DNA of 64,000 nucleotides from Siansivirga zeaxanthinifaciens CC-SAMT-1. GTDB taxonomy: Bacteria > Bacteroidota > Bacteroidia > Flavobacteriales > Flavobacteriaceae. Made by a program: the position numbers and the translations under genes. Below the pieces are notes generated by a model. The model had not been told where the DNA came from. It ran no database searches and saw nothing but the letters and a program-made list of their open reading frames with translations. Positions within the stretch are counted from its first letter, which is position 1. The number at the start of each line of letters is the position of its first letter. Positions 1 to 64,000 of this stretch are shown in pieces. The stretch spans positions 1,112,001 to 1,176,000 of the forward strand of contig NZ_CP007202.1 of NCBI RefSeq assembly GCF_000941055.1. Direction: 5' to 3'.

Positions 1-43
1 TTATAAATATATTAAAAGAAACATCTAATTTTAGAGAAAGTTG

Positions 44-51
44 TATTTTTG
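44..51 (+). promoter_or_regulatory. -7 element of the sucAB promoter
   Basis: TATTTTTG matches the Bacteroidota housekeeping -7 consensus TAnnTTTG. It lies 39 bp before the sucA start, giving a short leader. I see no convincing TTTG -33 box at the usual spacing. Confidence 0.5.
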
Positions 52-90
52 CTGCAAATTTGACTAAACGATAGTGAATTAAAAAATATA

Positions 91-2832
91 ATGGATAAAT
101 TTTCCTTTTTAAACGCAGCGCATACAGCTTATTTTGCTGATTTATACGATCAATATTTACAAAACCCAGATTCTGTAGAACCAAGTTGGAGAGCCTTTTT
201 TCAAGGTTACGATTTTGGTAGCGAAAACTATGGTTTTGAAGGTGAAATAGTAGAAGGAGTTTCGGCTCAAATGCCAGAATACCTTCAAAAAGAGTTTCAG
301 GTTATTAAGTTAATTGATGGTTATAGAATGCGCGGGCATTTGTTTACAAAAACAAACCCTGTTAGAGATCGAAGAACTTACGAGCCAACTTTAGATATTG
401 AAAATTTTGGTCTTTCCGCAAACGATTTAGATACCGTTTTTAACGCTGGCGAAATTTTAGGAATTGGAGCCAAACCACTTCGCGAAATTTTGGTGCATTT
501 AAATAAAATATACTGTAGTTCTATTGGAGTAGAGTATATGTATCTTAGAAATCCAGAGGTTATTTCTTGGTGGCAAGGTAAATTAAACCACAACGATAAT
601 CAGCCTAGTTTTTCGGCGACTAAGAAAAAATATATTCTTTCAAAATTAAACCAAGCGGTTACTTTCGAAAACTTTTTACAAACTAAATATGTTGGACAGA
701 AACGTTTTTCTCTAGAAGGAGGCGAATCTTTAATTCCGGCTATTAGTAATGTGCTTTTCGTTGCTGCCGAAAAATACGATGTTAAAGAATGTGTTTTAGG
801 TATGGCACACAGAGGACGTTTAAGTACGCTGGTAAATATATTTAGAAAACCAGTAAACGAACTTTTTAGCGAGTTTGATGGTAAAGATTTTGAAGATGCA
901 GATATCGATGGTGATGTTAAATATCATTTAGGTTTAACCTTAGATAAAACCTATCAAAACGGTAAAAATATTAAGATGAATTTGGTTCCAAATCCATCGC
1001 ATTTAGAAACCGTAGCTTCTGTAGCCGAAGGTATTACAAGAGCTAAAATAGACACCGATTATAATGGCGACGACCAAAAAATTATACCAATTATAGTACA
1101 TGGAGATGCTGCCATTGCAGGTCAGGGTATAGTTTATGAAGTAGCCCAGATGAGTCAGTTAAATGGTTACAAAACAGGTGGAACGGTACATATTGTAGTT
1201 AACAACCAAATTGGGTTTACAACAAACTACTTAGATGCACGTTCAAGTACCTATTGTACCGATGTTGCTAAAGTAACTTTGTCGCCTGTATTACACGTAA
1301 ATGCCGACGATGCCGAGGCTGTAGTTCATGCAGTAGAGTTAGCATTAGAGTACAGAATGCGTTACAAAAAAGATGTTTACATCGATTTGTTAGGTTATAG
1401 AAAATATGGACATAATGAAGGTGACGAACCAAGGTTTACTCAGCCTAAACTTTATAAAGCCATAGCAAAACATAAAAATCCGTTTGAAATTTATTCAAGT
1501 AAATTAATTTCGGAAAAAACCATCGATAAAGATTACGTAGATGCTATTGTTGAAGAATTTAAATCAACACTAGAAGCAGAATACATAAAATCGAAAGAAG
1601 CAGATTCGTCTAAGGTAAGAGAGTTTATGCAAGAACGCTGGCAAGGATTTGAGCGTGAAGATTTAGAGGGTATGTTAAAGCCTGTAGATACATCGTATCC
1701 AAAAGAGAATTTAGAGAACATTTCTAAAGTGGTTTCAACAGTACCAAAAGACGTTAAATTTGTTAGAAAAGCAGAACGTATTTTAGAAGGTCGTGCAAAA
1801 ATGGTTTTCGAAACCGATACTCTAGATTGGGGTATGGCAGAAACATTGGCTTACGGTAGTTTACTAGAAGAAGGTTTTAATGTTAGAATTTCTGGACAAG
1901 ATGTAGAGCGCGGTACTTTTAGTCACAGACATGCTATTTTACGTGATGAAATATCAGAAGAACGTGTTAATCTTTTAAATTTAAATCCACATAACAAGGG
2001 TAAAATGGATATTTTTAATTCATTTTTATCTGAATATGGGGTGTTAGGTTTCGATTATGGGTATGCCATGGCCAACCCAAATACATTAACCATTTGGGAA
2101 GCGCAGTTTGGAGACTTTAGTAATGGTGCTCAAATTATATTTGACCAATATTTATCGGCTGCAGAAGATAAATGGAAATCTCAAAATGGTATTGTAGTTT
2201 TACTTCCTCATGGTTATGAAGGGCAAGGTTCAGAGCATTCATCTGCACGAATCGAGCGTTACTTACAACTTTGTGGAGACGATAACATGACGGTTGCAGA
2301 CTGTACCACACCTGCAAATATGTACCACTTATTACGTCGCCAAATGTTACGTAAGTTTAGAAAACCGTTAATAGTTTTTACTCCTAAAAGTTTATTACGT
2401 CACCCTAAAGCGGTTTCTAGTATTAGCGAATTAGCATCAGGAGAATTTCAAGAAGTTATCGATGATACTATCAACCCAGAAAACGTTAAGAAATTAGTAC
2501 TTTGTACTGGTAAATTCTATTACGATTTATTAGCAGAAAGAGAAGAATTAGGTAGAGAGGATATCGCTTTAGTAAGAATTGAGCAATTATTCCCGCTACA
2601 TATTGATAAAATTCAGGCAGCAATAAATCGTTATCCTAATGTAGAAAAATACGTTTGGGCGCAAGAAGAACCACGCAATATGGGTGCTTGGAGTTATTTA
2701 ACTCAGCGTTTAGATATTGTGAAATTAGAAGGTATCACAAGACCTTATAATTCTGTACCTGCTCCAGGTTCGGGCACCAGAGATAAAAGTAGACAACGTC
2801 GCGTTATTAATGCGGTTTTTGAAAATAATTAA
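91..2832 (+). CDS. sucA: 2-oxoglutarate dehydrogenase E1 component
   Basis: This 913-residue protein is the thiamine-diphosphate-dependent E1 subunit of the 2-oxoglutarate dehydrogenase complex. It decarboxylates 2-oxoglutarate and passes the succinyl group to the lipoyl domain of E2 in the TCA cycle. The N-terminus carries the short helix typical of the family (LYDQYLQNP, then SWRAFFQG). The catalytic core contains HGDAAIAGQG from residue 337 and the ThDP/Mg-binding NNQIGFTT from residue 371. The C-terminal transketolase-like part runs to the end, so the length is normal for the family. sucB follows after 22 bp, so the two are co-transcribed. The E3 gene is not in the window. The identification is firm. 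Confidence 0.97.
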   Translation: MDKFSFLNAAHTAYFADLYDQYLQNPDSVEPSWRAFFQGYDFGSENYGFEGEIVEGVSAQMPEYLQKEFQVIKLIDGYRMRGHLFTKTNPVRDRRTYEPTLDIENFGLSANDLDTVFNAGEILGIGAKPLREILVHLNKIYCSSIGVEYMYLRNPEVISWWQGKLNHNDNQPSFSATKKKYILSKLNQAVTFENFLQTKYVGQKRFSLEGGESLIPAISNVLFVAAEKYDVKECVLGMAHRGRLSTLVNIFRKPVNELFSEFDGKDFEDADIDGDVKYHLGLTLDKTYQNGKNIKMNLVPNPSHLETVASVAEGITRAKIDTDYNGDDQKIIPIIVHGDAAIAGQGIVYEVAQMSQLNGYKTGGTVHIVVNNQIGFTTNYLDARSSTYCTDVAKVTLSPVLHVNADDAEAVVHAVELALEYRMRYKKDVYIDLLGYRKYGHNEGDEPRFTQPKLYKAIAKHKNPFEIYSSKLISEKTIDKDYVDAIVEEFKSTLEAEYIKSKEADSSKVREFMQERWQGFEREDLEGMLKPVDTSYPKENLENISKVVSTVPKDVKFVRKAERILEGRAKMVFETDTLDWGMAETLAYGSLLEEGFNVRISGQDVERGTFSHRHAILRDEISEERVNLLNLNPHNKGKMDIFNSFLSEYGVLGFDYGYAMANPNTLTIWEAQFGDFSNGAQIIFDQYLSAAEDKWKSQNGIVVLLPHGYEGQGSEHSSARIERYLQLCGDDNMTVADCTTPANMYHLLRRQMLRKFRKPLIVFTPKSLLRHPKAVSSISELASGEFQEVIDDTINPENVKKLVLCTGKFYYDLLAEREELGREDIALVRIEQLFPLHIDKIQAAINRYPNVEKYVWAQEEPRNMGAWSYLTQRLDIVKLEGITRPYNSVPAPGSGTRDKSRQRRVINAVFENN

Positions 2833-2854
2833 AATACAATTAAAATTATAAAAA

Positions 2855-4069
2855 ATGGTTTTAGAAATGAAAGTGCCTTCTCCAGGGGAGTCTATTACTG
2901 AAGTTGAAATAGCAACTTGGCTTGTTGAAGATGGTGATTATGTAGAAAAAGATCAAGCAATAGCTGAAGTAGATAGTGATAAAGCAACTTTAGAATTACC
3001 AGCTGAAGCAAGCGGAATTATCACTCTTAAAGCTGAAGAAGGAGATGCTGTAGCAGTTGGTGCTGTTGTGTGTTTAATAGACACCAGTGCAGCAAAACCT
3101 GAAGGTGGTGAAGCGGCTCCAAAAGCAGAAAAGAAAGAAGAAGCACCTAAAGCTGAAGCGCCTAAGCAAGCAGCTCAGGAAACTAAAACATATGCAACTG
3201 GTACTGCTAGTCCTGCAGCTAAAAAAATTCTTGCCGAGAAAGGTATGGATGCAGCGGCTGTTTCTGGTACTGGAAAAGATGGTCGTGTTACTAAAGAAGA
3301 TGCTGTTAATGCCGTACCTTCTATGGGGACACCTACTGGAGGAAACAGAGGCTCGTCTAAAACTAAAATGTCTATGTTACGTCGTAAAGTAGCAGAGCGT
3401 TTGGTTGAAGCTAAAAATACAACGGCTATGTTAACGACTTTTAACGAAGTTAACATGACGCCTATTTTTGAATTAAGAAATGAATACAAAGATACCTTTA
3501 AAAACAAGCACGGTGTTGGTTTAGGTTTTATGAGTTTCTTTACATTGGCAGTTGTAAGAGCATTAAAAATGTATCCTGCAGTAAACTCAATGATCGATGA
3601 TAAAGAAATGATTTCTTATGATTTCTGCGATATTAGTATAGCTGTTTCTGGTCCTAAAGGCTTAATGGTTCCTGTAATTCGTAATGCAGAAAACTTAAGT
3701 TTTAGAGGCGTAGAATCTGAAGTAAAACGTTTAGCGCTTCGTGCTCGCGATGGTCAAATTACTGTCGATGAAATGACTGGTGGTACTTTTACAATTACTA
3801 ATGGAGGTGTTTTTGGTAGTATGTTATCTACACCAATTATTAACCCGCCACAAAGTGGTATATTAGGTATGCACAATATTATAGAGCGTCCTATAGCTGT
3901 AGATGGTAAAGTTGAAATTCACCCAATGATGTATGTTGCACTATCTTACGATCACAGAATAATTGATGGCAAAGAGAGTGTAGGTTTCTTGGTAGCTGTT
4001 AAAGAAGCTTTAGAAAATCCAACAGAATTATTAATGAATAACGATGTTAAAAAAGCATTAGAGCTTTAA
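2855..4069 (+). CDS. sucB: 2-oxoglutarate dehydrogenase E2, dihydrolipoyl succinyltransferase
   Basis: This 404-residue E2 core subunit transfers succinyl groups from E1 to coenzyme A. The N-terminal lipoyl domain (about 1-75) has the lipoylated lysine K43 in [10 protein letters not shown]. An Ala/Glu/Lys/Pro-rich swinging linker (about 78-112) follows, then a peripheral subunit-binding domain (about 116-155, [12 protein letters not shown]) and the catalytic acyltransferase domain. The active-site motif DHRIIDG places H367 and D371. One lipoyl domain and total length near 400 residues fit SucB rather than the larger pyruvate dehydrogenase E2. It lies 22 bp after sucA and ends just before a strong palindromic terminator. 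Confidence 0.97.
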
Positions 4070-4087
4070 TTTAACTATTCTTATAAT

Positions 4088-4119
4088 AAAAAAGAGCTAC
4101 CAATTGGTAGCTCTTTTTT
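4088..4119. terminator. Palindromic bidirectional terminator
   Basis: A perfect palindrome, AAAAAAGAGCTACC-AATT-GGTAGCTCTTTTTT, has an A tract on one side and a T tract on the other, so it can stop transcription in both directions. It terminates sucAB from the left. From the right it can end the minus-strand transcript carrying the 32-residue peptide gene, whose stop codon is 18 bp away. Confidence 0.85.
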
Positions 4120-4137
4120 ATTAAGTTAAATATAAAA

Positions 4138-4236
4138 CTAAAATAAAATTAGGATATTTATACTAATAACAATTATCACCACAGTTATTAAACCAACAAT
4201 AAAATATTTATCCAAGTATCTGTTGTCTTTTTCCAT
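4138..4236 (-). CDS. 32-residue single-pass membrane peptide (hypothetical)
   Basis: An ATG-initiated reading frame of 33 codons encodes a charged head (MEKDNRYLDKY), then an unbroken hydrophobic stretch (about residues 12-32, FIVGLITVVIIVISINIL...) ending in TAG. This is the layout of a small single-pass inner-membrane peptide. The case for a real gene comes from context. About 58 bp upstream of the ATG is a TAAATTTA -7-like element (4294-4301) with a dyad operator (4324-4341) exactly 22 bp before it. The three neighbouring RNA units repeat this geometry, and the transcript would end at the bidirectional terminator 4088-4119. No family is recognised. It could be a regulatory peptide or a small toxin-like peptide, but the sequence alone does not show which. 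Confidence 0.55.
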   Translation of the reverse strand: MEKDNRYLDKYFIVGLITVVIIVISINILILF

Positions 4237-4293
4237 GGTTTAATTTTTAAATTAACTAATAAATTGTTGTAGGTTTTCTATTTAAAAGTATCA

Positions 4294-4341
4294 TAAATTT
4301 AAAGAGGAAAAAGATTTAATTAAATACGTAATTATACGTAT
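4294..4341 (-). promoter_or_regulatory. Dyad promoter D1 driving the 32-residue peptide
   Basis: The dyad ATACGTAATTATACGTAT (4324-4341) has perfect 7-bp arms around ATTA. Exactly 22 bp downstream on the minus strand is TAAATTTA (4294-4301), a TAnnTTTA -7-like element. The dyad occupies the place of the -33 box, which suggests an activator-dependent promoter. An inferred start near 4288 gives a leader of about 50 nt before the peptide ATG at 4236. Confidence 0.6.
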
Positions 4342-4359
4342 TTAATTTGGGGTTAGTCC

Positions 4360-4433
4360 ATAAAATGCGAAAGGCTCCAGATTAATAAAAATCTAGAACC
4401 TTTCTTTAATTCTCCCTAAGAACTAATTAATAG
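4360..4433 (-). ncRNA. Small structured RNA unit A (tandem array)
   Basis: The predicted transcript is about 74 nt, from a start inferred 6 nt after the TATCTTTA element to a U-rich tail. It has a 5' hairpin with a UAGG-type loop (4408-4424) and a 3' hairpin (4369-4404). The 3' hairpin pairs completely on the minus strand using two G-U pairs but has C-A mismatches on the plus strand, so transcription should be leftward. Seventy bp (4362-4431) are identical to unit B. No useful reading frame is present. Alternative: a repeated intergenic hairpin element that is not an RNA gene. Confidence 0.5.
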
Positions 4434-4438
4434 CACGG

Positions 4439-4486
4439 TAAAGATATATAATATGTTTTAATTAAAGAATACGTAGTACTGCGTAT
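4439..4486 (-). promoter_or_regulatory. Dyad promoter D2 of RNA unit A
   Basis: The dyad ATACGTAGTACTGCGTAT (4469-4486) lies 22 bp upstream (minus strand) of TATCTTTA (4439-4446). One arm differs by one base from D1. The spacing is the same as in the other three copies. Confidence 0.55.
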
Positions 4487-4502
4487 TTTATTATAAATTC
4501 AT

Positions 4503-4576
4503 TAAAAATGCGAAAGGCTCCAGATTAATAAAAATCTAGAACCTTTCTTTAATTCTCCCTAAGAACTAATTAATTG
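4503..4576 (-). ncRNA. Small structured RNA unit B (tandem array)
   Basis: This is the second copy, 143 bp from unit A and identical to it over 70 bp (4505-4574). The 5' hairpin comes from 4551-4567 and the 3' hairpin from 4512-4547, followed on the minus strand by GCATTTTT as a terminator-like tail. The sequence between units A and B is much less similar outside the dyad and -7 element, so selection appears to act on the RNA body and the promoter. Confidence 0.5.
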
Positions 4577-4581
4577 CTTTG

Positions 4582-4629
4582 TAAATGTATATAATGCGAT
4601 TTAAATAAGTAATACGTAATTCTTCGTAT
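4582..4629 (-). promoter_or_regulatory. Dyad promoter D3 of RNA unit B
   Basis: The dyad ATACGTAATTCTTCGTAT (4612-4629) lies 22 bp upstream (minus strand) of TACATTTA (4582-4589). The left arm ATACGTA is identical in all four dyads and the right arm varies by one base. Confidence 0.55.
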
Positions 4630-4632
4630 TTA

Positions 4633-4707
4633 TAAAAAATAAAAGGCCCTAGATTTATAAAAGCCTAGAACCCTTGTGTTTAATAATTTCCTATGAAATT
4701 ATTGATA
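4633..4707 (-). ncRNA. Small structured RNA unit C, diverged copy
   Basis: This is the third unit, diverged in sequence but with the same layout. The 5' hairpin is a perfect 9-bp stem AATAATTTC/GAAATTATT with loop ATAG (4682-4703). The 3' hairpin (4644-4673) has a 10-bp stem on the minus strand including G-U pairs, and is followed by a T-rich tail (4630-4643 as A on plus). Stem sequences differ from units A and B while pairing is kept, which is the pattern of a structured RNA. It begins about 50 nt after the stop codon of the response regulator gene. Confidence 0.5.
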
Positions 4708-4712
4708 GCAGT

Positions 4713-4760
4713 CAAATATAGCTTACCAACATAATATGGTAAATACGTACTTGTACTTAT
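4713..4760 (-). promoter_or_regulatory. Dyad promoter D4 of RNA unit C
   Basis: The dyad ATACGTACTTGTACTTAT (4743-4760) overlaps the last codon and stop of the response regulator gene. The -7 element TATATTTG (4713-4720) is a perfect match to TAnnTTTG and sits 22 bp downstream on the minus strand. Confidence 0.6.
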
Positions 4761-5392
4761 AATTGTATGTGTTGCTTGTTTAAATTTGCCCAAATAGATA
4801 GGGAGGTTGGTTTGTTATCTAATTTTAATTTAGAAACAATGTTGCTGCGATGTTTATCAACAGTTCTTACAGATATGGATAATTCGTCGGCGATATTCTG
4901 ACTCGTTTTGTTCTCTGATATAAGTTTTACAATTTTTAATTCAGATTTTGTAAGTAAGTGTATTTTGTCGGGAGATTTTTCTGGATTTTTATTTAAATAC
5001 TGAGCTATTTCTTGACTAAAATATGGTTCGTTTTTAAGTACATGCTCAATGCAGGTTTCGATTTCTTCAACAGCAAATTCCTTTAAAATGTAGCCGTAAA
5101 CATTAAATTCTTTAGCCTTATCGTATAGTTCTTCTTCTTTATCGAAGGTTATTAAAACAATTTTAGTGTTTAATTGATTTTTTTTACAAATTTCGGCAAT
5201 TTCTAAGCCTGTTAAATGGGGCATTCTAATATCTAAAATTGCAATTTCTGGTTTTAATTTAACAATTAAATTATAGGCAGAATTCCCATCGGTAGCACTC
5301 CCAACAATATTAAATCCTTTCGATTTTAAAAAATCAGATAAACCACGAAGCATTAGCGGATGATCGTCTGCAATTACAATAGAAGTAGACAT
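4757..5392 (-). CDS. NarL/FixJ-type response regulator with LuxR HTH
   Basis: This 211-residue protein has an N-terminal receiver domain (about 3-120) and a C-terminal LuxR-type helix-turn-helix (about 145-205). The receiver residues are intact: acidic pair D9/D10, phospho-acceptor D54 in ILDIRMP, T82 and K104. The HTH carries the usual LTKSELKIVKLI and SVRTVDKHRSNI motifs. It is therefore a phosphorylation-dependent DNA-binding regulator. No histidine kinase gene adjoins it, so it is an orphan here. It follows the CHAT/retropepsin genes on the same strand after a 50-bp gap that contains its own TATATTTA element (5429-5436). Its 3' end runs into the first dyad of the small-RNA array, which makes it the natural candidate to bind those dyads. 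That link is inference. Confidence 0.9.
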   Translation of the reverse strand: MSTSIVIADDHPLMLRGLSDFLKSKGFNIVGSATDGNSAYNLIVKLKPEIAILDIRMPHLTGLEIAEICKKNQLNTKIVLITFDKEEELYDKAKEFNVYGYILKEFAVEEIETCIEHVLKNEPYFSQEIAQYLNKNPEKSPDKIHLLTKSELKIVKLISENKTSQNIADELSISVRTVDKHRSNIVSKLKLDNKPTSLSIWANLNKQHIQL

Positions 5393-5428
5393 GTGTTTCG
5401 TAGGTTTAGTTGCTATTAATAAGATAGG

Positions 5429-5436
5429 TAAATATA
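5429..5436 (-). promoter_or_regulatory. Possible -7 element of the response regulator gene
   Basis: TATATTTA on the minus strand lies 36 bp before the ATG. It has the same -7 type as the downstream array, but no dyad lies 22 bp upstream of it. Confidence 0.35.
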
Positions 5437-5442
5437 ATGATT

Positions 5443-5886
5443 TTATAATTTTAAGTAAAGATGTTTTTTATCGTAATCAATTATAGCTTTGCCTTTCTTT
5501 AAAATATCGGCACCAATAATACCATCAACGGGTTTCGCATTATGATTAATAAGTGCGGTATTAACATGTGTTAAATTAAATAAAACCAGAATCACTTTAT
5601 CGTATTTCCATTTGCCTATTTTAATTTTATTTTTTTTAGACATTTTAGTTTCCATGTTTATAGCCCCAGCCCCAGCGGCCATAATTTCCGAGTCTTTTAC
5701 TTTTAGGTTAAATGTTTTTGAAGCTTCAAACCCCACACATGAATTAGAGGCACCCGTATCTAAAATAAATAACCCATTTTTTCCATTTATGGAGGCTTTT
5801 ATTTCGAAATGATTCGTTTTTGTAAGTTTCAATTTAGTTTTTGAATACCCTTTTTCAAGAAGAAATTGTTGCAGTTTTTCTGTCAT
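5443..5886 (-). CDS. Retropepsin-like aspartic protease
   Basis: This 147-residue single-domain protein has the two hallmarks of retropepsin-like aspartic proteases. These are the catalytic loop ILDTGASNS with D43, and a C-terminal hydrophobic-hydrophobic-Gly element, GIIGADIL (about 122-129). Such enzymes work as dimers, each subunit giving one aspartate. There is no signal peptide or membrane segment, so it is probably cytoplasmic. Its start overlaps the 3' end of the TPR-CHAT gene by 32 nt, implying translational coupling. Finding two proteases of different catalytic type fused into one operon suggests they act in one pathway. Its substrate is unknown; a peptide-binding role is also possible. 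Confidence 0.85.
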   Translation of the reverse strand: MTEKLQQFLLEKGYSKTKLKLTKTNHFEIKASINGKNGLFILDTGASNSCVGFEASKTFNLKVKDSEIMAAGAGAINMETKMSKKNKIKIGKWKYDKVILVLFNLTHVNTALINHNAKPVDGIIGADILKKGKAIIDYDKKHLYLKL

Positions 5887-8443
5887 GTTTTTTTAATTTC
5901 AACAGTAAAAATAGCGCAAGTAACCCAATTAATAAGCCAATAATTTTATAAAATAAATTGTTTGTTGTTTTTTCTTGCTCGAGGTTTCCGTAATAAGAAA
6001 ATGCGCTCCAATAGTAAGGCGATTTTTTGTTGTTACTTATATTTTCATTTTCTAGATAGTCCAATTTCGACCGATGGTTTGAAATAAAAGCCGATTCATT
6101 TTTACTGAAATAATCGTAAAAAGAGGCCATAATTTGAGACGTTGATAAATCGTTAATTTGCCATAAAGTAAACAATATGTTTTTAGCACCAGCAAATTGA
6201 AAACCTCTGGCTAAACTCATAGCGCCCTCTCCTTTATAGAGTTTTCCTATGCCTGTTTCGCAAGCACTTAAAACCACCAATTGGCTATTTAAGTCTAGGC
6301 TATATAATTCGTTAAGATACAGTGTTTCATCGTAAAACTCAATATGTGCAGGAGTTATAAAATTACCGCTACTGGCATGCGTAGACAAGTGCAAAATATC
6401 GTATTTATTAGCGATTTTAGTAAAATTTAACTTAGTAGCAGCGTCTTTAAAAAGGAGCGTTGCTGGCATTTTATCTTTTATAGCATTGGCTTCATCTATG
6501 GAGAATGTGAGGGGTTGTTGGCTGTTTTCAAACACAGGAAAAACACCTAGCATGTTGTTGCTTTGCGAAGTGTTATTCGAGTTTAAATAAAAAAACGAAC
6601 TCCAATTATAGGCTAGGTTATTATGTTTAACAACAAAAGGCATTTTAGAAAACACCAAGCTGTTTGTAGGTTCTGTTAAAAGGGCATCAAAAGGAACAAA
6701 ATTCAACAGTCCGTCTGGGATTATAATAAGATTTGCTGTTGTTTTTAAATCTTCAAAATGTAATGTATTATATAAACCAAAAGCTTGCTTGGTAAAGGCA
6801 GGTATGTTATTGTTTATTATGCTTGAATTATCGAAAAGATGAATAAAATTTGTAATTAATTTATTGAAATCATCATTCAAAGGCATGTCGTTAATAGTAA
6901 TGTTGTTTTCTGAAATAATAAATTGATACAGCGTATGCTTACCATAAAAATATTCGATTAAGGTAGCGTTATCTTTTTTTAGTTTTTGTTGAAGGTTTTC
7001 AATAGCAATTTCAGATTGAAAACTGGAGGTATATTTTTTATTGTTTTCTTTCTGAATAGCTTTTATTTCAATGGAAATGGCATTTAACTTCTGCGATAAA
7101 GCATTTAATTTTGAAGCTTGCTCCTTGTTTAATTGTGCTTTAATTAAAAGATTTGTTAGGCGTTCTTGTTCATTTAAAAGTTTGTACTCTTTTTTTAATA
7201 AGCTGTCGTTTGGAAATTCTTGTAACCTTATTTTTTTTAACGTAATGTCTTTTAAAACAGAAGCTTTGTTGTTTTCTGCATATTGAAAAGCTTGTATAAT
7301 ATGATTCTGGTTTTTAGTTTTTAGATATTCGTTAAAAAGTAAATCGATGCATTTTTCACTTCTTATGCGGTCTGAAGCTTGGTTTTGTAATTTATTTTCT
7401 TGTGATGTCCATTGGTTTCTAAATAAACTAGACACATAAAAACTTAAATCGAAATATTGTAAGGCTGTGATAGGATTATTTTCGAGAGCCGCCAATAAAT
7501 CGAAAATATCTATAAAGGTGTTTTCTGGGTATAAATCCTGTTTAGAAGGTACGTTTTTAAAATCTACTTTAGGAATTAAAATATGTAATGCCTTCATTAA
7601 ACTTTCTTTTGCACGGGTTTTATTATTAAGTACATAATGAAGTTGCGCTTCTTCTACATAAAATTTCGATAGATTTCTTGGGTCTAAATCTGCTTCATTT
7701 AAATGCACTTTTGCCAAATTAAAAGCTTCTAATGCTGTTTTATAGTCACCATTTTTAAATGCTAAACTGTAATTATTTTTATACGTTATAAAATTTGAAG
7801 CCTTGGTTGTAGCAATTAATGTATTTGCTTTTTCGTAATTTTTTAAAGCAATGAGTCCGTTAGTTTTAAAATTTTCAAGTTGTTTTATTTGGGTTTCTGA
7901 AATGTTAGGAATTTTTAATGCATCGTTAATAATTTTAACCACACTTTCATATTTACCTAGAGTGAAATATAGTTTAGCTCTGTTGATAGCCCCAGATACT
8001 TGATGCTTAGTGTTTTTCTTGGTTTCAGCTAAAAAAATGTATTGGGTAATGGTGTTTTCTGCATTTGTGAAATCGCCGGTTTTAGTATATAAATTACCGA
8101 GTGGTTTTAAGCAGTTTTCGGTAATATCAAAGTCGGATATTTCGTTAATTTTGAATTTAAAAAAGCGTTTAGAGGCGGCTTCGTATGTTGAAATGGCATT
8201 TAAAAAATCGCCTGTTTCATTTAAATAATATGCTTTGTGGCACTGTAAAAAAATAAATGCCAACTGCTCGTCTTTGCTTTTTAATTGATTTTTAAATAAG
8301 CTCTCTTGTTTGTTTAATTGTTGAAGTGTGATTTCGTTTGGATGGGCTATAAATGCTTCGGCAGCAGTATATATGGCTTCTTCTAAATTTTGAGAAAATG
8401 TTATATTTCCTATTAAAAATAAAATGAAGCAAAAACGTTTCAT
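5855..8443 (-). CDS. Exported TPR-CHAT caspase-like protein, membrane anchored
   Basis: This 862-residue protein has a signal peptide (MKRFCFILFLIGNITFSQ), a long tetratricopeptide-repeat region (about 25-420) and a helical linker with coiled-coil character. A C-terminal CHAT domain (about 560-810) follows, then a hydrophobic helix (about 830-850) ending in KLKK. CHAT is a clan CD protease fold related to caspases and separase. Both catalytic residues are present: H689 in LSTHASSG and C728 in LSACETG. The signal peptide plus C-terminal anchor place TPR and CHAT in the periplasm. An upstream ATG at 8503 would overlap the PKD gene and hide the signal peptide, so I chose the ATG at 8443, 29 bp after that gene. 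TPRs probably sense or bind a partner that controls cleavage; target unknown. Confidence 0.88.
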   Translation of the reverse strand: MKRFCFILFLIGNITFSQNLEEAIYTAAEAFIAHPNEITLQQLNKQESLFKNQLKSKDEQLAFIFLQCHKAYYLNETGDFLNAISTYEAASKRFFKFKINEISDFDITENCLKPLGNLYTKTGDFTNAENTITQYIFLAETKKNTKHQVSGAINRAKLYFTLGKYESVVKIINDALKIPNISETQIKQLENFKTNGLIALKNYEKANTLIATTKASNFITYKNNYSLAFKNGDYKTALEAFNLAKVHLNEADLDPRNLSKFYVEEAQLHYVLNNKTRAKESLMKALHILIPKVDFKNVPSKQDLYPENTFIDIFDLLAALENNPITALQYFDLSFYVSSLFRNQWTSQENKLQNQASDRIRSEKCIDLLFNEYLKTKNQNHIIQAFQYAENNKASVLKDITLKKIRLQEFPNDSLLKKEYKLLNEQERLTNLLIKAQLNKEQASKLNALSQKLNAISIEIKAIQKENNKKYTSSFQSEIAIENLQQKLKKDNATLIEYFYGKHTLYQFIISENNITINDMPLNDDFNKLITNFIHLFDNSSIINNNIPAFTKQAFGLYNTLHFEDLKTTANLIIIPDGLLNFVPFDALLTEPTNSLVFSKMPFVVKHNNLAYNWSSFFYLNSNNTSQSNNMLGVFPVFENSQQPLTFSIDEANAIKDKMPATLLFKDAATKLNFTKIANKYDILHLSTHASSGNFITPAHIEFYDETLYLNELYSLDLNSQLVVLSACETGIGKLYKGEGAMSLARGFQFAGAKNILFTLWQINDLSTSQIMASFYDYFSKNESAFISNHRSKLDYLENENISNNKKSPYYWSAFSYYGNLEQEKTTNNLFYKIIGLLIGLLALFLLLKLKKHDRKTATISS

Positions 8444-8472
8444 ATACAATAATGTGTTTGAGATGGCAAGCT

Positions 8473-10425
8473 TTAAAATTTCCAAATGGCATAAAACTGC
8501 CAATACCTAAAATCGTTTTCAAAATTTAGAACATACCGTGCACCTAAACTGGGCCCAATTCTGGCGAAACCAGCTGTGGCCTCAATTAATAAACCCGTTC
8601 TTAGGTTAGAAAAACTATTGGAGCTGGAAGATGCATTTTCAATAGTATTAAAAATTGGTGCATTTGTAGTATCACCTTCAAATTGTTCTATGAAAACCGA
8701 TTGATTTTGCTTTTCGCTTAAAGAGATCGTGTTTTGTAAACCAGCACCCAAACCTATATAATTGTTTACATTGTATCGTATTAATAGAGGGATATCCCAG
8801 TCGATATTTTGATACGAATTATTAGTGGTTGTGCGTTGTAAAAACCGGATGCCTTGAGCACCATCAACAAACGCTTCTTCTGTGTTAGTTTTAGAATCGT
8901 ATTTATGAAAATTATTTAATAATTCTACCTGCCAATACCAACGATACGATTTATAGGGCGAAAGTGTTGCCCCTAAAAAGTAACTTTCAGAATTATTTAA
9001 ATTACTAAATGCATTGTAACCCACTTTAGCTCCAACTGAAATTCCTGGTAAAAAGCGTGTGGTTGAGTAATTGGTTATAATAGGCTCGTTTTTATCGAAA
9101 ATAATTGCGGTTCTACTTTTTGTTTTTGTTTTATGAAAATCTTTAGCAAACTTAATGTTGTATTTAACAAAGCCTTTGGTTGAATCGTACTCTTTTACAT
9201 TTTTTTGTTCGCTTCCGGGAAGATAGATATTTTTAAAGGTGAAGATGGCTTGCTTGTTTGTAAACGTGGTGTCTAAACAACTGTATGAGACCTCGTATTT
9301 TGGACAAATTTCACATTTTGGATACATATCGGTAACCCTTAAAGTAGACTTGTCTAACATATCTGGAATATCGGTTTCCAATCGAATGGTGCGTGCAGGC
9401 CCTTCGCCGTTATTTTGAAATCTTATTTTAAATTTTAGGGTTTTAAAACGTACAAATCTATAGTTTAAAAACGTACTATTATTAGACATTTTGTTGGGAT
9501 CGTGTGAGGTTACAATTTCCATTTCCATGTCTTTAACTTTATGGTTGTCGTAATTGGCATCGGGAACATAGATGCCACGCACCGAAACAATGGCACTGGT
9601 ATCTTTTAACATTTCAGGAGTCGTTTTCAAACTAAAAAATACATGACGCTCTTCGTTAGGTTTAAGGTTATCAAACTCTAATAAACTCCAATTTTTATAA
9701 TATGCTTTCGATTGCTCGATTGTTAAAGGTAAGTTGGTTTTTTCGGTAGAATCTTGTAAAACAGTTCTGTTAATTATAAATTCATTATTTATGGAAGCTA
9801 AATATTTACCGTCATCGTCTATATTATTAGTGAAAACGATAGCATCGTTTGGGACGTTTTTTTCGTTATGATAGGTTCTAGTTTCTAATATTTCAAAATT
9901 TGCAGCTTTGTATTTTTGTTCATTGTAAAACATATAAAGTTTACCATTTGATATGTAATCTTTCGTGTTTTTGTAGCTCATAACAAGCACCATTTCTTGG
10001 TCTGGAACGGGTTCTCTATTGCGTTTTAATATAAAATCTTCATCCATGTTAGCTTGTTCTACGTATTCGGTTGTAATGCTATTTATAGCTATTTTTTTTG
10101 GTCTGGTAGTTGGCGGTTTACCATTATCGTAGTTGTTGGTTGCCCAAAGTTTTACTTCGTATTCGCCAGTTTTTTTGTAGGTATGTTTTGGGTTGGGCAC
10201 TGTACTATAATTTCCATCTCCAAATTCCCAAAAATGCGTGTAGAATGGTTTTGGAGCCCCTGCAATTTGATTTAGTTTTGGTGTTTCTGGAGTAAAGAAG
10301 GTTTCATTTCCTCGTATATCTTCTTTTATTGTTGCCGTTCGAGAGATGGTGTCGTTTATAATTAATTGTTGTCCGTAAACCTGAAGACAAATAAATATAG
10401 TAAAAGAGCATAGCAACGTTTTCAT
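8473..10425 (-). CDS. Exported PKD-domain protein with C-terminal beta-barrel-like region
   Basis: This 650-residue protein starts with a signal peptide (MKTLLCSFTIFICLQVYGQ). A PKD domain follows at about 60-97, with the typical WEFGDGN and HTYKKTGEY motifs. The middle part (about 120-460) is beta-rich, with a segment like those of exported repeat proteins (LKFKIRFQNNGEGPA, CPKCE-type cysteines near 380). The C-terminal 180 residues alternate aromatic and polar residues and end in WQFYAIWKF, as in outer-membrane barrels. It is probably an outer-membrane protein with a periplasmic or surface adhesive domain. It is the first gene of the PKD-CHAT-retropepsin set and could act as sensor or anchor. 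No family name can be given for the whole protein. Confidence 0.75.
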   Translation of the reverse strand: MKTLLCSFTIFICLQVYGQQLIINDTISRTATIKEDIRGNETFFTPETPKLNQIAGAPKPFYTHFWEFGDGNYSTVPNPKHTYKKTGEYEVKLWATNNYDNGKPPTTRPKKIAINSITTEYVEQANMDEDFILKRNREPVPDQEMVLVMSYKNTKDYISNGKLYMFYNEQKYKAANFEILETRTYHNEKNVPNDAIVFTNNIDDDGKYLASINNEFIINRTVLQDSTEKTNLPLTIEQSKAYYKNWSLLEFDNLKPNEERHVFFSLKTTPEMLKDTSAIVSVRGIYVPDANYDNHKVKDMEMEIVTSHDPNKMSNNSTFLNYRFVRFKTLKFKIRFQNNGEGPARTIRLETDIPDMLDKSTLRVTDMYPKCEICPKYEVSYSCLDTTFTNKQAIFTFKNIYLPGSEQKNVKEYDSTKGFVKYNIKFAKDFHKTKTKSRTAIIFDKNEPIITNYSTTRFLPGISVGAKVGYNAFSNLNNSESYFLGATLSPYKSYRWYWQVELLNNFHKYDSKTNTEEAFVDGAQGIRFLQRTTTNNSYQNIDWDIPLLIRYNVNNYIGLGAGLQNTISLSEKQNQSVFIEQFEGDTTNAPIFNTIENASSSSNSFSNLRTGLLIEATAGFARIGPSLGARYVLNFENDFRYWQFYAIWKF

Positions 10426-10511
10426 TTAAATATGGTTTAGTTGTTGTTAAATATATAAAAAGCTTCAAATTTCTTACATAAAAACTCCAAGAGGTATGGT
10501 TTTAATTTTTT

Positions 10512-10552
10512 TTAATTTTAAAATAAGCCAGAAACGTTAGGCTTCTGGCTTA
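10512..10552 (-). terminator. Terminator after the lipoprotein gene
   Basis: Inverted repeat TAAGCCAGAA (10524-10533) / TTCTGGCTTA (10543-10552) has a 9-nt loop. On the minus strand a T-rich stretch follows. It separates the lipoprotein gene from the downstream PKD-CHAT genes. Confidence 0.75.
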
Positions 10553-10613
10553 AGTGCATAGGTTAAGTTAAGGGCTAACTAACCAAAAAAGTAGGAGTAA
10601 AAAGGGTAAATTA

Positions 10614-11609
10614 TTATGGTAAACCATTAATTATGGTTGTAAGTTGAGATTCTGTAACGACATCTGTTTCGTTTTCTGTAAATGTTATGATGCCGTTTGC
10701 TTCAATGGTTACGGCTTTTATGGCATATTTCCAGTTTCCGTTGGCTTCAGATACAAAAATTACATGACACGCTAACCCAATTGGAATCTGACCGTAATGC
10801 TCGCTAAAGAACCCATTGGTTGCATCGTAGGTATCTAAATTTGCTAAACCTGTATACTCGCCGTCGTAAGAAAGATAAACAGCACAATTTGTATTGTTGT
10901 AGCCTTCTGGGACGTCAACTAAAATGGTGGTTTTGGGACGTTCATCGTTATAAAATCGGTCTACGTTCGACCACCCAAAGGCACCAAGAAAAGCATAATA
11001 TTCATTTCCTTCAGCAAAAACACCTCCTTGATTATTTGTACCATTGCGTTTGTTTTCGGCCCAGGCGAGATTACCATTGTCGTCTATAATGCCATCCCAC
11101 AAGGTCATGGTATTATCTACACCTCCAGTTAAAGCGGCAGGAATCCCTAATTGAATGTCGCAAGAGGTCTCTAAAACACTCCCGTTTTGAGAGGCTTCAA
11201 TAAAAAATTCACCTCCTGAAATTAATAATGCTTGGTCTCCATTAGGTAAAATACCCATCGTTGGCTTATTGGTTGTTAGCATGTTGCCTTTTTCAAATAA
11301 TTCAACAAATTCTAAATCAATTATGCCTGTTACCGCATTACCATTTAAGGTTAAACACGCGGTGTTTATGTAAATGGTTACTCCTTTATTCGATGTTAAA
11401 GTAATATTACCATCTTCTGCATTAAATTGAAAGTATTGAGTAAGCCCTTCTAAGGCCGCATCTTTTATGTTGTTAAAATCTTCGGCAGTAGCAATTTCGC
11501 ATAAACCATCGCAGTCATCGTCTTTTACATCCGATTTGTTGCAACTAACGTTTGTAAATAAAATAGCCATTAATAACAAGGCTCCTGTAATATGTTTTAA
11601 ATTTTTCAT
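10614..11609 (-). CDS. Predicted lipoprotein of unknown function
   Basis: This 331-residue protein begins with a lipoprotein signal peptide; the lipobox FTNVSC puts the lipidated cysteine at C23. An acidic segment with DDDCDGLC follows. The mature part is soluble, beta-rich and aspartate/asparagine-rich, with motifs such as ITLTSNKGVTIYIN and a C-terminal region suggestive of an immunoglobulin-like or jelly-roll fold. I do not recognise the family. It sits between the duplicated-domain exported protein and the PKD gene, with a hairpin on each side, so its expression may be tuned separately. Its first codons and the bases before the ATG closely resemble those of the next gene upstream, 11674-12165. 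Confidence 0.8.
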   Translation of the reverse strand: MKNLKHITGALLLMAILFTNVSCNKSDVKDDDCDGLCEIATAEDFNNIKDAALEGLTQYFQFNAEDGNITLTSNKGVTIYINTACLTLNGNAVTGIIDLEFVELFEKGNMLTTNKPTMGILPNGDQALLISGGEFFIEASQNGSVLETSCDIQLGIPAALTGGVDNTMTLWDGIIDDNGNLAWAENKRNGTNNQGGVFAEGNEYYAFLGAFGWSNVDRFYNDERPKTTILVDVPEGYNNTNCAVYLSYDGEYTGLANLDTYDATNGFFSEHYGQIPIGLACHVIFVSEANGNWKYAIKAVTIEANGIITFTENETDVVTESQLTTIINGLP

Positions 11610-11637
11610 GGTAAAAGTTTTATGTTTAAATTTTAAT

Positions 11638-11665
11638 AACAGGACAACAATTTTGCTGTCCTGTT
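11638..11665 (-). terminator. Intergenic hairpin, terminator or attenuator
   Basis: AACAGGACA (11638-11646) pairs with TGTCCTGTT (11657-11665), followed on the minus strand by an A/T-rich run with only a short T tract. It lies between the 163-residue protein gene and the lipoprotein gene, so it may partly stop transcription there. Confidence 0.55.
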
Positions 11666-11673
11666 GGTTTGTT

Positions 11674-12165
11674 TTATTGTTGAGGTTGACTAATTATTAT
11701 TTTAGAAACAATAGCATCGCCAGAGGCTACTAAATCTATCATTTTGTGAGCGTATGCTTCAGAAGAAGCATAACCTTTTGCGCTTCCAGTAGCTGTTTCT
11801 ACTTCCCAGAAATAATTTCTTTTTGAGTTCGAATTCAAATCATACTTCGTTACAAAATAGCTAGTAATTTCGCTGCCTAAAATAATTTCACCTTTACTAG
11901 ATAAAGCCATCATCTCTCTTGCACTTTCTAATGATAATGATGTTCCCGAGTACATGCCTTTATTGGTCTCAACTTTCCATTCAAAAACTTGTGGAATATT
12001 GTCTCTGGTTAGTGTGTTAACTTCTGTTGTAGGTTTTGTTGGTATTTTAGTGTTGCTGGCATTCATGTTTTGCAAAGACAGTATGAACGCTGCTATTACT
12101 AAAATTGATTTTTTTAAATTGTTTAACTTGTTTGATTTTGCGATTACTTGTTTTAAATTTTTCAT
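11674..12165 (-). CDS. Exported small protein with a duplicated ~40-residue unit
   Basis: This 163-residue protein has a basic N-terminus, a hydrophobic export segment (about 20-36) and a Thr/Pro-rich spacer. Two tandem copies of one unit follow, at residues 61-100 and 118-157. Both carry W-x-V-E-T, then a Gly-x3-Gly spacing, a Ser/Ala helix with Met, and a terminal Gly plus hydrophobic strand. About 13 of 40 positions are identical. The function is unknown and I do not recognise the family. It is the first gene on its side of the divergent region with the ECF sigma gene, and it could be a direct sigma target or part of the envelope sensor. Confidence 0.75.
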   Translation of the reverse strand: MKNLKQVIAKSNKLNNLKKSILVIAAFILSLQNMNASNTKIPTKPTTEVNTLTRDNIPQVFEWKVETNKGMYSGTSLSLESAREMMALSSKGEIILGSEITSYFVTKYDLNSNSKRNYFWEVETATGSAKGYASSEAYAHKMIDLVASGDAIVSKIIISQPQQ

Positions 12166-12211
12166 GATTTCTATGTTTTAAGGTTGTTTAAAAATTAATT
12201 CAGCTCTCTGC

Positions 12212-12264
12212 TGTTACACCCTTATATCAAAACCATTTAAAAATTGTTACCCTTTTATTTCAAA
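12212..12264. promoter_or_regulatory. Pair of 20-bp direct repeats in the divergent promoter region
   Basis: TGTTACACCCTTATATCAAA (12212-12231) and TGTTACCCTTTTATTTCAAA (12245-12264) agree at 16 of 20 positions. They are 33 bp apart, three helical turns. They lie between the exported-protein gene (left) and the ECF sigma gene (right). They could be operators or two ECF-type promoters with GTTAC as the -35 element. Confidence 0.5.
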
Positions 12265-12297
12265 GTTTTTTTACTTTAGTAGCAAATACAAGGGCTA

Positions 12298-12879
12298 ATG
12301 AGTGAAAAAAAAATACACGAAGACCAAAAATATATTGTGGGGTTGGTTAAAAACAACGCATTTATTATAAAAGCTATATATGATAAATTTGTGCCCAAGG
12401 TTATAAATTATATAAAACAGAATCGTGGAGGAGAAGATGATGCAAAAGATGTAATACAAGAAACTTTAATAACAATATATAACCAGGCAACAAAAGATAG
12501 GTTAGAACTCACTTGTCCATTTGATGCTTATTTTTTCTTGTTGTGTAAACGAAAATGGTTAAACGAATTAAAAAAAAGAGTTAATAAAGAGGTAACAATT
12601 AACGATGAGGTTTTATATAAAGATGACGATGCTCCCGAATTAGCATTTGAAACCTATTTATATGGCGAAAAAGAATCGTTATTTACAGAGATGTTTCAAA
12701 AAATTGGTGATGCCTGTAAAGAATTGCTTCAAGCTACTTTTAAAATTAAATCTATGGAAGAAGTAGCAAGTAGTTTAGGTGTAACCTACGCTTACGCCCG
12801 TAAAAAGAAATCATTATGTATAGGGAAATTAACCGAGTTAATTAAAGCATCGCCTAAATTTAACCAACTTAATTCTTAA
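12298..12879 (+). CDS. ECF-type RNA polymerase sigma factor
   Basis: This 193-residue sigma-70 family protein has region 2 (about 24-90, with the core-binding DVIQETLITIYNQ motif) and region 4 (about 135-185). The region 4 HTH is SMEEVASSLGVTYAYARKK. There is no region 1 or 3, as in extracytoplasmic-function sigmas. It should direct RNA polymerase to a small regulon. The next gene starts 6 bp downstream and looks like its membrane anti-sigma partner. The repeats at 12212-12264 lie just upstream and suggest autoregulation. A TACTTTA element at 12272-12278 could be a housekeeping -7 box. The exact ECF group cannot be assigned by eye. Confidence 0.9.
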   Translation: MSEKKIHEDQKYIVGLVKNNAFIIKAIYDKFVPKVINYIKQNRGGEDDAKDVIQETLITIYNQATKDRLELTCPFDAYFFLLCKRKWLNELKKRVNKEVTINDEVLYKDDDAPELAFETYLYGEKESLFTEMFQKIGDACKELLQATFKIKSMEEVASSLGVTYAYARKKKSLCIGKLTELIKASPKFNQLNS

Positions 12880-12884
12880 CCACA

Positions 12885-13631
12885 ATGGAAGATCAAGATT
12901 ATATATTATTCGAAAGTTATCTCAGTAATGAGTTGCCAGCTGATGAAATAGCAACTTTTGAAAAACGACTAAAAACCGATGCTGCGTTTCATTCGGCTTT
13001 CGAACTATACAAAGAGACAGCTTTGTTTTTAGAAAAACATATTGAAAACGAAGTTGCTACCGAGACTTTTAAAAAGAACTTACAGAAAATATCAGATAAA
13101 CATTTTGTTAACCTTAATAACGGACTTAACAAAACAGCAAACAAAAAGCTGTTTAATTTGTTTAAATATGCAGCTGCCGCCAGTATTGTTTTAATGGTTG
13201 GTATTTTTACCATTGGTAATTTAATGAGTCCAGATTACAGCGATTATTCTAATTACGAACCCATAAGTTTAACTGTTCGTGGTGAAAATGATGCGCTTTT
13301 AAAAACAGCAGAAACTTCTTTTAACAATAAAGATTTTGAAAAAGCAGAAAGTGCTTTTAAAAGTATTTTAGTTTTGGATAACAATAACGCCGAGATAAAA
13401 CTTTACAGCGCTATTGCCAATTTGGAACTCAACAACTATAACCTTGCCGAAGAATTATTAGTTAGTTTGCAAAACGGAAATTCGGTTTTTAAAAATAAAG
13501 CGACCTGGTATTTAGCATTAAGCAAGTTAAAACAAGGCGAAGAAGAATATTGCATCGAAATATTAAAAACCATCCCAGAAGATGCCGAAGCATATCAACA
13601 GGCTCAAAAGTTATTGAATAAATTAGATTAG
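12885..13631 (+). CDS. Membrane anti-sigma-like protein with periplasmic TPRs
   Basis: This 248-residue protein has an N-terminal cytoplasmic part (about 1-88) resembling the zinc-less anti-sigma or zf-HC2-like start seen in Bacteroidota (ESYLSNELPADEIATFEKRL). One transmembrane helix follows (about 94-113), then a C-terminal tetratricopeptide region (about 130-248) that would be periplasmic. The gene follows the ECF sigma gene after 5 bp. The layout fits an anti-sigma factor whose sensor is a TPR domain. A direct link to the periplasmic TPR-CHAT protein encoded nearby is attractive but unproven. It could also be a TPR scaffold without anti-sigma activity. Confidence 0.75.
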   Translation: MEDQDYILFESYLSNELPADEIATFEKRLKTDAAFHSAFELYKETALFLEKHIENEVATETFKKNLQKISDKHFVNLNNGLNKTANKKLFNLFKYAAAASIVLMVGIFTIGNLMSPDYSDYSNYEPISLTVRGENDALLKTAETSFNNKDFEKAESAFKSILVLDNNNAEIKLYSAIANLELNNYNLAEELLVSLQNGNSVFKNKATWYLALSKLKQGEEEYCIEILKTIPEDAEAYQQAQKLLNKLD

Positions 13632-13654
13632 TTATTAAAATCATAAATATTATT

Positions 13655-13690
13655 AAAGTCATCATTCTTACTGGTGACTTTTTTATTTTT
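13655..13690 (+). terminator. Terminator of the ECF sigma operon
   Basis: AAAGTCATCA pairs with TGGTGACTTT (10 bp, one G-T) around a 7-nt loop and is followed by a T tract. The tract ends in TATTTTTA (13684-13691), a -7-like element only 4 bp before the tatD ATG. Confidence 0.85.
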
Positions 13691-13695
13691 ACGAC

Positions 13696-14463
13696 ATGAT
13701 TATTACAGATACACACACACATTTATATAGTGAAGCTTTTGATGAGGACAGACACTATATGATAAATCGTGCCATCGCACAAGGCGTAACAAGATTTTTT
13801 ATTCCCGCCATCGATTCAACTTATACAGCTTCCATGTTGCAGTTAGAAAAAGATTTTCCCGAAAATATTTTTTTAACCATGGGCTTACACCCAACACATG
13901 TTAAAGAAAATTATAAAGATGAATTAAAACACATTGAAACCATGTTGGCTTCAAGGCCCTTTTACGGAATAGGCGAAATAGGGATTGATTTGTATTGGGA
14001 TAAAACGACATTACAAATACAGCAAGAAGCTTTTAAACATCAAATAAAATTAGCCAAACAATATAAGTTGCCTATAGTTATTCACTGTCGCGAAGCTTTC
14101 GATGAGGTTTTTGAAGTTTTAGAAAGCGAAAAAAGCGATGATTTGTTCGGGATTTTCCATTGCTTTTCCGGAACTTTTGAGCAAGCTTTAAAAGCGATTT
14201 CATATAATATGAAATTAGGTATTGGAGGAGTTGTTACTTTTAAAAACGGAAAAATCGATCAGTTTTTAAATCAAATAGAATTAAATCATATAGTATTAGA
14301 AACCGATGCACCCTATTTGGCTCCCGTACCATACAGAGGCAAGCGGAATGAAAGTGCATACATTATAAATGTTTTACAAAAATTATCCGATATTTATAAC
14401 ATACCAAAAGAGACCATCGCCGAAATAACCACTAAAAATTCTATTGATATTTTTAAAATATAA
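13696..14463 (+). CDS. tatD: TatD family metal-dependent hydrolase/DNase
   Basis: This 255-residue member of the TatD family is a TIM-barrel metal-dependent phosphohydrolase, typically a 3'-5' exonuclease. Metal ligands are visible: DTHTHLY at 5-11 (H7, H9), GEIGID near 95, IHCRE near 130, FHCFSGT near 155 and ETDAPYL near 205. The length is normal. The asparaginase gene begins 3 bp after its stop, so the two form an operon. A possible -7 element, TATTTTTA, ends 4 bp before the ATG, so the mRNA may be nearly leaderless. Which of the TatD/YcfH/YjjV paralogues it corresponds to cannot be told from this window. Confidence 0.92.
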   Translation: MIITDTHTHLYSEAFDEDRHYMINRAIAQGVTRFFIPAIDSTYTASMLQLEKDFPENIFLTMGLHPTHVKENYKDELKHIETMLASRPFYGIGEIGIDLYWDKTTLQIQQEAFKHQIKLAKQYKLPIVIHCREAFDEVFEVLESEKSDDLFGIFHCFSGTFEQALKAISYNMKLGIGGVVTFKNGKIDQFLNQIELNHIVLETDAPYLAPVPYRGKRNESAYIINVLQKLSDIYNIPKETIAEITTKNSIDIFKI

Positions 14464-14466
14464 TTT

Positions 14467-15498
14467 ATGAGTAAAACCAAACCCAACATATTACTTATAT
14501 ATACAGGTGGTACCATTGGTATGATAAAAGATTTTGAAACTGGCGCTCTTCGTGCTTTCGATTTTAAAACACTTTTAGAAAAAATACCAGAATTACATTT
14601 GTTAGATTGTAATATTGATACGGTCTCCTTTAATGAACCCATCGATTCCAGTAACATGAATCCTATATATTGGGTTCAAATTGCAGAATTAATAGAAACT
14701 AATTACGAGCAATTTGATGGTTTTGTTGTACTTCATGGAAGCGATACCATGAGTTATTCTGCGTCTGCATTAAGTTTTATGCTGGAAAATTTAGCTAAAC
14801 CAGTGGTGTTTACTGGCTCTCAATTGCCAATAGGAGATTTAAGAACCGATGCAAAAGAAAATTTAATAACGTCTATACAGATTGCATCACTTCAAAATAA
14901 AAACAAACCTTTAATTAAAGAAGTGTGTCTATATTTTGAATACAAATTATTTAGAGCAAACCGAACTACTAAAATAAATGCCGAACATTTTGAAGCTTTT
15001 GCATCTTATAATTATCCCGAGTTAGCAGAATCTGGAGTGCATTTAAAAGTGAATTCAGACTATTTATTTAAACCAAATTTAAAGAAGAAATTAAAAGTTC
15101 ATAAAAACTTAGATAATAACATTGCATTACTCAAGTTATTTCCTGGGATGTCTTCTGGGTTAATAAAAAGTGTTTTAAGTACACCTAATTTAAAAGCAGT
15201 AATTATTGAAACGTTTGGTTCGGGAAACTGCACCACAGAATCTTGGTTTATAAATTTATTGAAAGAGGCCATAAAAAAAGGCATACACATTATTAATGTT
15301 ACCCAATGCGCTGGCGGAAGCGTCATGATGGGGCACTATGAAACCAGTAGCGAATTAAAAAAAATAGGCGTTATTTCAGGTAAAGACATCACATCGGAAG
15401 CAGCTATATGTAAGTTAATGTATCTTTTGGGGCAGAATATTTCGGCTAAAACCTTCAAAACCATTTACGAAACACCTTTAAGAGGAGAATTGTCTTAA
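14467..15498 (+). CDS. ansA: Type I (cytoplasmic) L-asparaginase
   Basis: This 343-residue enzyme hydrolyses L-asparagine to aspartate and ammonia. Both threonine-containing active-site motifs are present: IYTGGTIGM (T13 and T16 region) and VLHGSDTMSY from H90. Lysine follows in the conserved RTDAKEN near 165. There is no signal peptide, and the length matches the type I family rather than secreted type II enzymes. It follows tatD with a 3-bp gap. tRNA-Ser lies 76 bp downstream. Confidence 0.95.
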   Translation: MSKTKPNILLIYTGGTIGMIKDFETGALRAFDFKTLLEKIPELHLLDCNIDTVSFNEPIDSSNMNPIYWVQIAELIETNYEQFDGFVVLHGSDTMSYSASALSFMLENLAKPVVFTGSQLPIGDLRTDAKENLITSIQIASLQNKNKPLIKEVCLYFEYKLFRANRTTKINAEHFEAFASYNYPELAESGVHLKVNSDYLFKPNLKKKLKVHKNLDNNIALLKLFPGMSSGLIKSVLSTPNLKAVIIETFGSGNCTTESWFINLLKEAIKKGIHIINVTQCAGGSVMMGHYETSSELKKIGVISGKDITSEAAICKLMYLLGQNISAKTFKTIYETPLRGELS

Positions 15499-15574
15499 AA
15501 TTAACCTTTAAAATTTTAGTGTTCAAACTTTTTTTTGTTATTTGACCCCCTGTAAATAAGTACAATTAAAATTT

Positions 15575-15662
15575 AGAGAGGTGGCCGAGTGGTCGAAGGC
15601 GCACGCCTGGAAAGTGTGTATACGCCAAAAGCGTATCGAGGGTTCGAATCCCTTCCTCTCTG
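15575..15662 (+). tRNA. tRNA-Ser (anticodon GGA)
   Basis: An 88-nt class II tRNA. The acceptor stem AGAGAGG (15575-15581) pairs with CCTCTCT (15655-15661) and the discriminator is G. The anticodon is GGA at 15609-15611. A long variable arm and the T loop GGTTCGAATCC are present. CCA is not encoded. Confidence 0.97.
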
Positions 15663-15697
15663 CTGTAAATTTTATGTTTTAATTGTAATTTTTTTTA

Positions 15698-15705
15698 TAC
15701 CTTTA
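15698..15705 (+). promoter_or_regulatory. -7 element upstream of exbB
   Basis: TACCTTTA matches TAnnTTTG in all but the last base and lies 32 bp before the exbB ATG. There is no clear -33 box. Confidence 0.35.
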
Positions 15706-15737
15706 ACACTTTAACTAATAAAATTAAGATCTACAAC

Positions 15738-16514
15738 ATGAAAAGATTATTTTCTATCCTTGCCATAACAGGAATGATGGCTTTTGGAACTGTTAATGCA
15801 ACTACAAATGCAAGCACAACTGCAGTAGCAACTACTGTAACAACGATGACTCAAGAAGATGACGCAGCAGCTCCTGCTGAGGAACTTGGTTTTCATCAAG
15901 AATTAAAAAAGAGGTTTATTGAAGGTGGTCCTGGATTCATGGGGATTGTATTATTATGTTTAATTCTTGGTTTAGCTATCGCTATCGAAAGAATTATCTT
16001 TTTAAATCTTTCAACAACTAACACAAAAAAATTAACTCAAAATGTAGAAGATGCACTTGCTTCAGGTGGTGTTGAGGCTGCAAAAGAGGTTTGTAGAAAT
16101 ACAAAAGGCCCTATCGCTTCTATTTTCTATCAAGGTTTAGATAGAACAGATGAAGGTTTAGATGCTGCTGAAAAAGCTGTTGTAGCTTACGGCGGTGTTC
16201 AAATGGGACAATTAGAGAAAAACGTTTCTTGGATTTCATTATTTATCGCTCTTGCTCCGATGTTAGGATTCATGGGTACGGTAATTGGTATGATTCAAGC
16301 TTTCGATAAAATTGAAGCAGCTGGTGATATGCAACCTTCATTAGTAGCAGGTGGTATTAAAGTAGCACTTTTAACAACTGTATTCGGTCTAGTAGTAGCG
16401 ATGATTCTTCAAGTTTTCTACAATTACATTATTGCTAAAATTGATAGTATCGTTAATGATATGGAAGATGCTTCTATTACATTAATGGATCTATTAATTA
16501 GAAACAAAAAGTAA
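15738..16514 (+). CDS. exbB: ExbB/TolQ/MotA family proton channel subunit
   Basis: This 258-residue protein has a cleavable-looking N-terminus (MKRLFSILAITGMMAFGTVNA), then three membrane helices (about 72-92, 165-190 and 205-230) with the family signature LLTTVFGLVVAM. With ExbD it forms the proton-driven motor that energises TonB-dependent outer-membrane transport or envelope stability. The order exbB, small membrane protein, exbD, exbD, PorT-like barrel is close-packed and on one strand. A TolQ-like role cannot be excluded by sequence. Confidence 0.9.
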   Translation: MKRLFSILAITGMMAFGTVNATTNASTTAVATTVTTMTQEDDAAAPAEELGFHQELKKRFIEGGPGFMGIVLLCLILGLAIAIERIIFLNLSTTNTKKLTQNVEDALASGGVEAAKEVCRNTKGPIASIFYQGLDRTDEGLDAAEKAVVAYGGVQMGQLEKNVSWISLFIALAPMLGFMGTVIGMIQAFDKIEAAGDMQPSLVAGGIKVALLTTVFGLVVAMILQVFYNYIIAKIDSIVNDMEDASITLMDLLIRNKK

Positions 16515-16537
16515 TAATAATTTAAAAAAACTTAATC

Positions 16538-16957
16538 ATGGATTTACATAAAATACTCAAGTATTTAGCTTATGCGCTTGGTATTATTGGTGCGATTTTT
16601 GCGCTACTAATAATGACAGGTTCAGACGGCATGATAGATAACATCTTGTATGTTACTTATGTTGTGCTTTTTGTTGTAATAGCTTTAATACTTATATATG
16701 TAGTAAAAGGCATATTCACAGGAAATATCAAAAAAACATTAATGACTGTAGGGTTGTTTTTGGCTGTAATTTTAATTTCTTATTTAATTTCTTCGGGAAC
16801 AGATTTAGATTTAAAACAGTTTAACGATAAAGGATTAGGCATCACAGAGAGCATTTCTAAAAATGTAGGAGCTGGTTTGTATGCATTTTATTTCCTTTCG
16901 TTTTTAGCTATAGGAGCCACTTTACTTTCTAGTATTAAAAAAATATTTAATAAATAA
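16538..16957 (+). CDS. Four-helix membrane protein in the exbBD operon
   Basis: This 139-residue protein has four predicted membrane helices (about 6-26, 33-56, 66-84 and 110-130) and no catalytic motif that I recognise. It lies 23 bp after exbB and ends 4 bp before the first exbD, so it is an operon member. A small membrane protein between exbB and exbD suggests an accessory part of the motor, by context only. Confidence 0.8.
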   Translation: MDLHKILKYLAYALGIIGAIFALLIMTGSDGMIDNILYVTYVVLFVVIALILIYVVKGIFTGNIKKTLMTVGLFLAVILISYLISSGTDLDLKQFNDKGLGITESISKNVGAGLYAFYFLSFLAIGATLLSSIKKIFNK

Positions 16958-16961
16958 TATT

Positions 16962-17555
16962 ATGGCAAAAAGAGCAGCACCAGAAGTAAATGCAGGCTCC
17001 ATGGCCGACATTGCGTTCTTATTATTGATATTTTTCCTTGTTACAACAACTATTGAAACAGATTCTGGTATTAACAGAAAATTACCTCCAATAGAAGATC
17101 CTAACGCAAAACCTCCAACAATTAAGCAGAAAAACATTTTTACTGTTTTATTAAATGGTAAAGACCAATTGCTTGTTGAAGATGAGGTAATGGAACTAAA
17201 GGATTTAAGAAAAGCGGCAATAGAATTTCTAGATAACGGTGGTGACGGTTCTTGTAGTTACTGTAAAGGTAAAAAAGACCCAAACTCATCTGATAATCCA
17301 GACAAAGCTATTATCTCTTTAAAGAACGAGCGTGAAACAACTTATAAAACATATATAGCAGTACAAAACGAATTAGTTGCTGCCTATAACGTTTTAAGAG
17401 ACAGAAGAGCGCCTGCATACGGTTATAAAACGTTCGCTGAAATGGAAGCGCTTTATAACGATGTTAATTGGCCAGGAAATAAAAATAAATTGAAAGATCA
17501 GATAGAAAAGATTAAGATGGCATACCCTCAAAAGCTATCTGAAGTTCAGAATTAA
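16962..17555 (+). CDS. exbD: ExbD/TolR family protein with an extended periplasmic domain
   Basis: This 197-residue protein has an N-terminal membrane helix (about 17-35). It is preceded by the conserved AGSMADIAFLLLIFF, which holds the proton-carrying aspartate D21. The periplasmic part is longer than classical ExbD (about 140 residues). It carries an unusual insert with a CSYC pair in GDGSCSYCKGKKDPNSSD (about 87-105). It probably plugs and gates the ExbB pore. A second exbD follows after 18 bp, so the motor may use a mixed ExbD dimer. Confidence 0.88.
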   Translation: MAKRAAPEVNAGSMADIAFLLLIFFLVTTTIETDSGINRKLPPIEDPNAKPPTIKQKNIFTVLLNGKDQLLVEDEVMELKDLRKAAIEFLDNGGDGSCSYCKGKKDPNSSDNPDKAIISLKNERETTYKTYIAVQNELVAAYNVLRDRRAPAYGYKTFAEMEALYNDVNWPGNKNKLKDQIEKIKMAYPQKLSEVQN

Positions 17556-17573
17556 TTAAAATTTAAACATTCT

Positions 17574-18044
17574 ATGGCTAAATTTAATAAAAAAAAGAGT
17601 GGCGATATGCCAGCAATATCTACAGCATCTTTGCCTGATATTGTATTTATGTTATTATTTTTCTTCATGGTGGCAACTGTAATGAGACAGAATACACTAA
17701 TGATTGAGAATAATTTACCATTTGCAGATCAAGTTGAAAAACTTGACAAGAAAGACTTGGTAATGTATATTTATGCAGGTAAACCAAGTGAAAACTATAA
17801 GCAATTTGGTAACGAAGCTAAAATTCAGTTAAACGATAAGTTTGCAGATGTTAATGAAATAGCTGCTTTTATTGCTGCAGAAAGAGCTTCGAAAAGAGAA
17901 GAATTAGTGCCGTATTTAACTACTGCTTTAAAAGTAGATAGTGAAGCCAATATGGGACTAATAGGAGATATTAAACAAGAATTGCGTAAAGTAAACGCAC
18001 TAAAAATTAATTACACTACCAAAAAAGGTAAGGTTACAAATTAA
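17574..18044 (+). CDS. exbD: Second ExbD/TolR family protein
   Basis: This 156-residue protein has the conserved membrane helix with its aspartate in TASLPDIVFMLLFFF (about 18-36). A periplasmic domain of about 115 residues follows, without the CXXC insert of its neighbour. It is the partner of the longer ExbD and of ExbB in a proton-motive-force motor. A strong terminator follows, ending the operon before the barrel gene. Confidence 0.9.
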   Translation: MAKFNKKKSGDMPAISTASLPDIVFMLLFFFMVATVMRQNTLMIENNLPFADQVEKLDKKDLVMYIYAGKPSENYKQFGNEAKIQLNDKFADVNEIAAFIAAERASKREELVPYLTTALKVDSEANMGLIGDIKQELRKVNALKINYTTKKGKVTN

Positions 18045-18067
18045 TTAATATTCTTAATTTTATTTTA

Positions 18068-18103
18068 AAAGCGTTTTGATTTTTTTCAAAACGCTTTTTT
18101 TTT
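18068..18103 (+). terminator. Terminator of the exbB-exbD operon
   Basis: GCGTTTTGA (18071-18079) pairs with TCAAAACGC (18086-18094) with a T-rich loop, followed by nine T residues. It is a textbook rho-independent terminator. Confidence 0.93.
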
Positions 18104-18118
18104 AAAATGTTTTAATTT

Positions 18119-18126
18119 TACCTTTA
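18119..18126 (+). promoter_or_regulatory. -7 element upstream of the PorT-like gene
   Basis: TACCTTTA lies 25 bp before the ATG and directly after the exbD terminator, so the barrel gene probably has its own promoter. Confidence 0.35.
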
Positions 18127-18151
18127 GGTTTTAGTTTATACTTCTTATTAA

Positions 18152-18847
18152 ATGAAAAGGTCCTTAATTTTAGTTTTATTATTACTGTTTTTTAAATCTG
18201 CTTTTAGCCAAGAAGAACCTTTAAATACGGTGGTAGATTCTTTGTACAGGGAAGACCAATTTTATATAGGTGTTACATATAATATCTTAGGAAATAAACC
18301 TGAAGGCTTATCACAATCGGGTTTGTCATCTGGTATTCACTTCGGATTTATAAGGGATATGCCTATTAATGAAAATAGAAATCTAGCTATTGGAATTGGA
18401 TTGGGGTATTCTATAAATTCTTATAATAACAACCTTTTAATAGAAAAGAATGGCAACAATAATTTCAGCTATTCTATTTTAGATAGTAATATAAATTTTT
18501 CTAAAAATAAATTTATCACCCAGGAATTGGAGTTGCCTGTTGAATTTAGATGGCGCTCTTCAACTCCAACGAGCTATAATTTTTGGCGATTTTATGCTGG
18601 TGTAAAAATAGGTTACATAATTCTCGATAAATATAAATTTTCAAGTGACTCCGGTGCTTTTAATATTAATAACCTTGAAGATTTTAACCGCTTAAAATAT
18701 GGTTTAACAGCTAGTTTTGGTTATAACACCTGGAATATTTACTTATATTATGGCTTAAATAACGTATTCAAAGACAGTGCTACTATTAACGGAAATCCAA
18801 TAGGTATAAATATATTAAAGGTTGGATTGATGTTTTACATCTTATAA
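18152..18847 (+). CDS. porT: PorT-like outer-membrane beta-barrel protein
   Basis: This 231-residue protein has a signal peptide (MKRSLILVLLLLFFKSAFSQ), then alternating beta strands with a late conserved FWRFYAGVKIGY segment and a C-terminal strand ending in aromatic and hydrophobic residues (KVGLMFYIL). Size and context fit PorT, an outer-membrane barrel required for type IX secretion, which often lies next to exbB/exbD genes in flavobacteria. A general opacity-like porin is the alternative. The stop abuts the convergent PAP2-like gene with no gap. Confidence 0.7.
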   Translation: MKRSLILVLLLLFFKSAFSQEEPLNTVVDSLYREDQFYIGVTYNILGNKPEGLSQSGLSSGIHFGFIRDMPINENRNLAIGIGLGYSINSYNNNLLIEKNGNNNFSYSILDSNINFSKNKFITQELELPVEFRWRSSTPTSYNFWRFYAGVKIGYIILDKYKFSSDSGAFNINNLEDFNRLKYGLTASFGYNTWNIYLYYGLNNVFKDSATINGNPIGINILKVGLMFYIL

Positions 18848-19459
18848 TTAAAGCCAATAATTCACTAATATTAATTGCGGAATTAAACCCACAAAAAAGC
18901 CCATAATGAGTTCTCTAGGGGTATGTGCTTTTAAATGCAATCTAGATGAAGCTACAGCGCCCATAATAATGCAGTTGAAAGCTATGATGTTGTTTAAGTT
19001 TATAGCAAAATGAATGCTTAAATCTATTATAAACATAAACAACCCCGAAATAGCAATCATATGAATACTGGCCTTAAATTTTACTATGGCTAATATTAAA
19101 CAAGTTAGAGATGATACCAGAATTCCAAGAAAAAAATAATAGAGTTCTATAAATTCTGAAGCTGTAATAATTCGTTTTATAATAATTAATGTTACAACAC
19201 AATTTAAGGCAAGAGGTATTAGTCTTTCGTTGGTGCTTTCTAAATTGATGGTTTTAACTTTCCCTAAAGTTTTAAGTAAAAAATACAGTAGTATGGGTAA
19301 AATAATGGTTAGAATTACCAAAGAAATGAGCTTCGCCATTATAATTTCTTTAGGCAAAATATAACGAGGTGTTTTCCAGAAATAAATGGCTACACCAAAT
19401 ACAGGAATAAATAAAGGATGAAAAAGGAGTGAAATACTTTTAAAAATACGGTCTATCAT
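18848..19459 (-). CDS. PAP2-like membrane protein
   Basis: This 203-residue integral membrane protein has about six helices. The C-terminal part SSRLHLKAHTPRELIMGFFVG keeps the Ser-Arg-x-x-x-x-x-His-x-x-x-Glu pattern of the last phosphatase motif in PAP2 proteins. The earlier motif is degenerate, so catalysis is uncertain. The start overlaps the end of rpoN by 4 nt, so the two genes are coupled. In an active form it would dephosphorylate lipid phosphates such as undecaprenyl diphosphate. Confidence 0.7.
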   Translation of the reverse strand: MIDRIFKSISLLFHPLFIPVFGVAIYFWKTPRYILPKEIIMAKLISLVILTIILPILLYFLLKTLGKVKTINLESTNERLIPLALNCVVTLIIIKRIITASEFIELYYFFLGILVSSLTCLILAIVKFKASIHMIAISGLFMFIIDLSIHFAINLNNIIAFNCIIMGAVASSRLHLKAHTPRELIMGFFVGLIPQLILVNYWL

Positions 19460-20916
19460 ATTTTTTTTCTTAAACGAGCCACAGGTAAATCTAATTGTTC
19501 CCTGTATTTTGCAACCGTACGTCGGGCAATAGGATATCCTTTTTCTTTTAAAATTGCAGCTAAAGTCTCATCGGTGAGCGGTTTCTTTTTGTTTTCTTCT
19601 TCTATAACAGTTTCTAATATTTTCTTTATTTCTTTAGTAGAAACATCTTCACCTTGATCGTTTTTCATGGATTCAGAGAAAAAATCTTTTATCAATTTAG
19701 TGCCATATGGTGTATCTACATATTTACTATTAGCAACACGAGATACTGTAGAGACATCCATAGAAATTTCATCGGCGATATCTTTTAATATCATGGGTTT
19801 TAAGTTGCGCTCGTCACCTGTTAGAAAATATTCTTTCTGGTAATTCATTATAGCACTCATGGTTATAAAAAGTGTTTGCTGGCGTTGTTTAATAGCTTCA
19901 ATAAACCATTTAGCTGCATCTAATTTTTGCTTAATAAACGCGACAGCATCTTTTTGTGATTTCGATTTTTCTTTTGATTCTTTGTAGCTATTTAACATAT
20001 CATTATAACCACGAGAAACATGCAATTCTGGTGCGTTTCTACCGTTTAGGGTAAGTTCTAATTCACCATCAATAATTCTAATTGCAAAATCTGGCACAAC
20101 ATGTTCTACAATTCTATTATTTCCCGAAAAAGAGCCTCCAGGCTTTGGGTTTAAATGTTCAATTTCATGAATAGCATCTTTAAGTTGTATCTCTGAAACA
20201 TCAAATTTTTGCAATAATTTTTTATAATGCTTCTTCGTAAACTGCTCGAAGGCGTTATCGATGATATCTATGGCTAATTCTGTATCGGGTGTTTTCTCTT
20301 TACGATGCAATTGAATACTTAAACATTCTTGCAAATTTCTGGCACCGACCCCCGCAGGATCTAATTGATGGACAATGTTTAGTATTTTATTTATTTTTTC
20401 TTCGGTAGTATATATGTTTTGTGTAAACGCTAAATCGTCCATAATATCACTTAACGACCTACGAATGTAGCCACTTTCGTCAATACTCCCCACTAGAAAT
20501 TCTGCGATTTCATAGTCTTCATCATCCAGAGTATAGGTGTTTAGCTGTGTAATTAAATGTTGTGTAAATGAGGTTCCGGCAGCATAAGGCATCGATTTTT
20601 CTTCGTCGTCGCTACTGTAGTTGTTGGCTTGGGTACGATAATCGGGAATCTCATCATCACTTAAATATTCATCTACATTTATATCGTCGTTTCCAATAGA
20701 TTCGCTATCGTTGTACTCGTCGTTTGTATTATCAAAATCAGAATCATAATCGCTTTCCAAAGCTTCCTTGCCACCTTCTAAAGCAGGATTTTCTTCAAGC
20801 TCTTGCTTAATTCTTTGCTCAAATGCTTGTGTAGGCAATTGTATCAATTTCATTAATTGAATTTGTTGCGGCGATAGTTTTTGAGATAGTTTGAATTGTA
20901 AATGTTGCTTGAGCAT
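19456..20916 (-). CDS. rpoN: RNA polymerase sigma-54 factor
   Basis: This 486-residue sigma-54 has the N-terminal activator-interacting region (LKQHLQFKLSQKLSPQQIQL, residues 2-21), a long acidic segment (about 50-115), the core-binding domain and the C-terminal DNA-binding region. The RpoN box ARRTVAKYRE is near residue 465. It needs an AAA+ enhancer-binding activator; none is in the window. It lies between asnS and the PAP2-like gene on the minus strand. Full length. Confidence 0.96.
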   Translation of the reverse strand: MLKQHLQFKLSQKLSPQQIQLMKLIQLPTQAFEQRIKQELEENPALEGGKEALESDYDSDFDNTNDEYNDSESIGNDDINVDEYLSDDEIPDYRTQANNYSSDDEEKSMPYAAGTSFTQHLITQLNTYTLDDEDYEIAEFLVGSIDESGYIRRSLSDIMDDLAFTQNIYTTEEKINKILNIVHQLDPAGVGARNLQECLSIQLHRKEKTPDTELAIDIIDNAFEQFTKKHYKKLLQKFDVSEIQLKDAIHEIEHLNPKPGGSFSGNNRIVEHVVPDFAIRIIDGELELTLNGRNAPELHVSRGYNDMLNSYKESKEKSKSQKDAVAFIKQKLDAAKWFIEAIKQRQQTLFITMSAIMNYQKEYFLTGDERNLKPMILKDIADEISMDVSTVSRVANSKYVDTPYGTKLIKDFFSESMKNDQGEDVSTKEIKKILETVIEEENKKKPLTDETLAAILKEKGYPIARRTVAKYREQLDLPVARLRKKI

Positions 20917-20968
20917 ATTATGTTTTGATAAAAAATAAAAGTAATGTTTACTTTTTTAATTTAATAAT

Positions 20969-22402
20969 TTAAAATTCGGCATTTTGAGGCGTTCTAGGAA
21001 ATGGAATTACATCTCTAATGTTGCTCATTCCGGTTACAAACATAACCAGACGTTCGAAGCCTAAACCGAAACCAGCGTGTGTGGCTGTTCCAAATTTACG
21101 CAAATCTAAGTACCACCAAAGGTCTTCTTCTGGAATATTAATGGCAGCCATTTTTTGTTTTAAAACCTCTAAACGTTCTTCGCGTTGTGCACCACCTACA
21201 ATTTCTCCAATTCCTGGAAAGAGAATATCCATGGCGCGAACTGTTTTTCCATCGTCGTTTAAACGCATATAGAAGGCTTTAATGTTTGCAGGATAATCGA
21301 AGAGTATTACAGGACATTTAAAGTGTTTTTCTACCAAGTAGCGCTCGTGTTCACTTTGTAAATCTGCTCCCCACTCGTTAATTATATATTTAAATTTCTT
21401 TTTCTTGTTTGGTTTACTTTCACGTAAAATATCGATGGCTTCCGTATAACTAACGCGTTTAAAGTTGTTTTCTGTTACAAAACTTAATTTTTCCTTTAAA
21501 GTCATGTCACTGCGCTGGTCTTGAGGTTTAGATTTTTCTTCGTCTTGCAAACGTTTATCCAGAAAATCTAAATCTTCTTTATTGTTTGTAAGAATGTATG
21601 ATATTACAAATTTTAGAAAGTCTTCAGCTAAATCCATATTGCCCGCCAAATCCATGAAAGCGACTTCGGGTTCAATCATCCAAAATTCTGCTAAATGTCG
21701 AGAAGTATTGGAGTTTTCGGCTCTAAACGTTGGTCCGAAGGTATATACTTTACCTAAAGACATGGCATAGGTTTCTGCTTCTAATTGTCCTGAAACGGTT
21801 AAGTTTGTTTCCTTTCCGAAGAAATCTTTAGAATAATCTATATGGCCTTGATCGTTTAAAGGCGGGTTTTTAGCATCTAAACTGGTTACGCGAAACATTT
21901 CGCCAGCACCTTCGGCATCGCTACCAGTAATTATAGGCGCATGCATGTAGAAAAAGCCATTATCATTAAAATATTTATGAATAGCGAACGATAACGAAGA
22001 ACGTAATCGCATTACTGCACTAAACGTATTTGTACGGGTACGTAAATGGGCATTTTCTCTTAAAAATTCAAAGGAATGTTTTTTGGGTTGAATGGGATAT
22101 GTTTCAGGGTCTGATTCTCCTAAAACCTTCAAATCTGTTACCTGAATTTCTACATTTTGCCCTTTTCCCTGACTCTCAACAAGGTTTCCAATAACATGAA
22201 TTGCAGCGCCTGTATTGATTTTTTTTAAGAGAGATTCGTCAAATTTTTCAAAATCAACAACACATTGTATGTTATTAATGGTAGAGCCGTCGTTTAAAGC
22301 TATAAATCGATTGGCTCTAAAGGTTCGTACCCAACCTTTAATTTCAACTTCTGTAAGACTTATATTTTGTGTTAATAATTCTGAAACTGTTTTTGATTTC
22401 AT
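20969..22402 (-). CDS. asnS: Asparagine-tRNA ligase
   Basis: This 477-residue class II aminoacyl-tRNA synthetase charges tRNA-Asn. An OB-fold anticodon-binding domain (about 10-105) precedes the catalytic core with motif 2 ([21 protein letters not shown], about 225-245). Motif 3 is [12 protein letters not shown] near the C-terminus. The residues and length fit AsnRS rather than AspRS, which has an extra insertion. rpoN follows 52 bp downstream on the same strand. Confidence 0.96.
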
Positions 22403-22563
22403 GTGCTATTATGCTTTTTTAATGCTATTAGTTATCAATTATTTAATCACCTGTTTTTTTAAATTCGAGTGTAATCAGAATTTAACAAGTTATTATTTAA
22501 TATGTAAATATAAAAAAAGCTTACGTGGTATTAACCAACTAATTTTTAAAGAAATCTTAAATT

Positions 22564-24963
22564 TTAAATCAAATCATCGTCGTCATTATCCTCGTCGGGA
22601 ATAATATTTATCGATGGTTCTTTTAAAACCTCTTTATTAGCAATACTGCGCTCTAAAGATAATAGTAAAGATGGCAATAAAAGTAAGTTAGATAGCATTG
22701 CAAAAAGTAATGTTGCCGAAACTAAAGCACCTAATGCTACGGTACCTCCAAAACTTGAAATAGTAAACACCGAGAAACCAAAGAAAAGTACGATGGAAGT
22801 GTAAAACATACTCACGCCCGTTTCTTTTAAAGCCCCATAAACCGATGTTTTTATTTTCCAGTTATTAGCCTGAAGTTCTTGCCGGTATTTTGCTAAAAAG
22901 TGTATCGTGTCATCTACTGAAATACCAAAAGCAATACTAAAAACCAGGATGGTTGAAGGCTTTATAGGCACTCCCAAATACCCCATTAAACCTGCAGTTA
23001 CTAAAAGCGGAATAATATTAGGGATGAGTGAAATAACAATCATTTTTACAGATCTAAACATATAGGCCATAAACAATGCAATTAAAATAATTGCTAATGA
23101 TAGGGAAATAGCCAAGTTTTTCACCAAATAGGTTGTTCCTTTTTGAAACACAATAGCTTTTCCTGTCATGGTTACTTCGTAGCGATCTTTCGGGAAAAGT
23201 TTATTAACCTTCATTTGAATATCTTCTTCGATACGTTCCATTTTATCGGTGCCAATATCTTTCATAAAAGTTGTAATTCTGGCATATCGACCGGTACTAT
23301 CAACAAAGTTATCTAGCAAATCGACTTTCGTACTTGAGTTTTTAGCATACGATAAGATAAAGCTGTTTTCTTGCGACGTTGGTAATTGATAAAATTTCGT
23401 ATTACCGTTATAGTATGCTTGTTTAGAATACTTAACCAAATCTACCACCGAAATGGGTTTTGAAAGTTCGGGTATTTCGGTAATTAAATTTTGAAGCTCG
23501 TCCATGCGTTTTAAAGTAGAAAGCTTCATAACACCATTTTTACGCTTGGTATCAATCATGAATTCTAAAGGCATGATGCCATTAAATTCTTTTTCAAAAA
23601 AACGAATGTCTTTAAAGAATTCCGTTTTCTTTGGCATGTCTTCAATAAGACTTCCAGAAATTTTAATTTGATATATTCCTATAATACTTAAAATTAAAAG
23701 TATAAGTGATGTTGAATAAATAGCAATACGATTATGTTTTACCATTTGAACCATCCAATTAACAAAACCACCAATCCATCGTTTATTTAGGTGTTCTAAA
23801 TGGCGGTCTTTAGGATAAGGTAAAAAGGTGTAAATAATTGGAATTATTAAAAGACAAAGTAAAAATATTGCTAAAATACTTAAGGAAGCTACGACGCCAA
23901 ATTCTTTTAAAAGTTTACTTTCGGTAAGAATAAAAGTTGCAAAACCACAGGCTGTAGTTACATTTGTCATTAAAGTTGCGTTTCCAACTTTAGTTATAAC
24001 ACGTTGCAGCGATTTTACCTTATTTCCATGTAATTTAACTTCGTGCTGGTATTTATTTATAAGGAAAATACAATTTGGAATTCCAATTACAATAATTAGT
24101 GGTGGGATAAGCGCAGTTAATACGGTTATTTCATAATTTAAAAGCCCAAGAATTCCTAGCGTCCACATAACACCTATACACACAACCAACAGCGAGATAA
24201 GTGTCGCTCTAAACGATCGAAAAAAGAAAAAGAAGATTAGTGAGGTTATTAATAACGCAGCGCCTACAAACAGCCCAATTTCATCTACAATGTTTTGAGA
24301 ATTAAGCGTTCTAATGTATGGCATTCCCGAAACGTGAATATCTAAGTTGGTTTTTGTTTCAAAGTCTTCAATTATTGGAACTAAATTATTTTGAATAAAA
24401 AGTTTTCTTGCTTGAGTATTTACAATATCCTTTTTTAAGTAGATCGCCGTTCGAAAGGTTTTTGAACTCTTATTAAACAGGAAGTTATCGTAAAAAGGGT
24501 ATTTGTTAAATAAATCATTCTCTAATATTTCTATTTCAGAAAATGATTTGATAGAATCTTTAATGAAGGGTTCTAGTTTAAACTTTTCGTTTTTAGTGTC
24601 CTTTACCAGTTTTTGAAGATCTTTTATTGAAACAACAGTTTCTACCTCAGGATATTTTTTAAACGTTTGAGCAAGGTTATTCCAAGCGTTTAAATTCTTA
24701 ACAGTTAGTAACGTAGAATCTTTAACTCCGAGTACAATTAAATTACCTTCTTCACCAAAAACCTTTAAAAAATTATTATAAACTAAATTTACTTCGTGAT
24801 CGTCTGGTAAAAGATTCGCTTCGGTGTTGGTGAAACGCATGTTTTTCCACTTGGTACTAAAGAAAACGGTAATAAGAATGATGCCAACAAGGATGACAAT
24901 TTTATTACGTAAAATAAGTCTCGCTACTACATCCCAAAAGTGTTTGGTTAAAAGTTTTAACAT
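22564..24963 (-). CDS. RND/MMPL family exporter
   Basis: This 799-residue protein has two copies of the RND half: a membrane helix, a large periplasmic loop, then five more helices. The MMPL domains lie at about 210-390 and 615-775. The second half has the conserved GISVDDTIHFLAKYR near 690, whose aspartates carry protons. It is probably an inner-membrane exporter of lipids or hydrophobic compounds, related to the SSD-containing hopanoid or lipid transporters. The substrate is unknown. A TACCTTTG -7 element lies 20 bp before its ATG, giving a very short leader. The DUF5686-like barrel gene lies upstream on the same strand. Confidence 0.85.
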   Translation of the reverse strand: MLKLLTKHFWDVVARLILRNKIVILVGIILITVFFSTKWKNMRFTNTEANLLPDDHEVNLVYNNFLKVFGEEGNLIVLGVKDSTLLTVKNLNAWNNLAQTFKKYPEVETVVSIKDLQKLVKDTKNEKFKLEPFIKDSIKSFSEIEILENDLFNKYPFYDNFLFNKSSKTFRTAIYLKKDIVNTQARKLFIQNNLVPIIEDFETKTNLDIHVSGMPYIRTLNSQNIVDEIGLFVGAALLITSLIFFFFFRSFRATLISLLVVCIGVMWTLGILGLLNYEITVLTALIPPLIIVIGIPNCIFLINKYQHEVKLHGNKVKSLQRVITKVGNATLMTNVTTACGFATFILTESKLLKEFGVVASLSILAIFLLCLLIIPIIYTFLPYPKDRHLEHLNKRWIGGFVNWMVQMVKHNRIAIYSTSLILLILSIIGIYQIKISGSLIEDMPKKTEFFKDIRFFEKEFNGIMPLEFMIDTKRKNGVMKLSTLKRMDELQNLITEIPELSKPISVVDLVKYSKQAYYNGNTKFYQLPTSQENSFILSYAKNSSTKVDLLDNFVDSTGRYARITTFMKDIGTDKMERIEEDIQMKVNKLFPKDRYEVTMTGKAIVFQKGTTYLVKNLAISLSLAIILIALFMAYMFRSVKMIVISLIPNIIPLLVTAGLMGYLGVPIKPSTILVFSIAFGISVDDTIHFLAKYRQELQANNWKIKTSVYGALKETGVSMFYTSIVLFFGFSVFTISSFGGTVALGALVSATLLFAMLSNLLLLPSLLLSLERSIANKEVLKEPSINIIPDEDNDDDDLI

Positions 24964-24982
24964 GCCTAAAATAAAAGTTGGG

Positions 24983-24990
24983 CAAAGGTA
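24983..24990 (-). promoter_or_regulatory. -7 element of the MMPL exporter gene
   Basis: TACCTTTG on the minus strand is a perfect TAnnTTTG match, 19 bp before the ATG at 24963. Confidence 0.45.
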
Positions 24991-25010
24991 GAAAAAACAA
25001 ACGTATTACC

Positions 25011-26282
25011 TTATAAAGTCAAGTTAAATGTGAATTTAAAAGCCACATTATCGCCAAATTCCGGAAGATGATAGGCACCATATCTGTAGGTAAAACTTAA
25101 TCCGAAACCAAAAAGCAGTTTGTTAATTTCAAAACCAGATTCAGAGTATCCTTTTTCGAGTGAGCTAAAAGTTACATTTTGATGCTGTTCTGGATGACTT
25201 ATATCCCCTAAAGCATAGCGTGTAATTAAAACCATTTGAGGATTAAATTGATTTGAAATATGAAATGGTTTTAGATATTGTTTTATTTGAAGCGTCGTAA
25301 ATTTATCTGAAAAGAATTCATTAAAAAACATGGTTTCAAAGCTATTATTACCAGCAACCGAGAAACGTTGCATAATGGTTTCTTTATTAATATTATTAGG
25401 GTAGGCATGGTATAAATGCGTTAGTGGTACGTTGCCACCCGTAATACCGGCGACTAAAGTAACCTCTGTAAGGCCTTTATTAAAGTCTCCTATTTGATGA
25501 ATGGTTCTAAAATCTATTTTTGAAAAATTAAAATCGCTTTTAAATACATCTTTAAAACTTTTGGTGTATTGAATTGTAATTTTAGGGAATTCATTAACCG
25601 TTTCAATGGTGTTGTTTTCTAGCGTTTTTGTCTTGTAAAATGGTTGCCATTGAAACGCTATTTTGGCTGTGCTAATATGGAATGAGTTTAACACCTTTTC
25701 ATCTAAAACATAGCCATAATTGTATGTTGGGGTTATATTACTAATGGCAAATTCGGCTTCAGAAGTTAGTCTGTTCGATATTTTATGTTCTATCCCTAAC
25801 GCTTTTGTTATGTGTTTATGAAATAGACTAATGTTTAATAATCGGGGTTCGAAAAATTGAAAGAAGCGTTTGTCTGTTAAAAATTTAGTACTACCAGATT
25901 CTTGTAAATCATCGGTATAATTTAAACTAAGCCAGGAATTTGAAGCTTCAGAAAGGCGTAAGCTACCACCAACATTATATTTAAAACGATGGTCTAAAAA
26001 ACCATATACGCCGTAACTATTAATTTTATATTTTTCTGAAAAGGCATCATTAGTTATACCTCCAATTCCAGAACGTATGCCTTCATATTGATTATATTTT
26101 ATTAAATATCTTAAATCGAAATTGAAATATCTAGTAGGAATATAACCGTTACCAATGCTTTTTTTTAACTCATTCTTTTTAATTGAATCTTGGAATTTTA
26201 GCGAAGGTTGGGCGTATGAAACTTGCGCATGGGCTATGCCAAAATGAATTACAAGTAAAAATAAAAGAACATATTTTAGCAT
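25011..26282 (-). CDS. Outer-membrane barrel protein, DUF5686-like
   Basis: This 423-residue protein has a signal peptide (MLKYVLLFLLVIHFGIAHAQ). The rest is rich in alternating strands and aromatic residues and ends in FKFTFNLTL, as in outer-membrane barrels. Motifs such as YIPTRYFNFDLRYL and the LFGFGLSFTYRYGAY segment resemble the C-terminal barrel of DUF5686 proteins. The N-terminal carboxypeptidase-regulatory-like domain of the long members is missing, so this is a short form. Function unknown. It is separated from the MMPL gene by 47 bp. Confidence 0.6.
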   Translation of the reverse strand: MLKYVLLFLLVIHFGIAHAQVSYAQPSLKFQDSIKKNELKKSIGNGYIPTRYFNFDLRYLIKYNQYEGIRSGIGGITNDAFSEKYKINSYGVYGFLDHRFKYNVGGSLRLSEASNSWLSLNYTDDLQESGSTKFLTDKRFFQFFEPRLLNISLFHKHITKALGIEHKISNRLTSEAEFAISNITPTYNYGYVLDEKVLNSFHISTAKIAFQWQPFYKTKTLENNTIETVNEFPKITIQYTKSFKDVFKSDFNFSKIDFRTIHQIGDFNKGLTEVTLVAGITGGNVPLTHLYHAYPNNINKETIMQRFSVAGNNSFETMFFNEFFSDKFTTLQIKQYLKPFHISNQFNPQMVLITRYALGDISHPEQHQNVTFSSLEKGYSESGFEINKLLFGFGLSFTYRYGAYHLPEFGDNVAFKFTFNLTL

Positions 26283-26306
26283 AAATTGCGCATAGATATA
26301 AAGGTT

Positions 26307-26332
26307 AAAAAAGCGACTTGAAGTCGCTTTTT
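26307..26332 (-). terminator. Terminator after frr
   Basis: GCGACT pairs with AGTCGC around a 3-nt loop, flanked by an A tract on one side and a T tract on the other. It lies directly after the frr stop codon. The symmetric tracts allow function in both directions. Confidence 0.88.
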
Positions 26333-26334
26333 AA

Positions 26335-26892
26335 TTATACTGTCATGATTTCCTTTTCTTTATTTTCAAAAAGGTCATCAATTTTTTTGACGTACCTGTC
26401 GGTCATATTTTGTACATCAATCTCTGCATTTTTCTTTAAATCTTCAGATACATCATCCGATTTTTTTATCTCGTTGTTAGCATCTTTTCTAGCTGCTCGA
26501 ACGCCAATTTTAGCATCTTCGGCAGCAGCTTTAGCTTGTTTTGCTAAATCTTTTCTACGCTCTTCTGTAAGTGGCGGTACGTTAATTATAATGGTATCAC
26601 CATTATTCATTGGGTTAAAACCAAGATTAGCTATCATAATGCCTTTTTCAATTTCTTGTAACATATTTTTTTCCCATGGCTGTACCGTAATGGTTCTACC
26701 ATCGGGAGTATTTACGTTAGCTACTTGACTTAAAGGCGTTGGCGAACCGTAATAATTTACTAAAACACTACCAAGCATAGCTGGGCTAGCTTTTCCTGCT
26801 CTAATATTAACAAACTGTTTTTCTAGATGCTTTATTGCACTATCCATCGATTCTTTAGCGCTATCTAATATGAATTGTATGTCTTCGTTCAT
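26335..26892 (-). CDS. frr: Ribosome recycling factor
   Basis: This 185-residue protein splits post-termination ribosomes together with EF-G. It is the classical L-shaped two-domain factor: the N-terminal helix (HLEKQFVNIRAGKASP, residues 22-37) continues with the three-helix bundle, and the small beta domain contains GRTITVQPWEKN. The length is normal. It forms a cluster with pyrH, tsf and rpsB, the usual bacterial order rpsB-tsf-pyrH-frr. Confidence 0.97.
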   Translation of the reverse strand: MNEDIQFILDSAKESMDSAIKHLEKQFVNIRAGKASPAMLGSVLVNYYGSPTPLSQVANVNTPDGRTITVQPWEKNMLQEIEKGIMIANLGFNPMNNGDTIIINVPPLTEERRKDLAKQAKAAAEDAKIGVRAARKDANNEIKKSDDVSEDLKKNAEIDVQNMTDRYVKKIDDLFENKEKEIMTV

Positions 26893-26935
26893 TTTTTATT
26901 TTTTTTCAATAAATATCTCAAAAATTAAGCCAATT

Positions 26936-27643
26936 TTAAATATTCACTTCTGTACCTACATTTTCGCCAGAAACTACTTTAAGTAAGTTTCCTTTTTTAT
27001 TCATATCAAAAACAATGATAGGTAGTTCGTTTTCTTGACTTAAAGTAAAGGCCGTTGTATCCATTACTTTTAAGCCTTTCTTTAAAACGTCTTCGAAAGA
27101 TATGAAATTAAATTTCACTGCTTTATCATCTTTCTCTGGGTCGGCATTGTAAATACCATCTACACGAGTACCTTTTAAAATAACATCGGCTTCAATTTCA
27201 ATGGCTCTTAAAACAGCAGCCGAATCGGTTGTAAAGTAAGGGTTTCCAGTGCCTCCACCAAAAATAACAACACGGCCTTTTTCTAGATGGCGCATTGCTC
27301 TTCTTCTAATAAAGGGTTCTGCAACTTCATTTATTTTTATAGCAGATTGTAATCTGGTTGGAATGCCAGTATCTTCTAAGGCACTTTGTAAAGCTAAACC
27401 GTTTATTACAGTTGCCAGCATCCCCATGTGGTCTCCTTGAACACGATCCATGCCATTGCTAGCTCCAGAAACGCCTCTAAAAATGTTACCACCACCAATT
27501 ACTATGGCAACTTCAACACCTTTATCGGTTATCGTTTTAATGTCTTTTGCGTATTCAGCTAAGCGTTCTGGATCTATTCCATATTGGCGATTTCCCATTA
27601 AGGCTTCACCAGATAATTTTAGTAGGATGCGTTTATATTTCAT
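26936..27643 (-). CDS. pyrH: UMP kinase
   Basis: This 235-residue enzyme phosphorylates UMP to UDP. Sequence hallmarks are [14 protein letters not shown] at the start, [10 protein letters not shown] at about 47-56, and the [12 protein letters not shown] loop near 130. It belongs to the amino-acid kinase fold and forms hexamers. It lies 43 bp before frr. Confidence 0.97.
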
Positions 27644-27853
27644 GTGTTTTTTTGAATTACTTTATAAGGTTTACGCGGGTATATTTTAAATTAGTATTAG
27701 ATTTCAATTAAACAAAATTTAATTGTTACGTTTCCTTTTAAAAGTTTAGCAAAACTACATAATTTTTTGTTGTTTACCGAAGACCAATTTATCAAAATAA
27801 TCATCCTTGATAAAATAAGGATATCAATTTAAATTTGGAGATTGAAATTACGA

Positions 27854-27890
27854 CATAAAAAAACCATCATACTAGAAGTATAATGGTTTT
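27854..27890 (-). terminator. Terminator after tsf
   Basis: AACCATCATACT pairs with AGTATAATGGTT, and on the minus strand the stem is followed by seven T residues. It lies 30 bp after the tsf stop, so rpsB-tsf ends here and pyrH-frr needs its own promoter in the 200-bp gap that follows. Confidence 0.88.
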
Positions 27891-27920
27891 AGTTTTATAA
27901 TTTATTTTTAAAGCGATAGA

Positions 27921-28895
27921 CTATCCAACAGAAGCTCTTTTGAAATCTGTAATAACAACGTCTCCATAAGATACTACATATTTAGCAACATTTATTTTTT
28001 CGTCTTTAATAAAGTTTTGATCTAATAAACATTTCTCTTGATCAAGTGTTGTGTTATCAGAAATAAAACGCTCTAATTTACCTGGTAAAATTCTATCCCA
28101 GATTTGTTCTGGTTTACCTTCAGCTTTTAATTCTGCTTTAGCATCTTCTTCAGCTTGCGCTAAAACTTCTGGAGTTAATTGCGCCATAGAAATGTATTTA
28201 GGAACATTTTTAAGTGTTTTACCTAAACGTGCTAATTCTTCGTTATCTTTCTCGATAACTGCAATTCTAGCTTCAGTTTCAGAAGCGATATAAGCAGGAT
28301 CGAAATCTTTGTAAGATAATGTAGAAGCTCCCATAGAAGCTACTTGCATAGCTACATCTTTCACTAAAGTTTCAGCGTTATCTACTTTTGCAGATAAACC
28401 AACCAAAGCAGCAATTTTATTAATGTGAACATAGTAACCTACATAAGGTGCATCTAATTTTTCGAAAGCAGTGATGTCTAATTTTTCACCAATAACACCT
28501 GTTTGTTCTACTAATTTATCGGCAACTGTCATACCACCAAAATCTGCAGCTAAAAAGGCTTCTTTTGTGTCGAAGTTTAAGGCTAAATCGGCTAAGTCGT
28601 TAGCTAATTTTACGAAATTTTCGTTTTTACCAACAAAGTCAGTTTCACAACCTAAAACAATTGCAACACCCGAAGTGTTATCTGCATTTACTTTAGCAAC
28701 AGCAGCACCTTCAGAAGAGTCTCTATCGGCTCTTTTTTCTGCTACTTTTTGTCCTTTTTTACGAAGTACATCAATTGCTTTATCAAAATCACCACCAGCT
28801 TCAACTAAAGCTTTTTTACAATCCATCATTCCTGCACCAGTTGCTTGTCTTAATTTATTAACTTCTGCTGCTGTAATTTTTACTGTAGATTCCAT
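27921..28895 (-). CDS. tsf: Elongation factor Ts
   Basis: This 324-residue guanine-nucleotide exchange factor recycles EF-Tu. The N-terminal UBA-like domain holds the conserved LRQATGAGMMDCKKAL (about 15-30). The TDFVGKN motif near 82 contacts EF-Tu. The length is that of two-core-subdomain EF-Ts proteins. It follows rpsB after 87 bp that contain a hairpin. Confidence 0.97.
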   Translation of the reverse strand: MESTVKITAAEVNKLRQATGAGMMDCKKALVEAGGDFDKAIDVLRKKGQKVAEKRADRDSSEGAAVAKVNADNTSGVAIVLGCETDFVGKNENFVKLANDLADLALNFDTKEAFLAADFGGMTVADKLVEQTGVIGEKLDITAFEKLDAPYVGYYVHINKIAALVGLSAKVDNAETLVKDVAMQVASMGASTLSYKDFDPAYIASETEARIAVIEKDNEELARLGKTLKNVPKYISMAQLTPEVLAQAEEDAKAELKAEGKPEQIWDRILPGKLERFISDNTTLDQEKCLLDQNFIKDEKINVAKYVVSYGDVVITDFKRASVG

Positions 28896-28907
28896 AAGTT
28901 TTTTAAT

Positions 28908-28960
28908 TTAAAAAAGTCGTTCAAATAATTTCTTAAGCAAAGAAAATAATTAAACGACTT
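28908..28960 (-). terminator. Long hairpin between rpsB and tsf, attenuator-like
   Basis: AAGTCGTT (28914-28921) pairs with AACGACTT (28953-28960), with further A/T pairing inside and a T run on the minus-strand exit side. It lies in the rpsB-tsf gap, so it may lower tsf expression relative to rpsB. Confidence 0.6.
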
Positions 28961-28982
28961 ATTTGTATTTTATAATTGTTAA

Positions 28983-29753
28983 TTATTCTTCTTCGTCTGC
29001 TGTTACTTTTTTAGCTGCTGCCTTTTTAGGTTTTGCAACTACTTCAGTATCTTCAACATCTTTATCAGATTTTCTCTCTGCTAAACCAGCAGCGATAGAA
29101 GCTGTTACGTGAGTTAAGATTTTATCGATAGATTTAGAAGCATCATCATTTGCAGGGATTACATAATCAACTTGACGTGGGTCTGAGTTGGTATCTACCA
29201 TTGCGAAAATAGGAATGTTTAATTTTTGAGCTTCTTTAATCGCGATATGCTCACGCTTAATGTCAACAACAAATAAAGCACCTGGTAAACGCGTCATATC
29301 GCTAATAGAACCTAAGTTTTTCTCTAACTTAGCTCTTAAACGATCTACTTGTAAACGCTCTTTTTTAGAAAGTGTCATAAAAGTACCATCTTTCTTCATT
29401 CTATCGATAGAAGCCATTTTTTTAACCGCTTTTCTAATAGTGATGAAGTTAGTTAGCATACCACCTGGCCATCTTTCTGTAATGTAAGGCATGTTAATAG
29501 CGCCAGCTTTTTCAGCTACGATATCTTTTGCTTGTTTTTTTGTTGCAACGAATAAAATTTTACGACCTGATGCTGCAATTTTAGCTAATGCTGCTCCTGC
29601 TTCATCAATTTTAGCCGCTGTTTTATATAAGTTTATAATATGGATACCATTACGCTCCATATATACGTAAGGAGCCATGTTTGGGTCCCACTTACGAGTA
29701 AGGTGTCCAAAGTGTACACCTGCTTCAAGTAATTCTTTTACTTCTACTGCCAT
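28983..29753 (-). CDS. rpsB: 30S ribosomal protein S2
   Basis: This 256-residue S2 protein binds the 30S head-body junction. The start MAVEVKELLEAGVHFGH is the conserved one. An in-frame extension upstream to 29786 is not part of the family, so I chose the ATG at 29753. Conserved GGMLTNF, LPGALFVVD and VDTNSDP motifs are present. The Lys/Ala-rich tail (about 240-256) is typical of Bacteroidota S2. The leader of about 70-150 bp may hold a promoter (TAGTTTAG). Confidence 0.96.
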   Translation of the reverse strand: MAVEVKELLEAGVHFGHLTRKWDPNMAPYVYMERNGIHIINLYKTAAKIDEAGAALAKIAASGRKILFVATKKQAKDIVAEKAGAINMPYITERWPGGMLTNFITIRKAVKKMASIDRMKKDGTFMTLSKKERLQVDRLRAKLEKNLGSISDMTRLPGALFVVDIKREHIAIKEAQKLNIPIFAMVDTNSDPRQVDYVIPANDDASKSIDKILTHVTASIAAGLAERKSDKDVEDTEVVAKPKKAAAKKVTADEEE

Positions 29754-29913
29754 TTTGTAATAGTTTACGTTCTGTTGAATTAGCAATGATTAAGTGGTCT
29801 TTGTTTTAAATCGCCTTAACCATTTAGATGCTAAACTAAATCCTGTCTTTTGGACTAGGACAACAATAACTAGTTTAATTTTTTCTTTTGTGCTAAAATA
29901 TTTAGCAATAATA

Positions 29914-30300
29914 TTAACGTTTAGAGAATTGGAATTTCTTACGCGCTTTTTTCTGACCGAATTTTTTACGCTCTACCATTCTTGGATCTCTTGTTAACAA
30001 ACCTTCTGGTTTAAGTGTAAGTCTGTTTTCTGCATCTACTTCGCACATAGCACGAGAGATAGCTAAACGAACAGCTTCAGCTTGACCAGTAATACCACCA
30101 CCTATAACATTAACTGTAATATCAAAGTTACCATCGTTATTAGTCATTACTAATGGTTGGTTAACTTTATATTGTAAAGTTGATGTTGGAAAGTAAGTGT
30201 TTAATTCTTTTTTGTTTACTGTGATGTTACCTTTTCCTGGAGCAACATAAACACGAGCAACTGCGGTCTTACGACGACCAATTTTGTGAATTACTTCCAT
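29914..30300 (-). CDS. rpsI: 30S ribosomal protein S9
   Basis: This 128-residue S9 ends in the conserved basic tail KFQFSKR, which reaches the ribosomal P site. The GRRKTAVARV motif is at residues 8-17. The start codon overlaps the rplM stop by one base (TAATG), so translation is coupled. Confidence 0.97.
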   Translation of the reverse strand: MEVIHKIGRRKTAVARVYVAPGKGNITVNKKELNTYFPTSTLQYKVNQPLVMTNNDGNFDITVNVIGGGITGQAEAVRLAISRAMCEVDAENRLTLKPEGLLTRDPRMVERKKFGQKKARKKFQFSKR

Positions 30301-30755
30301 TACTTGAATTCGTTTAAGTTAATTGCAGTTGGTTTTTGTGCAGCATGTGTGTGCTCTGAACCAACAACAACGTTTAAATTACGGAATAATGCAGCACCTA
30401 ATTTGTTTTTAGGTAACATTCCTTTTACTGATTTTTCTACTAACCTAGCTGGATCTTTTCCAAACATTTCGGTAGCAGTTAAACTTCTTTGACCACCTGG
30501 GTAACCAGTGTGACGAATGTACGTTTTATCGTTCCATTTGTTACCAGTTAAGTTGATTTTTTCAGAGTTTATAACAATTACGTTATCTCCACAATCAACG
30601 TGTGGTGTGAAGCTAGGCTTGTGTTTCCCTCTTAAAAGTATTGCAACTTTAGAGGCTAAACGGCCCAAAGATTGACCTTCAGCGTCAACTACTACCCACT
30701 GCTTATCTGCAGTAGCTTTGTTAGCTGAAATCGTTTTGTAGCTTAATGTGTCCAC
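30300..30755 (-). CDS. rplM: 50S ribosomal protein L13
   Basis: This 151-residue L13 is an early-assembly protein of the 50S subunit. Motifs WVVVDAEGQSLGRLAS (about 21-36), YIRHTGYPGGQR (about 80-91) and GMLPKNKLG (near 112) are conserved. It is the first gene of the rplM-rpsI operon, with a good promoter 48 bp upstream. Confidence 0.97.
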   Translation of the reverse strand: MDTLSYKTISANKATADKQWVVVDAEGQSLGRLASKVAILLRGKHKPSFTPHVDCGDNVIVINSEKINLTGNKWNDKTYIRHTGYPGGQRSLTATEMFGKDPARLVEKSVKGMLPKNKLGAALFRNLNVVVGSEHTHAAQKPTAINLNEFK

Positions 30756-30802
30756 GTTATTAATTATTTTTTATTAAACATTCCTCTCTTAAAAAGAGTT
30801 TG

Positions 30803-30833
30803 CAAATGTACGATAATCTGTTTGATTACCAAA
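30803..30833 (-). promoter_or_regulatory. Promoter of rplM-rpsI
   Basis: On the minus strand TTTG (30830-30833) and TACATTTG (30803-30810) are 19 bp apart, an ideal Bacteroidota -33/-7 pair. The leader of about 40 nt contains a small CTCTT-TTT-AAGAG hairpin (30786-30798), which might be a regulatory stem. Confidence 0.75.
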
Positions 30834-31115
30834 TAGTCACGAATTAATTTTTAATAACTCTGTTAATATCTTTTAGTTAGCTTCAAATTTTAGGGCTTTT
30901 TTTAGTCTTTTTGGCGGTTTTTACCCTGTAAGTCACGCCTTAAATCACAATTAATTCATCTTATCTTATCATTTTTAATGCTATTTATTAGTTTTTTATT
31001 TTCAATTAAAGGATCTCATTTGTCTCACAATCATATTAATGTACAATATTGAGGTTTAGAGAATTAAAAAAGCCCATATTAGCAGGTTAAACTCTTTAGA
31101 ATCCGTTAATTTAAA
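30834..31115. other. Intergenic region between rplM and the ygiQ gene
   Basis: About 280 bp of very AT-rich DNA between two divergent promoters. I see no reading frame of note, no dyad like those at 4.3-4.8 kb and no tRNA. Confidence 0.6.
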
Positions 31116-31145
31116 TTGTTGCGAATCTTTTTTTAACTATTTTTG
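31116..31145 (+). promoter_or_regulatory. Promoter of the ygiQ gene
   Basis: TTG (31116-31118), 19 bp, TATTTTTG (31138-31145). The -7 box ends only 7 bp before the ATG at 31153, so the transcript is predicted to be leaderless or nearly so. Confidence 0.65.
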
Positions 31146-31152
31146 CACTGCT

Positions 31153-33093
31153 ATGCAAGAATTAAAACTTTCAGATTGGTTACCTACCACAAACAAAGAG
31201 GTGAAAATACGCGGTTGGCAAGAACTAGATGTTATCTTATTTAGTGGCGATGCCTATGTAGACCATCCAACCTTTGGACCGGCGGTTATTGGTCGTTTGT
31301 TAGAAAGTTTTGGCTTGAGAGTAGCCATTGTTCCGCAGCCCAATGTTAACGATAATTTACAGGATTTTGTTAAGCTTGGAAAACCCCGTTTGTTTTTTGG
31401 AGTTACCGGTGGTTGTATGGATCCTATGATTAGCAATTATAATGCTAATAAAAAGCGACGTGATAAAGATGCCTATACACCCAATGGTGAAATTGGGTTT
31501 AGACCCGATTATGCATCTACTGTTTACAGCAATATTTTAAAAGAAAAATGGCCAGATACACCAGTTTTAATTGGTGGTATTGAAGGCTCACTTCGTCGTG
31601 TTACCCATTACGATTATTGGAGTGATAAACTTATGCCAACTATTTTAGAATCTTCTAAAGCTGATATGTTGGTGTACGGTATGGGAGAGCAGCCTTTGCG
31701 TGAAATTATACGTTTATTAGAAAAAGGTGTACCATTTAAAAGTATTAATACAGTAAACCAAACAGCTGTACTTTTAAATAAAGGTGAAGAAATACCAAAA
31801 AATAAAAACTGGGAAGATGTTGAAATAGCATCGCACGAAGTTTGTTTAAAAGATAAAAAGGCTTACGCTTCAAACTTTAAAATTATAGAGCAGGAGTCTA
31901 ATAAGTTAGCAGCACGACGTATTTTTCAGCGTGTGGGTGATAAGATGTTGATGATAAATCCACCGTATCCCACCATGACCGAAGAAGAAATTGATGCCTC
32001 TTTCGATTTACCATACACGCGTTTACCGCATCCAAAATACAACAAACGCGGACCCATACCTGCGTTTGAAATGATTAAGTTTTCCATAAACATCCATCGT
32101 GGTTGTTTTGGTGGTTGTAGCTTTTGTACTATTTCGGCACATCAAGGAAAGTTTATTGCCTCGCGTAGTAAAGAATCTATTTTGCGAGAGGTTGATACCG
32201 TTGCTAATATGCCCGATTTTAAAGGCTATTTAAGTGATATTGGTGGGCCAAGTGCGAATATGTATAAAATGAAAGGTAAAATACAGTCTATTTGCGATAA
32301 GTGTGTCGCTCCTAGTTGTATATCGCCCGTAATTTGTAGCAATTTAGATACCTCGCATAAACCGTTAACGGAATTGTATCAAGCAGTTGATAGTCATCCT
32401 AAAGTAAAAAAATCGTTTATTGGAAGTGGTATTCGACATGATATGTTGGTGCCTGAATTCAACAGGAATGCCGATCCAAAAGAGCTAGATGATTACACCG
32501 AAGAAGTCATGACCAAACATGTGTCTGGCAGACTTAAAGTGGCACCCGAACACACCAGTGATCCTGTATTGAAATTAATGCGAAAACCATCGTTTAGTTA
32601 CTTCCATAAGTTTAAAGAGCGATTTGATAAAATCAATATTAAGAATAAACTGAATTTACAGTTAATTCCATATTTTATTTCCAATCATCCTGCTTGCGAG
32701 GTCGAAGATATGGCTAATCTAGCTGCCGAAACTAAAGACATGGGCTTCCAGTTGGAGCAAGTGCAAGGGTTTACACCAACACCTATGACGGTTGCTACCG
32801 TAATTTATTATAGTGGCTATCATCCATACACACTAAAAAAGGTAAAAACACCAAAAACCCGAAAGGAAAAAGACGAGCAACACCGTTTTTTCTTTTGGTA
32901 TAAAGACGAAAACAAAGCTTGGATAAAAAATACCTTAAATAAATTAGGGCGTCACGATTTACTAAAAGTTTTATTGCCTGAAAACGATTCATGGCGTAAA
33001 AACAAACCAGGTAAAACAAAACATACGTTTGATGATGCTGTGCCGTTTAATCAACGAAAAAATAAGGCTAAGTTTAAACCAAAGAAAAAGTAA
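31153..33093 (+). CDS. YgiQ family radical SAM protein
   Basis: This 646-residue protein has the N-terminal YgiQ-type Rossmann-like domain (about 1-280). The radical SAM core follows with the cluster cysteines C318, C322 and C325 in CFGGCSFC. A basic C-terminal extension ends in Lys-rich KAKFKPKKK. It binds a 4Fe-4S cluster and S-adenosylmethionine. The physiological reaction of YgiQ enzymes is not well established. It is a single-gene unit: divergent from rplM and convergent with the tsaC-type gene, whose stop is 3 bp away. Confidence 0.92.
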   Translation: MQELKLSDWLPTTNKEVKIRGWQELDVILFSGDAYVDHPTFGPAVIGRLLESFGLRVAIVPQPNVNDNLQDFVKLGKPRLFFGVTGGCMDPMISNYNANKKRRDKDAYTPNGEIGFRPDYASTVYSNILKEKWPDTPVLIGGIEGSLRRVTHYDYWSDKLMPTILESSKADMLVYGMGEQPLREIIRLLEKGVPFKSINTVNQTAVLLNKGEEIPKNKNWEDVEIASHEVCLKDKKAYASNFKIIEQESNKLAARRIFQRVGDKMLMINPPYPTMTEEEIDASFDLPYTRLPHPKYNKRGPIPAFEMIKFSINIHRGCFGGCSFCTISAHQGKFIASRSKESILREVDTVANMPDFKGYLSDIGGPSANMYKMKGKIQSICDKCVAPSCISPVICSNLDTSHKPLTELYQAVDSHPKVKKSFIGSGIRHDMLVPEFNRNADPKELDDYTEEVMTKHVSGRLKVAPEHTSDPVLKLMRKPSFSYFHKFKERFDKINIKNKLNLQLIPYFISNHPACEVEDMANLAAETKDMGFQLEQVQGFTPTPMTVATVIYYSGYHPYTLKKVKTPKTRKEKDEQHRFFFWYKDENKAWIKNTLNKLGRHDLLKVLLPENDSWRKNKPGKTKHTFDDAVPFNQRKNKAKFKPKKK

Positions 33094-33096
33094 TTA

Positions 33097-34059
33097 TTAC
33101 TTTGAAAATGTGGCGCGTTGTAAGCGGTCGTTTATAGATTTTCCCAATCCATAATCTGGACATTCTTCAGCGATAATAACATCTAATTCCTGATGGTCCA
33201 AGGTGTGCATAGCGCTGTACAGATTAGCGGTAGCTTCACTTAAATTACCACTTTCAGAAAGTGTTATTTGATATTGAACTAAATCGCTATCTACGAATGT
33301 TTTAAAAGTTAATACCCCGATGCGTTTATTGGTATGTTTTTTAATTTCCTCTAAAACATTTTGGGTTAAAATGGTTTGTGTAGCCGGTGCGTAATGCCGG
33401 TTTAACATACCGGGTGCTTCAGGATTAATTTCTTTTTTGTTTTTAATTGAAATCTCTCCAATAACGGCTTCTATATCTTCAATTGAAATAGAACCTAATC
33501 TGTATAATATTGGTTGGTCGTTTTCGAAACCAACAATAGTAGATTCTATACCATTTTTACAAACACCACCATCTAAAACCATTTTAATATCATTTTTAAA
33601 ATATGCATCTACATGTTTAGCTGTTGTAGGACTGATGCTTCCAAACGGATTGGCGCTTGGCGCTGCCAAAGGAAAATCGAGCGATTCTAATAATTTAAGA
33701 GTTACAGGGTGGTTAGGTACTCTAACCGCGACTGTATCTTTTCCAGCAGTTATTAAATCTGGTATGTTTGATTTCTTTTTTAAAACTAATGTTAACGAAC
33801 CGGGCCAAAAGGCTTGTGCTAATTGCATTGCTTTTTCTGGAATGTCGGTTGCTATGGTCTGTAAATAATCAATCGATGGAATATGAACAATTAACGGATT
33901 AAAAAACGGACGCTCTTTCGTTTTAAAAATGGCTTTAATGGCTTTTTCGCTATAAATGTTTCCTGCCAATCCGTAAACGGTTTCGGTAGGTATAGCAACC
34001 AATTCTTCATTACTTAAAATGTCAATTGCTTTTAATATATCTGTTGAAATAATACTCAT
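33097..34059 (-). CDS. L-threonylcarbamoyladenylate synthase, Sua5 type
   Basis: This 320-residue enzyme makes threonylcarbamoyl-AMP from threonine, bicarbonate and ATP, the first step of the tRNA t6A modification. The N-terminal YrdC domain (about 5-195) contains PTETVYGLAGN (21-31), KERPFFNPL (about 48-56) and SANPFGSISPT. The C-terminal Sua5 domain (about 215-318) separates it from the short TsaC form. The TsaB, TsaD and TsaE partners are not in the window. It lies 41 bp downstream of polA on the same strand. Confidence 0.93.
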   Translation of the reverse strand: MSIISTDILKAIDILSNEELVAIPTETVYGLAGNIYSEKAIKAIFKTKERPFFNPLIVHIPSIDYLQTIATDIPEKAMQLAQAFWPGSLTLVLKKKSNIPDLITAGKDTVAVRVPNHPVTLKLLESLDFPLAAPSANPFGSISPTTAKHVDAYFKNDIKMVLDGGVCKNGIESTIVGFENDQPILYRLGSISIEDIEAVIGEISIKNKKEINPEAPGMLNRHYAPATQTILTQNVLEEIKKHTNKRIGVLTFKTFVDSDLVQYQITLSESGNLSEATANLYSAMHTLDHQELDVIIAEECPDYGLGKSINDRLQRATFSK

Positions 34060-34100
34060 ATCTAAAAAATGAATGCAAAATTAATTTAAAATAATGAGTT

Positions 34101-36935
34101 TTAATGCGCTTCCAACCAATTATCACCAATACCTATTTCTACATCTAGAGGTACCGATAATTTAAAGGCGCTTTCCATTTCTGTTTTTATAAGTGTTGAA
34201 ATCGCTTCCAGTTCTGGTTTGTAAACGTCAAAAACCAATTCGTCATGCACTTGTAAAAGCATTTTTGTTTTGTAATTGCCAGCTTCCAGTTTGTTATAAA
34301 TATTAATCATGGCAATTTTAATAATATCGGCTGCACTCCCTTGTATAGGGGCGTTAACGGCATTACGCTCGGCTGCAGCGCGAACTACAGCATTTCTAGA
34401 ATTAATATCTTTTAAATAACGGCGACGCCCTAAAACAGTTTGCACATAACCATGATCGCGAGCAAAATCGACTTGTTTGCTTATGTAGTTTTTTAGCTTT
34501 GGATACGTTTCATAATACGTATCAATTAACTCTTTGGCTTCACCACGCGATAAATCGGTTTGGTTGCTTAAGCCAAAAGCAGAAACACCATAAATAATAC
34601 CGAAGTTTACGGTTTTAGCATTACTACGTTGTTCTCTGGTAACCTCTCCAATAGGCACATTAAATACTTTTGAAGCGGTTGAAGCGTGAATGTCTTCCCC
34701 ATGTTTAAAGGCCTCTATCATAGTTTCTTCCTCACTTAGCGCAGCGATAATACGTAATTCTATTTGCGAATAATCGGCAGCTAATAAGGTGTAATCGTCG
34801 TTTCTAGGAATAAATGCTTTGCGCACTTGTCTTCCGCGCTCGGTACGAATAGGAATATTTTGCAGGTTGGGGTTGTTGCTCGATAGGCGACCTGTTGCCG
34901 CAACAGTTTGCATATAATCGGTGTGTACGCGACCTGTTGTTGGTTCTACTTGTAACGGTAGTGCATCAACATAAGTGCTTTTTAATTTCGATAAGCCTCT
35001 AAAATCTAAAATATGCTGAATAATGTCGTGGTCTTTTGCCAGGTAACTTAAAATATCTTCAGAGGTAGCATATTGTCCGGTTTTAGTTTTCTTTGGTTTG
35101 TCTACCAATTTCATTTTGTCAAATAAAATATCACCCAATTGCTTTGGTGATGCGATATTAAATGCTTCGCCAGCAGCTTCATAAATTTTAGCTTCTAAAT
35201 CTTTAATATCGGTATTTAACTGCTCTGCAAGCGAATTTAAAAAGTCTTTATCTAAATTAATACCTTCCAACTCCATGGCAGCGAGAACACGAAGCAACGG
35301 AATTTCAATATCATCAAATAATTTCTGTGTATTGGCTTCACCCAATTCATTTTCAAAATGCTCTTTTAACTGCAATGTAATATCGGCATCTTCAACCGCA
35401 TATTCAGTAATTTTTTCTAGCGCAACGTCGCGCATAGACAGTTGGTTTTTTCCGTTTTTACCAATTAAACTTTCAATAGAAATGGGCGAGTAGTTTAAAT
35501 ACGTTTCGGCCAGCACATCCATATTATGGCGCATGTCTGGATTAATAAGGTAATGCGCCAACATGGTGTCGAACAATTTGCCTTTAACTTGCACGTTGTA
35601 TTTTGCCAACACCTTAATGTCGTATTTTAAATTCTGACCAATTTTCTGGATGGTTTCATTTTCAAAAAAGGGTCGTAATGCTTCAATTAACGCCTGCGCC
35701 TCATCTTTAGCTTCCGGAAACGGTAAATAAAAACCTTTGCCGGTTTCCCATGAAAAAGCAATGCCGACTAATTCGGCCGTAATGGGGTTTAAACTTGTTG
35801 TTTCGGTGTCAAAACAAACGCTGCTTTGGCTTAATAAATTTTTAATAAACAATTTGGTAGCCATTCCCGGTAATACACTTTGGTAAAAATGCGAATTGGT
35901 TTCGGCGGTTTTGCGTTCGTAGGTTGTTTCTGTTGGCGCTTCCGCGGAATTGGTATCGCCTCCAAATAAAGAGAATTGCCCTGCTCCAGCCGATTTAACT
36001 TCGCTGGGTGTTGCTTTAATTTTAGTTTCTTCTGATGCTGTTTCGATCGCTTCAACAGCAAAGGTTTTTTCGAAATTTGTTAGCAACTGCCTAAACTCTA
36101 ATTCCTGAAATATTTCGGTTACCTTTTGTAAATCGGGTTGTTCGAGTTCAAAATCTTTTGCATTAAAGGTAACAGGCACATCTAACATGATGGTTGCGAG
36201 TTTTTTTGAAAGTAATCCTAGCTCTTTGGCGCCTTCAATTTTCTCTTTCATTTTACCTTTTAATTCGTGCGTGTTTGCTAAAAGGTTTTCCATGCTGCCA
36301 TATTCGGCCAACAGTTTTTTTGCTGTTTTCTCGCCAACACCTGGTAATCCAGGAATATTATCGCTAGAATCGCCCATCATACCCAAAAAATCAATAACCT
36401 GTAAAGGATTGTCAACTTCAAATTTTTTCTGTACTTCGGCAATACCCCAAGTTTCGTAACCACCTCCAAAAACAGGACGGTACATAAAAATGTTTTCAGA
36501 AACGAGTTGCGCAAAATCTTTATCGGGCGTTACCATAAAGGTTTTATAACCTTCTTTTTCGGCTTGTTTAGATAGGGTTCCTATCACATCGTCGGCTTCA
36601 TAACCTTCTTTTACCATGATGGGAATATGCATGGCTTTTAAAATATCTTGTATATAGGGTACGGCAATTTTAATGGCCTCGGGTGTTTCGTCTCTATTGG
36701 CTTTGTAGGCTTCAAACATTTCAACACGATCGGCGCTTCCACCTTTATCGAAGCAAACAGCTAAATGGTCTGGTCTTTCACGTTTTATAACATCTAAAAG
36801 GGAATTCATAAATCCCATAATGGCAGAGGTGTCTAGGCCTTTAGAATTAATTCTTGGATTTTTTATAAAAGCATAATAACCACGAAAAATAAGAGCGTAA
36901 GCATCAACTAAAAATAGGCGTTTTTGATCGGACAT
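34101..36935 (-). CDS. polA: DNA polymerase I
   Basis: This 944-residue enzyme has the 5'-3' exonuclease domain (about 5-290), a linker, the 3'-5' exonuclease domain with the intact acidic motif FDTETTSL (about 385), and the polymerase domain. Motif A is DYSQIELRI (about 725) and motif C is VHDELVFD (about 905). Intact acidic residues suggest active proofreading, unlike Taq-like forms. It repairs gaps and removes RNA primers. The ATG at 36935 (MSDQKRLFLVDAYA) is preferred over the in-frame start 8 codons earlier. Confidence 0.96.
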   Translation of the reverse strand: MSDQKRLFLVDAYALIFRGYYAFIKNPRINSKGLDTSAIMGFMNSLLDVIKRERPDHLAVCFDKGGSADRVEMFEAYKANRDETPEAIKIAVPYIQDILKAMHIPIMVKEGYEADDVIGTLSKQAEKEGYKTFMVTPDKDFAQLVSENIFMYRPVFGGGYETWGIAEVQKKFEVDNPLQVIDFLGMMGDSSDNIPGLPGVGEKTAKKLLAEYGSMENLLANTHELKGKMKEKIEGAKELGLLSKKLATIMLDVPVTFNAKDFELEQPDLQKVTEIFQELEFRQLLTNFEKTFAVEAIETASEETKIKATPSEVKSAGAGQFSLFGGDTNSAEAPTETTYERKTAETNSHFYQSVLPGMATKLFIKNLLSQSSVCFDTETTSLNPITAELVGIAFSWETGKGFYLPFPEAKDEAQALIEALRPFFENETIQKIGQNLKYDIKVLAKYNVQVKGKLFDTMLAHYLINPDMRHNMDVLAETYLNYSPISIESLIGKNGKNQLSMRDVALEKITEYAVEDADITLQLKEHFENELGEANTQKLFDDIEIPLLRVLAAMELEGINLDKDFLNSLAEQLNTDIKDLEAKIYEAAGEAFNIASPKQLGDILFDKMKLVDKPKKTKTGQYATSEDILSYLAKDHDIIQHILDFRGLSKLKSTYVDALPLQVEPTTGRVHTDYMQTVAATGRLSSNNPNLQNIPIRTERGRQVRKAFIPRNDDYTLLAADYSQIELRIIAALSEEETMIEAFKHGEDIHASTASKVFNVPIGEVTREQRSNAKTVNFGIIYGVSAFGLSNQTDLSRGEAKELIDTYYETYPKLKNYISKQVDFARDHGYVQTVLGRRRYLKDINSRNAVVRAAAERNAVNAPIQGSAADIIKIAMINIYNKLEAGNYKTKMLLQVHDELVFDVYKPELEAISTLIKTEMESAFKLSVPLDVEIGIGDNWLEAH

Positions 36936-37060
36936 ATTGTTTGTTTTGATAAAAACCAAAACTACAAAAAGTTATGCTTTAAATTTATAAATTACCTCAT
37001 TCGATTTCTTAACTAATCGTTAAATACCCTCTCGATGATTAAATACAGTTAGATAACTTT

Positions 37061-37068
37061 TATATTTG
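37061..37068 (+). promoter_or_regulatory. -7 element of the metallophosphoesterase gene
   Basis: TATATTTG, a perfect match, ends 15 bp before the ATG at 37084. It overlaps the in-frame TTG at 37066, which therefore cannot be the start: the codon lies within the promoter. Confidence 0.6.
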
Positions 37069-37083
37069 ATTAAAAAAGAACCT

Positions 37084-38319
37084 ATGCTTCGTTGGATTAT
37101 TTTTTTAATTGTTTATGCAATTATAGATTTTTATGCCTTTCAATCGTTTAAAACGGTTGCTAAAAATAATTGGATTTTAGCTTTATACTGGATACTCTCG
37201 CTTTTAGTGATTGGAAATTTTTTATTCCACTATTACAACTTCAATAGAAGTGACGGTTTTACGGTACAACAAGCCTTCGCATTTGGGTTTTTAATAGCGT
37301 TTTTAGTACCAAAAATGCTGTTGCTTATTATTATGTTTGCCGAAGATATTTTTAGAGTGCCGCAGGCTATTTACAGATACTTTACCGAAGGCAGCAGTGC
37401 CTCAGGAAATTATTTTCCGGCAAGACGCCAATTTATTAGTAAAGTTGCTTTGGGTCTAGCAGCTATTCCATTTGCATCTATAATTTATGGTATTTATAAA
37501 GGGAAATACAATTTTAAAGTTTTAAAATACACCCTTACTTTTAATGATTTACCAGACGCTTTCGATGGTTATAAAATCACTCAAATTAGCGATATTCATT
37601 CGGGAAGTTTCGACGATATCGAGAAGGTAAGTTACGCCATCGATTTAATTAACGAGCAAGCCAGTGATGTAATATTATTTACAGGCGATATGGTTAATAA
37701 TAAAGCTTCAGAATTAATTCCTTACAAAGATATTTTTAGCAAATTAGATGCGAAAGATGGGAAGTTTTCGGTTTTAGGAAATCACGATTATGGCGATTAT
37801 GTTACCTGGGAATCTGAAGAAGCCAAGCATCAAAATCTAGAAGAATTAAAAACTATTCAAAAAGATATAGGTTTTGATTTATTATTAAATGAAAGTCGTT
37901 TTTTAGAGAAAAACGGGCAACGTTTGGCATTAGTTGGTGTTGAAAACTGGGGCACTGGCGGATTTAAAAAAGCGGGCGATTTAAAAAAGGCAACCCAGCA
38001 TATCGATGCTCACGATTTTAAAATTCTTATGAGTCACGACCCATCGCACTGGGAGCAGCAAGTTATTGCAGATCCTTATCATTATCATCTTACCTTAAGT
38101 GGCCACACACACGGTATGCAGTTTGGTATAGAAATACCAGGTTGGTTTAAATGGAGTCCAGTAAAATGGCGTTATAAATATTGGGCGGGAATTTATCAAG
38201 AAATGGGGCAATACATTAATGTTAACCGAGGCTTTGGGTATTTAGCTTTCCCTGGACGTGTTGGTATTTGGCCAGAAATTACCGTGATAGAACTTAAAAA
38301 GGGTGCAGAATTGGCTTAA
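37084..38319 (+). CDS. Membrane-anchored metallophosphoesterase
   Basis: This 411-residue protein has four N-terminal membrane helices (within about 1-140) and a calcineurin-like phosphoesterase domain (about 160-400). Metal-ligand motifs are all present: SDIHSG, TGDMVNN, LGNHDYG, SHDP and LSGHTHG. It resembles the YkuE/YaeI group, whose members can hydrolyse lipid or nucleotide phosphates (UDP-diacylglucosamine hydrolase is a better-studied relative). The ATG at 37084 is chosen because a -7 box covers the upstream alternative. Transcribed alone. Confidence 0.88.
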   Translation: MLRWIIFLIVYAIIDFYAFQSFKTVAKNNWILALYWILSLLVIGNFLFHYYNFNRSDGFTVQQAFAFGFLIAFLVPKMLLLIIMFAEDIFRVPQAIYRYFTEGSSASGNYFPARRQFISKVALGLAAIPFASIIYGIYKGKYNFKVLKYTLTFNDLPDAFDGYKITQISDIHSGSFDDIEKVSYAIDLINEQASDVILFTGDMVNNKASELIPYKDIFSKLDAKDGKFSVLGNHDYGDYVTWESEEAKHQNLEELKTIQKDIGFDLLLNESRFLEKNGQRLALVGVENWGTGGFKKAGDLKKATQHIDAHDFKILMSHDPSHWEQQVIADPYHYHLTLSGHTHGMQFGIEIPGWFKWSPVKWRYKYWAGIYQEMGQYINVNRGFGYLAFPGRVGIWPEITVIELKKGAELA

Positions 38320-38438
38320 TTGCAGTAAAAGGTTGTAATTACAAAGAAATTGTGTATTTTTATATTAATGCATTATCAAATTTATATTATTTTATGTCAT
38401 TAATTGTAATATGAAAAAAATGCTTAGGTTTGTTAATG

Positions 38439-38446
38439 TATATTTG
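38439..38446 (+). promoter_or_regulatory. -7 element of the thioredoxin-like gene
   Basis: TATATTTG, a perfect match, lies 18 bp before the ATG at 38465. There is no clear -33 box. Confidence 0.45.
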
Positions 38447-38464
38447 ACTAATAAACAATAACGT

Positions 38465-38761
38465 ATGTCAAAATTTGGGGAACTAATTGATGTTGGTACG
38501 CCGGTTCTATTAGATTTTTTTACTGAATGGAACGAGCAATCAACTGCGATGCATGATGTGCTTAAAGATGTTGCTGCTGCTTTAGGAGATAAAGCAAAAG
38601 TGATAAAAATTGATGTTGAAAAAAACGAAGAGCTTGCCGAAGCTTTACGGGTTAAATCGTTACCTACATTAATTATCTATAAAGATGGTGAAATGAAATG
38701 GCGCCAAAGTGGCGAGCAAGATGCTAACACACTTATAGGTATTATTCAACAATACATTTAA
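38465..38761 (+). CDS. Thioredoxin-fold protein lacking both redox cysteines
   Basis: This 98-residue protein is thioredoxin-sized, with the expected fold marks: LLDFFTEW (15-22), KVIKIDVEKN and the cis-proline SLPTLIIY (P67). At the active site the WCGPC motif is replaced by WNEQS, so N23 and S26 stand where the cysteines belong, and the whole protein has no cysteine. It cannot be a disulfide oxidoreductase; a chaperone-like or binding role is likely, as in YbbN-like proteins. The 3' end overlaps the convergent deacetylase gene by 4 nt. An intact frame and conserved fold residues argue against a decaying pseudogene. Confidence 0.85.
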   Translation: MSKFGELIDVGTPVLLDFFTEWNEQSTAMHDVLKDVAAALGDKAKVIKIDVEKNEELAEALRVKSLPTLIIYKDGEMKWRQSGEQDANTLIGIIQQYI

Positions 38762-39405
38762 AAAGTAATAGGTTTAAAATTGTATCCTAAATTTGAAAAG
38801 TGCTCCAATACTTTTGGTAGTGCATACTGCATATTTTTGGACGCTTTTATGCTATCATGAAAAACAACAATACTTCCTTTGGTAGCTTTTGAAATAACAT
38901 TATTTAAACAAGTTTCTTCTGAAACCTCTTTATCCCAGTCAAAAGAAATAACATCCCACATAATTATTTTATAATTTAAGGCTAACAAACTTTTGCTTTG
39001 TGAGGGTTTAATTTTGCCATAGGGTGGTCTAAAAAGTTTAAAATTAGACACATTTGTTTGATGAAGATTAATTAAAGACTGTGCTTTTATTGTGTTTTCA
39101 ATATAAACATCAGAATCTGTTTTCCATCCTTTTAAATGGTTTTGGGTATGATTTCCAATGGCATGACCGGCCGTTATTATTTCTTTAAAGATATTAGGAT
39201 GTTCTTCAATATTTTTTCCAATACAGAAAAAAGTAGCTAGAGCATTATATTCTTTTAAAACCTTTAAAACCCATTCTGTGATTTCGGGTGTGGGGCCGTC
39301 ATCAAAGGTGAGATACAAATCTTTGGTATCAGTTGCCATGTCCCAAACAAAGTTTGGGAACATTTTTTTGGCAACTAAAGGTGTTTTTATGGGCGTTAAG
39401 GTCAT
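38758..39405 (-). CDS. Polysaccharide deacetylase (NodB homology)
   Basis: This 215-residue protein has the NodB domain almost alone, with no signal peptide. The metal-site motif is TFDDGPTPE (D35, D36), with HAIGNHTQNH near residue 80 and RPPYGK near 125, plus a late FHDS motif. It removes N- or O-acetyl groups from sugars, for example peptidoglycan or an exported glycan. It starts 3 bp after the end of the DUF2723 gene and so forms a two-gene operon with it. Confidence 0.88.
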   Translation of the reverse strand: MTLTPIKTPLVAKKMFPNFVWDMATDTKDLYLTFDDGPTPEITEWVLKVLKEYNALATFFCIGKNIEEHPNIFKEIITAGHAIGNHTQNHLKGWKTDSDVYIENTIKAQSLINLHQTNVSNFKLFRPPYGKIKPSQSKSLLALNYKIIMWDVISFDWDKEVSEETCLNNVISKATKGSIVVFHDSIKASKNMQYALPKVLEHFSNLGYNFKPITF

Positions 39406-39408
39406 CCC

Positions 39409-42400
39409 CTAATCGTTTGTTGAATCTAAGGTGTTTTTCGTTGGTAAATCGCTGTCATTTTGTGGAGAAAACTCGTCTTCTTCTGTGTCTTCACCATAAA
39501 AATGCTTAAACCTCATGAGATTCATGTTAAATATATCGCCTTGTTTTTTAGCAAAATCTCTGTCGTATTTAACTAAAACATCTAATAAACTTTTGTAACG
39601 TTGTATGTCGGTATAGATATCTTCAAACAAACGCTCTTGGTTGTCTAATTTCAAAGTGCTATAATAAGCCAGATTTTCTTGATATTTTTTAGCTACATCT
39701 AAAAATAACTGGCGGGCTTTTTCTTTATTATCTACTTCGTAGTAAGCACCAATGTAAGGCTCTAAAAGCGTATAATATCCAAAATATTCAACAGGCATAT
39801 TGGTCATGGCTATGTCTGCAACTTCTTCGGCTTTATCGAGTTTGCCTTCATTTATTAAAGTTTCGGCTAAACGCGCTAAATTTCCTCTGTAAGTAATGGA
39901 GTTTTTACGAGTTTCTGGATCGTGATAAATGTCTCCACCGCTATTTCCCCAATCCCATTTTTTTACTTTTTCGTACATCAAGTCGCTGTCTAAGCGTCCC
40001 ATATCAAACGGATTTGTTTTGTCGATAGGTGTTTTAATGGGTACTAGTTTGTAGCATAAACCATCTAACTGTAAATAATCTTTCATCCAGATATAATCGT
40101 CGTCACCAAAACTTCCGCCAGTAAAATAAATAGGGCGTTTCCAGTCGTTGTTAGCAACAATGTCTAACATTAAAAGTCTATTTTTATATAACGCACCGCC
40201 TGTAATATTAATGTCAATGTAAGGCACAATTTTATCGGCATCTTTTTGTTTTACAATTCCAGATTTAATGGCATTTTGTTTGTTAACAGGAATCCTTAAA
40301 TGTTCTGTTGGCAAGTAGCTCATTTTTAAATCTTGAGGTCTTACTTGCGATAAATCGATACCTTTTTGTTCTAAAACATATTTGTATTTTGTTTTAGGAT
40401 TGTCACTAGCAATAAAATCTAAAAATTGTTTAACATACAAAGTATCATTAATTACTGGTTCTATTACGATGTAATCATTTGTTCCATATTTGTATAAATC
40501 GTGCGTAAGTTGCGACGGAATCGGGTCGCTTTCGTATGCTTTACGCTTCATTTGATCGATATACCAATCTGTTTGAAATAAACTGGTATTTACAACGCGA
40601 ACATCGGTTCTATAACCTTCAATTTCTTGAGCATACCAAAGGGCAAACGTATCGTTATCTCCAATGGTAAAAAGTATACCGTCTTCAGCACAAGAATCTA
40701 AATACATTTTCGCCATCGATTTGGCTGTGTATTTGCCCGATCTGTCATGGTCGTCCCAATTATTTGCAGCTAAAATCCCTGGTACTAAAGCTAGGCATAT
40801 CACACTTACACCAATTGCTCCAAGTTTAGCAGGTAGATATTTTTTAAGGGCATCGTAAATAGCATAGACACCAAAACCAATCCACAAGGCAAAAACATAA
40901 AACGAACCAACTACCGAGTAATCTCGTTCACGAGGTTCGAAGGGTCTTACATTGGTATAAACTTGTATGGCAACCCCTGTAAAAAGGAAGAATACCAACA
41001 TAGTCCAAAATAATTTTTTGTCTTTATTAAATAAGAAGAAGAAACCTAGTAAGCCTAAAATAAAAGGTAACATATAATAAGTGTTTCTAGCCTTATTGTT
41101 TTTCACATCGCTTGGTAAGTTATCTTGCGACATCCCTAAAAGCTTTTCGTCTAGAGGTTTAATGCCGGTTATCCAATTGCCGTGGTTATCGTATCTTCCT
41201 TGAATATCGTCTTGTCTTCCAGAGAAATTCCACATAAAATAACGCCAATACATATAGCCCAATTGAAATTGGAACATATAAGTTATGTTAGACATTAACG
41301 ACGGTTTTTCAACATCTATATAGCTTTTATAAGTTTTTAAAAATTTGTCGTAGCCTTCGTAATCTACATTGCCTTTAGCCACTTCATTTTTAAAATTAGA
41401 AACTAAAGTACGCAGTTCGTTTTCCATCTGGTATTCTGGTTTCAGTTTAAAATCTAAAAAACCAGAAAACATCATGTAATTTTCGGCGTGTTCGGCACTC
41501 CACATACGCGGTAAAATAGAGGCGTGTTTGTGGTTGTAGTTTTGTTTAGCGTTTTTGTAGTCGTTAACAATAACATATTTGCCTTTGGTTTCGTCTTTTT
41601 CGTACTTAGGTTTGTCGTCAACGTAAGGGCTGTTTTCATCTAAATACGAATATTGATCTGTAAACAAAGGCCCATAAAACAAATGCGTTTCGGGGTATTG
41701 TTCTAAGTTATAATACGCCAATAATTCGCGGGCACTTGAAGGATTGTTTTCATTAATAACCGTATTGGCATTAGCACGAATAGGCAGCATGAGCCAGGTT
41801 GAAAATCCAATAATCACAAAAGTTAAACATAAAACACTTGTATTTAAATGTGTGTAACCTTTCTGTTTTGTATATTTTAATGCATAAATAATAATAGCTA
41901 CCAATGCTAAGCCTGCAATTATAGAACCCGAATTAAAAGGCAGACCAACGGAATTCACAAAAAATATTTCAGACACACTAAATATTTTTAAAATATTCGG
42001 AGCCAGTAATTTAAAAACAAATAATAAAACAGCCACCGAAACGACGTTTGCTATTATAAAGTTTTTAATGGTAACTGTTTTGTAGTTTTTAAAGTAATAA
42101 ATAAGTCCAATTGCTGGAATGGTTAAAAGTCCCATAAAGTGAACTCCAAAAGATAAACCAATAACAAAAGCAATTAAAATTAACCAACGATTACCGCGAG
42201 GCTTATCCATGTCTTGTTCCCAGCGTAAGCTCAACCAAAATAAAATAGACATGATTAAAGTAGCCATGGCGTAAACTTCAGTTTCAACCGCATTAAACCA
42301 GAAAGAATCGGTAAATGCAAAAGCTAAACTACCAACCAATGCGCTACCCAGAATAGCAAAAGCTTTTTCTTTACTAATGTCTTTTTTAATTCCGACTAAC

Positions 42401-42714
42401 TTTTTTAGAAGCAGCGTAATGGTCCAAAACATAAATAAAATAGTAAAGGCACTAGAAATAGCACTCATCATATTCATCATAAAACCAACTTGCGAAGGCT
42501 CTAGAGCAAACATAGAGAAAAATGCGCCCAGCATTTGAAAAAGTGGTGCTCCTGGCGGGTGACCAACTTGCAGTTTAGCCGAGGTTAAAATATATTCTCC
42601 AGCATCCCAGAAGCTTACGGTAGGTTCTGCAGTAAGTGTGTATGTTACAAGCGCAATTAAAAAAGAGAACCAACCAAGAATGGTGTTCCATTTTTTAAAG
42701 TTAAAATTGGTCAT
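39409..42714 (-). CDS. DUF2723 membrane protein (TMEM260-like)
   Basis: This 1101-residue protein has an N-terminal polytopic region of about 9-12 helices (about 1-320), a soluble segment, more helices (about 545-660) and a large C-terminal soluble part with TPR-like helices (near 950-1040). The DUF2723 signature is clear at the N-terminus (PTVSFWDAGEYI and QVGHPPGAPLFQMLG). The acidic residues there are typical of GT-C glycosyltransferases; the eukaryotic relative TMEM260 is a protein O-mannosyltransferase. A role in O-glycosylation of exported proteins is likely but not shown here. It is coupled to the deacetylase gene. Confidence 0.85.
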   Translation of the reverse strand: MTNFNFKKWNTILGWFSFLIALVTYTLTAEPTVSFWDAGEYILTSAKLQVGHPPGAPLFQMLGAFFSMFALEPSQVGFMMNMMSAISSAFTILFMFWTITLLLKKLVGIKKDISKEKAFAILGSALVGSLAFAFTDSFWFNAVETEVYAMATLIMSILFWLSLRWEQDMDKPRGNRWLILIAFVIGLSFGVHFMGLLTIPAIGLIYYFKNYKTVTIKNFIIANVVSVAVLLFVFKLLAPNILKIFSVSEIFFVNSVGLPFNSGSIIAGLALVAIIIYALKYTKQKGYTHLNTSVLCLTFVIIGFSTWLMLPIRANANTVINENNPSSARELLAYYNLEQYPETHLFYGPLFTDQYSYLDENSPYVDDKPKYEKDETKGKYVIVNDYKNAKQNYNHKHASILPRMWSAEHAENYMMFSGFLDFKLKPEYQMENELRTLVSNFKNEVAKGNVDYEGYDKFLKTYKSYIDVEKPSLMSNITYMFQFQLGYMYWRYFMWNFSGRQDDIQGRYDNHGNWITGIKPLDEKLLGMSQDNLPSDVKNNKARNTYYMLPFILGLLGFFFLFNKDKKLFWTMLVFFLFTGVAIQVYTNVRPFEPRERDYSVVGSFYVFALWIGFGVYAIYDALKKYLPAKLGAIGVSVICLALVPGILAANNWDDHDRSGKYTAKSMAKMYLDSCAEDGILFTIGDNDTFALWYAQEIEGYRTDVRVVNTSLFQTDWYIDQMKRKAYESDPIPSQLTHDLYKYGTNDYIVIEPVINDTLYVKQFLDFIASDNPKTKYKYVLEQKGIDLSQVRPQDLKMSYLPTEHLRIPVNKQNAIKSGIVKQKDADKIVPYIDINITGGALYKNRLLMLDIVANNDWKRPIYFTGGSFGDDDYIWMKDYLQLDGLCYKLVPIKTPIDKTNPFDMGRLDSDLMYEKVKKWDWGNSGGDIYHDPETRKNSITYRGNLARLAETLINEGKLDKAEEVADIAMTNMPVEYFGYYTLLEPYIGAYYEVDNKEKARQLFLDVAKKYQENLAYYSTLKLDNQERLFEDIYTDIQRYKSLLDVLVKYDRDFAKKQGDIFNMNLMRFKHFYGEDTEEDEFSPQNDSDLPTKNTLDSTND

Positions 42715-42815
42715 AAATTATTTTTTAAATAGTATGGCGAATTTAGTAATAAATATATTATTTGGTATGTTTTTAAGTAAACGTTAAGCATTGATAATTA
42801 TTTTTTAAAAAAATG

Positions 42816-42846
42816 TTTGTAGAAATGAAACTTTGTTTTAAATTTG
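42816..42846 (+). promoter_or_regulatory. Promoter of tRNA-Gln
   Basis: TTTG (42816-42819) and TAAATTTG (42839-42846) are spaced by 19 bp, an excellent -33/-7 pair. The tRNA begins 17 bp after the -7 box. Confidence 0.8.
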
Positions 42847-42863
42847 CATCCTCATTTACACAA

Positions 42864-42936
42864 TGGCTTATGGTGTAACTGGCAACACGTCTGGTTTTGG
42901 TCCAGAAGAGTCTAGGTTCGAGCCCTAGTAAGCCAA
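42864..42936 (+). tRNA. tRNA-Gln (anticodon TTG)
   Basis: A 73-nt tRNA. The acceptor stem TGGCTTA (42864-42870) pairs with TAAGCCA (42929-42935) and the discriminator is A. The anticodon is TTG at 42897-42899 and the T arm contains GGTTCGAGCCC. CCA is not encoded. Confidence 0.97.
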
Positions 42937-42937
42937 C

Positions 42938-42971
42938 AAAAAGTCTTTCAGTTTTCTGGAAGACTTTTTTG
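42938..42971 (+). terminator. Terminator after tRNA-Gln
   Basis: AAAGTCTTTCAG pairs with CTGGAAGACTTT (one mismatch) around a T-rich loop, followed by a T tract. It separates the tRNA from the rimP leader. Confidence 0.85.
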
Positions 42972-43051
42972 TTTGAGACTTTTTGATGATTGTATTATGG
43001 GTTAAAATAAGCCCCGATAACCATTAAATCGATATCTAATTTTATTAAAAA

Positions 43052-43084
43052 TTGCTTAAAAATCAATAAAATATTATATATTTG
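43052..43084 (+). promoter_or_regulatory. Promoter of rimP-nusA-infB
   Basis: TTG (43052-43054), 22 bp, then TATATTTG (43077-43084), a perfect -7 element. The inferred start is near 43091, giving a leader of about 55 nt before rimP. Confidence 0.65.
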
Positions 43085-43110
43085 CACCGTTGAAAGGCGA
43101 ATTAAGGAAC

Positions 43111-43138
43111 GAGGGGACGGAAAGTCCCCTCTTTTTAT
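43111..43138 (+). terminator. Leader terminator/attenuator upstream of rimP
   Basis: GAGGGGAC pairs perfectly with GTCCCCTC around loop GGAAA and is followed by CTTTTTA, a compact G/C-rich stem in an AT-rich genome. It lies between the promoter and rimP, so transcription must read through it to express nusA. That position suggests attenuation or NusA feedback, not ordinary termination. Confidence 0.8.
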
Positions 43139-43146
43139 AATAAAAA

Positions 43147-43608
43147 ATGTTTAAAAATACTGTCAAAGATTTACTAGATGCAGCTTTGGTTGAAAGACCA
43201 GACTTATTTCTAATTGATTTCACTGTACAAGCAGATAATCATATTAACGTAGTTATAGATGGCGATCAAGGCGTATTAGTTGAAGATTGCATGTTTATTA
43301 GCAGAGCCATCGAGCATAATTTAGATAGAGAAGAACAAGATTTCTCACTGGAAGTTATGTCGGCAGGAGCTGCAGCACCTTTAGTAAATAAAAGACAATA
43401 TTTTAAAAATTTGAATAGAGACCTTAAAGTAAGTACAACCTTAGATAAATTTGAAGGTAAACTTGCCAAAGCAAACGAAACAAATATAACATTAGAATGG
43501 AAAGTTAGGGAGCCAAAACCAGTAGGTAAAGGTAAAGTAACTGTCTTAAAACAAGCGGAAATCGCTTACGAAGATATTGTAGAAGCAAAAGTTATGATTA
43601 AATTTTAA
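43147..43608 (+). CDS. rimP: Ribosome maturation factor RimP
   Basis: This 153-residue protein helps assemble the 30S subunit. The two-domain layout is visible: an N-terminal alpha/beta part with VVIDGDQGV and CMFISRAIEHNLD, and a C-terminal SH3-like barrel. The EVMSAGA motif stands where the family has EVSSPG. It begins the conserved operon rimP-nusA-infB, with nusA 13 bp downstream. Confidence 0.94.
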   Translation: MFKNTVKDLLDAALVERPDLFLIDFTVQADNHINVVIDGDQGVLVEDCMFISRAIEHNLDREEQDFSLEVMSAGAAAPLVNKRQYFKNLNRDLKVSTTLDKFEGKLAKANETNITLEWKVREPKPVGKGKVTVLKQAEIAYEDIVEAKVMIKF

Positions 43609-43621
43609 TTCAGTAAGAGTT

Positions 43622-44854
43622 ATGGAGAATATCGCGTTAATTGAATCTTTTTCAGAATTCAAAGACGATAAGCTAATTGACCGTGTAACGTTGATGGCGA
43701 TTTTAGAAGATGTATTTAGAAGTGCTTTAAAAAAGAAGTATGGCGATGACGATAATTTTGATATTATTGTAAATCCAGACAAAGGCGATTTAGAGATATG
43801 GAGAAATCGAGTGGTTGTAGCCGATGGTGAAGTAGAAGAACCAAATCAAGAAATTTCATTATCTGAAGCTCGAAAAATTGAGCCAGATTTTGAGGTAGGT
43901 GAAGACGTTTCAGAAGAAGTAAAGCTTATCGATTTAGGAAGACGTGCTATTTTAGCATTACGCCAAAACTTAATTTCTAAAATTCACGAACACGATAACA
44001 CAATTGTTTTCAAACAATTTAAGGATTTAATAGGCGATATTTACACAGCAGAAGTTCATCACATACGTCACAGAGCTGTTATTTTATTAGACGACGAAGG
44101 AAACGAAATCGTTTTGCCAAAAGAAAAACAAATACCTTCAGATTTCTTTAGAAAAGGAGACAATGTAAGAGGTGTTATTGATAGTGTAGAATTAAAGGGT
44201 GCCAAGCCTACCATTATCATGTCAAGAAGTTCCCCTGCATTTTTAGAGAAACTTTTTGAGCAAGAAATACCAGAAGTTTTTGACGGACTTATTACAATTA
44301 AAAATGTAGTTAGAATTCCAGGCGAAAAAGCAAAAGTTGCCGTAGATTCTTATGATGATAGAATCGATCCTGTTGGCGCTTGTGTTGGTATGAAAGGATC
44401 TAGAATACATGGTATTGTAAGAGAGTTAGGTAACGAAAACATCGATGTTATTAATTACACAACCAATTTACAATTATACATCACCAGAGCATTAAGCCCT
44501 GCAAGAGTAACTTCAATTAAAATTAACGAAGAAACTAAACGTGCCGAAGTAATTTTAAAACCAGAAGAAGTTAGTAAAGCTATTGGTAGAGGCGGACATA
44601 ACATTCGTTTGGCTGGGCAGTTAACAGGTTATGAAATAGATGTATTTAGAGAAGGCGCAGAGGAAGATGTTGAATTATCTGAGTTCTCTGATGAAATAGA
44701 AGGATGGATTATTGAAGAGTTTAGCAAAGCTGGTCTAGATACTGCAAAAAGTATTTTAGAACAAGATGTAAACGATTTAGTAAAAAGAACAGATTTAGAA
44801 GAAGAAACAATTAAAGACGTTATTAGAATTTTAAGAGAAGAATTCGAAGAATAA
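43622..44854 (+). CDS. nusA: Transcription termination/antitermination factor NusA
   Basis: This 410-residue NusA has the N-terminal RNA polymerase-binding domain (about 1-125), the S1 domain (about 130-200) and two KH domains (about 205-345) with VGACVGMKGSRI and IGRGGHNIRLA. It ends in a short acidic tail, so it lacks the two acidic repeat domains AR1/AR2 of Escherichia coli NusA. It enhances pausing and hairpin-dependent termination. The hairpin in the rimP leader makes autoregulation plausible. Confidence 0.96.
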   Translation: MENIALIESFSEFKDDKLIDRVTLMAILEDVFRSALKKKYGDDDNFDIIVNPDKGDLEIWRNRVVVADGEVEEPNQEISLSEARKIEPDFEVGEDVSEEVKLIDLGRRAILALRQNLISKIHEHDNTIVFKQFKDLIGDIYTAEVHHIRHRAVILLDDEGNEIVLPKEKQIPSDFFRKGDNVRGVIDSVELKGAKPTIIMSRSSPAFLEKLFEQEIPEVFDGLITIKNVVRIPGEKAKVAVDSYDDRIDPVGACVGMKGSRIHGIVRELGNENIDVINYTTNLQLYITRALSPARVTSIKINEETKRAEVILKPEEVSKAIGRGGHNIRLAGQLTGYEIDVFREGAEEDVELSEFSDEIEGWIIEEFSKAGLDTAKSILEQDVNDLVKRTDLEEETIKDVIRILREEFEE

Positions 44855-44883
44855 CATATATTTGAGTATTTTAAAGGCGATTT

Positions 44884-47706
44884 ATGGCTGAAACAATTAG
44901 ATTAAATAAAGTATTACGCGAACTAAATATTTCTTTAGATCGTGCCGTAGAATTTTTAGATTCGAAAGGTGTCGATATAGAGAAACGTCCAACTACAAAA
45001 ATTTCACAAGAAGTTTACAACATTCTTTCTAGTGAATTTCAAGTTGATGCTAACAAAAAAGTTGCATCTATGGAAGTTGGTGAAGCAAAATTAAAAGAAA
45101 AAGAAGTTTTGCGAGAGCAACGTGAGCGTGAACTTGAACAGAAACAAAAAGAACAAGCCAGAAGAGACGAAGTTGTTAAAGCTACCAAAATACTTTCTGG
45201 TCCTAAACAAGTTGGCAAAATAGATTTAGATACAAATAAGGAAATAATAGAGCCTAAAGTTGAAAAATCTCCAGAGCCAGTAGTTGAGGCACCAGCTAAA
45301 GAATCTGTTGTTAAAACAGAAGAAGTTGCGAAACAACCCGAAGCCGAAAAAGTTGTTGAAACTCCAAAGAATGAAGAAACTCCTGTAAAAGAAACACCTA
45401 AAGCAGAAGAAGAGAAAGTTCAAAAACCTAAACCTAAACAGGAAATAGAAGTGGTAAAAACCACCAAAACCAATGAAGAAGGTGAAGTTGTTGAAGAAGA
45501 AAGAGTTGAGACTAAATATCAAAAATTAACAGGTCCTAAAATTGCTGGAGATAAAATTGATTTATCTCAGTTTAATAAACCTAAGAAGAAAAAAGAAGAT
45601 AAAAAACCAGCCGATGCAAAAGCTGGGGATGCAAATTCTTCAAATAAAAGAAAGCGCCGTCGTATAAGTAAAGTAGGTGGTCCTGGCGACAACAAAAACA
45701 CTAATACTGGAGGTGCACCATCTCAGTCAAGACCAGGAGGAAACGATCGTTTCAAAGGAAAACCAGGTCAGGCTAGACGTCCAATTATTAAAGAAGACCC
45801 TAGTGACGAGGATGTTAAAAAACAAGTACGTGAAACTTTAGAAAAACTACAAGGTAAATCATCTAAAGGTAAAGGTGCTAAATATAGAAGAGATAAAAGA
45901 GATCAACACAGAGATCAAACCGAAAGAGATCTTCAACAAGAAGCAGCAGAAAGTAAAATCTTAAAAGTAACAGAGTTCGTAACAGCGAATGAAGTTGCAA
46001 CAATGATGGATGTGCCCGTAACGCAAATTATCTCGGCCTGTATGTCTTTAGGTATGATGGTAACCATGAATCAGCGTCTAGATGCTGAAACCTTATCTAT
46101 CGTAGCCGAAGAATTTGGATACCAGGTTGAATTTGTAACTGCAGGAATCGAAGAATCTATAGAAGTTGTTGAAGATAGAGAAGAAGATTTACTAGAAAGA
46201 GCGCCTATTGTTACGGTAATGGGTCACGTAGATCACGGTAAAACATCCCTTCTGGATTACATTCGTAAAGAAAACGTAATTGCAGGAGAATCGGGTGGAA
46301 TTACACAACATATTGGAGCATACGGCGTAAAATTAGAAAACGGACAAAAAATTGCGTTCTTAGATACACCAGGTCACGAAGCGTTTACAGCGATGCGTGC
46401 TCGTGGTGCTCAAGTTACAGATATTGCTATTATTGTGGCTGCTGCCGATGATGATATTATGCCACAAACAAAAGAGGCTATATCGCATGCACAAGCTGCA
46501 GGGGTGCCTATTGTTTTTGCAATTAATAAAATAGATAAACCAGACGCAAATCCAGATAAAATTAAAGAAGGATTAGCACAAATGAATTTGTTAGTAGAAG
46601 ATTGGGGTGGTAAAATACAATCGCATGATATCTCGGCAAAAATGGGTACTGGTGTTAAAGAATTATTAGAAAAAGTATTACTTGAAGCCGAATTACTAGA
46701 GCTAAGAGCAAATCCAAACAAACCAGCTGTTGGTACGGTTGTAGAAGCCTTCCTTGATAAAGGTCGTGGTTATGTAGCCACTATTTTAGTTCAGGCTGGA
46801 ACTTTACGTGTTGGAGATTATGTATTAGCAGGTAAACACAGTGGTAAAGTAAAAGCGATGCACGACGAGCGTGGTAATGATGTTGCCGAAGCAGGTCCAT
46901 CGACACCTGTATCGATATTAGGTTTAGATGGTGCACCACAAGCGGGTGATAAATTTAACGTGTTTGAAGATGAGCGAGAAGCAAAACAAATTGCTGCAAA
47001 ACGTTCTCAGCTACAACGTGAGCAATCGGTTCGTACACAACGTCATATTACATTAGATGAAATTGGTCGTCGTATTGCATTAGGAGATTTCCAAGAATTA
47101 AACATTATCCTTAAAGGTGACGTGGATGGTTCGGTTGAAGCTTTAACAGATTCATTCCAGAAATTATCTACCGAAGAAATTCAAGTGAATATTTTACATA
47201 AAGGTGTAGGAGCCATTACTGAAAGTGATGTATTATTAGCTTCAGCATCTGATGCGATTATTATTGGATTTAATGTGCGTCCTGTAGGTAATGCTCGAAT
47301 GATTGCCGATAAAGAAGAAATAGATATCCGTACATACTCTATTATTTACGATGCCATTAACGATCTTAAAGATGCTATGGAAGGTATGTTATCTCCAGAG
47401 TTTAAAGAAGAGATTACAGGTACTGCCGAAATTAGAGAAATATTTAAGGTTACTAAAATTGGAAGCATTGCTGGTTGTATGGTAACAAATGGTAAAATAT
47501 TTAGAAACTCTGGTATTCGTTTAATTAGAGACGGTGTTGTAGTATTTACAGGTGAGTTAGCATCATTAAAACGATTTAAAGATGATGTTAAAGAAGTTGC
47601 TAAAGGTTACGATTGTGGTATGCAAATTAAAAACTACAACGACATTAAAGAGGGCGATATTATAGAAGCCTTCCATGAAGTTGAAGTTAAAAAGAAACTA
47701 AAATAA
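44884..47706 (+). CDS. infB: Translation initiation factor IF-2
   Basis: This 940-residue GTPase brings initiator tRNA to the 30S subunit. The N-terminus is an IF2N domain (1-50) followed by a long charged low-complexity linker (about 60-350). The G domain (about 437-605) contains [20 protein letters not shown] and ISAK-type motifs, and the C-terminal domains follow. The start at 44884 is 30 bp after nusA. It ends just before a strong palindromic terminator shared with the convergent kinase gene. Confidence 0.97.
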
Positions 47707-47723
47707 AGTTTAAAAGTTTACAT

Positions 47724-47752
47724 AAAAAAAGCGATCCGAGGATCGCTTTTTT
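47724..47752. terminator. Bidirectional terminator after infB
   Basis: GCGATC-CGAG-GATCGC is flanked by an A tract and a T tract. It ends the rimP-nusA-infB operon from the left and the kinase gene at 47773 from the right. Confidence 0.92.
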
Positions 47753-47772
47753 ATTTATAAGTCTTTTTAAAA

Positions 47773-50118
47773 TCATGCACAGGTATACAAATTTATTTTT
47801 TCGTATAAAGTTGCCTTATTAATTGGTTTGTTTATGTAATCGTTCATACCAATTTCTAAAACATATTCTCTTGTTTTTTGCATGGCATCTGCTGTAACGG
47901 CAATAATAGGAATACTTTTAATAAGTTCGCCAAGGTCACCGTTTCTTATAATTTTGGTAGCTTCATATCCATCCATAACAGGCATTTGTAAATCCATTAA
48001 AATGATATCAAAAGATTCTTTTTTTAAGCATTCTAAACCTTCATTACCATTATTGGCGATTACTAAATTGGTATAATTGAAGCTTTGTAAAATTTTTCGA
48101 ATAACCATTTGGTTCATTTTATTGTCTTCAACAATAAGAATTTTTAAATCCTTATTATTCGTATTTAAAAGTGTCGCATCGGCGGTTATGTGCTGTTTAA
48201 TTTGAACGATTTCAAAAGGTAATTTTATATTTACCTGAGTGCCAACGCCTAATTCACTTTTTATATTAATTGTTCCGTTAAATAATTTTACCAAGTGTTT
48301 TACAATACTTAAACCAAGACCAATACCACCAAATTGTCTTTTATGATTTAACCGCATCTGACTAAAACTATCATAAATATTGTTAAGTATTTTATTGTCG
48401 ATACCAATTCCTGTATCAGAAATTACAATATCAAACACACCAGATTCATTTGATTCGATTTTACTCGTAATCTTAAATTGAATACTACCTTCTTTAGTAT
48501 ATTTAAAAGCATTGCTTACTACGTTGTTTATTATTTGTAGAAAACGCTCGGTATCACCAGAAATTAAATAAGGTAATTGGTTATCAATAGTATAATTGTA
48601 AATAAGGCCTTTGTTTTCTGCTTCAATTTTCCAATTATTATTTATTTGAGAAAGAACAGTTTCTGGATTAAATGTTTCTTTTTTAAGGATAAGCTCGTTT
48701 TTTTCAATAAGTTCAAAATCAAGAATATCGTTCACATTACTAAGCAAGCTTAATGAAGCATTTTTTATAATTTCAAATTGTTTACGCGTCTCTTTATTTT
48801 GTTCATCGTTTAACTGCAATTCGGCAATTCCCATAATTGCATTTATTGGTGTTCTTAATTCATGACTTATGTTAGACATGAAGTAGGTTTTTAACTGACT
48901 TATTTCTTCAGATTTTATAAGCGCAAATTCTTGAGATTTTTCCTTTTCTAATCGTAATTTCTTAATAAGATTTGTCATAGATAGCGACAAGAAAATAACT
49001 TCAAAACCAGCACCAAATTTAGCGCTGTTTACTACATAGAAGTTATTAGGTAGTAAGCTAAGATTGTTCATTACAAATCCCATAAGACCAATAACTAAGA
49101 AGAAAATACCTATCGAGAAATACCTGTCTATTTTAACGCCTTTATATTGAATATAAAATAAGCTAACTATAATGAGAATTAAACTTAACAACCCATTAAG
49201 ATTGCTTAAAGGGTAAGCATGCTCCATGGTTTGTGGGCTAATTAAAACCATAACAAATAAACCTGCAATTATAAAATACAATATTCTAAAACCTTTATAA
49301 GCTAAAGGGAATTCTACTTTAATTTTTAGGAAATATTCGCAATATTTTAATAAAAATAAATTTGAAAATAAGGCAGTAATTAAAACGGCTTTAGTATTAA
49401 AATAACCGCCATTTGGGAAAATATATTGAAAAATTAAACCATCTAATGCAGCCTGTAAAGAAGCTATTGAAAATACATAGAAACCGTAAAATAGAAATGT
49501 TTTTTCTTTTAAACTTTTGTAAAAAAACAAGTAAATTATACCAGCCAAAAGCAAGATGCCATAAAACAAACCGAAGAATAATTGCTGATTGTAATTGTAT
49601 TTCCAAAATTCATTTTCATTATAAATATTTAAAGGAATATTTATTGTTTCACCATCACTTTTTAAATTAAGATAAAATTGATTTTTACTATTTGGAGGAA
49701 GTATTATTTTAAAAATTGTCGATCGATGTTTTACCTGCTTTTCTTCAAATCGAATTTCATCGCCACTTTTAAAAGATTTAATGTTGTTATTGGTAATCTG
49801 GTAAAGTGTAGCAAAATCTGTTACGGGTCTTGCTGTATTTAAGTAATATATTTTTGATTCTGCAGAGGTGTTTTCTAGTTTAAAACGAACCCAATAGTAA
49901 TCTGAAGTAAAGCCTACACTTTCATTATCTGATTTAAGTGGTGTGTAAATTAAATCGTTTGAAATTAATACTTCATTTATATTAAGCGTTTGCTTGCCCA
50001 CATTTGTATATGAAGCATATTGAAAAAGATCATCTTGGTTAAGTTCTGGGTTGTAATAAGTATCTGTATAATTTATATCATTTGCAAATAGACTTATTAA
50101 TATGAGTAGTAATTTCAT
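47773..50118 (-). CDS. 7TMR-DISM hybrid histidine kinase with C-terminal receiver
   Basis: This 781-residue hybrid kinase has a signal peptide-like start, a periplasmic 7TMR-DISMED2-type beta-sandwich (about 25-165) and a seven-helix membrane module (about 180-385). The HisKA domain carries phosphorylated H419 in SNISHELRTP, and the ATPase domain shows NAFKYT, DTGIGID and GGIGLGLSI. A receiver domain (about 655-780) contains VEDNKMN and D709 in LMDLQMP. The sensor probably binds a carbohydrate or small ligand. No output partner adjoins it. It could phosphorylate the orphan regulator at 4.7 kb, but nothing in the sequence shows this. Confidence 0.93.
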   Translation of the reverse strand: MKLLLILISLFANDINYTDTYYNPELNQDDLFQYASYTNVGKQTLNINEVLISNDLIYTPLKSDNESVGFTSDYYWVRFKLENTSAESKIYYLNTARPVTDFATLYQITNNNIKSFKSGDEIRFEEKQVKHRSTIFKIILPPNSKNQFYLNLKSDGETINIPLNIYNENEFWKYNYNQQLFFGLFYGILLLAGIIYLFFYKSLKEKTFLFYGFYVFSIASLQAALDGLIFQYIFPNGGYFNTKAVLITALFSNLFLLKYCEYFLKIKVEFPLAYKGFRILYFIIAGLFVMVLISPQTMEHAYPLSNLNGLLSLILIIVSLFYIQYKGVKIDRYFSIGIFFLVIGLMGFVMNNLSLLPNNFYVVNSAKFGAGFEVIFLSLSMTNLIKKLRLEKEKSQEFALIKSEEISQLKTYFMSNISHELRTPINAIMGIAELQLNDEQNKETRKQFEIIKNASLSLLSNVNDILDFELIEKNELILKKETFNPETVLSQINNNWKIEAENKGLIYNYTIDNQLPYLISGDTERFLQIINNVVSNAFKYTKEGSIQFKITSKIESNESGVFDIVISDTGIGIDNKILNNIYDSFSQMRLNHKRQFGGIGLGLSIVKHLVKLFNGTINIKSELGVGTQVNIKLPFEIVQIKQHITADATLLNTNNKDLKILIVEDNKMNQMVIRKILQSFNYTNLVIANNGNEGLECLKKESFDIILMDLQMPVMDGYEATKIIRNGDLGELIKSIPIIAVTADAMQKTREYVLEIGMNDYINKPINKATLYEKINLYTCA

Positions 50119-50189
50119 ATACAGGTATTTGGCTATTAATTTAGGGCAAAAAACCGAATCTAGTTTTTTCTAAATTCGGTTTAAAATAA

Positions 50190-50579
50190 TTAATTACTTT
50201 TCTTAGGCTTGAATATTAAAGCATTTGAAAATTTACTTTTAATTTTTTTTAAGGCTCTATCTGCTTCAATTTTTGTTCTGAAATTACCAACCCAAGTTTT
50301 AAAATTAGGTTCTTCATAAACAACGATTGTTTTTATATCTTCAAAGGCATTTTTGAATTCTGTTTCAGCATTATAGGCGCCATTTCTGTTGCCATTATAA
50401 ATCTGAATTTTATACCTTTCTGTAGTATTTTTATTAATGTCCTTCTTTACATCAAGTAATTTTGTAATCTTTTCATCTTGATTAACTGTTAAAGTTCCTT
50501 CTTGTGCAAAAGACAACGATGTGCAAGCCATAAGGGTAATTGCAAGTAAATGAGCAGGTTTAATTTTCAAAGAATTCAT
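50190..50579 (-). CDS. SPOR-domain exported protein
   Basis: This 129-residue protein has a signal peptide (MNSLKIKPAHLLAITLMACTSLSFAQ) and a C-terminal SPOR-like domain (about 55-125). That domain includes RYKIQIYNGN, NFKTWVGNFRTKIEADRAL and a basic end. SPOR domains bind septal peptidoglycan lacking stem peptides. An in-frame TTG two codons upstream is rejected in favour of the ATG. A TACATTTG -7 element (50597-50604) precedes it. It is transcribed away from the ACIII operon. Confidence 0.85.
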   Translation of the reverse strand: MNSLKIKPAHLLAITLMACTSLSFAQEGTLTVNQDEKITKLLDVKKDINKNTTERYKIQIYNGNRNGAYNAETEFKNAFEDIKTIVVYEEPNFKTWVGNFRTKIEADRALKKIKSKFSNALIFKPKKSN

Positions 50580-50596
50580 TTTCAATATATTTTATA

Positions 50597-50604
50597 CAAA
50601 TGTA
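50597..50604 (-). promoter_or_regulatory. -7 element of the SPOR protein gene
   Basis: TACATTTG on the minus strand is a perfect match, 17 bp before the ATG. An ATACGTA half-site abuts it at 50604-50610 but without the second arm. Confidence 0.5.
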
Positions 50605-50702
50605 TACGTAATTAAATTAATTTCGGTTTTTTTTCTTATTTAGAATCTCTCTAAATTATCAATTAACAGTTCTGTAACATTTCTCAAATCGACTTTAAGT
50701 AT

Positions 50703-50710
50703 TACTTTTG
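50703..50710 (+). promoter_or_regulatory. -7 element of the actABCDEF-cox operon
   Basis: TACTTTTG, a perfect TAnnTTTG, lies 80 bp before the actA ATG. No clear TTTG -33 box is seen. Confidence 0.5.
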
Positions 50711-50790
50711 CGAGAGATTTTATTAAATCTTTTTTATTTAATTAATGACAAAAGTCATACCGAAGTTTAGAAGTTAATTTAGCCAACAAT

Positions 50791-52080
50791 ATGAGAAAGG
50801 TGATTCACCGTACATTAAGTAAAGACATTCTTGGTTTAAGCTTAATCATTGTATTAGCATTTACAACAGCTCTTTCAGCTCAAGGAGATCCAGTAAAAGG
50901 AAAATCATTGTTTAATGCCAATTGCGCAGCATGTCATCAATTAGATAAGAAAATGACAGGGCCTGCGTTGCGAAATGTACAACAACGTTTAGAGGAAGAA
51001 GAAGGTTTAGATAAATCTTGGATTTACAACTGGATTCATAACAGTTCAGGTCTCATTAAGTCTGGTGATGCTTATGCTAACAAAATATACAACGAGTATG
51101 GCGGGGCGGCAATGACAGCTTTTCCTCAGTTGTCTGAAGAAGATATTGATAATATTTTAGCCTACACAGCCGAGGTAAAAGAAGAAGCGCCTGCTACAGC
51201 TGCAGTTCAAGCAGAAGGTGGTGCAGCTCAAAGTTCTGGCGGAATTTCTAATGAAATTATTTTAGGAGCTTTAGCGATTCTTTTTATGTTGCTTGCTTTA
51301 GGGTTGTTTTTAGTAAACAAAACGCTTCGACGTTTTGCTTCTGCTCAAAACATCGAGTTGCCTGAAGCATCAGAAAAAACACCGCTTTGGAAAGCATTTG
51401 TGCAAAATCAATTTTTAATGGTTGTTATTGCCATTTTCTTCTTACTTACCAGTGCTTATTTTGTTTATGGTTATTTAATGCAGATAGGTGTAGATCAAGG
51501 TTATCAGCCGGTACAGCCAATTCATTTTTCACATAAAATTCACGCAGGAGATAATGGTATAGATTGTAAATACTGTCACTCATCTGCTAGAGTTAGTAAA
51601 GCTTCAGGTATTCCGTCTGTTAATATTTGTATGAACTGTCATAAATCTATTTACGAATACAATGGAGAAACCACTCCTGAGTATTCAAAAGAATTTTACG
51701 ATGGAGAAATTAAAAAGATATACAAAGCTGCAGGATGGGATGATGCCGAGCAAAAATACACAGGAAATACACAACCAATTAAATGGGTTAAAATCCATAA
51801 TTTACCAGACTTTGTTTACTTCAACCACTCACAACACGTAACTGTTGCCGGTGTAGAATGTCAAACGTGTCATGGTCCTATTGAAGAAATGGAAATTGTT
51901 AGTCAATTTGCTCCCTTAACAATGGGATGGTGTATTAACTGTCACAGAAGCACAAACGTAAAAGTAGAAGACAACGCATACTACACTAAAATTCACGAAG
52001 AATTATCTAAGAAATATGGTGTAGATAAATTAACTGCAGCTCAAATGGGCGGGTTAGAATGTGGTAAATGTCACTATTAA
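50791..52080 (+). CDS. actA: ActA, multiheme cytochrome c of alternative complex III, with fused N-terminal cytochrome c
   Basis: This 429-residue protein has a signal peptide (about 1-30) and an N-terminal cytochrome c domain with CAACH (C45, C48, H49). A membrane helix (about 160-178), a second helix and a C-terminal multiheme domain follow. The C-terminal part has five more CXXCH motifs (CKYCH, CMNCH, CQTCH, CINCH, CGKCH), so there are six hemes in all. Classical ActA is pentaheme; the extra heme domain would serve as an electron outlet to the oxidase encoded downstream. The first gene of actABCDEF. The complex oxidises menaquinol. Confidence 0.93.
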   Translation: MRKVIHRTLSKDILGLSLIIVLAFTTALSAQGDPVKGKSLFNANCAACHQLDKKMTGPALRNVQQRLEEEEGLDKSWIYNWIHNSSGLIKSGDAYANKIYNEYGGAAMTAFPQLSEEDIDNILAYTAEVKEEAPATAAVQAEGGAAQSSGGISNEIILGALAILFMLLALGLFLVNKTLRRFASAQNIELPEASEKTPLWKAFVQNQFLMVVIAIFFLLTSAYFVYGYLMQIGVDQGYQPVQPIHFSHKIHAGDNGIDCKYCHSSARVSKASGIPSVNICMNCHKSIYEYNGETTPEYSKEFYDGEIKKIYKAAGWDDAEQKYTGNTQPIKWVKIHNLPDFVYFNHSQHVTVAGVECQTCHGPIEEMEIVSQFAPLTMGWCINCHRSTNVKVEDNAYYTKIHEELSKKYGVDKLTAAQMGGLECGKCHY

Positions 52081-52113
52081 TAAATTTAATAAGAAGTAAT
52101 TCAATTATATAAT

Positions 52114-55100
52114 ATGTCATCAAACAAGAAATACTGGAAAAGTGTTGAGGAGCTAAACGAAAACAGCTCTATTGTTGAGACGCTAAAACAAAACGAGTTT
52201 GTAGCAGAGATTCCTACTGATGAATTTTTAGGTGATAAAAATACATTAGAATCAACCTCTACAACGCGTCGCGATTTCTTAAAATACGTAGGATTTACTA
52301 CAGCGGCTGCTTCACTTGCAGCTTGTGAAGGTCCTGTAAAAAAATCGATTCCTTATGTTGTGCAGCCCCATGAGATTATTCCTGGTGTTGCTAACTATTA
52401 TGCCACTACGATAGCAGATGGATTTGATTTTGCAAGTATTTTAGTTAAAACTCGTGAAGGTCGTCCAATTAAAATTGAAAATAACACTTTAGCTTCTACT
52501 AATGGAACAGCTAACGCCAGAGTTAATGCTTCCGTTCTAGGATTATATGATAGTTTAAGATTAAAAGGTCCTAAAAAAGCAGGAGCATCTATTTCTTGGA
52601 GTACATTTAATTCTGAAACTACAAAAAAATTAAACGAGCTCAAGGCAGCTAACAAAAAAATTGTTTTGTTAACTCAAACATTTGCTAGCCCTTCAACGCG
52701 TAATTTAATTGCAGACTTTAAAGAAGAGTATGGTAATGTTGAGCGTGTTATATATGATGCAGTTTCTGAGACAGCAGCTTTAGATGCTTTTGAAGCAAAA
52801 TATGGCAAACGAGCTTTAGCAAATTATGATTTTTCTAAAGCCATGACAATCGTTTCTTTTGCTGCAGATTTCTTAGGAGATTGGCAAGGAGGCGGTTTTG
52901 ATGCTGCATATTCAAAAAATAGAATTCCGCAAAACGGAAAAATGTCTCGTCACATTCAGTTTGAGTCTAATATGACTTTATCTGGAGCTAACGCAGACAA
53001 ACGTGTTATGTTAAAACCTAGCGAACAAAAATTAGCTTTAGCTAAATTGTACGCTTATGTTACAGGAACTTCTGTTTCTGGAACTTTACCATCTCATATC
53101 GATACAGCTGTTAAAAAAACTGCTGCTGAATTAAAGAAAGCAGGAAGCTCTGCTGTGGTTGTTACTGGTATTCAAGATGTAAACGCTCAAACAGTTGTAT
53201 TAGAGTTAAATACATTTTTAGCAAGTAAAGCATTCGACACAAAGGCTACAATAAAAACAAGACAAGGAGATGCAAAGCAAGTTTCACAACTTGTGTCAGA
53301 TATGAAAGCAGGTAAAGTAGCTGCTATCATTATGTGTGGCGTTAATCCTTTATATACATTACCAAATGCTTCAGAATTCGCTGAAGGATTGAAAAAAGTA
53401 GAATTATCTATTGCTTTTTCAATGAAAGAAGATGAAACATCTTCTGAAGTACAATATATTGCAGCAGCACCACATTACTTAGAATCTTGGGGTGATGTTG
53501 AAATAAAAGATGGTCATTACGGTTTAATGCAACCAACAATTCGTCCATTATTCGATACAAAACAATTTCAAGATGTTTTATTGATGTGGACTGCCAATGA
53601 TATGGCGTATAACGACTATATCAAGGAAGTTTGGAATGAAGATATTTTAAATGGTGCTTCATTTAATCAAGCATTACATGACGGACAGTTTGTTTCTAAA
53701 GTTTTCGAAATGGAAGACTATGATAAACTGGAAGGTGTTGTAAGTGAAAATTCGGTTACTGAAACTTCAACAGGTGTTGCAGCTAATGCTTTAGCAAGTG
53801 CAGCGAAATCTAGCGATTTTGAATTAACATTATATACAAAAACAGGTATGGGTGATGGTCAACAAGCCAATAACCCATGGTTACAAGAGTTTCCAGATCC
53901 TATTACAAGAACGTCTTGGGATAATTACTTAACCATTTCTAAAGCAGATGCAGATGCATTAGGCTTAGAAAATACCCACGTTGCAACCGGTGCCTTAAAT
54001 GGTAGCTACGCTAAAGTAACTGTTAACGGTGTTAGTGTTGTTGCTCCAGTTATGATTCAGCCAGGACAAGCAAAAGGTTCTGTTGGATTAGCACTTGGAT
54101 ATGGAAGAACTAAAGGTTTAAAAGAAGAAATGCAAACAGGTGTTAATGCTTATCCATTATACCAAGGTTTCAATTCTGTTCAAAGTGTAACTATTGAACC
54201 TGCTTCAGGCGAGCATGAATTTGCATCTGTTCAGTTACATAATACTTTAATGGGGCGTGGAGACATCATTAAGGAAACAACTCTAGAAGTTTTCAATACT
54301 AAAGATAAAAAGTACTGGAATCCGATGGCAATGGTTTCTTTAAATCATGAAGAAACTCCAGTAACCTCTCCAGAAGTAGATTTATGGGATGAGTTTGATC
54401 GTTCTATTGGTCATCATTTCAACCTGTCAATCGACTTAAATGCTTGTACTGGCTGTGGCGCTTGTGTTATTGCTTGTCATGCAGAAAACAACGTTCCTGT
54501 TGTTGGTAAAACTGAAGTACGTCGTAGCCGTGATATGCACTGGTTACGTATTGATAGATATTATTCACATCAAGAAAATTTTGAAGGTGATAATGAAGAA
54601 AAGGATTCTGCAAGTGGATTAGGTTTAGGTAATTATTTATTTGGTGACGGTGAAGGTAATGGTTCTTTATCTACACTAAATAGAATGGAAGAAGCCTCTG
54701 AAAACCCACAAGTTGCTTTCCAACCAGTTATGTGTCAGCACTGTAACCACGCGCCTTGTGAAACTGTTTGTCCAGTTGCGGCAACATCACACGGTCGTCA
54801 AGGTCAAAACCATATGGCTTATAACCGTTGTGTAGGTACAAGATATTGCGCTAACAACTGTCCTTATAAGGTACGTCGTTTTAACTGGTTCCTTTACAAC
54901 GGAAATGATGAATTTGATTACCATATGAATGACGATTTAGGTCGCATGGTATTAAATCCAGATGTTGTTGTACGTTCTCGTGGTGTTATGGAAAAATGTT
55001 CTATGTGTATTCAAAAAACACAAAAAACTATTCTTGATGCCAAACGTGATGGCCGAGTTATTAAAGATGGTGAATTCCAAACAGCTTGTTCTGCAGCTTG

Positions 55101-55257
55101 TGGAAATGGCGCTATGGTTTTTGGAGACATCAACGATAAAGAAAGTAAAGTTGCAAAACTTAAAGAAGATAATCGTATGTATCATTTGTTAGAGCACGTA
55201 GGAACAAAACCAAACGTGATGTATCAAACAAAAGTGAGAAATACAACAGAAGCATAA
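52114..55257 (+). CDS. actB: ActB, iron-sulfur subunit of alternative complex III
   Basis: This 1047-residue subunit begins with a Tat-like motif TTRRDFLKYVGF (arginines 52-53). A large molybdopterin-oxidoreductase-like region without catalytic cofactor ligands (about 80-720) follows. The C-terminal ferredoxin-like domain (about 755-1040) has CTGCGACVIACHAEN, CQHCNHAPCETVCP, CVGTRYCANNCPY and CSMCIQ. It binds several Fe-S clusters and links quinol oxidation to the cytochromes. The gene lies 33 bp after actA. Confidence 0.95.
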   Translation: MSSNKKYWKSVEELNENSSIVETLKQNEFVAEIPTDEFLGDKNTLESTSTTRRDFLKYVGFTTAAASLAACEGPVKKSIPYVVQPHEIIPGVANYYATTIADGFDFASILVKTREGRPIKIENNTLASTNGTANARVNASVLGLYDSLRLKGPKKAGASISWSTFNSETTKKLNELKAANKKIVLLTQTFASPSTRNLIADFKEEYGNVERVIYDAVSETAALDAFEAKYGKRALANYDFSKAMTIVSFAADFLGDWQGGGFDAAYSKNRIPQNGKMSRHIQFESNMTLSGANADKRVMLKPSEQKLALAKLYAYVTGTSVSGTLPSHIDTAVKKTAAELKKAGSSAVVVTGIQDVNAQTVVLELNTFLASKAFDTKATIKTRQGDAKQVSQLVSDMKAGKVAAIIMCGVNPLYTLPNASEFAEGLKKVELSIAFSMKEDETSSEVQYIAAAPHYLESWGDVEIKDGHYGLMQPTIRPLFDTKQFQDVLLMWTANDMAYNDYIKEVWNEDILNGASFNQALHDGQFVSKVFEMEDYDKLEGVVSENSVTETSTGVAANALASAAKSSDFELTLYTKTGMGDGQQANNPWLQEFPDPITRTSWDNYLTISKADADALGLENTHVATGALNGSYAKVTVNGVSVVAPVMIQPGQAKGSVGLALGYGRTKGLKEEMQTGVNAYPLYQGFNSVQSVTIEPASGEHEFASVQLHNTLMGRGDIIKETTLEVFNTKDKKYWNPMAMVSLNHEETPVTSPEVDLWDEFDRSIGHHFNLSIDLNACTGCGACVIACHAENNVPVVGKTEVRRSRDMHWLRIDRYYSHQENFEGDNEEKDSASGLGLGNYLFGDGEGNGSLSTLNRMEEASENPQVAFQPVMCQHCNHAPCETVCPVAATSHGRQGQNHMAYNRCVGTRYCANNCPYKVRRFNWFLYNGNDEFDYHMNDDLGRMVLNPDVVVRSRGVMEKCSMCIQKTQKTILDAKRDGRVIKDGEFQTACSAACGNGAMVFGDINDKESKVAKLKEDNRMYHLLEHVGTKPNVMYQTKVRNTTEA

Positions 55258-55285
55258 GTCTAATTAAAGAATCAATTATATAATT

Positions 55286-56743
55286 ATGGCGTCTCATTAC
55301 GAAGCACCTATTAGAAGGCCTTTAGTTACAGGTGATAAATCATACCACGATGTTACTGTGGATGTAGCTAAGCCTGTAGAAGGAAAAGCAAACAAACAAT
55401 GGTGGATAGTTTTTTCTATCGCATTACTAGCCTTTCTTTGGGGAATAGGGTGTATTTTATATACTATTTCAACGGGTATTGGAACCTGGGGTTTAAATAA
55501 AACTGTAGGTTGGGCATGGGATATTACTAACTTCGTTTGGTGGGTTGGTATTGGTCACGCAGGTACTCTTATTTCTGCTGTACTTTTATTATTCCGTCAA
55601 AAATGGAGAATGGCTATTAACCGTTCAGCAGAAGCGATGACAATATTCTCGGTAGTTCAAGCAGGATTGTTTCCAATTATTCACATGGGTAGACCATGGT
55701 TAGCATATTGGGTATTACCAATACCTAACCAGTTTGGATCCCTTTGGGTTAACTTTAACTCACCATTACTTTGGGACGTATTTGCAATTTCAACATATTT
55801 ATCGGTTTCATTAGTTTTCTGGTGGACAGGTTTACTTCCCGATTTTGCAATGTTACGTGATAGAGCCGTTAAACCTTTCCAAAAGAAAATTTACTCTTTA
55901 TTAAGTTTTGGTTGGTCTGGTAGAGCAAAAGATTGGCAACGTTTCGAAGAAGTATCATTGGTACTTGCTGGTTTAGCAACACCTTTAGTACTTTCGGTAC
56001 ATACCATTGTATCTTTTGACTTTGCTACATCTGTTATTCCAGGATGGCATACAACAATTTTCCCTCCTTATTTCGTTGCAGGAGCCGTTTTCTCTGGTTT
56101 TGCCATGGTAAATACATTACTTATAATCATGCGTAAAGTATGTAATCTTGAAGATTATATTACGGTACAACATATAGAATTGATGAACATTGTAATCATG
56201 ATTACAGGTTCTATTGTTGGAGTTGCTTATATTACTGAGTTATTTATTGCTTGGTATTCAGGAGTTGAATATGAACAATATGCGTTCTTAAACAGAGCTA
56301 CAGGTCCTTATGCTTGGGCATACTGGATGATGATGTCTTGTAATGTATTCTCTCCACAATTTATGTGGTTTAAGAAACTAAGAACTAGTATTATGTTCTC
56401 TTTCTTTATATCTATTGTTGTAAATATAGGTATGTGGTTTGAACGTTTTGTAATTATTGTAACCTCATTACATAGAGATTATTTACCATCTTCATGGACC
56501 ATGTTCTCACCAACCTATGTAGATATTGGTATTTTTGTTGGAACTATAGGTTTTTTCTTTGTGTTATTTTTATTATACTCAAGAACATTCCCTGTAATTG
56601 CTCAAGCCGAAGTTAAAACAATCTTGAAGTCTTCAGGAGAACGTTACAAAAAATTAAGAGAGGCTGGAAATAGTTTAGTTGGTACTGGTGCCGACGAAAG
56701 AACATCTGGAAATAAAGTTACTAACTTAAAAAATGAAGCTTAA
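55286..56743 (+). CDS. actC: ActC, NrfD-like membrane subunit of alternative complex III
   Basis: This 485-residue integral membrane protein has about ten helices and the NrfD/PsrC family layout. It probably forms the quinol-binding site and a proton path. The N-terminus (1-45) and the C-terminal tail (about 440-485) are soluble. The stop is 3 bp before actD, so translation is coupled. Confidence 0.95.
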   Translation: MASHYEAPIRRPLVTGDKSYHDVTVDVAKPVEGKANKQWWIVFSIALLAFLWGIGCILYTISTGIGTWGLNKTVGWAWDITNFVWWVGIGHAGTLISAVLLLFRQKWRMAINRSAEAMTIFSVVQAGLFPIIHMGRPWLAYWVLPIPNQFGSLWVNFNSPLLWDVFAISTYLSVSLVFWWTGLLPDFAMLRDRAVKPFQKKIYSLLSFGWSGRAKDWQRFEEVSLVLAGLATPLVLSVHTIVSFDFATSVIPGWHTTIFPPYFVAGAVFSGFAMVNTLLIIMRKVCNLEDYITVQHIELMNIVIMITGSIVGVAYITELFIAWYSGVEYEQYAFLNRATGPYAWAYWMMMSCNVFSPQFMWFKKLRTSIMFSFFISIVVNIGMWFERFVIIVTSLHRDYLPSSWTMFSPTYVDIGIFVGTIGFFFVLFLLYSRTFPVIAQAEVKTILKSSGERYKKLREAGNSLVGTGADERTSGNKVTNLKNEA

Positions 56744-56746
56744 TCA

Positions 56747-57277
56747 ATGGAAGCATCTAAAGTAATTCACGCCATTTATACAGATGATGATATTTTAATG
56801 TCTGCTGTAAAAAAAGTTAAGGCAGAAAGATATCACATTGAAGAGATATATACGCCGTTTCCTGTACACGGTCTAGACAAAGCTATGGGATTAGCTCCAA
56901 CTCGTATTGCTATTACGGCATTTTTATACGGTTTGGTTGGTTTAACAGTTGCTATTGTTATGATGAATTTTATCATGATAGAAGACTGGCCACAAAATAT
57001 TGGTGGTAAACCAAGTTTTAGCTATATAGAAAACATGCCGGCATTTGTTCCTATCATGTTTGAGCTAACGGTGTTTTTTGCAGCTCACCTAATGGTAATA
57101 ACATTTTATTTAAGAAGTAGAATGTGGCCTTTTAAAAATGCAGAAAATCCAGATCCAAGAACTACCGATGACCATTTTCTTATGGAAATCTCTGTTGATG
57201 GAAACGAAGCAGAACTAGAAAGTTTACTTAAGGAGACTGGAGCAGTTGAAGTTAATTTAATTGATAAAGCGCATTAA
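56747..57277 (+). CDS. actD: ActD (DUF3341) membrane subunit of alternative complex III
   Basis: This 176-residue protein has an N-terminal soluble alpha/beta part (1-50, ending in YTPFPVHGLDKAMG, the DUF3341 signature) and two membrane helices (about 60-80 and 100-125). A soluble tail follows. It lies between actC and actE with gaps under 10 bp. Confidence 0.95.
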   Translation: MEASKVIHAIYTDDDILMSAVKKVKAERYHIEEIYTPFPVHGLDKAMGLAPTRIAITAFLYGLVGLTVAIVMMNFIMIEDWPQNIGGKPSFSYIENMPAFVPIMFELTVFFAAHLMVITFYLRSRMWPFKNAENPDPRTTDDHFLMEISVDGNEAELESLLKETGAVEVNLIDKAH

Positions 57278-57285
57278 GAGTAGAT

Positions 57286-57840
57286 ATGAAGAGCTTAATT
57301 AAAATATTAGTAATTGCAGTTATTTTTGTAGCTGTATCATGTAAAAAAGATTCGGCACCTAACTACCAGTATATGCCAAATATGTATGAGCCATTGGCCT
57401 ATGAAACATATTCTGAAGCTGAAATTTTTAAAGGTGGATTAGAAGCACAATTACCAGCCGAAGGTTCTGTTGCCAGAGGATTTATTCCTTTTGATATTGA
57501 AAATTCTACTGAAGGTTATGCCTTAGCTAAAGAAACACTTAAAAGCCCAATAGACTCTACTCAGGTAGATTTAGACAAAGGAAAAGCGATGTATGAAATT
57601 TATTGTGCTATTTGTCATGGTAATAAAGGCGATGGTCAAGGAAACTTGGTAAAGCGTGAAAAAATATTAGGTATACCAAGCTACGATGATGCTGGAAGAG
57701 CCATTAACGAAGGAAGTATTTACCATACCATTTATTACGGTAAAAATGCAATGGGTTCTTATGCAAATCAAATTAACGAAGAAGAGCGCTGGCAAGTAGT
57801 TTCATATGTATTGAAATTAAAGGCAGATTTAGAAAAGTAA
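57286..57840 (+). CDS. actE: ActE, lipoprotein monoheme cytochrome c
   Basis: This 184-residue protein has a lipoprotein signal with lipobox VAVSC (C19) and a single heme-binding CAICH motif near 106. A methionine ligand is probably in the NAMGSYANQ segment (near 155). It should pass electrons from alternative complex III to the cytochrome c oxidase. It lies 8 bp after actD. Confidence 0.93.
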   Translation: MKSLIKILVIAVIFVAVSCKKDSAPNYQYMPNMYEPLAYETYSEAEIFKGGLEAQLPAEGSVARGFIPFDIENSTEGYALAKETLKSPIDSTQVDLDKGKAMYEIYCAICHGNKGDGQGNLVKREKILGIPSYDDAGRAINEGSIYHTIYYGKNAMGSYANQINEEERWQVVSYVLKLKADLEK

Positions 57841-57862
57841 GATAGATAAGATTATTATAGAT

Positions 57863-59212
57863 ATGTATACATTTTCAAATAAATTAAAGACATTTTCTTT
57901 CATCCTGATTATTCTTGGTGTATTAGGTGTTGGATATGGTTTTATGACATCTCATAAATCTTTAGAAGAAGTAAAAACCATGATAGCTGAAGAATCTGCA
58001 CACCACGGTGGAGGACATGCATCTGAAGCAACTCATGCAACAGCAGATTCGCATGGTGAAGCAGCTCATTCAGAAAATGCGCACGGAGCCGAAGCAGATC
58101 ATGATGCTCATGCACTTCATGTACAACATCAAATAGCAAACAGACCATGGTCTGCGTTATACGTAGCAGCCTTTTTCTTCATGATGATAGGTTTAGGTAT
58201 TTTAGCTTTTTATGCGATTCAAATAGCATCTCAAGCTGGATGGTCTCCAGTACTTTTTAGAGTTATGGAAGCTATTACTGCTTACGTTTTACCAGGAGCT
58301 CTTATTGTATTAGCTATAGCAGTAGCATCTGGAACCATAGGTCATTATAATTTATTTATATGGATGGATCCTGAAGTTGTAGCTGAAGATAAATTAATTC
58401 AAGGAAAACAAGGTTGGTTAAATTTACCTTGGTTTGCTATTAGAGGTTTAATTTTTATTGCTGGATGGAGTTTATACCGTCACTTTGCACGTAAATTCTC
58501 TATCGCTCAAGATACAGCCGAAGACACCAGTAATTTCAAAAAATCATTTAGAATTGCTGCTGCATTCTTAGTATTCTTTATCTATACCGAATCTATGATG
58601 TCTTGGGATTGGATAATGAGTGTAGATCCACACTGGTTCTCTACTTTGTTTGGATGGTATGTGTTTGCAAGTATGTTTGTAAGTGGAATTACAGTTTTAG
58701 CTTTAATGACAATCTATTTAAAATCTAAAAATTATTTAGAGTTTGTTAATGAAAACCATTTACATGATGTTGCTAAATTTATGTTTGCATTTAGTATTTT
58801 CTGGACCTATTTATGGTTCTCTCAATTCATGCTTATCTGGTATTCTAACATCCCAGAAGAGGTAACTTATTTTATATCTCGTTTCAACGATTATAAATTA
58901 CCTTTCTTAGGAATGGTTGTCATGAATTTCGTATTCCCGATTTTATTATTAATGAATGCCGATTACAAACGTATTCCATGGTTTGTTGTGATGGCAGGTA
59001 TAGTAATTTTAGTTGGTCATTATATAGATATTTTCAATATGATTATGCCTGCAACTGTTGGAGACAGATGGTTTATTGGAATTCCTGAAATTGCTTCCAT
59101 TTTATTATTTGCTGGATTATTCATTCTTATTGTATTTACTGCCTTAACTAAAGCTCCGTTATTAGTAAAAGGATATCCTTTAAGAAAGGAAAGCGAAGAT
59201 TTTCATTATTAA
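57863..59212 (+). CDS. actF: ActF, membrane subunit of alternative complex III, with His-rich N-terminal insert
   Basis: This 449-residue protein has about ten membrane helices and the NrfD-like fold of ActC/ActF. An unusual His/Ala/Glu-rich stretch (about 44-92) follows the first helix. It faces the periplasm if the N-terminal helix is inserted as usual. The stretch could bind metal such as copper for the adjacent oxidase, but this is inference. The coxB gene begins 29 bp downstream. Confidence 0.93.
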   Translation: MYTFSNKLKTFSFILIILGVLGVGYGFMTSHKSLEEVKTMIAEESAHHGGGHASEATHATADSHGEAAHSENAHGAEADHDAHALHVQHQIANRPWSALYVAAFFFMMIGLGILAFYAIQIASQAGWSPVLFRVMEAITAYVLPGALIVLAIAVASGTIGHYNLFIWMDPEVVAEDKLIQGKQGWLNLPWFAIRGLIFIAGWSLYRHFARKFSIAQDTAEDTSNFKKSFRIAAAFLVFFIYTESMMSWDWIMSVDPHWFSTLFGWYVFASMFVSGITVLALMTIYLKSKNYLEFVNENHLHDVAKFMFAFSIFWTYLWFSQFMLIWYSNIPEEVTYFISRFNDYKLPFLGMVVMNFVFPILLLMNADYKRIPWFVVMAGIVILVGHYIDIFNMIMPATVGDRWFIGIPEIASILLFAGLFILIVFTALTKAPLLVKGYPLRKESEDFHY

Positions 59213-59241
59213 TTAAGAATAAGTAAAGACGAACGACAACA

Positions 59242-60309
59242 ATGACTGCTTTATTAACAATTATAGTTTTAGTATTTATTTTAGTTGCCATTTGGCAAAT
59301 GGTAAAGATTTTCGATTTAGCACAAGCTAAAAACGAAAATTCACAAGTGGCCAACGATAAAGATAATACAGTGAATGGTTATTTAATGATGGGCTTTTTA
59401 GCTTTCATTTATGTAATTACTATTGTATGTTTTGTTAAATGGGGTGATTTGCCTTTATTATCTAATTCGGCCTCAGAACATGGGTCTACAATAGATAGTT
59501 TAATGATCATTTCTTTGGTAATTATATTTTTTGTACAAACCTTAACACAATTTCTTTTACATTATTTTGCTTTTAAATACAAGGGTGAAAAAGGTAAAAA
59601 AGCTTTGTTCTTTGCCGATAACAATAAATTAGAGGCTATTTGGACTATTATTCCAGTTATCGTTTTAGCAGGGTTAATTATATATGGTTTAAATACTTGG
59701 ATTAACATTATGGGTGTAGATGAAAGTGAAGATCCTTTAGTGGTTGAACTTTATGCGCAACAATTTAACTGGACAGCTAGATATGCTGGTGCAGATAACA
59801 CTTTAGGAAAAGCAAATGTTCGTTTAATTGATATTGATAAAGCCAATGTTTTAGGAGTAGATGAATCTGACCCGTATGCTCAAGATGATATCATCGTTAA
59901 AGAATTACACTTACCAGTAGGTAAACCTGTTTTATTTAAAATGCGTTCTCAAGATGTTTTACACTCTGCTTACATGCCTCATTTTAGAGCACAAATGAAC
60001 TGTGTGCCTGGTATGATTACTCAGTTTGGTTTCACACCAACAGTTACCACAGCAGAGATGAGACTGTCTACAGATATTTCAGATAAAGTAGCACATATAA
60101 ATGAAATTAGAGTTGAGAAAAGTAAAGCTTTAGCTGCTAAAGGTGAAGATGCTTTAGATCGTTACGAGTTTGATTACCTTTTATTATGTAATAAAATTTG
60201 TGGTACTTCTCATTACAATATGCAAATGAAAATTATCGTAGAAACTCAAGAAGAATTCGATGCTTGGATTAAAGAACAAAAAGCATTTAAAAACTCTTTA
60301 ACTAACTAA
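59242..60309 (+). CDS. coxB: Cytochrome c oxidase subunit II
   Basis: This 355-residue subunit carries two or three N-terminal membrane helices and a periplasmic cupredoxin domain. The dinuclear CuA ligands are H241 (LHSAYMP), C316, C320, H324 and M327 in CNKICGTSHYNM. It receives electrons from the ActE/ActA cytochromes and passes them to subunit I. There is no fused cytochrome c domain. It lies directly downstream of actF and 25 bp before coxA. Confidence 0.96.
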   Translation: MTALLTIIVLVFILVAIWQMVKIFDLAQAKNENSQVANDKDNTVNGYLMMGFLAFIYVITIVCFVKWGDLPLLSNSASEHGSTIDSLMIISLVIIFFVQTLTQFLLHYFAFKYKGEKGKKALFFADNNKLEAIWTIIPVIVLAGLIIYGLNTWINIMGVDESEDPLVVELYAQQFNWTARYAGADNTLGKANVRLIDIDKANVLGVDESDPYAQDDIIVKELHLPVGKPVLFKMRSQDVLHSAYMPHFRAQMNCVPGMITQFGFTPTVTTAEMRLSTDISDKVAHINEIRVEKSKALAAKGEDALDRYEFDYLLLCNKICGTSHYNMQMKIIVETQEEFDAWIKEQKAFKNSLTN

Positions 60310-60334
60310 TCAATTAAAAGATAATATATAGATT

Positions 60335-62125
60335 ATGTCAGCACACGCAGATACTCACGCACACGACGACCACGGACATCATCATAAAGAAAGATTTGTG
60401 ACTAAATATATTTTTAGTCAAGATCATAAAATGATTGCTAAACAGTATCTTATTACAGGTACTTTAATGGGAATTATTGGTATTCTAATGTCAATCATGT
60501 TTCGTATGCAAATCGCTTGGCCTCAAGAGCCAAATGTGTTATTTGAAGCATTATTAGGCAAATGGGCACCTGAAGGTGTTATGGACGCCGATATTTATCT
60601 GGCTTTAGTAACCATACACGGTACAATCATGGTGTTTTTCGTATTAACAGCAGGTTTAAGTGGTACATTTAGTAACTTACTAATACCGCTTCAAATTGGT
60701 GCTCGTGATATGGCATCTGGATTCCTAAATATGGTTTCTTACTGGTTGTTTTTCTTGTCTTCTATAGTAATGGTAATTTCGTTATTTGTTGAAGCGGGAC
60801 CAGCTGCTGCGGGTTGGACAATTTATCCGCCTTTAAGTGCTTTACCATTGGCACAAGGTGGTTCTGGAATGGGTATGACTTTATGGTTAGTATCTATGGC
60901 AATTTTTATTGCATCATCACTTTTAGGATCACTTAACTACGTTGTTACTGTACTTAATTTAAGAACCAAAGGGATGTCTATGACTAGATTACCATTAACA
61001 ATCTGGACATTCTTTATTACTGCTGTAATTGGTATTATATCATTCCCAGTTTTATTATCTGCTGCGTTATTACTTATCATGGATAGAAGTTTTGGTACTT
61101 CTTTCTTTTTATCAGATATATTTATTCAAGGTGAAGTTTTACATTATCAAGGAGGCTCACCTGTATTATTTGAGCATTTATTTTGGTTCTTAGGTCACCC
61201 AGAGGTATATATTGTAATTTTACCTGCTATGGGACTTGTTTCTGAAATTATGGCTTCTAACTCTAGAAAACCAATTTTCGGATACCGTGCCATGATTGCT
61301 TCAATTTTAGCTATCGCATTTTTATCTACCATTGTTTGGGGTCACCATATGTTCGTATCGGGTATGAATCCTTTTTTAGGATCTGTATTTACATTTACAA
61401 CCTTATTAATTGCAATTCCATCTGCCGTAAAAGCTTTTAACTGGATTACTACGCTTTGGAAAGGTAACTTACAAATGAACCCTGCTATGTTATTTTCTAT
61501 TGGGTTTGTTTCTACCTTTATTACTGGTGGTTTAACTGGTATTATTTTAGGAGATAGTGCATTAGATATTAATGTGCATGATACCTATTTCGTAGTTGCT
61601 CACTTCCATTTAGTAATGGGTATTTCTGCACTTTACGGTATGTTTGCAGGTATTTATCATTGGTATCCAAAAATGTTTGGTCGAATGCTAAACAAAAACT
61701 TAGGATATATTCACTTCTGGATAACTGCTGTTTGTGCTTACGGTGTGTTTTTCCCAATGCATTTTATAGGTATGGCAGGTTTACCACGTCGTTACTATAC
61801 AAACACAAATTTCCCGTTATTCGATGATTTAGCAAACGTAAATGTTGTTATTACCATGTTTGCTATTATAGGTGGTATTGCACAGATTGTATATTTATAC
61901 AATTTCTTTATCAGTATTTTTTACGGTAAAAAAGCATCACAAAATCCTTGGAGTTCAACAACTTTAGAGTGGACAACCCCTGTTGAGCATATTCACGGAA
62001 ACTGGCCTGGTGACATACCTCATGTTCACAGATGGCCTTACGATTATAGTAAGCCAGGACATGATGTCGATTTTGTTCCACAAAACATTCCGTTAAAAGA
62101 CGGCGAAGAAGAATTACAGCACTAA
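60335..62125 (+). CDS. coxA: Cytochrome c oxidase subunit I
   Basis: This 596-residue catalytic subunit has about twelve membrane helices, the heme and copper histidines (for example HPEVYIVILPAMG, the HH pair in WGHHMFVSG, and HFHLVMG) and a His-rich N-terminus (HADTHAHDDHGHHHKER). The glutamate in HPEVYI and the tyrosine there are those of A-type oxidases. It reduces O2 and pumps protons. No subunit III is seen next to it, and the operon ends at a terminator. Confidence 0.96.
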   Translation: MSAHADTHAHDDHGHHHKERFVTKYIFSQDHKMIAKQYLITGTLMGIIGILMSIMFRMQIAWPQEPNVLFEALLGKWAPEGVMDADIYLALVTIHGTIMVFFVLTAGLSGTFSNLLIPLQIGARDMASGFLNMVSYWLFFLSSIVMVISLFVEAGPAAAGWTIYPPLSALPLAQGGSGMGMTLWLVSMAIFIASSLLGSLNYVVTVLNLRTKGMSMTRLPLTIWTFFITAVIGIISFPVLLSAALLLIMDRSFGTSFFLSDIFIQGEVLHYQGGSPVLFEHLFWFLGHPEVYIVILPAMGLVSEIMASNSRKPIFGYRAMIASILAIAFLSTIVWGHHMFVSGMNPFLGSVFTFTTLLIAIPSAVKAFNWITTLWKGNLQMNPAMLFSIGFVSTFITGGLTGIILGDSALDINVHDTYFVVAHFHLVMGISALYGMFAGIYHWYPKMFGRMLNKNLGYIHFWITAVCAYGVFFPMHFIGMAGLPRRYYTNTNFPLFDDLANVNVVITMFAIIGGIAQIVYLYNFFISIFYGKKASQNPWSSTTLEWTTPVEHIHGNWPGDIPHVHRWPYDYSKPGHDVDFVPQNIPLKDGEEELQH

Positions 62126-62148
62126 TTTATTAGTTAACTATATTAAAA

Positions 62149-62182
62149 TAAAAAAGCCTTTCTATAATTAGAGAGGCTTTTT
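62149..62182 (+). terminator. Terminator of the act-cox operon
   Basis: AAAAAGCCT pairs with AGGCTTTTT with an internal TTCT/AGAG extension and a small A/T loop, followed by T residues. It ends the ~11-kb respiratory operon. Confidence 0.9.
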
Positions 62183-62185
62183 CTT

Positions 62186-62193
62186 TATATTTG
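62186..62193 (+). promoter_or_regulatory. -7 element of ruvB
   Basis: TATATTTG, a perfect match, lies 42 bp before the ruvB ATG. The leader holds a small ATTCCC/GGGAAT hairpin (about 62209-62227). Confidence 0.5.
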
Positions 62194-62235
62194 TTTTTAA
62201 TGATTTTTATTCCCAATGAATAGGGAATCTAAGCT

Positions 62236-63258
62236 ATGAATGAAAACCTAGATCCAACAAAAGCAAGTTTTACACCCGAAGAGTTAGATGTCGAAAAGAA
62301 ATTAAGACCTCTGGCCTTTAGCGATTTTACAGGTCAAGATCAAGTACTTGAAAATTTAAAAATATTTGTTCAAGCAGCAAACCTGCGTGACGAGGCTTTA
62401 GATCACACATTGTTTCATGGCCCACCTGGTTTAGGAAAAACAACTTTAGCACACATACTAGCTAACGAACTTAATGTAGGTATAAAAGTAACATCGGGTC
62501 CTGTTTTAGATAAGCCCGGAGACCTAGCTGGTTTGTTAACAAATTTAGACGAACGTGATGTGCTTTTTATTGATGAAATACACCGGCTTAGCCCCATAGT
62601 TGAAGAGTATTTATATTCCGCTATGGAAGACTATAAAATCGATATCATGATAGAGTCTGGGCCCAACGCAAGAACCGTTCAAATAAATCTTAATCCCTTT
62701 ACATTAATTGGCGCCACAACGCGCTCCGGATTGTTAACAGCACCCATGCGTGCCCGTTTTGGTATTCAAAGCAGATTACAATATTACAACACCGAATTAT
62801 TAACAACCATTGTGCAACGAAGCGCTTCCATTTTAAATATGCCCATATCTATGGAGGCTGCCATAGAAATTGCAGGCCGAAGCCGAGGTACACCTCGTAT
62901 TGCGAATGCCTTATTGCGTAGAGTTCGAGATTTTGCTCAAATAAAAGGCAATGGAACCATAGATATCGCCATAGCAAAATTTGCCTTAAAAGCGCTAAAT
63001 GTTGACGCTTACGGTCTAGATGAAATGGACAATAAAATACTCGTAACCATTATCGATAAGTTTAAAGGAGGGCCCGTAGGTATAACAACGCTTGCCACCG
63101 CAGTTAGCGAAAGTGCCGAAACCATCGAAGAGGTTTACGAGCCATTCTTAATTCAGCAAGGGTTTATTATGCGTACACCTCGAGGCCGCGAAGTTACCGA
63201 ACAAGCCTATAAACATTTAGGAAAAATTAAAGGAGGCATTCAAGGCGGTTTATTTTAG
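62236..63258 (+). CDS. ruvB: Holliday junction branch migration ATPase RuvB
   Basis: This 340-residue AAA+ motor drives Holliday-junction migration with RuvA. The Walker A motif [10 protein letters not shown] is at residues 61-70, Walker B is [10 protein letters not shown] (about 108-117), and the sensor and winged-helix parts follow, ending in GGIQGGLF. ruvA is not adjacent. The next gene is queG on the same strand, 97 bp away. Confidence 0.97.
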
Positions 63259-63275
63259 GGCATTCCCCAAGGGTC

Positions 63276-63298
63276 GCGCTTTCGCAAGTCGCTTTTTT
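63276..63298 (+). terminator. Probable terminator after ruvB
   Basis: GCGCTT pairs with AAG(T)CGC, with one bulged T and loop TCGC, followed by six T residues. The stem is short, so confidence is moderate. Confidence 0.55.
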
Positions 63299-63355
63299 GT
63301 AATTAAAAAAAAAATACAAAAAGAGCTCCAACAATTGCTCAATCGCTAATGCAGC

Positions 63356-64000
63356 ATGTACAACAAACAAACAAATACAGAACGTATTAAAACCGAAGCC
63401 AAACGCCTCGGTTTTTTGTCGTGTGGTATAAGCAAAGCAGGTTTTTTAGAAGAAGAAGCACCCCGTTTAGAACGCTGGTTAAATAAAAACATGCACGGGC
63501 AAATGCATTACATGGAAAATCATTTTGATAAGCGTTTAGACCCAACTAAATTGGTAGAAGATTCTAAAAGCGTTATCTCCTTACTAATAAATTATTTTCC
63601 CGAAGACACTCAAACCGACGCCAGTTTTAAAATATCTAAATATGCTTATGGCACCGATTATCATTATGTAATTAAAGATAAATTAAAACAACTATTACAT
63701 TTTATTCAAGAAAACATAGGCGATGTGTATGGTCGAGCTTTTGTAGATTCGGCACCAGTTTTAGATAAAGCTTGGGCTTCTAAAAGTGGTTTAGGCTGGA
63801 TAGGAAAAAACAGTAATTTATTAACGCAGCAAGTAGGCTCGTTTTATTTTATTGCCGAATTAATTGTTGATTTAGATTTAGAATACGATTTACCAACAAC
63901 CAATCACTGTGGTACTTGTGCCGCATGTATAGATGCCTGTCCAACGCAAGCCATTACAGAACCTTATGTGGTAGATGGTAGCAAATGTATTTCTTACTTT
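63356..64000 (+). CDS. queG: Epoxyqueuosine reductase QueG, 5' part (runs off the window)
   Basis: The first 215 codons of an open frame continue past the window edge. The protein starts [20 protein letters not shown] and resembles QueG, which reduces epoxyqueuosine to queuosine in tRNA using cobalamin and Fe-S clusters. The N-terminal domain is complete. A ferredoxin motif [12 protein letters not shown] (about 187-198) binds one 4Fe-4S cluster, and the [12 protein letters not shown] segment is also conserved. The second cluster motif lies beyond the end. Confidence 0.9.

Follow-up and report, generated by a model that had tools for sequence, protein, structure and literature searches.

The locus and its three RNA units

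The window analysed here is the whole stretch of 64,000 nucleotides from the genome of Siansivirga zeaxanthinifaciens CC-SAMT-1 (contig NZ_CP007202.1, positions 1,112,001 to 1,176,000 of the forward strand), and window coordinates are counted from its first letter. The minus strand carries three structured small RNA (sRNA) units, designated A, B, and C, in the block at 4360-4707, next to a gene for a LuxR/NarL-type response regulator (RR). The features of the locus are listed below in the order in which the minus strand reads them.

5443..5886, minus: clan AA aspartyl protease gene, upstream of the RR gene (Pfam Asp_protease_2, 3.1e-11)
5412..5420, minus: ATTAATAGC in the RR leader (-28 to -20), complementary to the sRNA 5' end GCUAUUAAU; proposed target site
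4757..5392, minus: LuxR/NarL-type RR, 211 aa (Pfam Response_reg, 1.3e-23; GerE, 4.2e-12); presumed activator and presumed target
4743..4760, minus: dyad (regulator box) of unit C, one mismatch against the search pattern; 22 nt upstream of the -7 element
4713..4720, minus: -7 element of unit C, TATATTTG, identified by its sequence
4634..4709, minus: sRNA unit C (diverged), start inferred; 5' hairpin 4703-4682, terminator-like hairpin 4675-4642 and U-tract; covariance-model E 1.7e-5
4612..4629, minus: dyad of unit B (pattern search and geometry)
4582..4589, minus: -7 element of unit B, TACATTTA, identified by its sequence
4503..4577, minus: sRNA unit B, start inferred; 5' hairpin 4569-4549, 3' hairpin 4547-4512; covariance-model E 7.3e-11
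4469..4486, minus: dyad of unit A (pattern search and geometry)
4439..4446, minus: -7 element of unit A, TATCTTTA, identified by its sequence
4359..4434, minus: sRNA unit A, start inferred; 5' module GCTATTAATTAGTTCTTAGGGAGAATTA, 5' hairpin 4426-4406, 3' hairpin 4404-4369; covariance-model E 1.6e-11
4324..4341, minus: fourth dyad, 22 nt upstream of TAAATTTA (4301-4294); taken to be the promoter of the small open reading frame (ORF)
4138..4236, minus: 32-aa microprotein with a single transmembrane (TM) segment, MEKDNRYLDKYFIVGLITVVIIVISINILILF; unannotated, with similar ORFs in relatives
2855..4069, plus: odhB/sucB, convergent, bounding the locus (Pfam 2-oxoacid_dh)

The units have a common layout on the minus strand: an 18-nt dyad, 22 nt, a -7 element, 11-12 nt, and the inferred start, after which come the 5' module with its hairpin and then a hairpin with a U-rich end. 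Units A and B have an exact 70-bp block in common (offset 143), within a 127-nt repeat at 88% identity. The minus-strand folding energies are -27.3 kcal/mol for A (z -6.1), -26.9 for B (z -5.8), and -18.4 for C (z -4.4), and the plus-strand folds are weaker (-13.2, z -2.5; -13.1, z -3.1; and -16.3, z -3.3, respectively). The 3' hairpins of A and B close completely on the minus strand only, and on that strand the 5' stem of C is a perfect 9 bp with the loop AUAG. A terminator-like end is clear in C (CCUUUUAUUUUUU) and weak in A (CGCAUUUUAU) and B (CGCAUUUUUAAU). A sequence-only reading of the window had claimed that A and B share 70 identical bp and that C is diverged, that the 3' hairpins of A and B are complete on the minus strand only and C has a 9-bp stem, and that every unit has a terminator-like U-rich end; the first claim was upheld by sequence comparison and the second by folding, and the third held only in part.

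An RNA family in the Flavobacteriaceae

Among 149 relatives, blastn found matches to the units in 43, often weak ones, and a covariance model found them in 91 of 299 genomes of the family (E <= 0.001); we take the family code of the sampled genomes to be that of the Flavobacteriaceae, judging from the named matches. In a phylum-wide sample, the model found only 4 positives among 395 genomes (E <= 1e-4), all of them Flavobacteriaceae and one of them the genome studied here. The carriers include at least Algibacter, Formosa, Olleya, Lacinutrix, Flavivirga, Hyunsoonleella, Seonamhaeicola, Tamlana, Mangrovimonas, and Jejuia. A search of the window against Rfam at the gathering threshold returned two tRNAs and no match to the sRNA units, and at a low threshold it gave three window matches (E 0.59, 2.3, and 3), all to eukaryotic RNAs. 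Viral contigs scanned for the 5' module gave no match. The own genome holds four strong model copies (next best E 0.024), three in the array and one beside another LuxR gene; the last (G000:C1:309203-309282) belongs to the second promoter type described below and has an altered 5' hairpin. Arrays consist of one to six units. The largest array seen, with six units, lies at locus L204 (2252-4306), where two small membrane-protein ORFs stand beyond the last unit detected by the script.

The bias toward one strand is general. Of 176 unique units from relatives and the window, 170 fold more stably on the sense strand, and z falls below -2 in 172 units on the sense strand versus 124 on the antisense strand (mean z, -4.28 versus -2.81). 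Covariation was examined in an alignment of 32 units. The 3' helix has 12 pairs, with 96% of cells pairing and 10 pairs changed on both sides, and its covariation score is 0.608, compared with 0.334 for shuffled alignments (0 of 500 reach the observed score) and at most 0.263 for slid partners. It should be mentioned that the structure had been derived from this very alignment, which biases the slid control in its favour, and that the shuffle control ignores relatedness. The 5' hairpin is nearly invariant in the main group and for this reason covaries little.

The first 28 nt of the units are strongly conserved and the sequences drift beyond about nt 30, although the table behind this statement (111 + 12 units) contains only units preselected for TTAGGGAG. 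In the loci found by blastn or the model, which are free of that choice but were themselves seeded by the window units, TTAGGGAG lies within the first 40 nt in 42 of 65 units and the exact 28-mer is present in 35. Over all 180 units used, TTAGGGAG is present in 124 and absent in 56. Loci L089-L204 were found through the exact module, so that its conservation there, and in 12 of the 13 units of the second promoter type, is a matter of selection by the search. The loci are also related to one another; unique sequences were counted once.

The main objection to an RNA interpretation would be that the block is a mobile intergenic repeat, or a set of chance palindromes without RNA function, and the near-identical tandem copies can be cited in its favour. 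On the contrary, the covariation, the strand bias (170/176), the recurring synteny and promoter spacing, and the presence of only four strong copies in the own genome all speak against this view, and we regard it as practically ruled out. We are thus highly confident that the units are real RNAs of a family that is not in Rfam and was found here only in Flavobacteriaceae, with the reservation that their expression is inferred. The sequence-only reading had taken a minus-strand bias and compensatory changes as signs of functional RNA. The bias held in sequence comparison (folding z and relatives), and the compensatory changes held in that 10 of the 12 pairs tested change on both sides. That reading had proposed a covariance model built from homologues and a comparison with Rfam as checks; the former, when run, supported covariation in the 3' helix, and the latter matched no family. 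What it had named as a refutation, namely homologues without covariation and a block behaving as a mobile repeat, was not borne out by covariation, copy number, or synteny.

Promoters and probable regulators of the units

To collect units, we used a regular expression that demanded a -7-like string and a GCTATTAAT-like start, which gave 192 units; both of these elements are therefore present by construction, and the dyad spacing is not. The window dyads resemble the 18-nt ATACGnAnnnnTnCGTAT (TACGTA type), and dyads of this kind define type I, with 171 of the 192 units. The dyad lies exactly 22 nt before the -7 element in 165 of the 171. A different dyad, ATACTCAAATTGAGTAT, defines type II (13 units), with the 22-nt spacing in 12. 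A box was accepted with up to four mismatches, and 129 of the 168 type-I boxes at 21 or 22 nt have no mismatch to the box pattern. Twelve rows were dropped (eight without a dyad and four with odd spacing) and 180 were used; four of the dropped rows (L030, L046, L190, and L192) look like real units, and the other eight do not. The TAnnTTT(A/G) element resembles the -7 box of the Bacteroidota. The implied dyad centre is near -43 relative to the inferred start, and a centre near -43 is the position of class II LuxR-type activators.

The gene neighbourhood recurs as well. Where the type-I loci have room, an RR homologue lies upstream in 43 of 46, the aspartyl protease gene lies beside the RR gene in 38 of 40, and odhB is present in 28 of 43; the CHAT-TPR gene found in the window recurs less regularly (9/34 type-I loci). 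In many of the type-I loci, some 54-64 nt separate the RR stop codon from the start of the first unit. The type-II units follow a PAS-LuxR gene in 7 of 7 cases and face murF in 5 of 8. On these grounds, it is very likely that the units are driven by LuxR-type regulators through the dyads; direct binding by the neighbouring RR is inferred. Of the earlier claims, one dyad promoter per unit is thus supported by the geometry across relatives, and the tie to a LuxR-type regulator by synteny.

The same module is moreover combined with two boxes that are unrelated, as are the terminators, which argues that selection acts on the RNA itself. A reservation is that the module itself led to most of the type-II loci. 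At least one box counted as type I (L120 4841) is really a third palindrome, atacccagaaatgggtat. At this locus (4841 and 6107), the unit follows a different RR, the palindrome is 22 nt before the -7 element, and the unit adjoins a PAS-LuxR gene with a type-II unit. A third regulator class may thus drive the same kind of RNA there. Elsewhere in the own genome (C1:666844-666861; L080 1501-1518), the dyad ATACGGAGACTTTCGTAT has TAnnTTTG exactly 22 nt away on both sides and sits between a tex-like gene (named by eye) and an unknown membrane-protein gene; it could be a divergent promoter used by the same regulator or by a sister one.

The RR of the window contains receiver and GerE domains, with no sigma54-activator domain at E <= 0.001, and it resembles NarL/UvrY-type regulators, below the curated cut-offs. 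RR orthologues with 54-56% identity occur at L243 and L245, in genomes without model matches, where the start of the RR gene overlaps or abuts the tail of an upstream histidine-kinase-like gene (by eye). In the genomes with sRNAs, the aspartyl protease gene takes the upstream place of that kinase-like gene. From these upstream neighbours, it may be inferred that the partner kinase of the RR has moved, which is no more than a possibility.

The resemblance to UvrY raises another explanation, in which the units are CsrA/RsmA-type decoys (RsmY/Z-like) that have GGA in the loop and are induced by a GacA-like regulator. The AGGGAG loop and the NarL/UvrY-like RR, below cut-offs as it is, are in its favour. 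However, no CsrA (PF02599) was found in the own genome by a search that was positive in the controls E. coli, B. subtilis, and T. maritima, and GGA is missing from many of the leader-type units. With no match to CsrA in the own genome, we rejected the decoy reading as very unlikely.

The RR leader as a proposed target

The leaders of 84 RR genes (unique sequences, -45 to -1, with the RR at least 45% identical) were searched for complements of the conserved 5' module. TAATAGC, the complement of the 5' tail, is present in 43 of the 84 (shuffle mean 1.4 and maximum 5 over 200 shuffles; reverse complement, 1/84), and a CU element (TCCCT, CTCTC, or CTCCT), which complements the loop, in 56 (12.3 on average and at most 19 in shuffles; reverse complement, 1/84). 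Both sites are present in 31 of the 84 leaders, versus 0 of 549 background leaders, among which TAATAGC occurs in 6 and CU elements in 18; the background consisted of the leaders of ORFs of >=150 aa, annotated or not, taken at the first ATG, and 65 RR-like ORFs were left out. The last CU element starts 5-26 nt upstream of the AUG, mostly 11-14 nt. Each half of the data shows the signal: the 37 leaders from the blastn/model loci and the window (tail 18, CU 23, both 12) and the 47 from the pattern-found loci (tail 25, CU 33, both 19).

The match is far weaker at other genes of the same loci. Within -50 to -1, TAATAGC occurs before 1 of 84 aspartyl protease genes and before 0 of 58 odhB, 0 of 23 murF, and 0 of 25 PAS-LuxR genes; CU elements occur in 1/82, 0/57, 0/23, and 8/25, respectively. 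The duplex z values against shuffled leaders are -1.57 (loop) and -2.70 (tail) for the RR leaders, compared with -0.04 and 0.13 for the aspartyl protease, 0.28 and -0.15 for odhB, 0.29 and 0.07 for murF, and -0.23 and 0.07 for the PAS-LuxR gene. Against 30 letter-shuffled loops, the value is -2.49 for the RR, -0.84 for the PAS-LuxR gene, and -0.08 to 0.30 for the others. At least 18 changes on the RR tree are required for TAATAGC, and at least 21 for the CU element.

The leader of the window RR itself has the tail site only (ATTAATAGC). Its duplex with the tail of unit A has an energy of -10.2 kcal/mol (p 0.002 versus 1000 shuffles), and the tail p is 0.007 for unit C and 0.015 for unit B, with one mismatch; loop pairing is no better than in shuffles (p 0.25 for A, 0.26 for B, and 0.054 for C). 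Across the set of 84 RR leaders, TAATAGC is missing from 41, the CU element from 28, and both sites from 16. The two sites usually stand in an order that is permuted with respect to plain antisense. This disfavours an inherited inverted copy as the source of the complementarity, and it also makes simultaneous use of both sites by a single RNA improbable.

The association between CTCTC in the leader and GAGAGAG in the loop (Fisher 8e-6) was considered as covariation and withdrawn, since about one supported independent pair agrees on the RR tree. A strict pattern, TTAATAGC followed by TCCCT and ATG, was searched in 45 of the 91 positive genomes and gave 34 matches at 32 places. The reversed control gave 7, but it contains a CG, which may in itself make it rarer. 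Most of the genome-wide matches do not precede a long ORF. Among 30 fetched loci, 11 read into an ORF of >=60 aa, and three of these ORFs are the RR (L275, L283, and L291); with a fourth RR match in G036, the strict bipartite site stands before the ATG of the RR gene in four genomes of four genera, and the RR gene is the only one seen to recur across genera. A look-alike bipartite match in G229 was rejected, as it precedes a different, ArsC-like ORF (named by eye).

Several single loci are of note in this connection. At L242, where the RR orthologue is 74% identical, the sRNA unit looks decayed and neither leader site is present; L244 has a diverged unit with a GGGG loop and both leader sites; L246 has units of a related kind and no leader site. 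One of the 25 PAS-LuxR leaders (L126) contains TTCTCCCTAAGAATC, a long complement of the loop region, about 35 nt before the start codon. In the window, an ORF resembling asparaginyl-tRNA synthetase (asnS-like, named by eye) has two copies of TAATAGC just before its start codon.

Searches for other targets

Target prediction from the exposed loop, which the sequence-only reading had put forward as a check, gave no conserved trans target; the complementarity to the RR leader emerged from the RR start regions of the relatives. Sites matching CTCCCTAA number 28 in the own genome versus 23 for the reversed control, and two of the 28 are the sRNAs themselves, so there is no clear enrichment. The longer CTCCCTAATTAATAG has a match in 6 of 34 genomes, and the reversed control matches in more. 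In the own genome (C1:2772047; L228 1501-1515), CTCCCTAATTAATAG lies 55 nt before a secreted 175-aa ORF and pairs with the module with a 7-nt bulge; this ORF was rejected as a trans target, since the site is not conserved in relatives. Duplex searches with the module and the loop against the leaders of the aspartyl protease, odhB, CHAT, PKD, murF, and small-ORF genes gave no family-wide signal (CHAT and PKD with four leaders only), and matches to odhB or the aspartyl protease gene that were seen in the window alone faded across relatives. In one genus (L285 and L286), a gene for an exported protein of about 140 aa has a leader with TTAATAGC, AACCCTTAA, and TTCCCTTAAA before the ATG. Homologues are present in 5 of 33 genomes, and the leaders of two of them were read; the protein is a possible candidate for a trans target.

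It could be asked whether the sRNAs, although real and RR-activated, have their main job on unlinked trans targets or on an RNA-binding protein, with the RR-leader match being minor or a shared protein-binding element. Three points favour this reading: (i) the module is conserved beyond the need of one drifting target (the exact 28-mer in 35 of 65 blastn/model units); (ii) the second regulator class has the module, yet the PAS-LuxR leaders show no significant duplex signal and have CU elements in only 8 of 25; and (iii) RNA-binding proteins such as RbpB exist in the Bacteroidota (PMC11697453). Against it, CTCCCTAA sites are not clearly enriched in the own genome, the strongest longer site is not conserved, and the leader match is strand-specific and far stronger at the RR gene than at other genes. 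We lean against this alternative without being able to set it aside, and we prefer the reading in which the RR-activated sRNAs repress the mRNA of their own RR. The latter is likely, in our judgement; transcription, direct RR binding, repression, and other targets are all inferred, and there are no expression data.

A membrane microprotein after the last unit

Of 101 type-I arrays, 77 have an ORF of 30-39 aa with a single TM segment after the last unit; none of the 11 type-II arrays does. The mean pN is 0.22 and the mean pS is 0.55, and pN < pS in 312 of 316 pairs; because of this, the ORF is considered to be coding, although the pairs are not independent. No model in Pfam or NCBIfam matched the microprotein. 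The search for the small ORF demanded a hydrophobic stretch and the motif [IVLMF]N[ILMVF], so that finding an invariant Asn is to some extent circular, a reservation that does not apply to the pN/pS test. The ORF starts <=125 nt from the start of the last unit in 56 of the 77 cases, and 35 of those last units have no UUAGGGAG loop. In many arrays, the last unit may be read as a leader of the microprotein mRNA. At L243 and L245, which are without model matches as mentioned above, a small TM ORF comes immediately after a dyad-like palindrome, with odhB next in line. It can be speculated from these two loci that a core of RR, dyad, and microprotein predates the sRNAs.

A small hydrophobic single-TM peptide beside multicopy sRNAs also recalls type I toxin-antitoxin systems, in which the membrane peptide of about 33 aa would be the toxin and the tandem RNAs would be antisense antitoxins, as in dinQ-agrAB or ldr-rdl. 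However, the sRNAs and the small ORF are on the same strand and have the same promoter type, the 77 start regions of the small ORFs show no pairing signal (mean z 0.28 for the module and 0.18 for the loop, with CUCCC or UCCCUA in 0 of 77), and no such ORF exists in the type-II arrays (0/11). Judged by these start regions, the sRNAs are not antisense to the mRNA of the small peptide, and this reading, very unlikely on the evidence, was rejected.

Small membrane proteins of the MgrB-PhoQ type offer a comparison for the microprotein. The likeness lies in a short single-TM protein, and here its promoter box is of the same type as those of the sRNA promoters beside the RR gene. The difference is that the microprotein has no known sensor kinase partner, and its function is not established.

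Comparison with known sRNA systems

A search of the open-licence PMC literature found no description of the present RNA or of an RR-feedback sRNA in Flavobacteriaceae. OmrA and OmrB of the Enterobacterales are paired, RR-activated sRNAs that repress the mRNA of their own regulator, ompR-envZ, and the pairing predicted in Yersinia overlaps the ribosome-binding site (PMC12692685). The likeness is that RR-activated sRNAs act back on the message of their own regulator, as proposed here. The differences are that the present units have no Rfam match and no detected homology, that a second regulator class uses the same module, and that the microprotein has the same promoter type. OmpR is not a LuxR/NarL-type regulator. 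In Vibrio, Qrr1-5 are multicopy sRNAs activated by a response regulator, and they feed back to repress luxO (PMC8043402); they resemble the proposed system in copy number and in the feedback on the activating response regulator. The Qrr promoters are sigma54-dependent, and Hfq is used. In contrast, the present units have a TAnnTTTG-type -7 element with a palindromic box, a NarL-type neighbour, another phylum, and no Rfam match. The earlier suggestion of a Qrr- or OmrA/B-like logic thus held in sequence comparison as an analogy, and homology is not shown. What had been missed was the microprotein with the same promoter type, the second regulator class, and the leader of the regulator itself as the likely target.

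Within the Bacteroidota, the closest multicopy family that we met is FopS of Bacteroides thetaiotaomicron, whose paralogous sRNAs have a conserved 5' seed, a single-stranded 5' stretch, and a terminator hairpin, with 12-15 copies per genome and SusC-type targets (PMC11697453). The present family differs in its predicted 5' hairpin, its tandem copies, and the regulator box on each promoter. Rfp18 of Flavobacterium psychrophilum is a conserved structured sRNA from the same bacterial family as the present units, with a pairing region predicted in its third stem-loop and targets that include metalloproteases (PMC9723704); the predicted pairing by the third stem-loop and the metalloprotease targets are points in which it differs.

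Proposed circuit and its meaning

The RNA family, the covariation, the promoter geometry, the synteny, the complementarity, and the coding nature of the microprotein are shown by sequence comparison; the circuit that would join them is a proposal. The neighbouring LuxR/NarL-type RR would bind the TACGTA-type palindrome about 43 nt before the start and activate each sRNA. The sRNAs would end at the terminator-like hairpin, and their conserved 5' module would present a single-stranded tail, GCUAUUAAU, and a hairpin with the loop UUAGGGAG. In the leader of the RR mRNA, shortly before the AUG, the tail would pair with UAAUAGC and the loop with CUCCCU or CUCUC, and this pairing would lower the translation of the RR, which closes a negative feedback loop. 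The same RR would probably also activate the microprotein of about 33 aa after the last unit.

A bolder reading, which is possible at best, regards the 28-nt module as a means of feedback common to at least two separate LuxR-type regulators. It would be driven from the same promoter position by both the TACGTA-class RR and the CTCAAATTGAG-class PAS-LuxR. The two-part site in the RR leader would need two sRNA molecules, with the tail of one on one part and the loop of another on the other part, and this need would be the reason for the tandem genes. The array itself may have arisen by duplication of the microprotein leader, with the microprotein as a second feedback arm.

The Bacteroidota mostly do not use Shine-Dalgarno pairing. 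If the circuit is confirmed, the RR-sRNA feedback motif of the Proteobacteria would have been rebuilt in this phylum from unrelated parts. It would also provide a conserved model in which the regulator, the box, the RNA, the target site, and the companion microprotein are known, in cultured marine genera such as Formosa, Algibacter, and Lacinutrix, where the natural variation in copy number and leader sites makes gene dosage and cooperativity testable.
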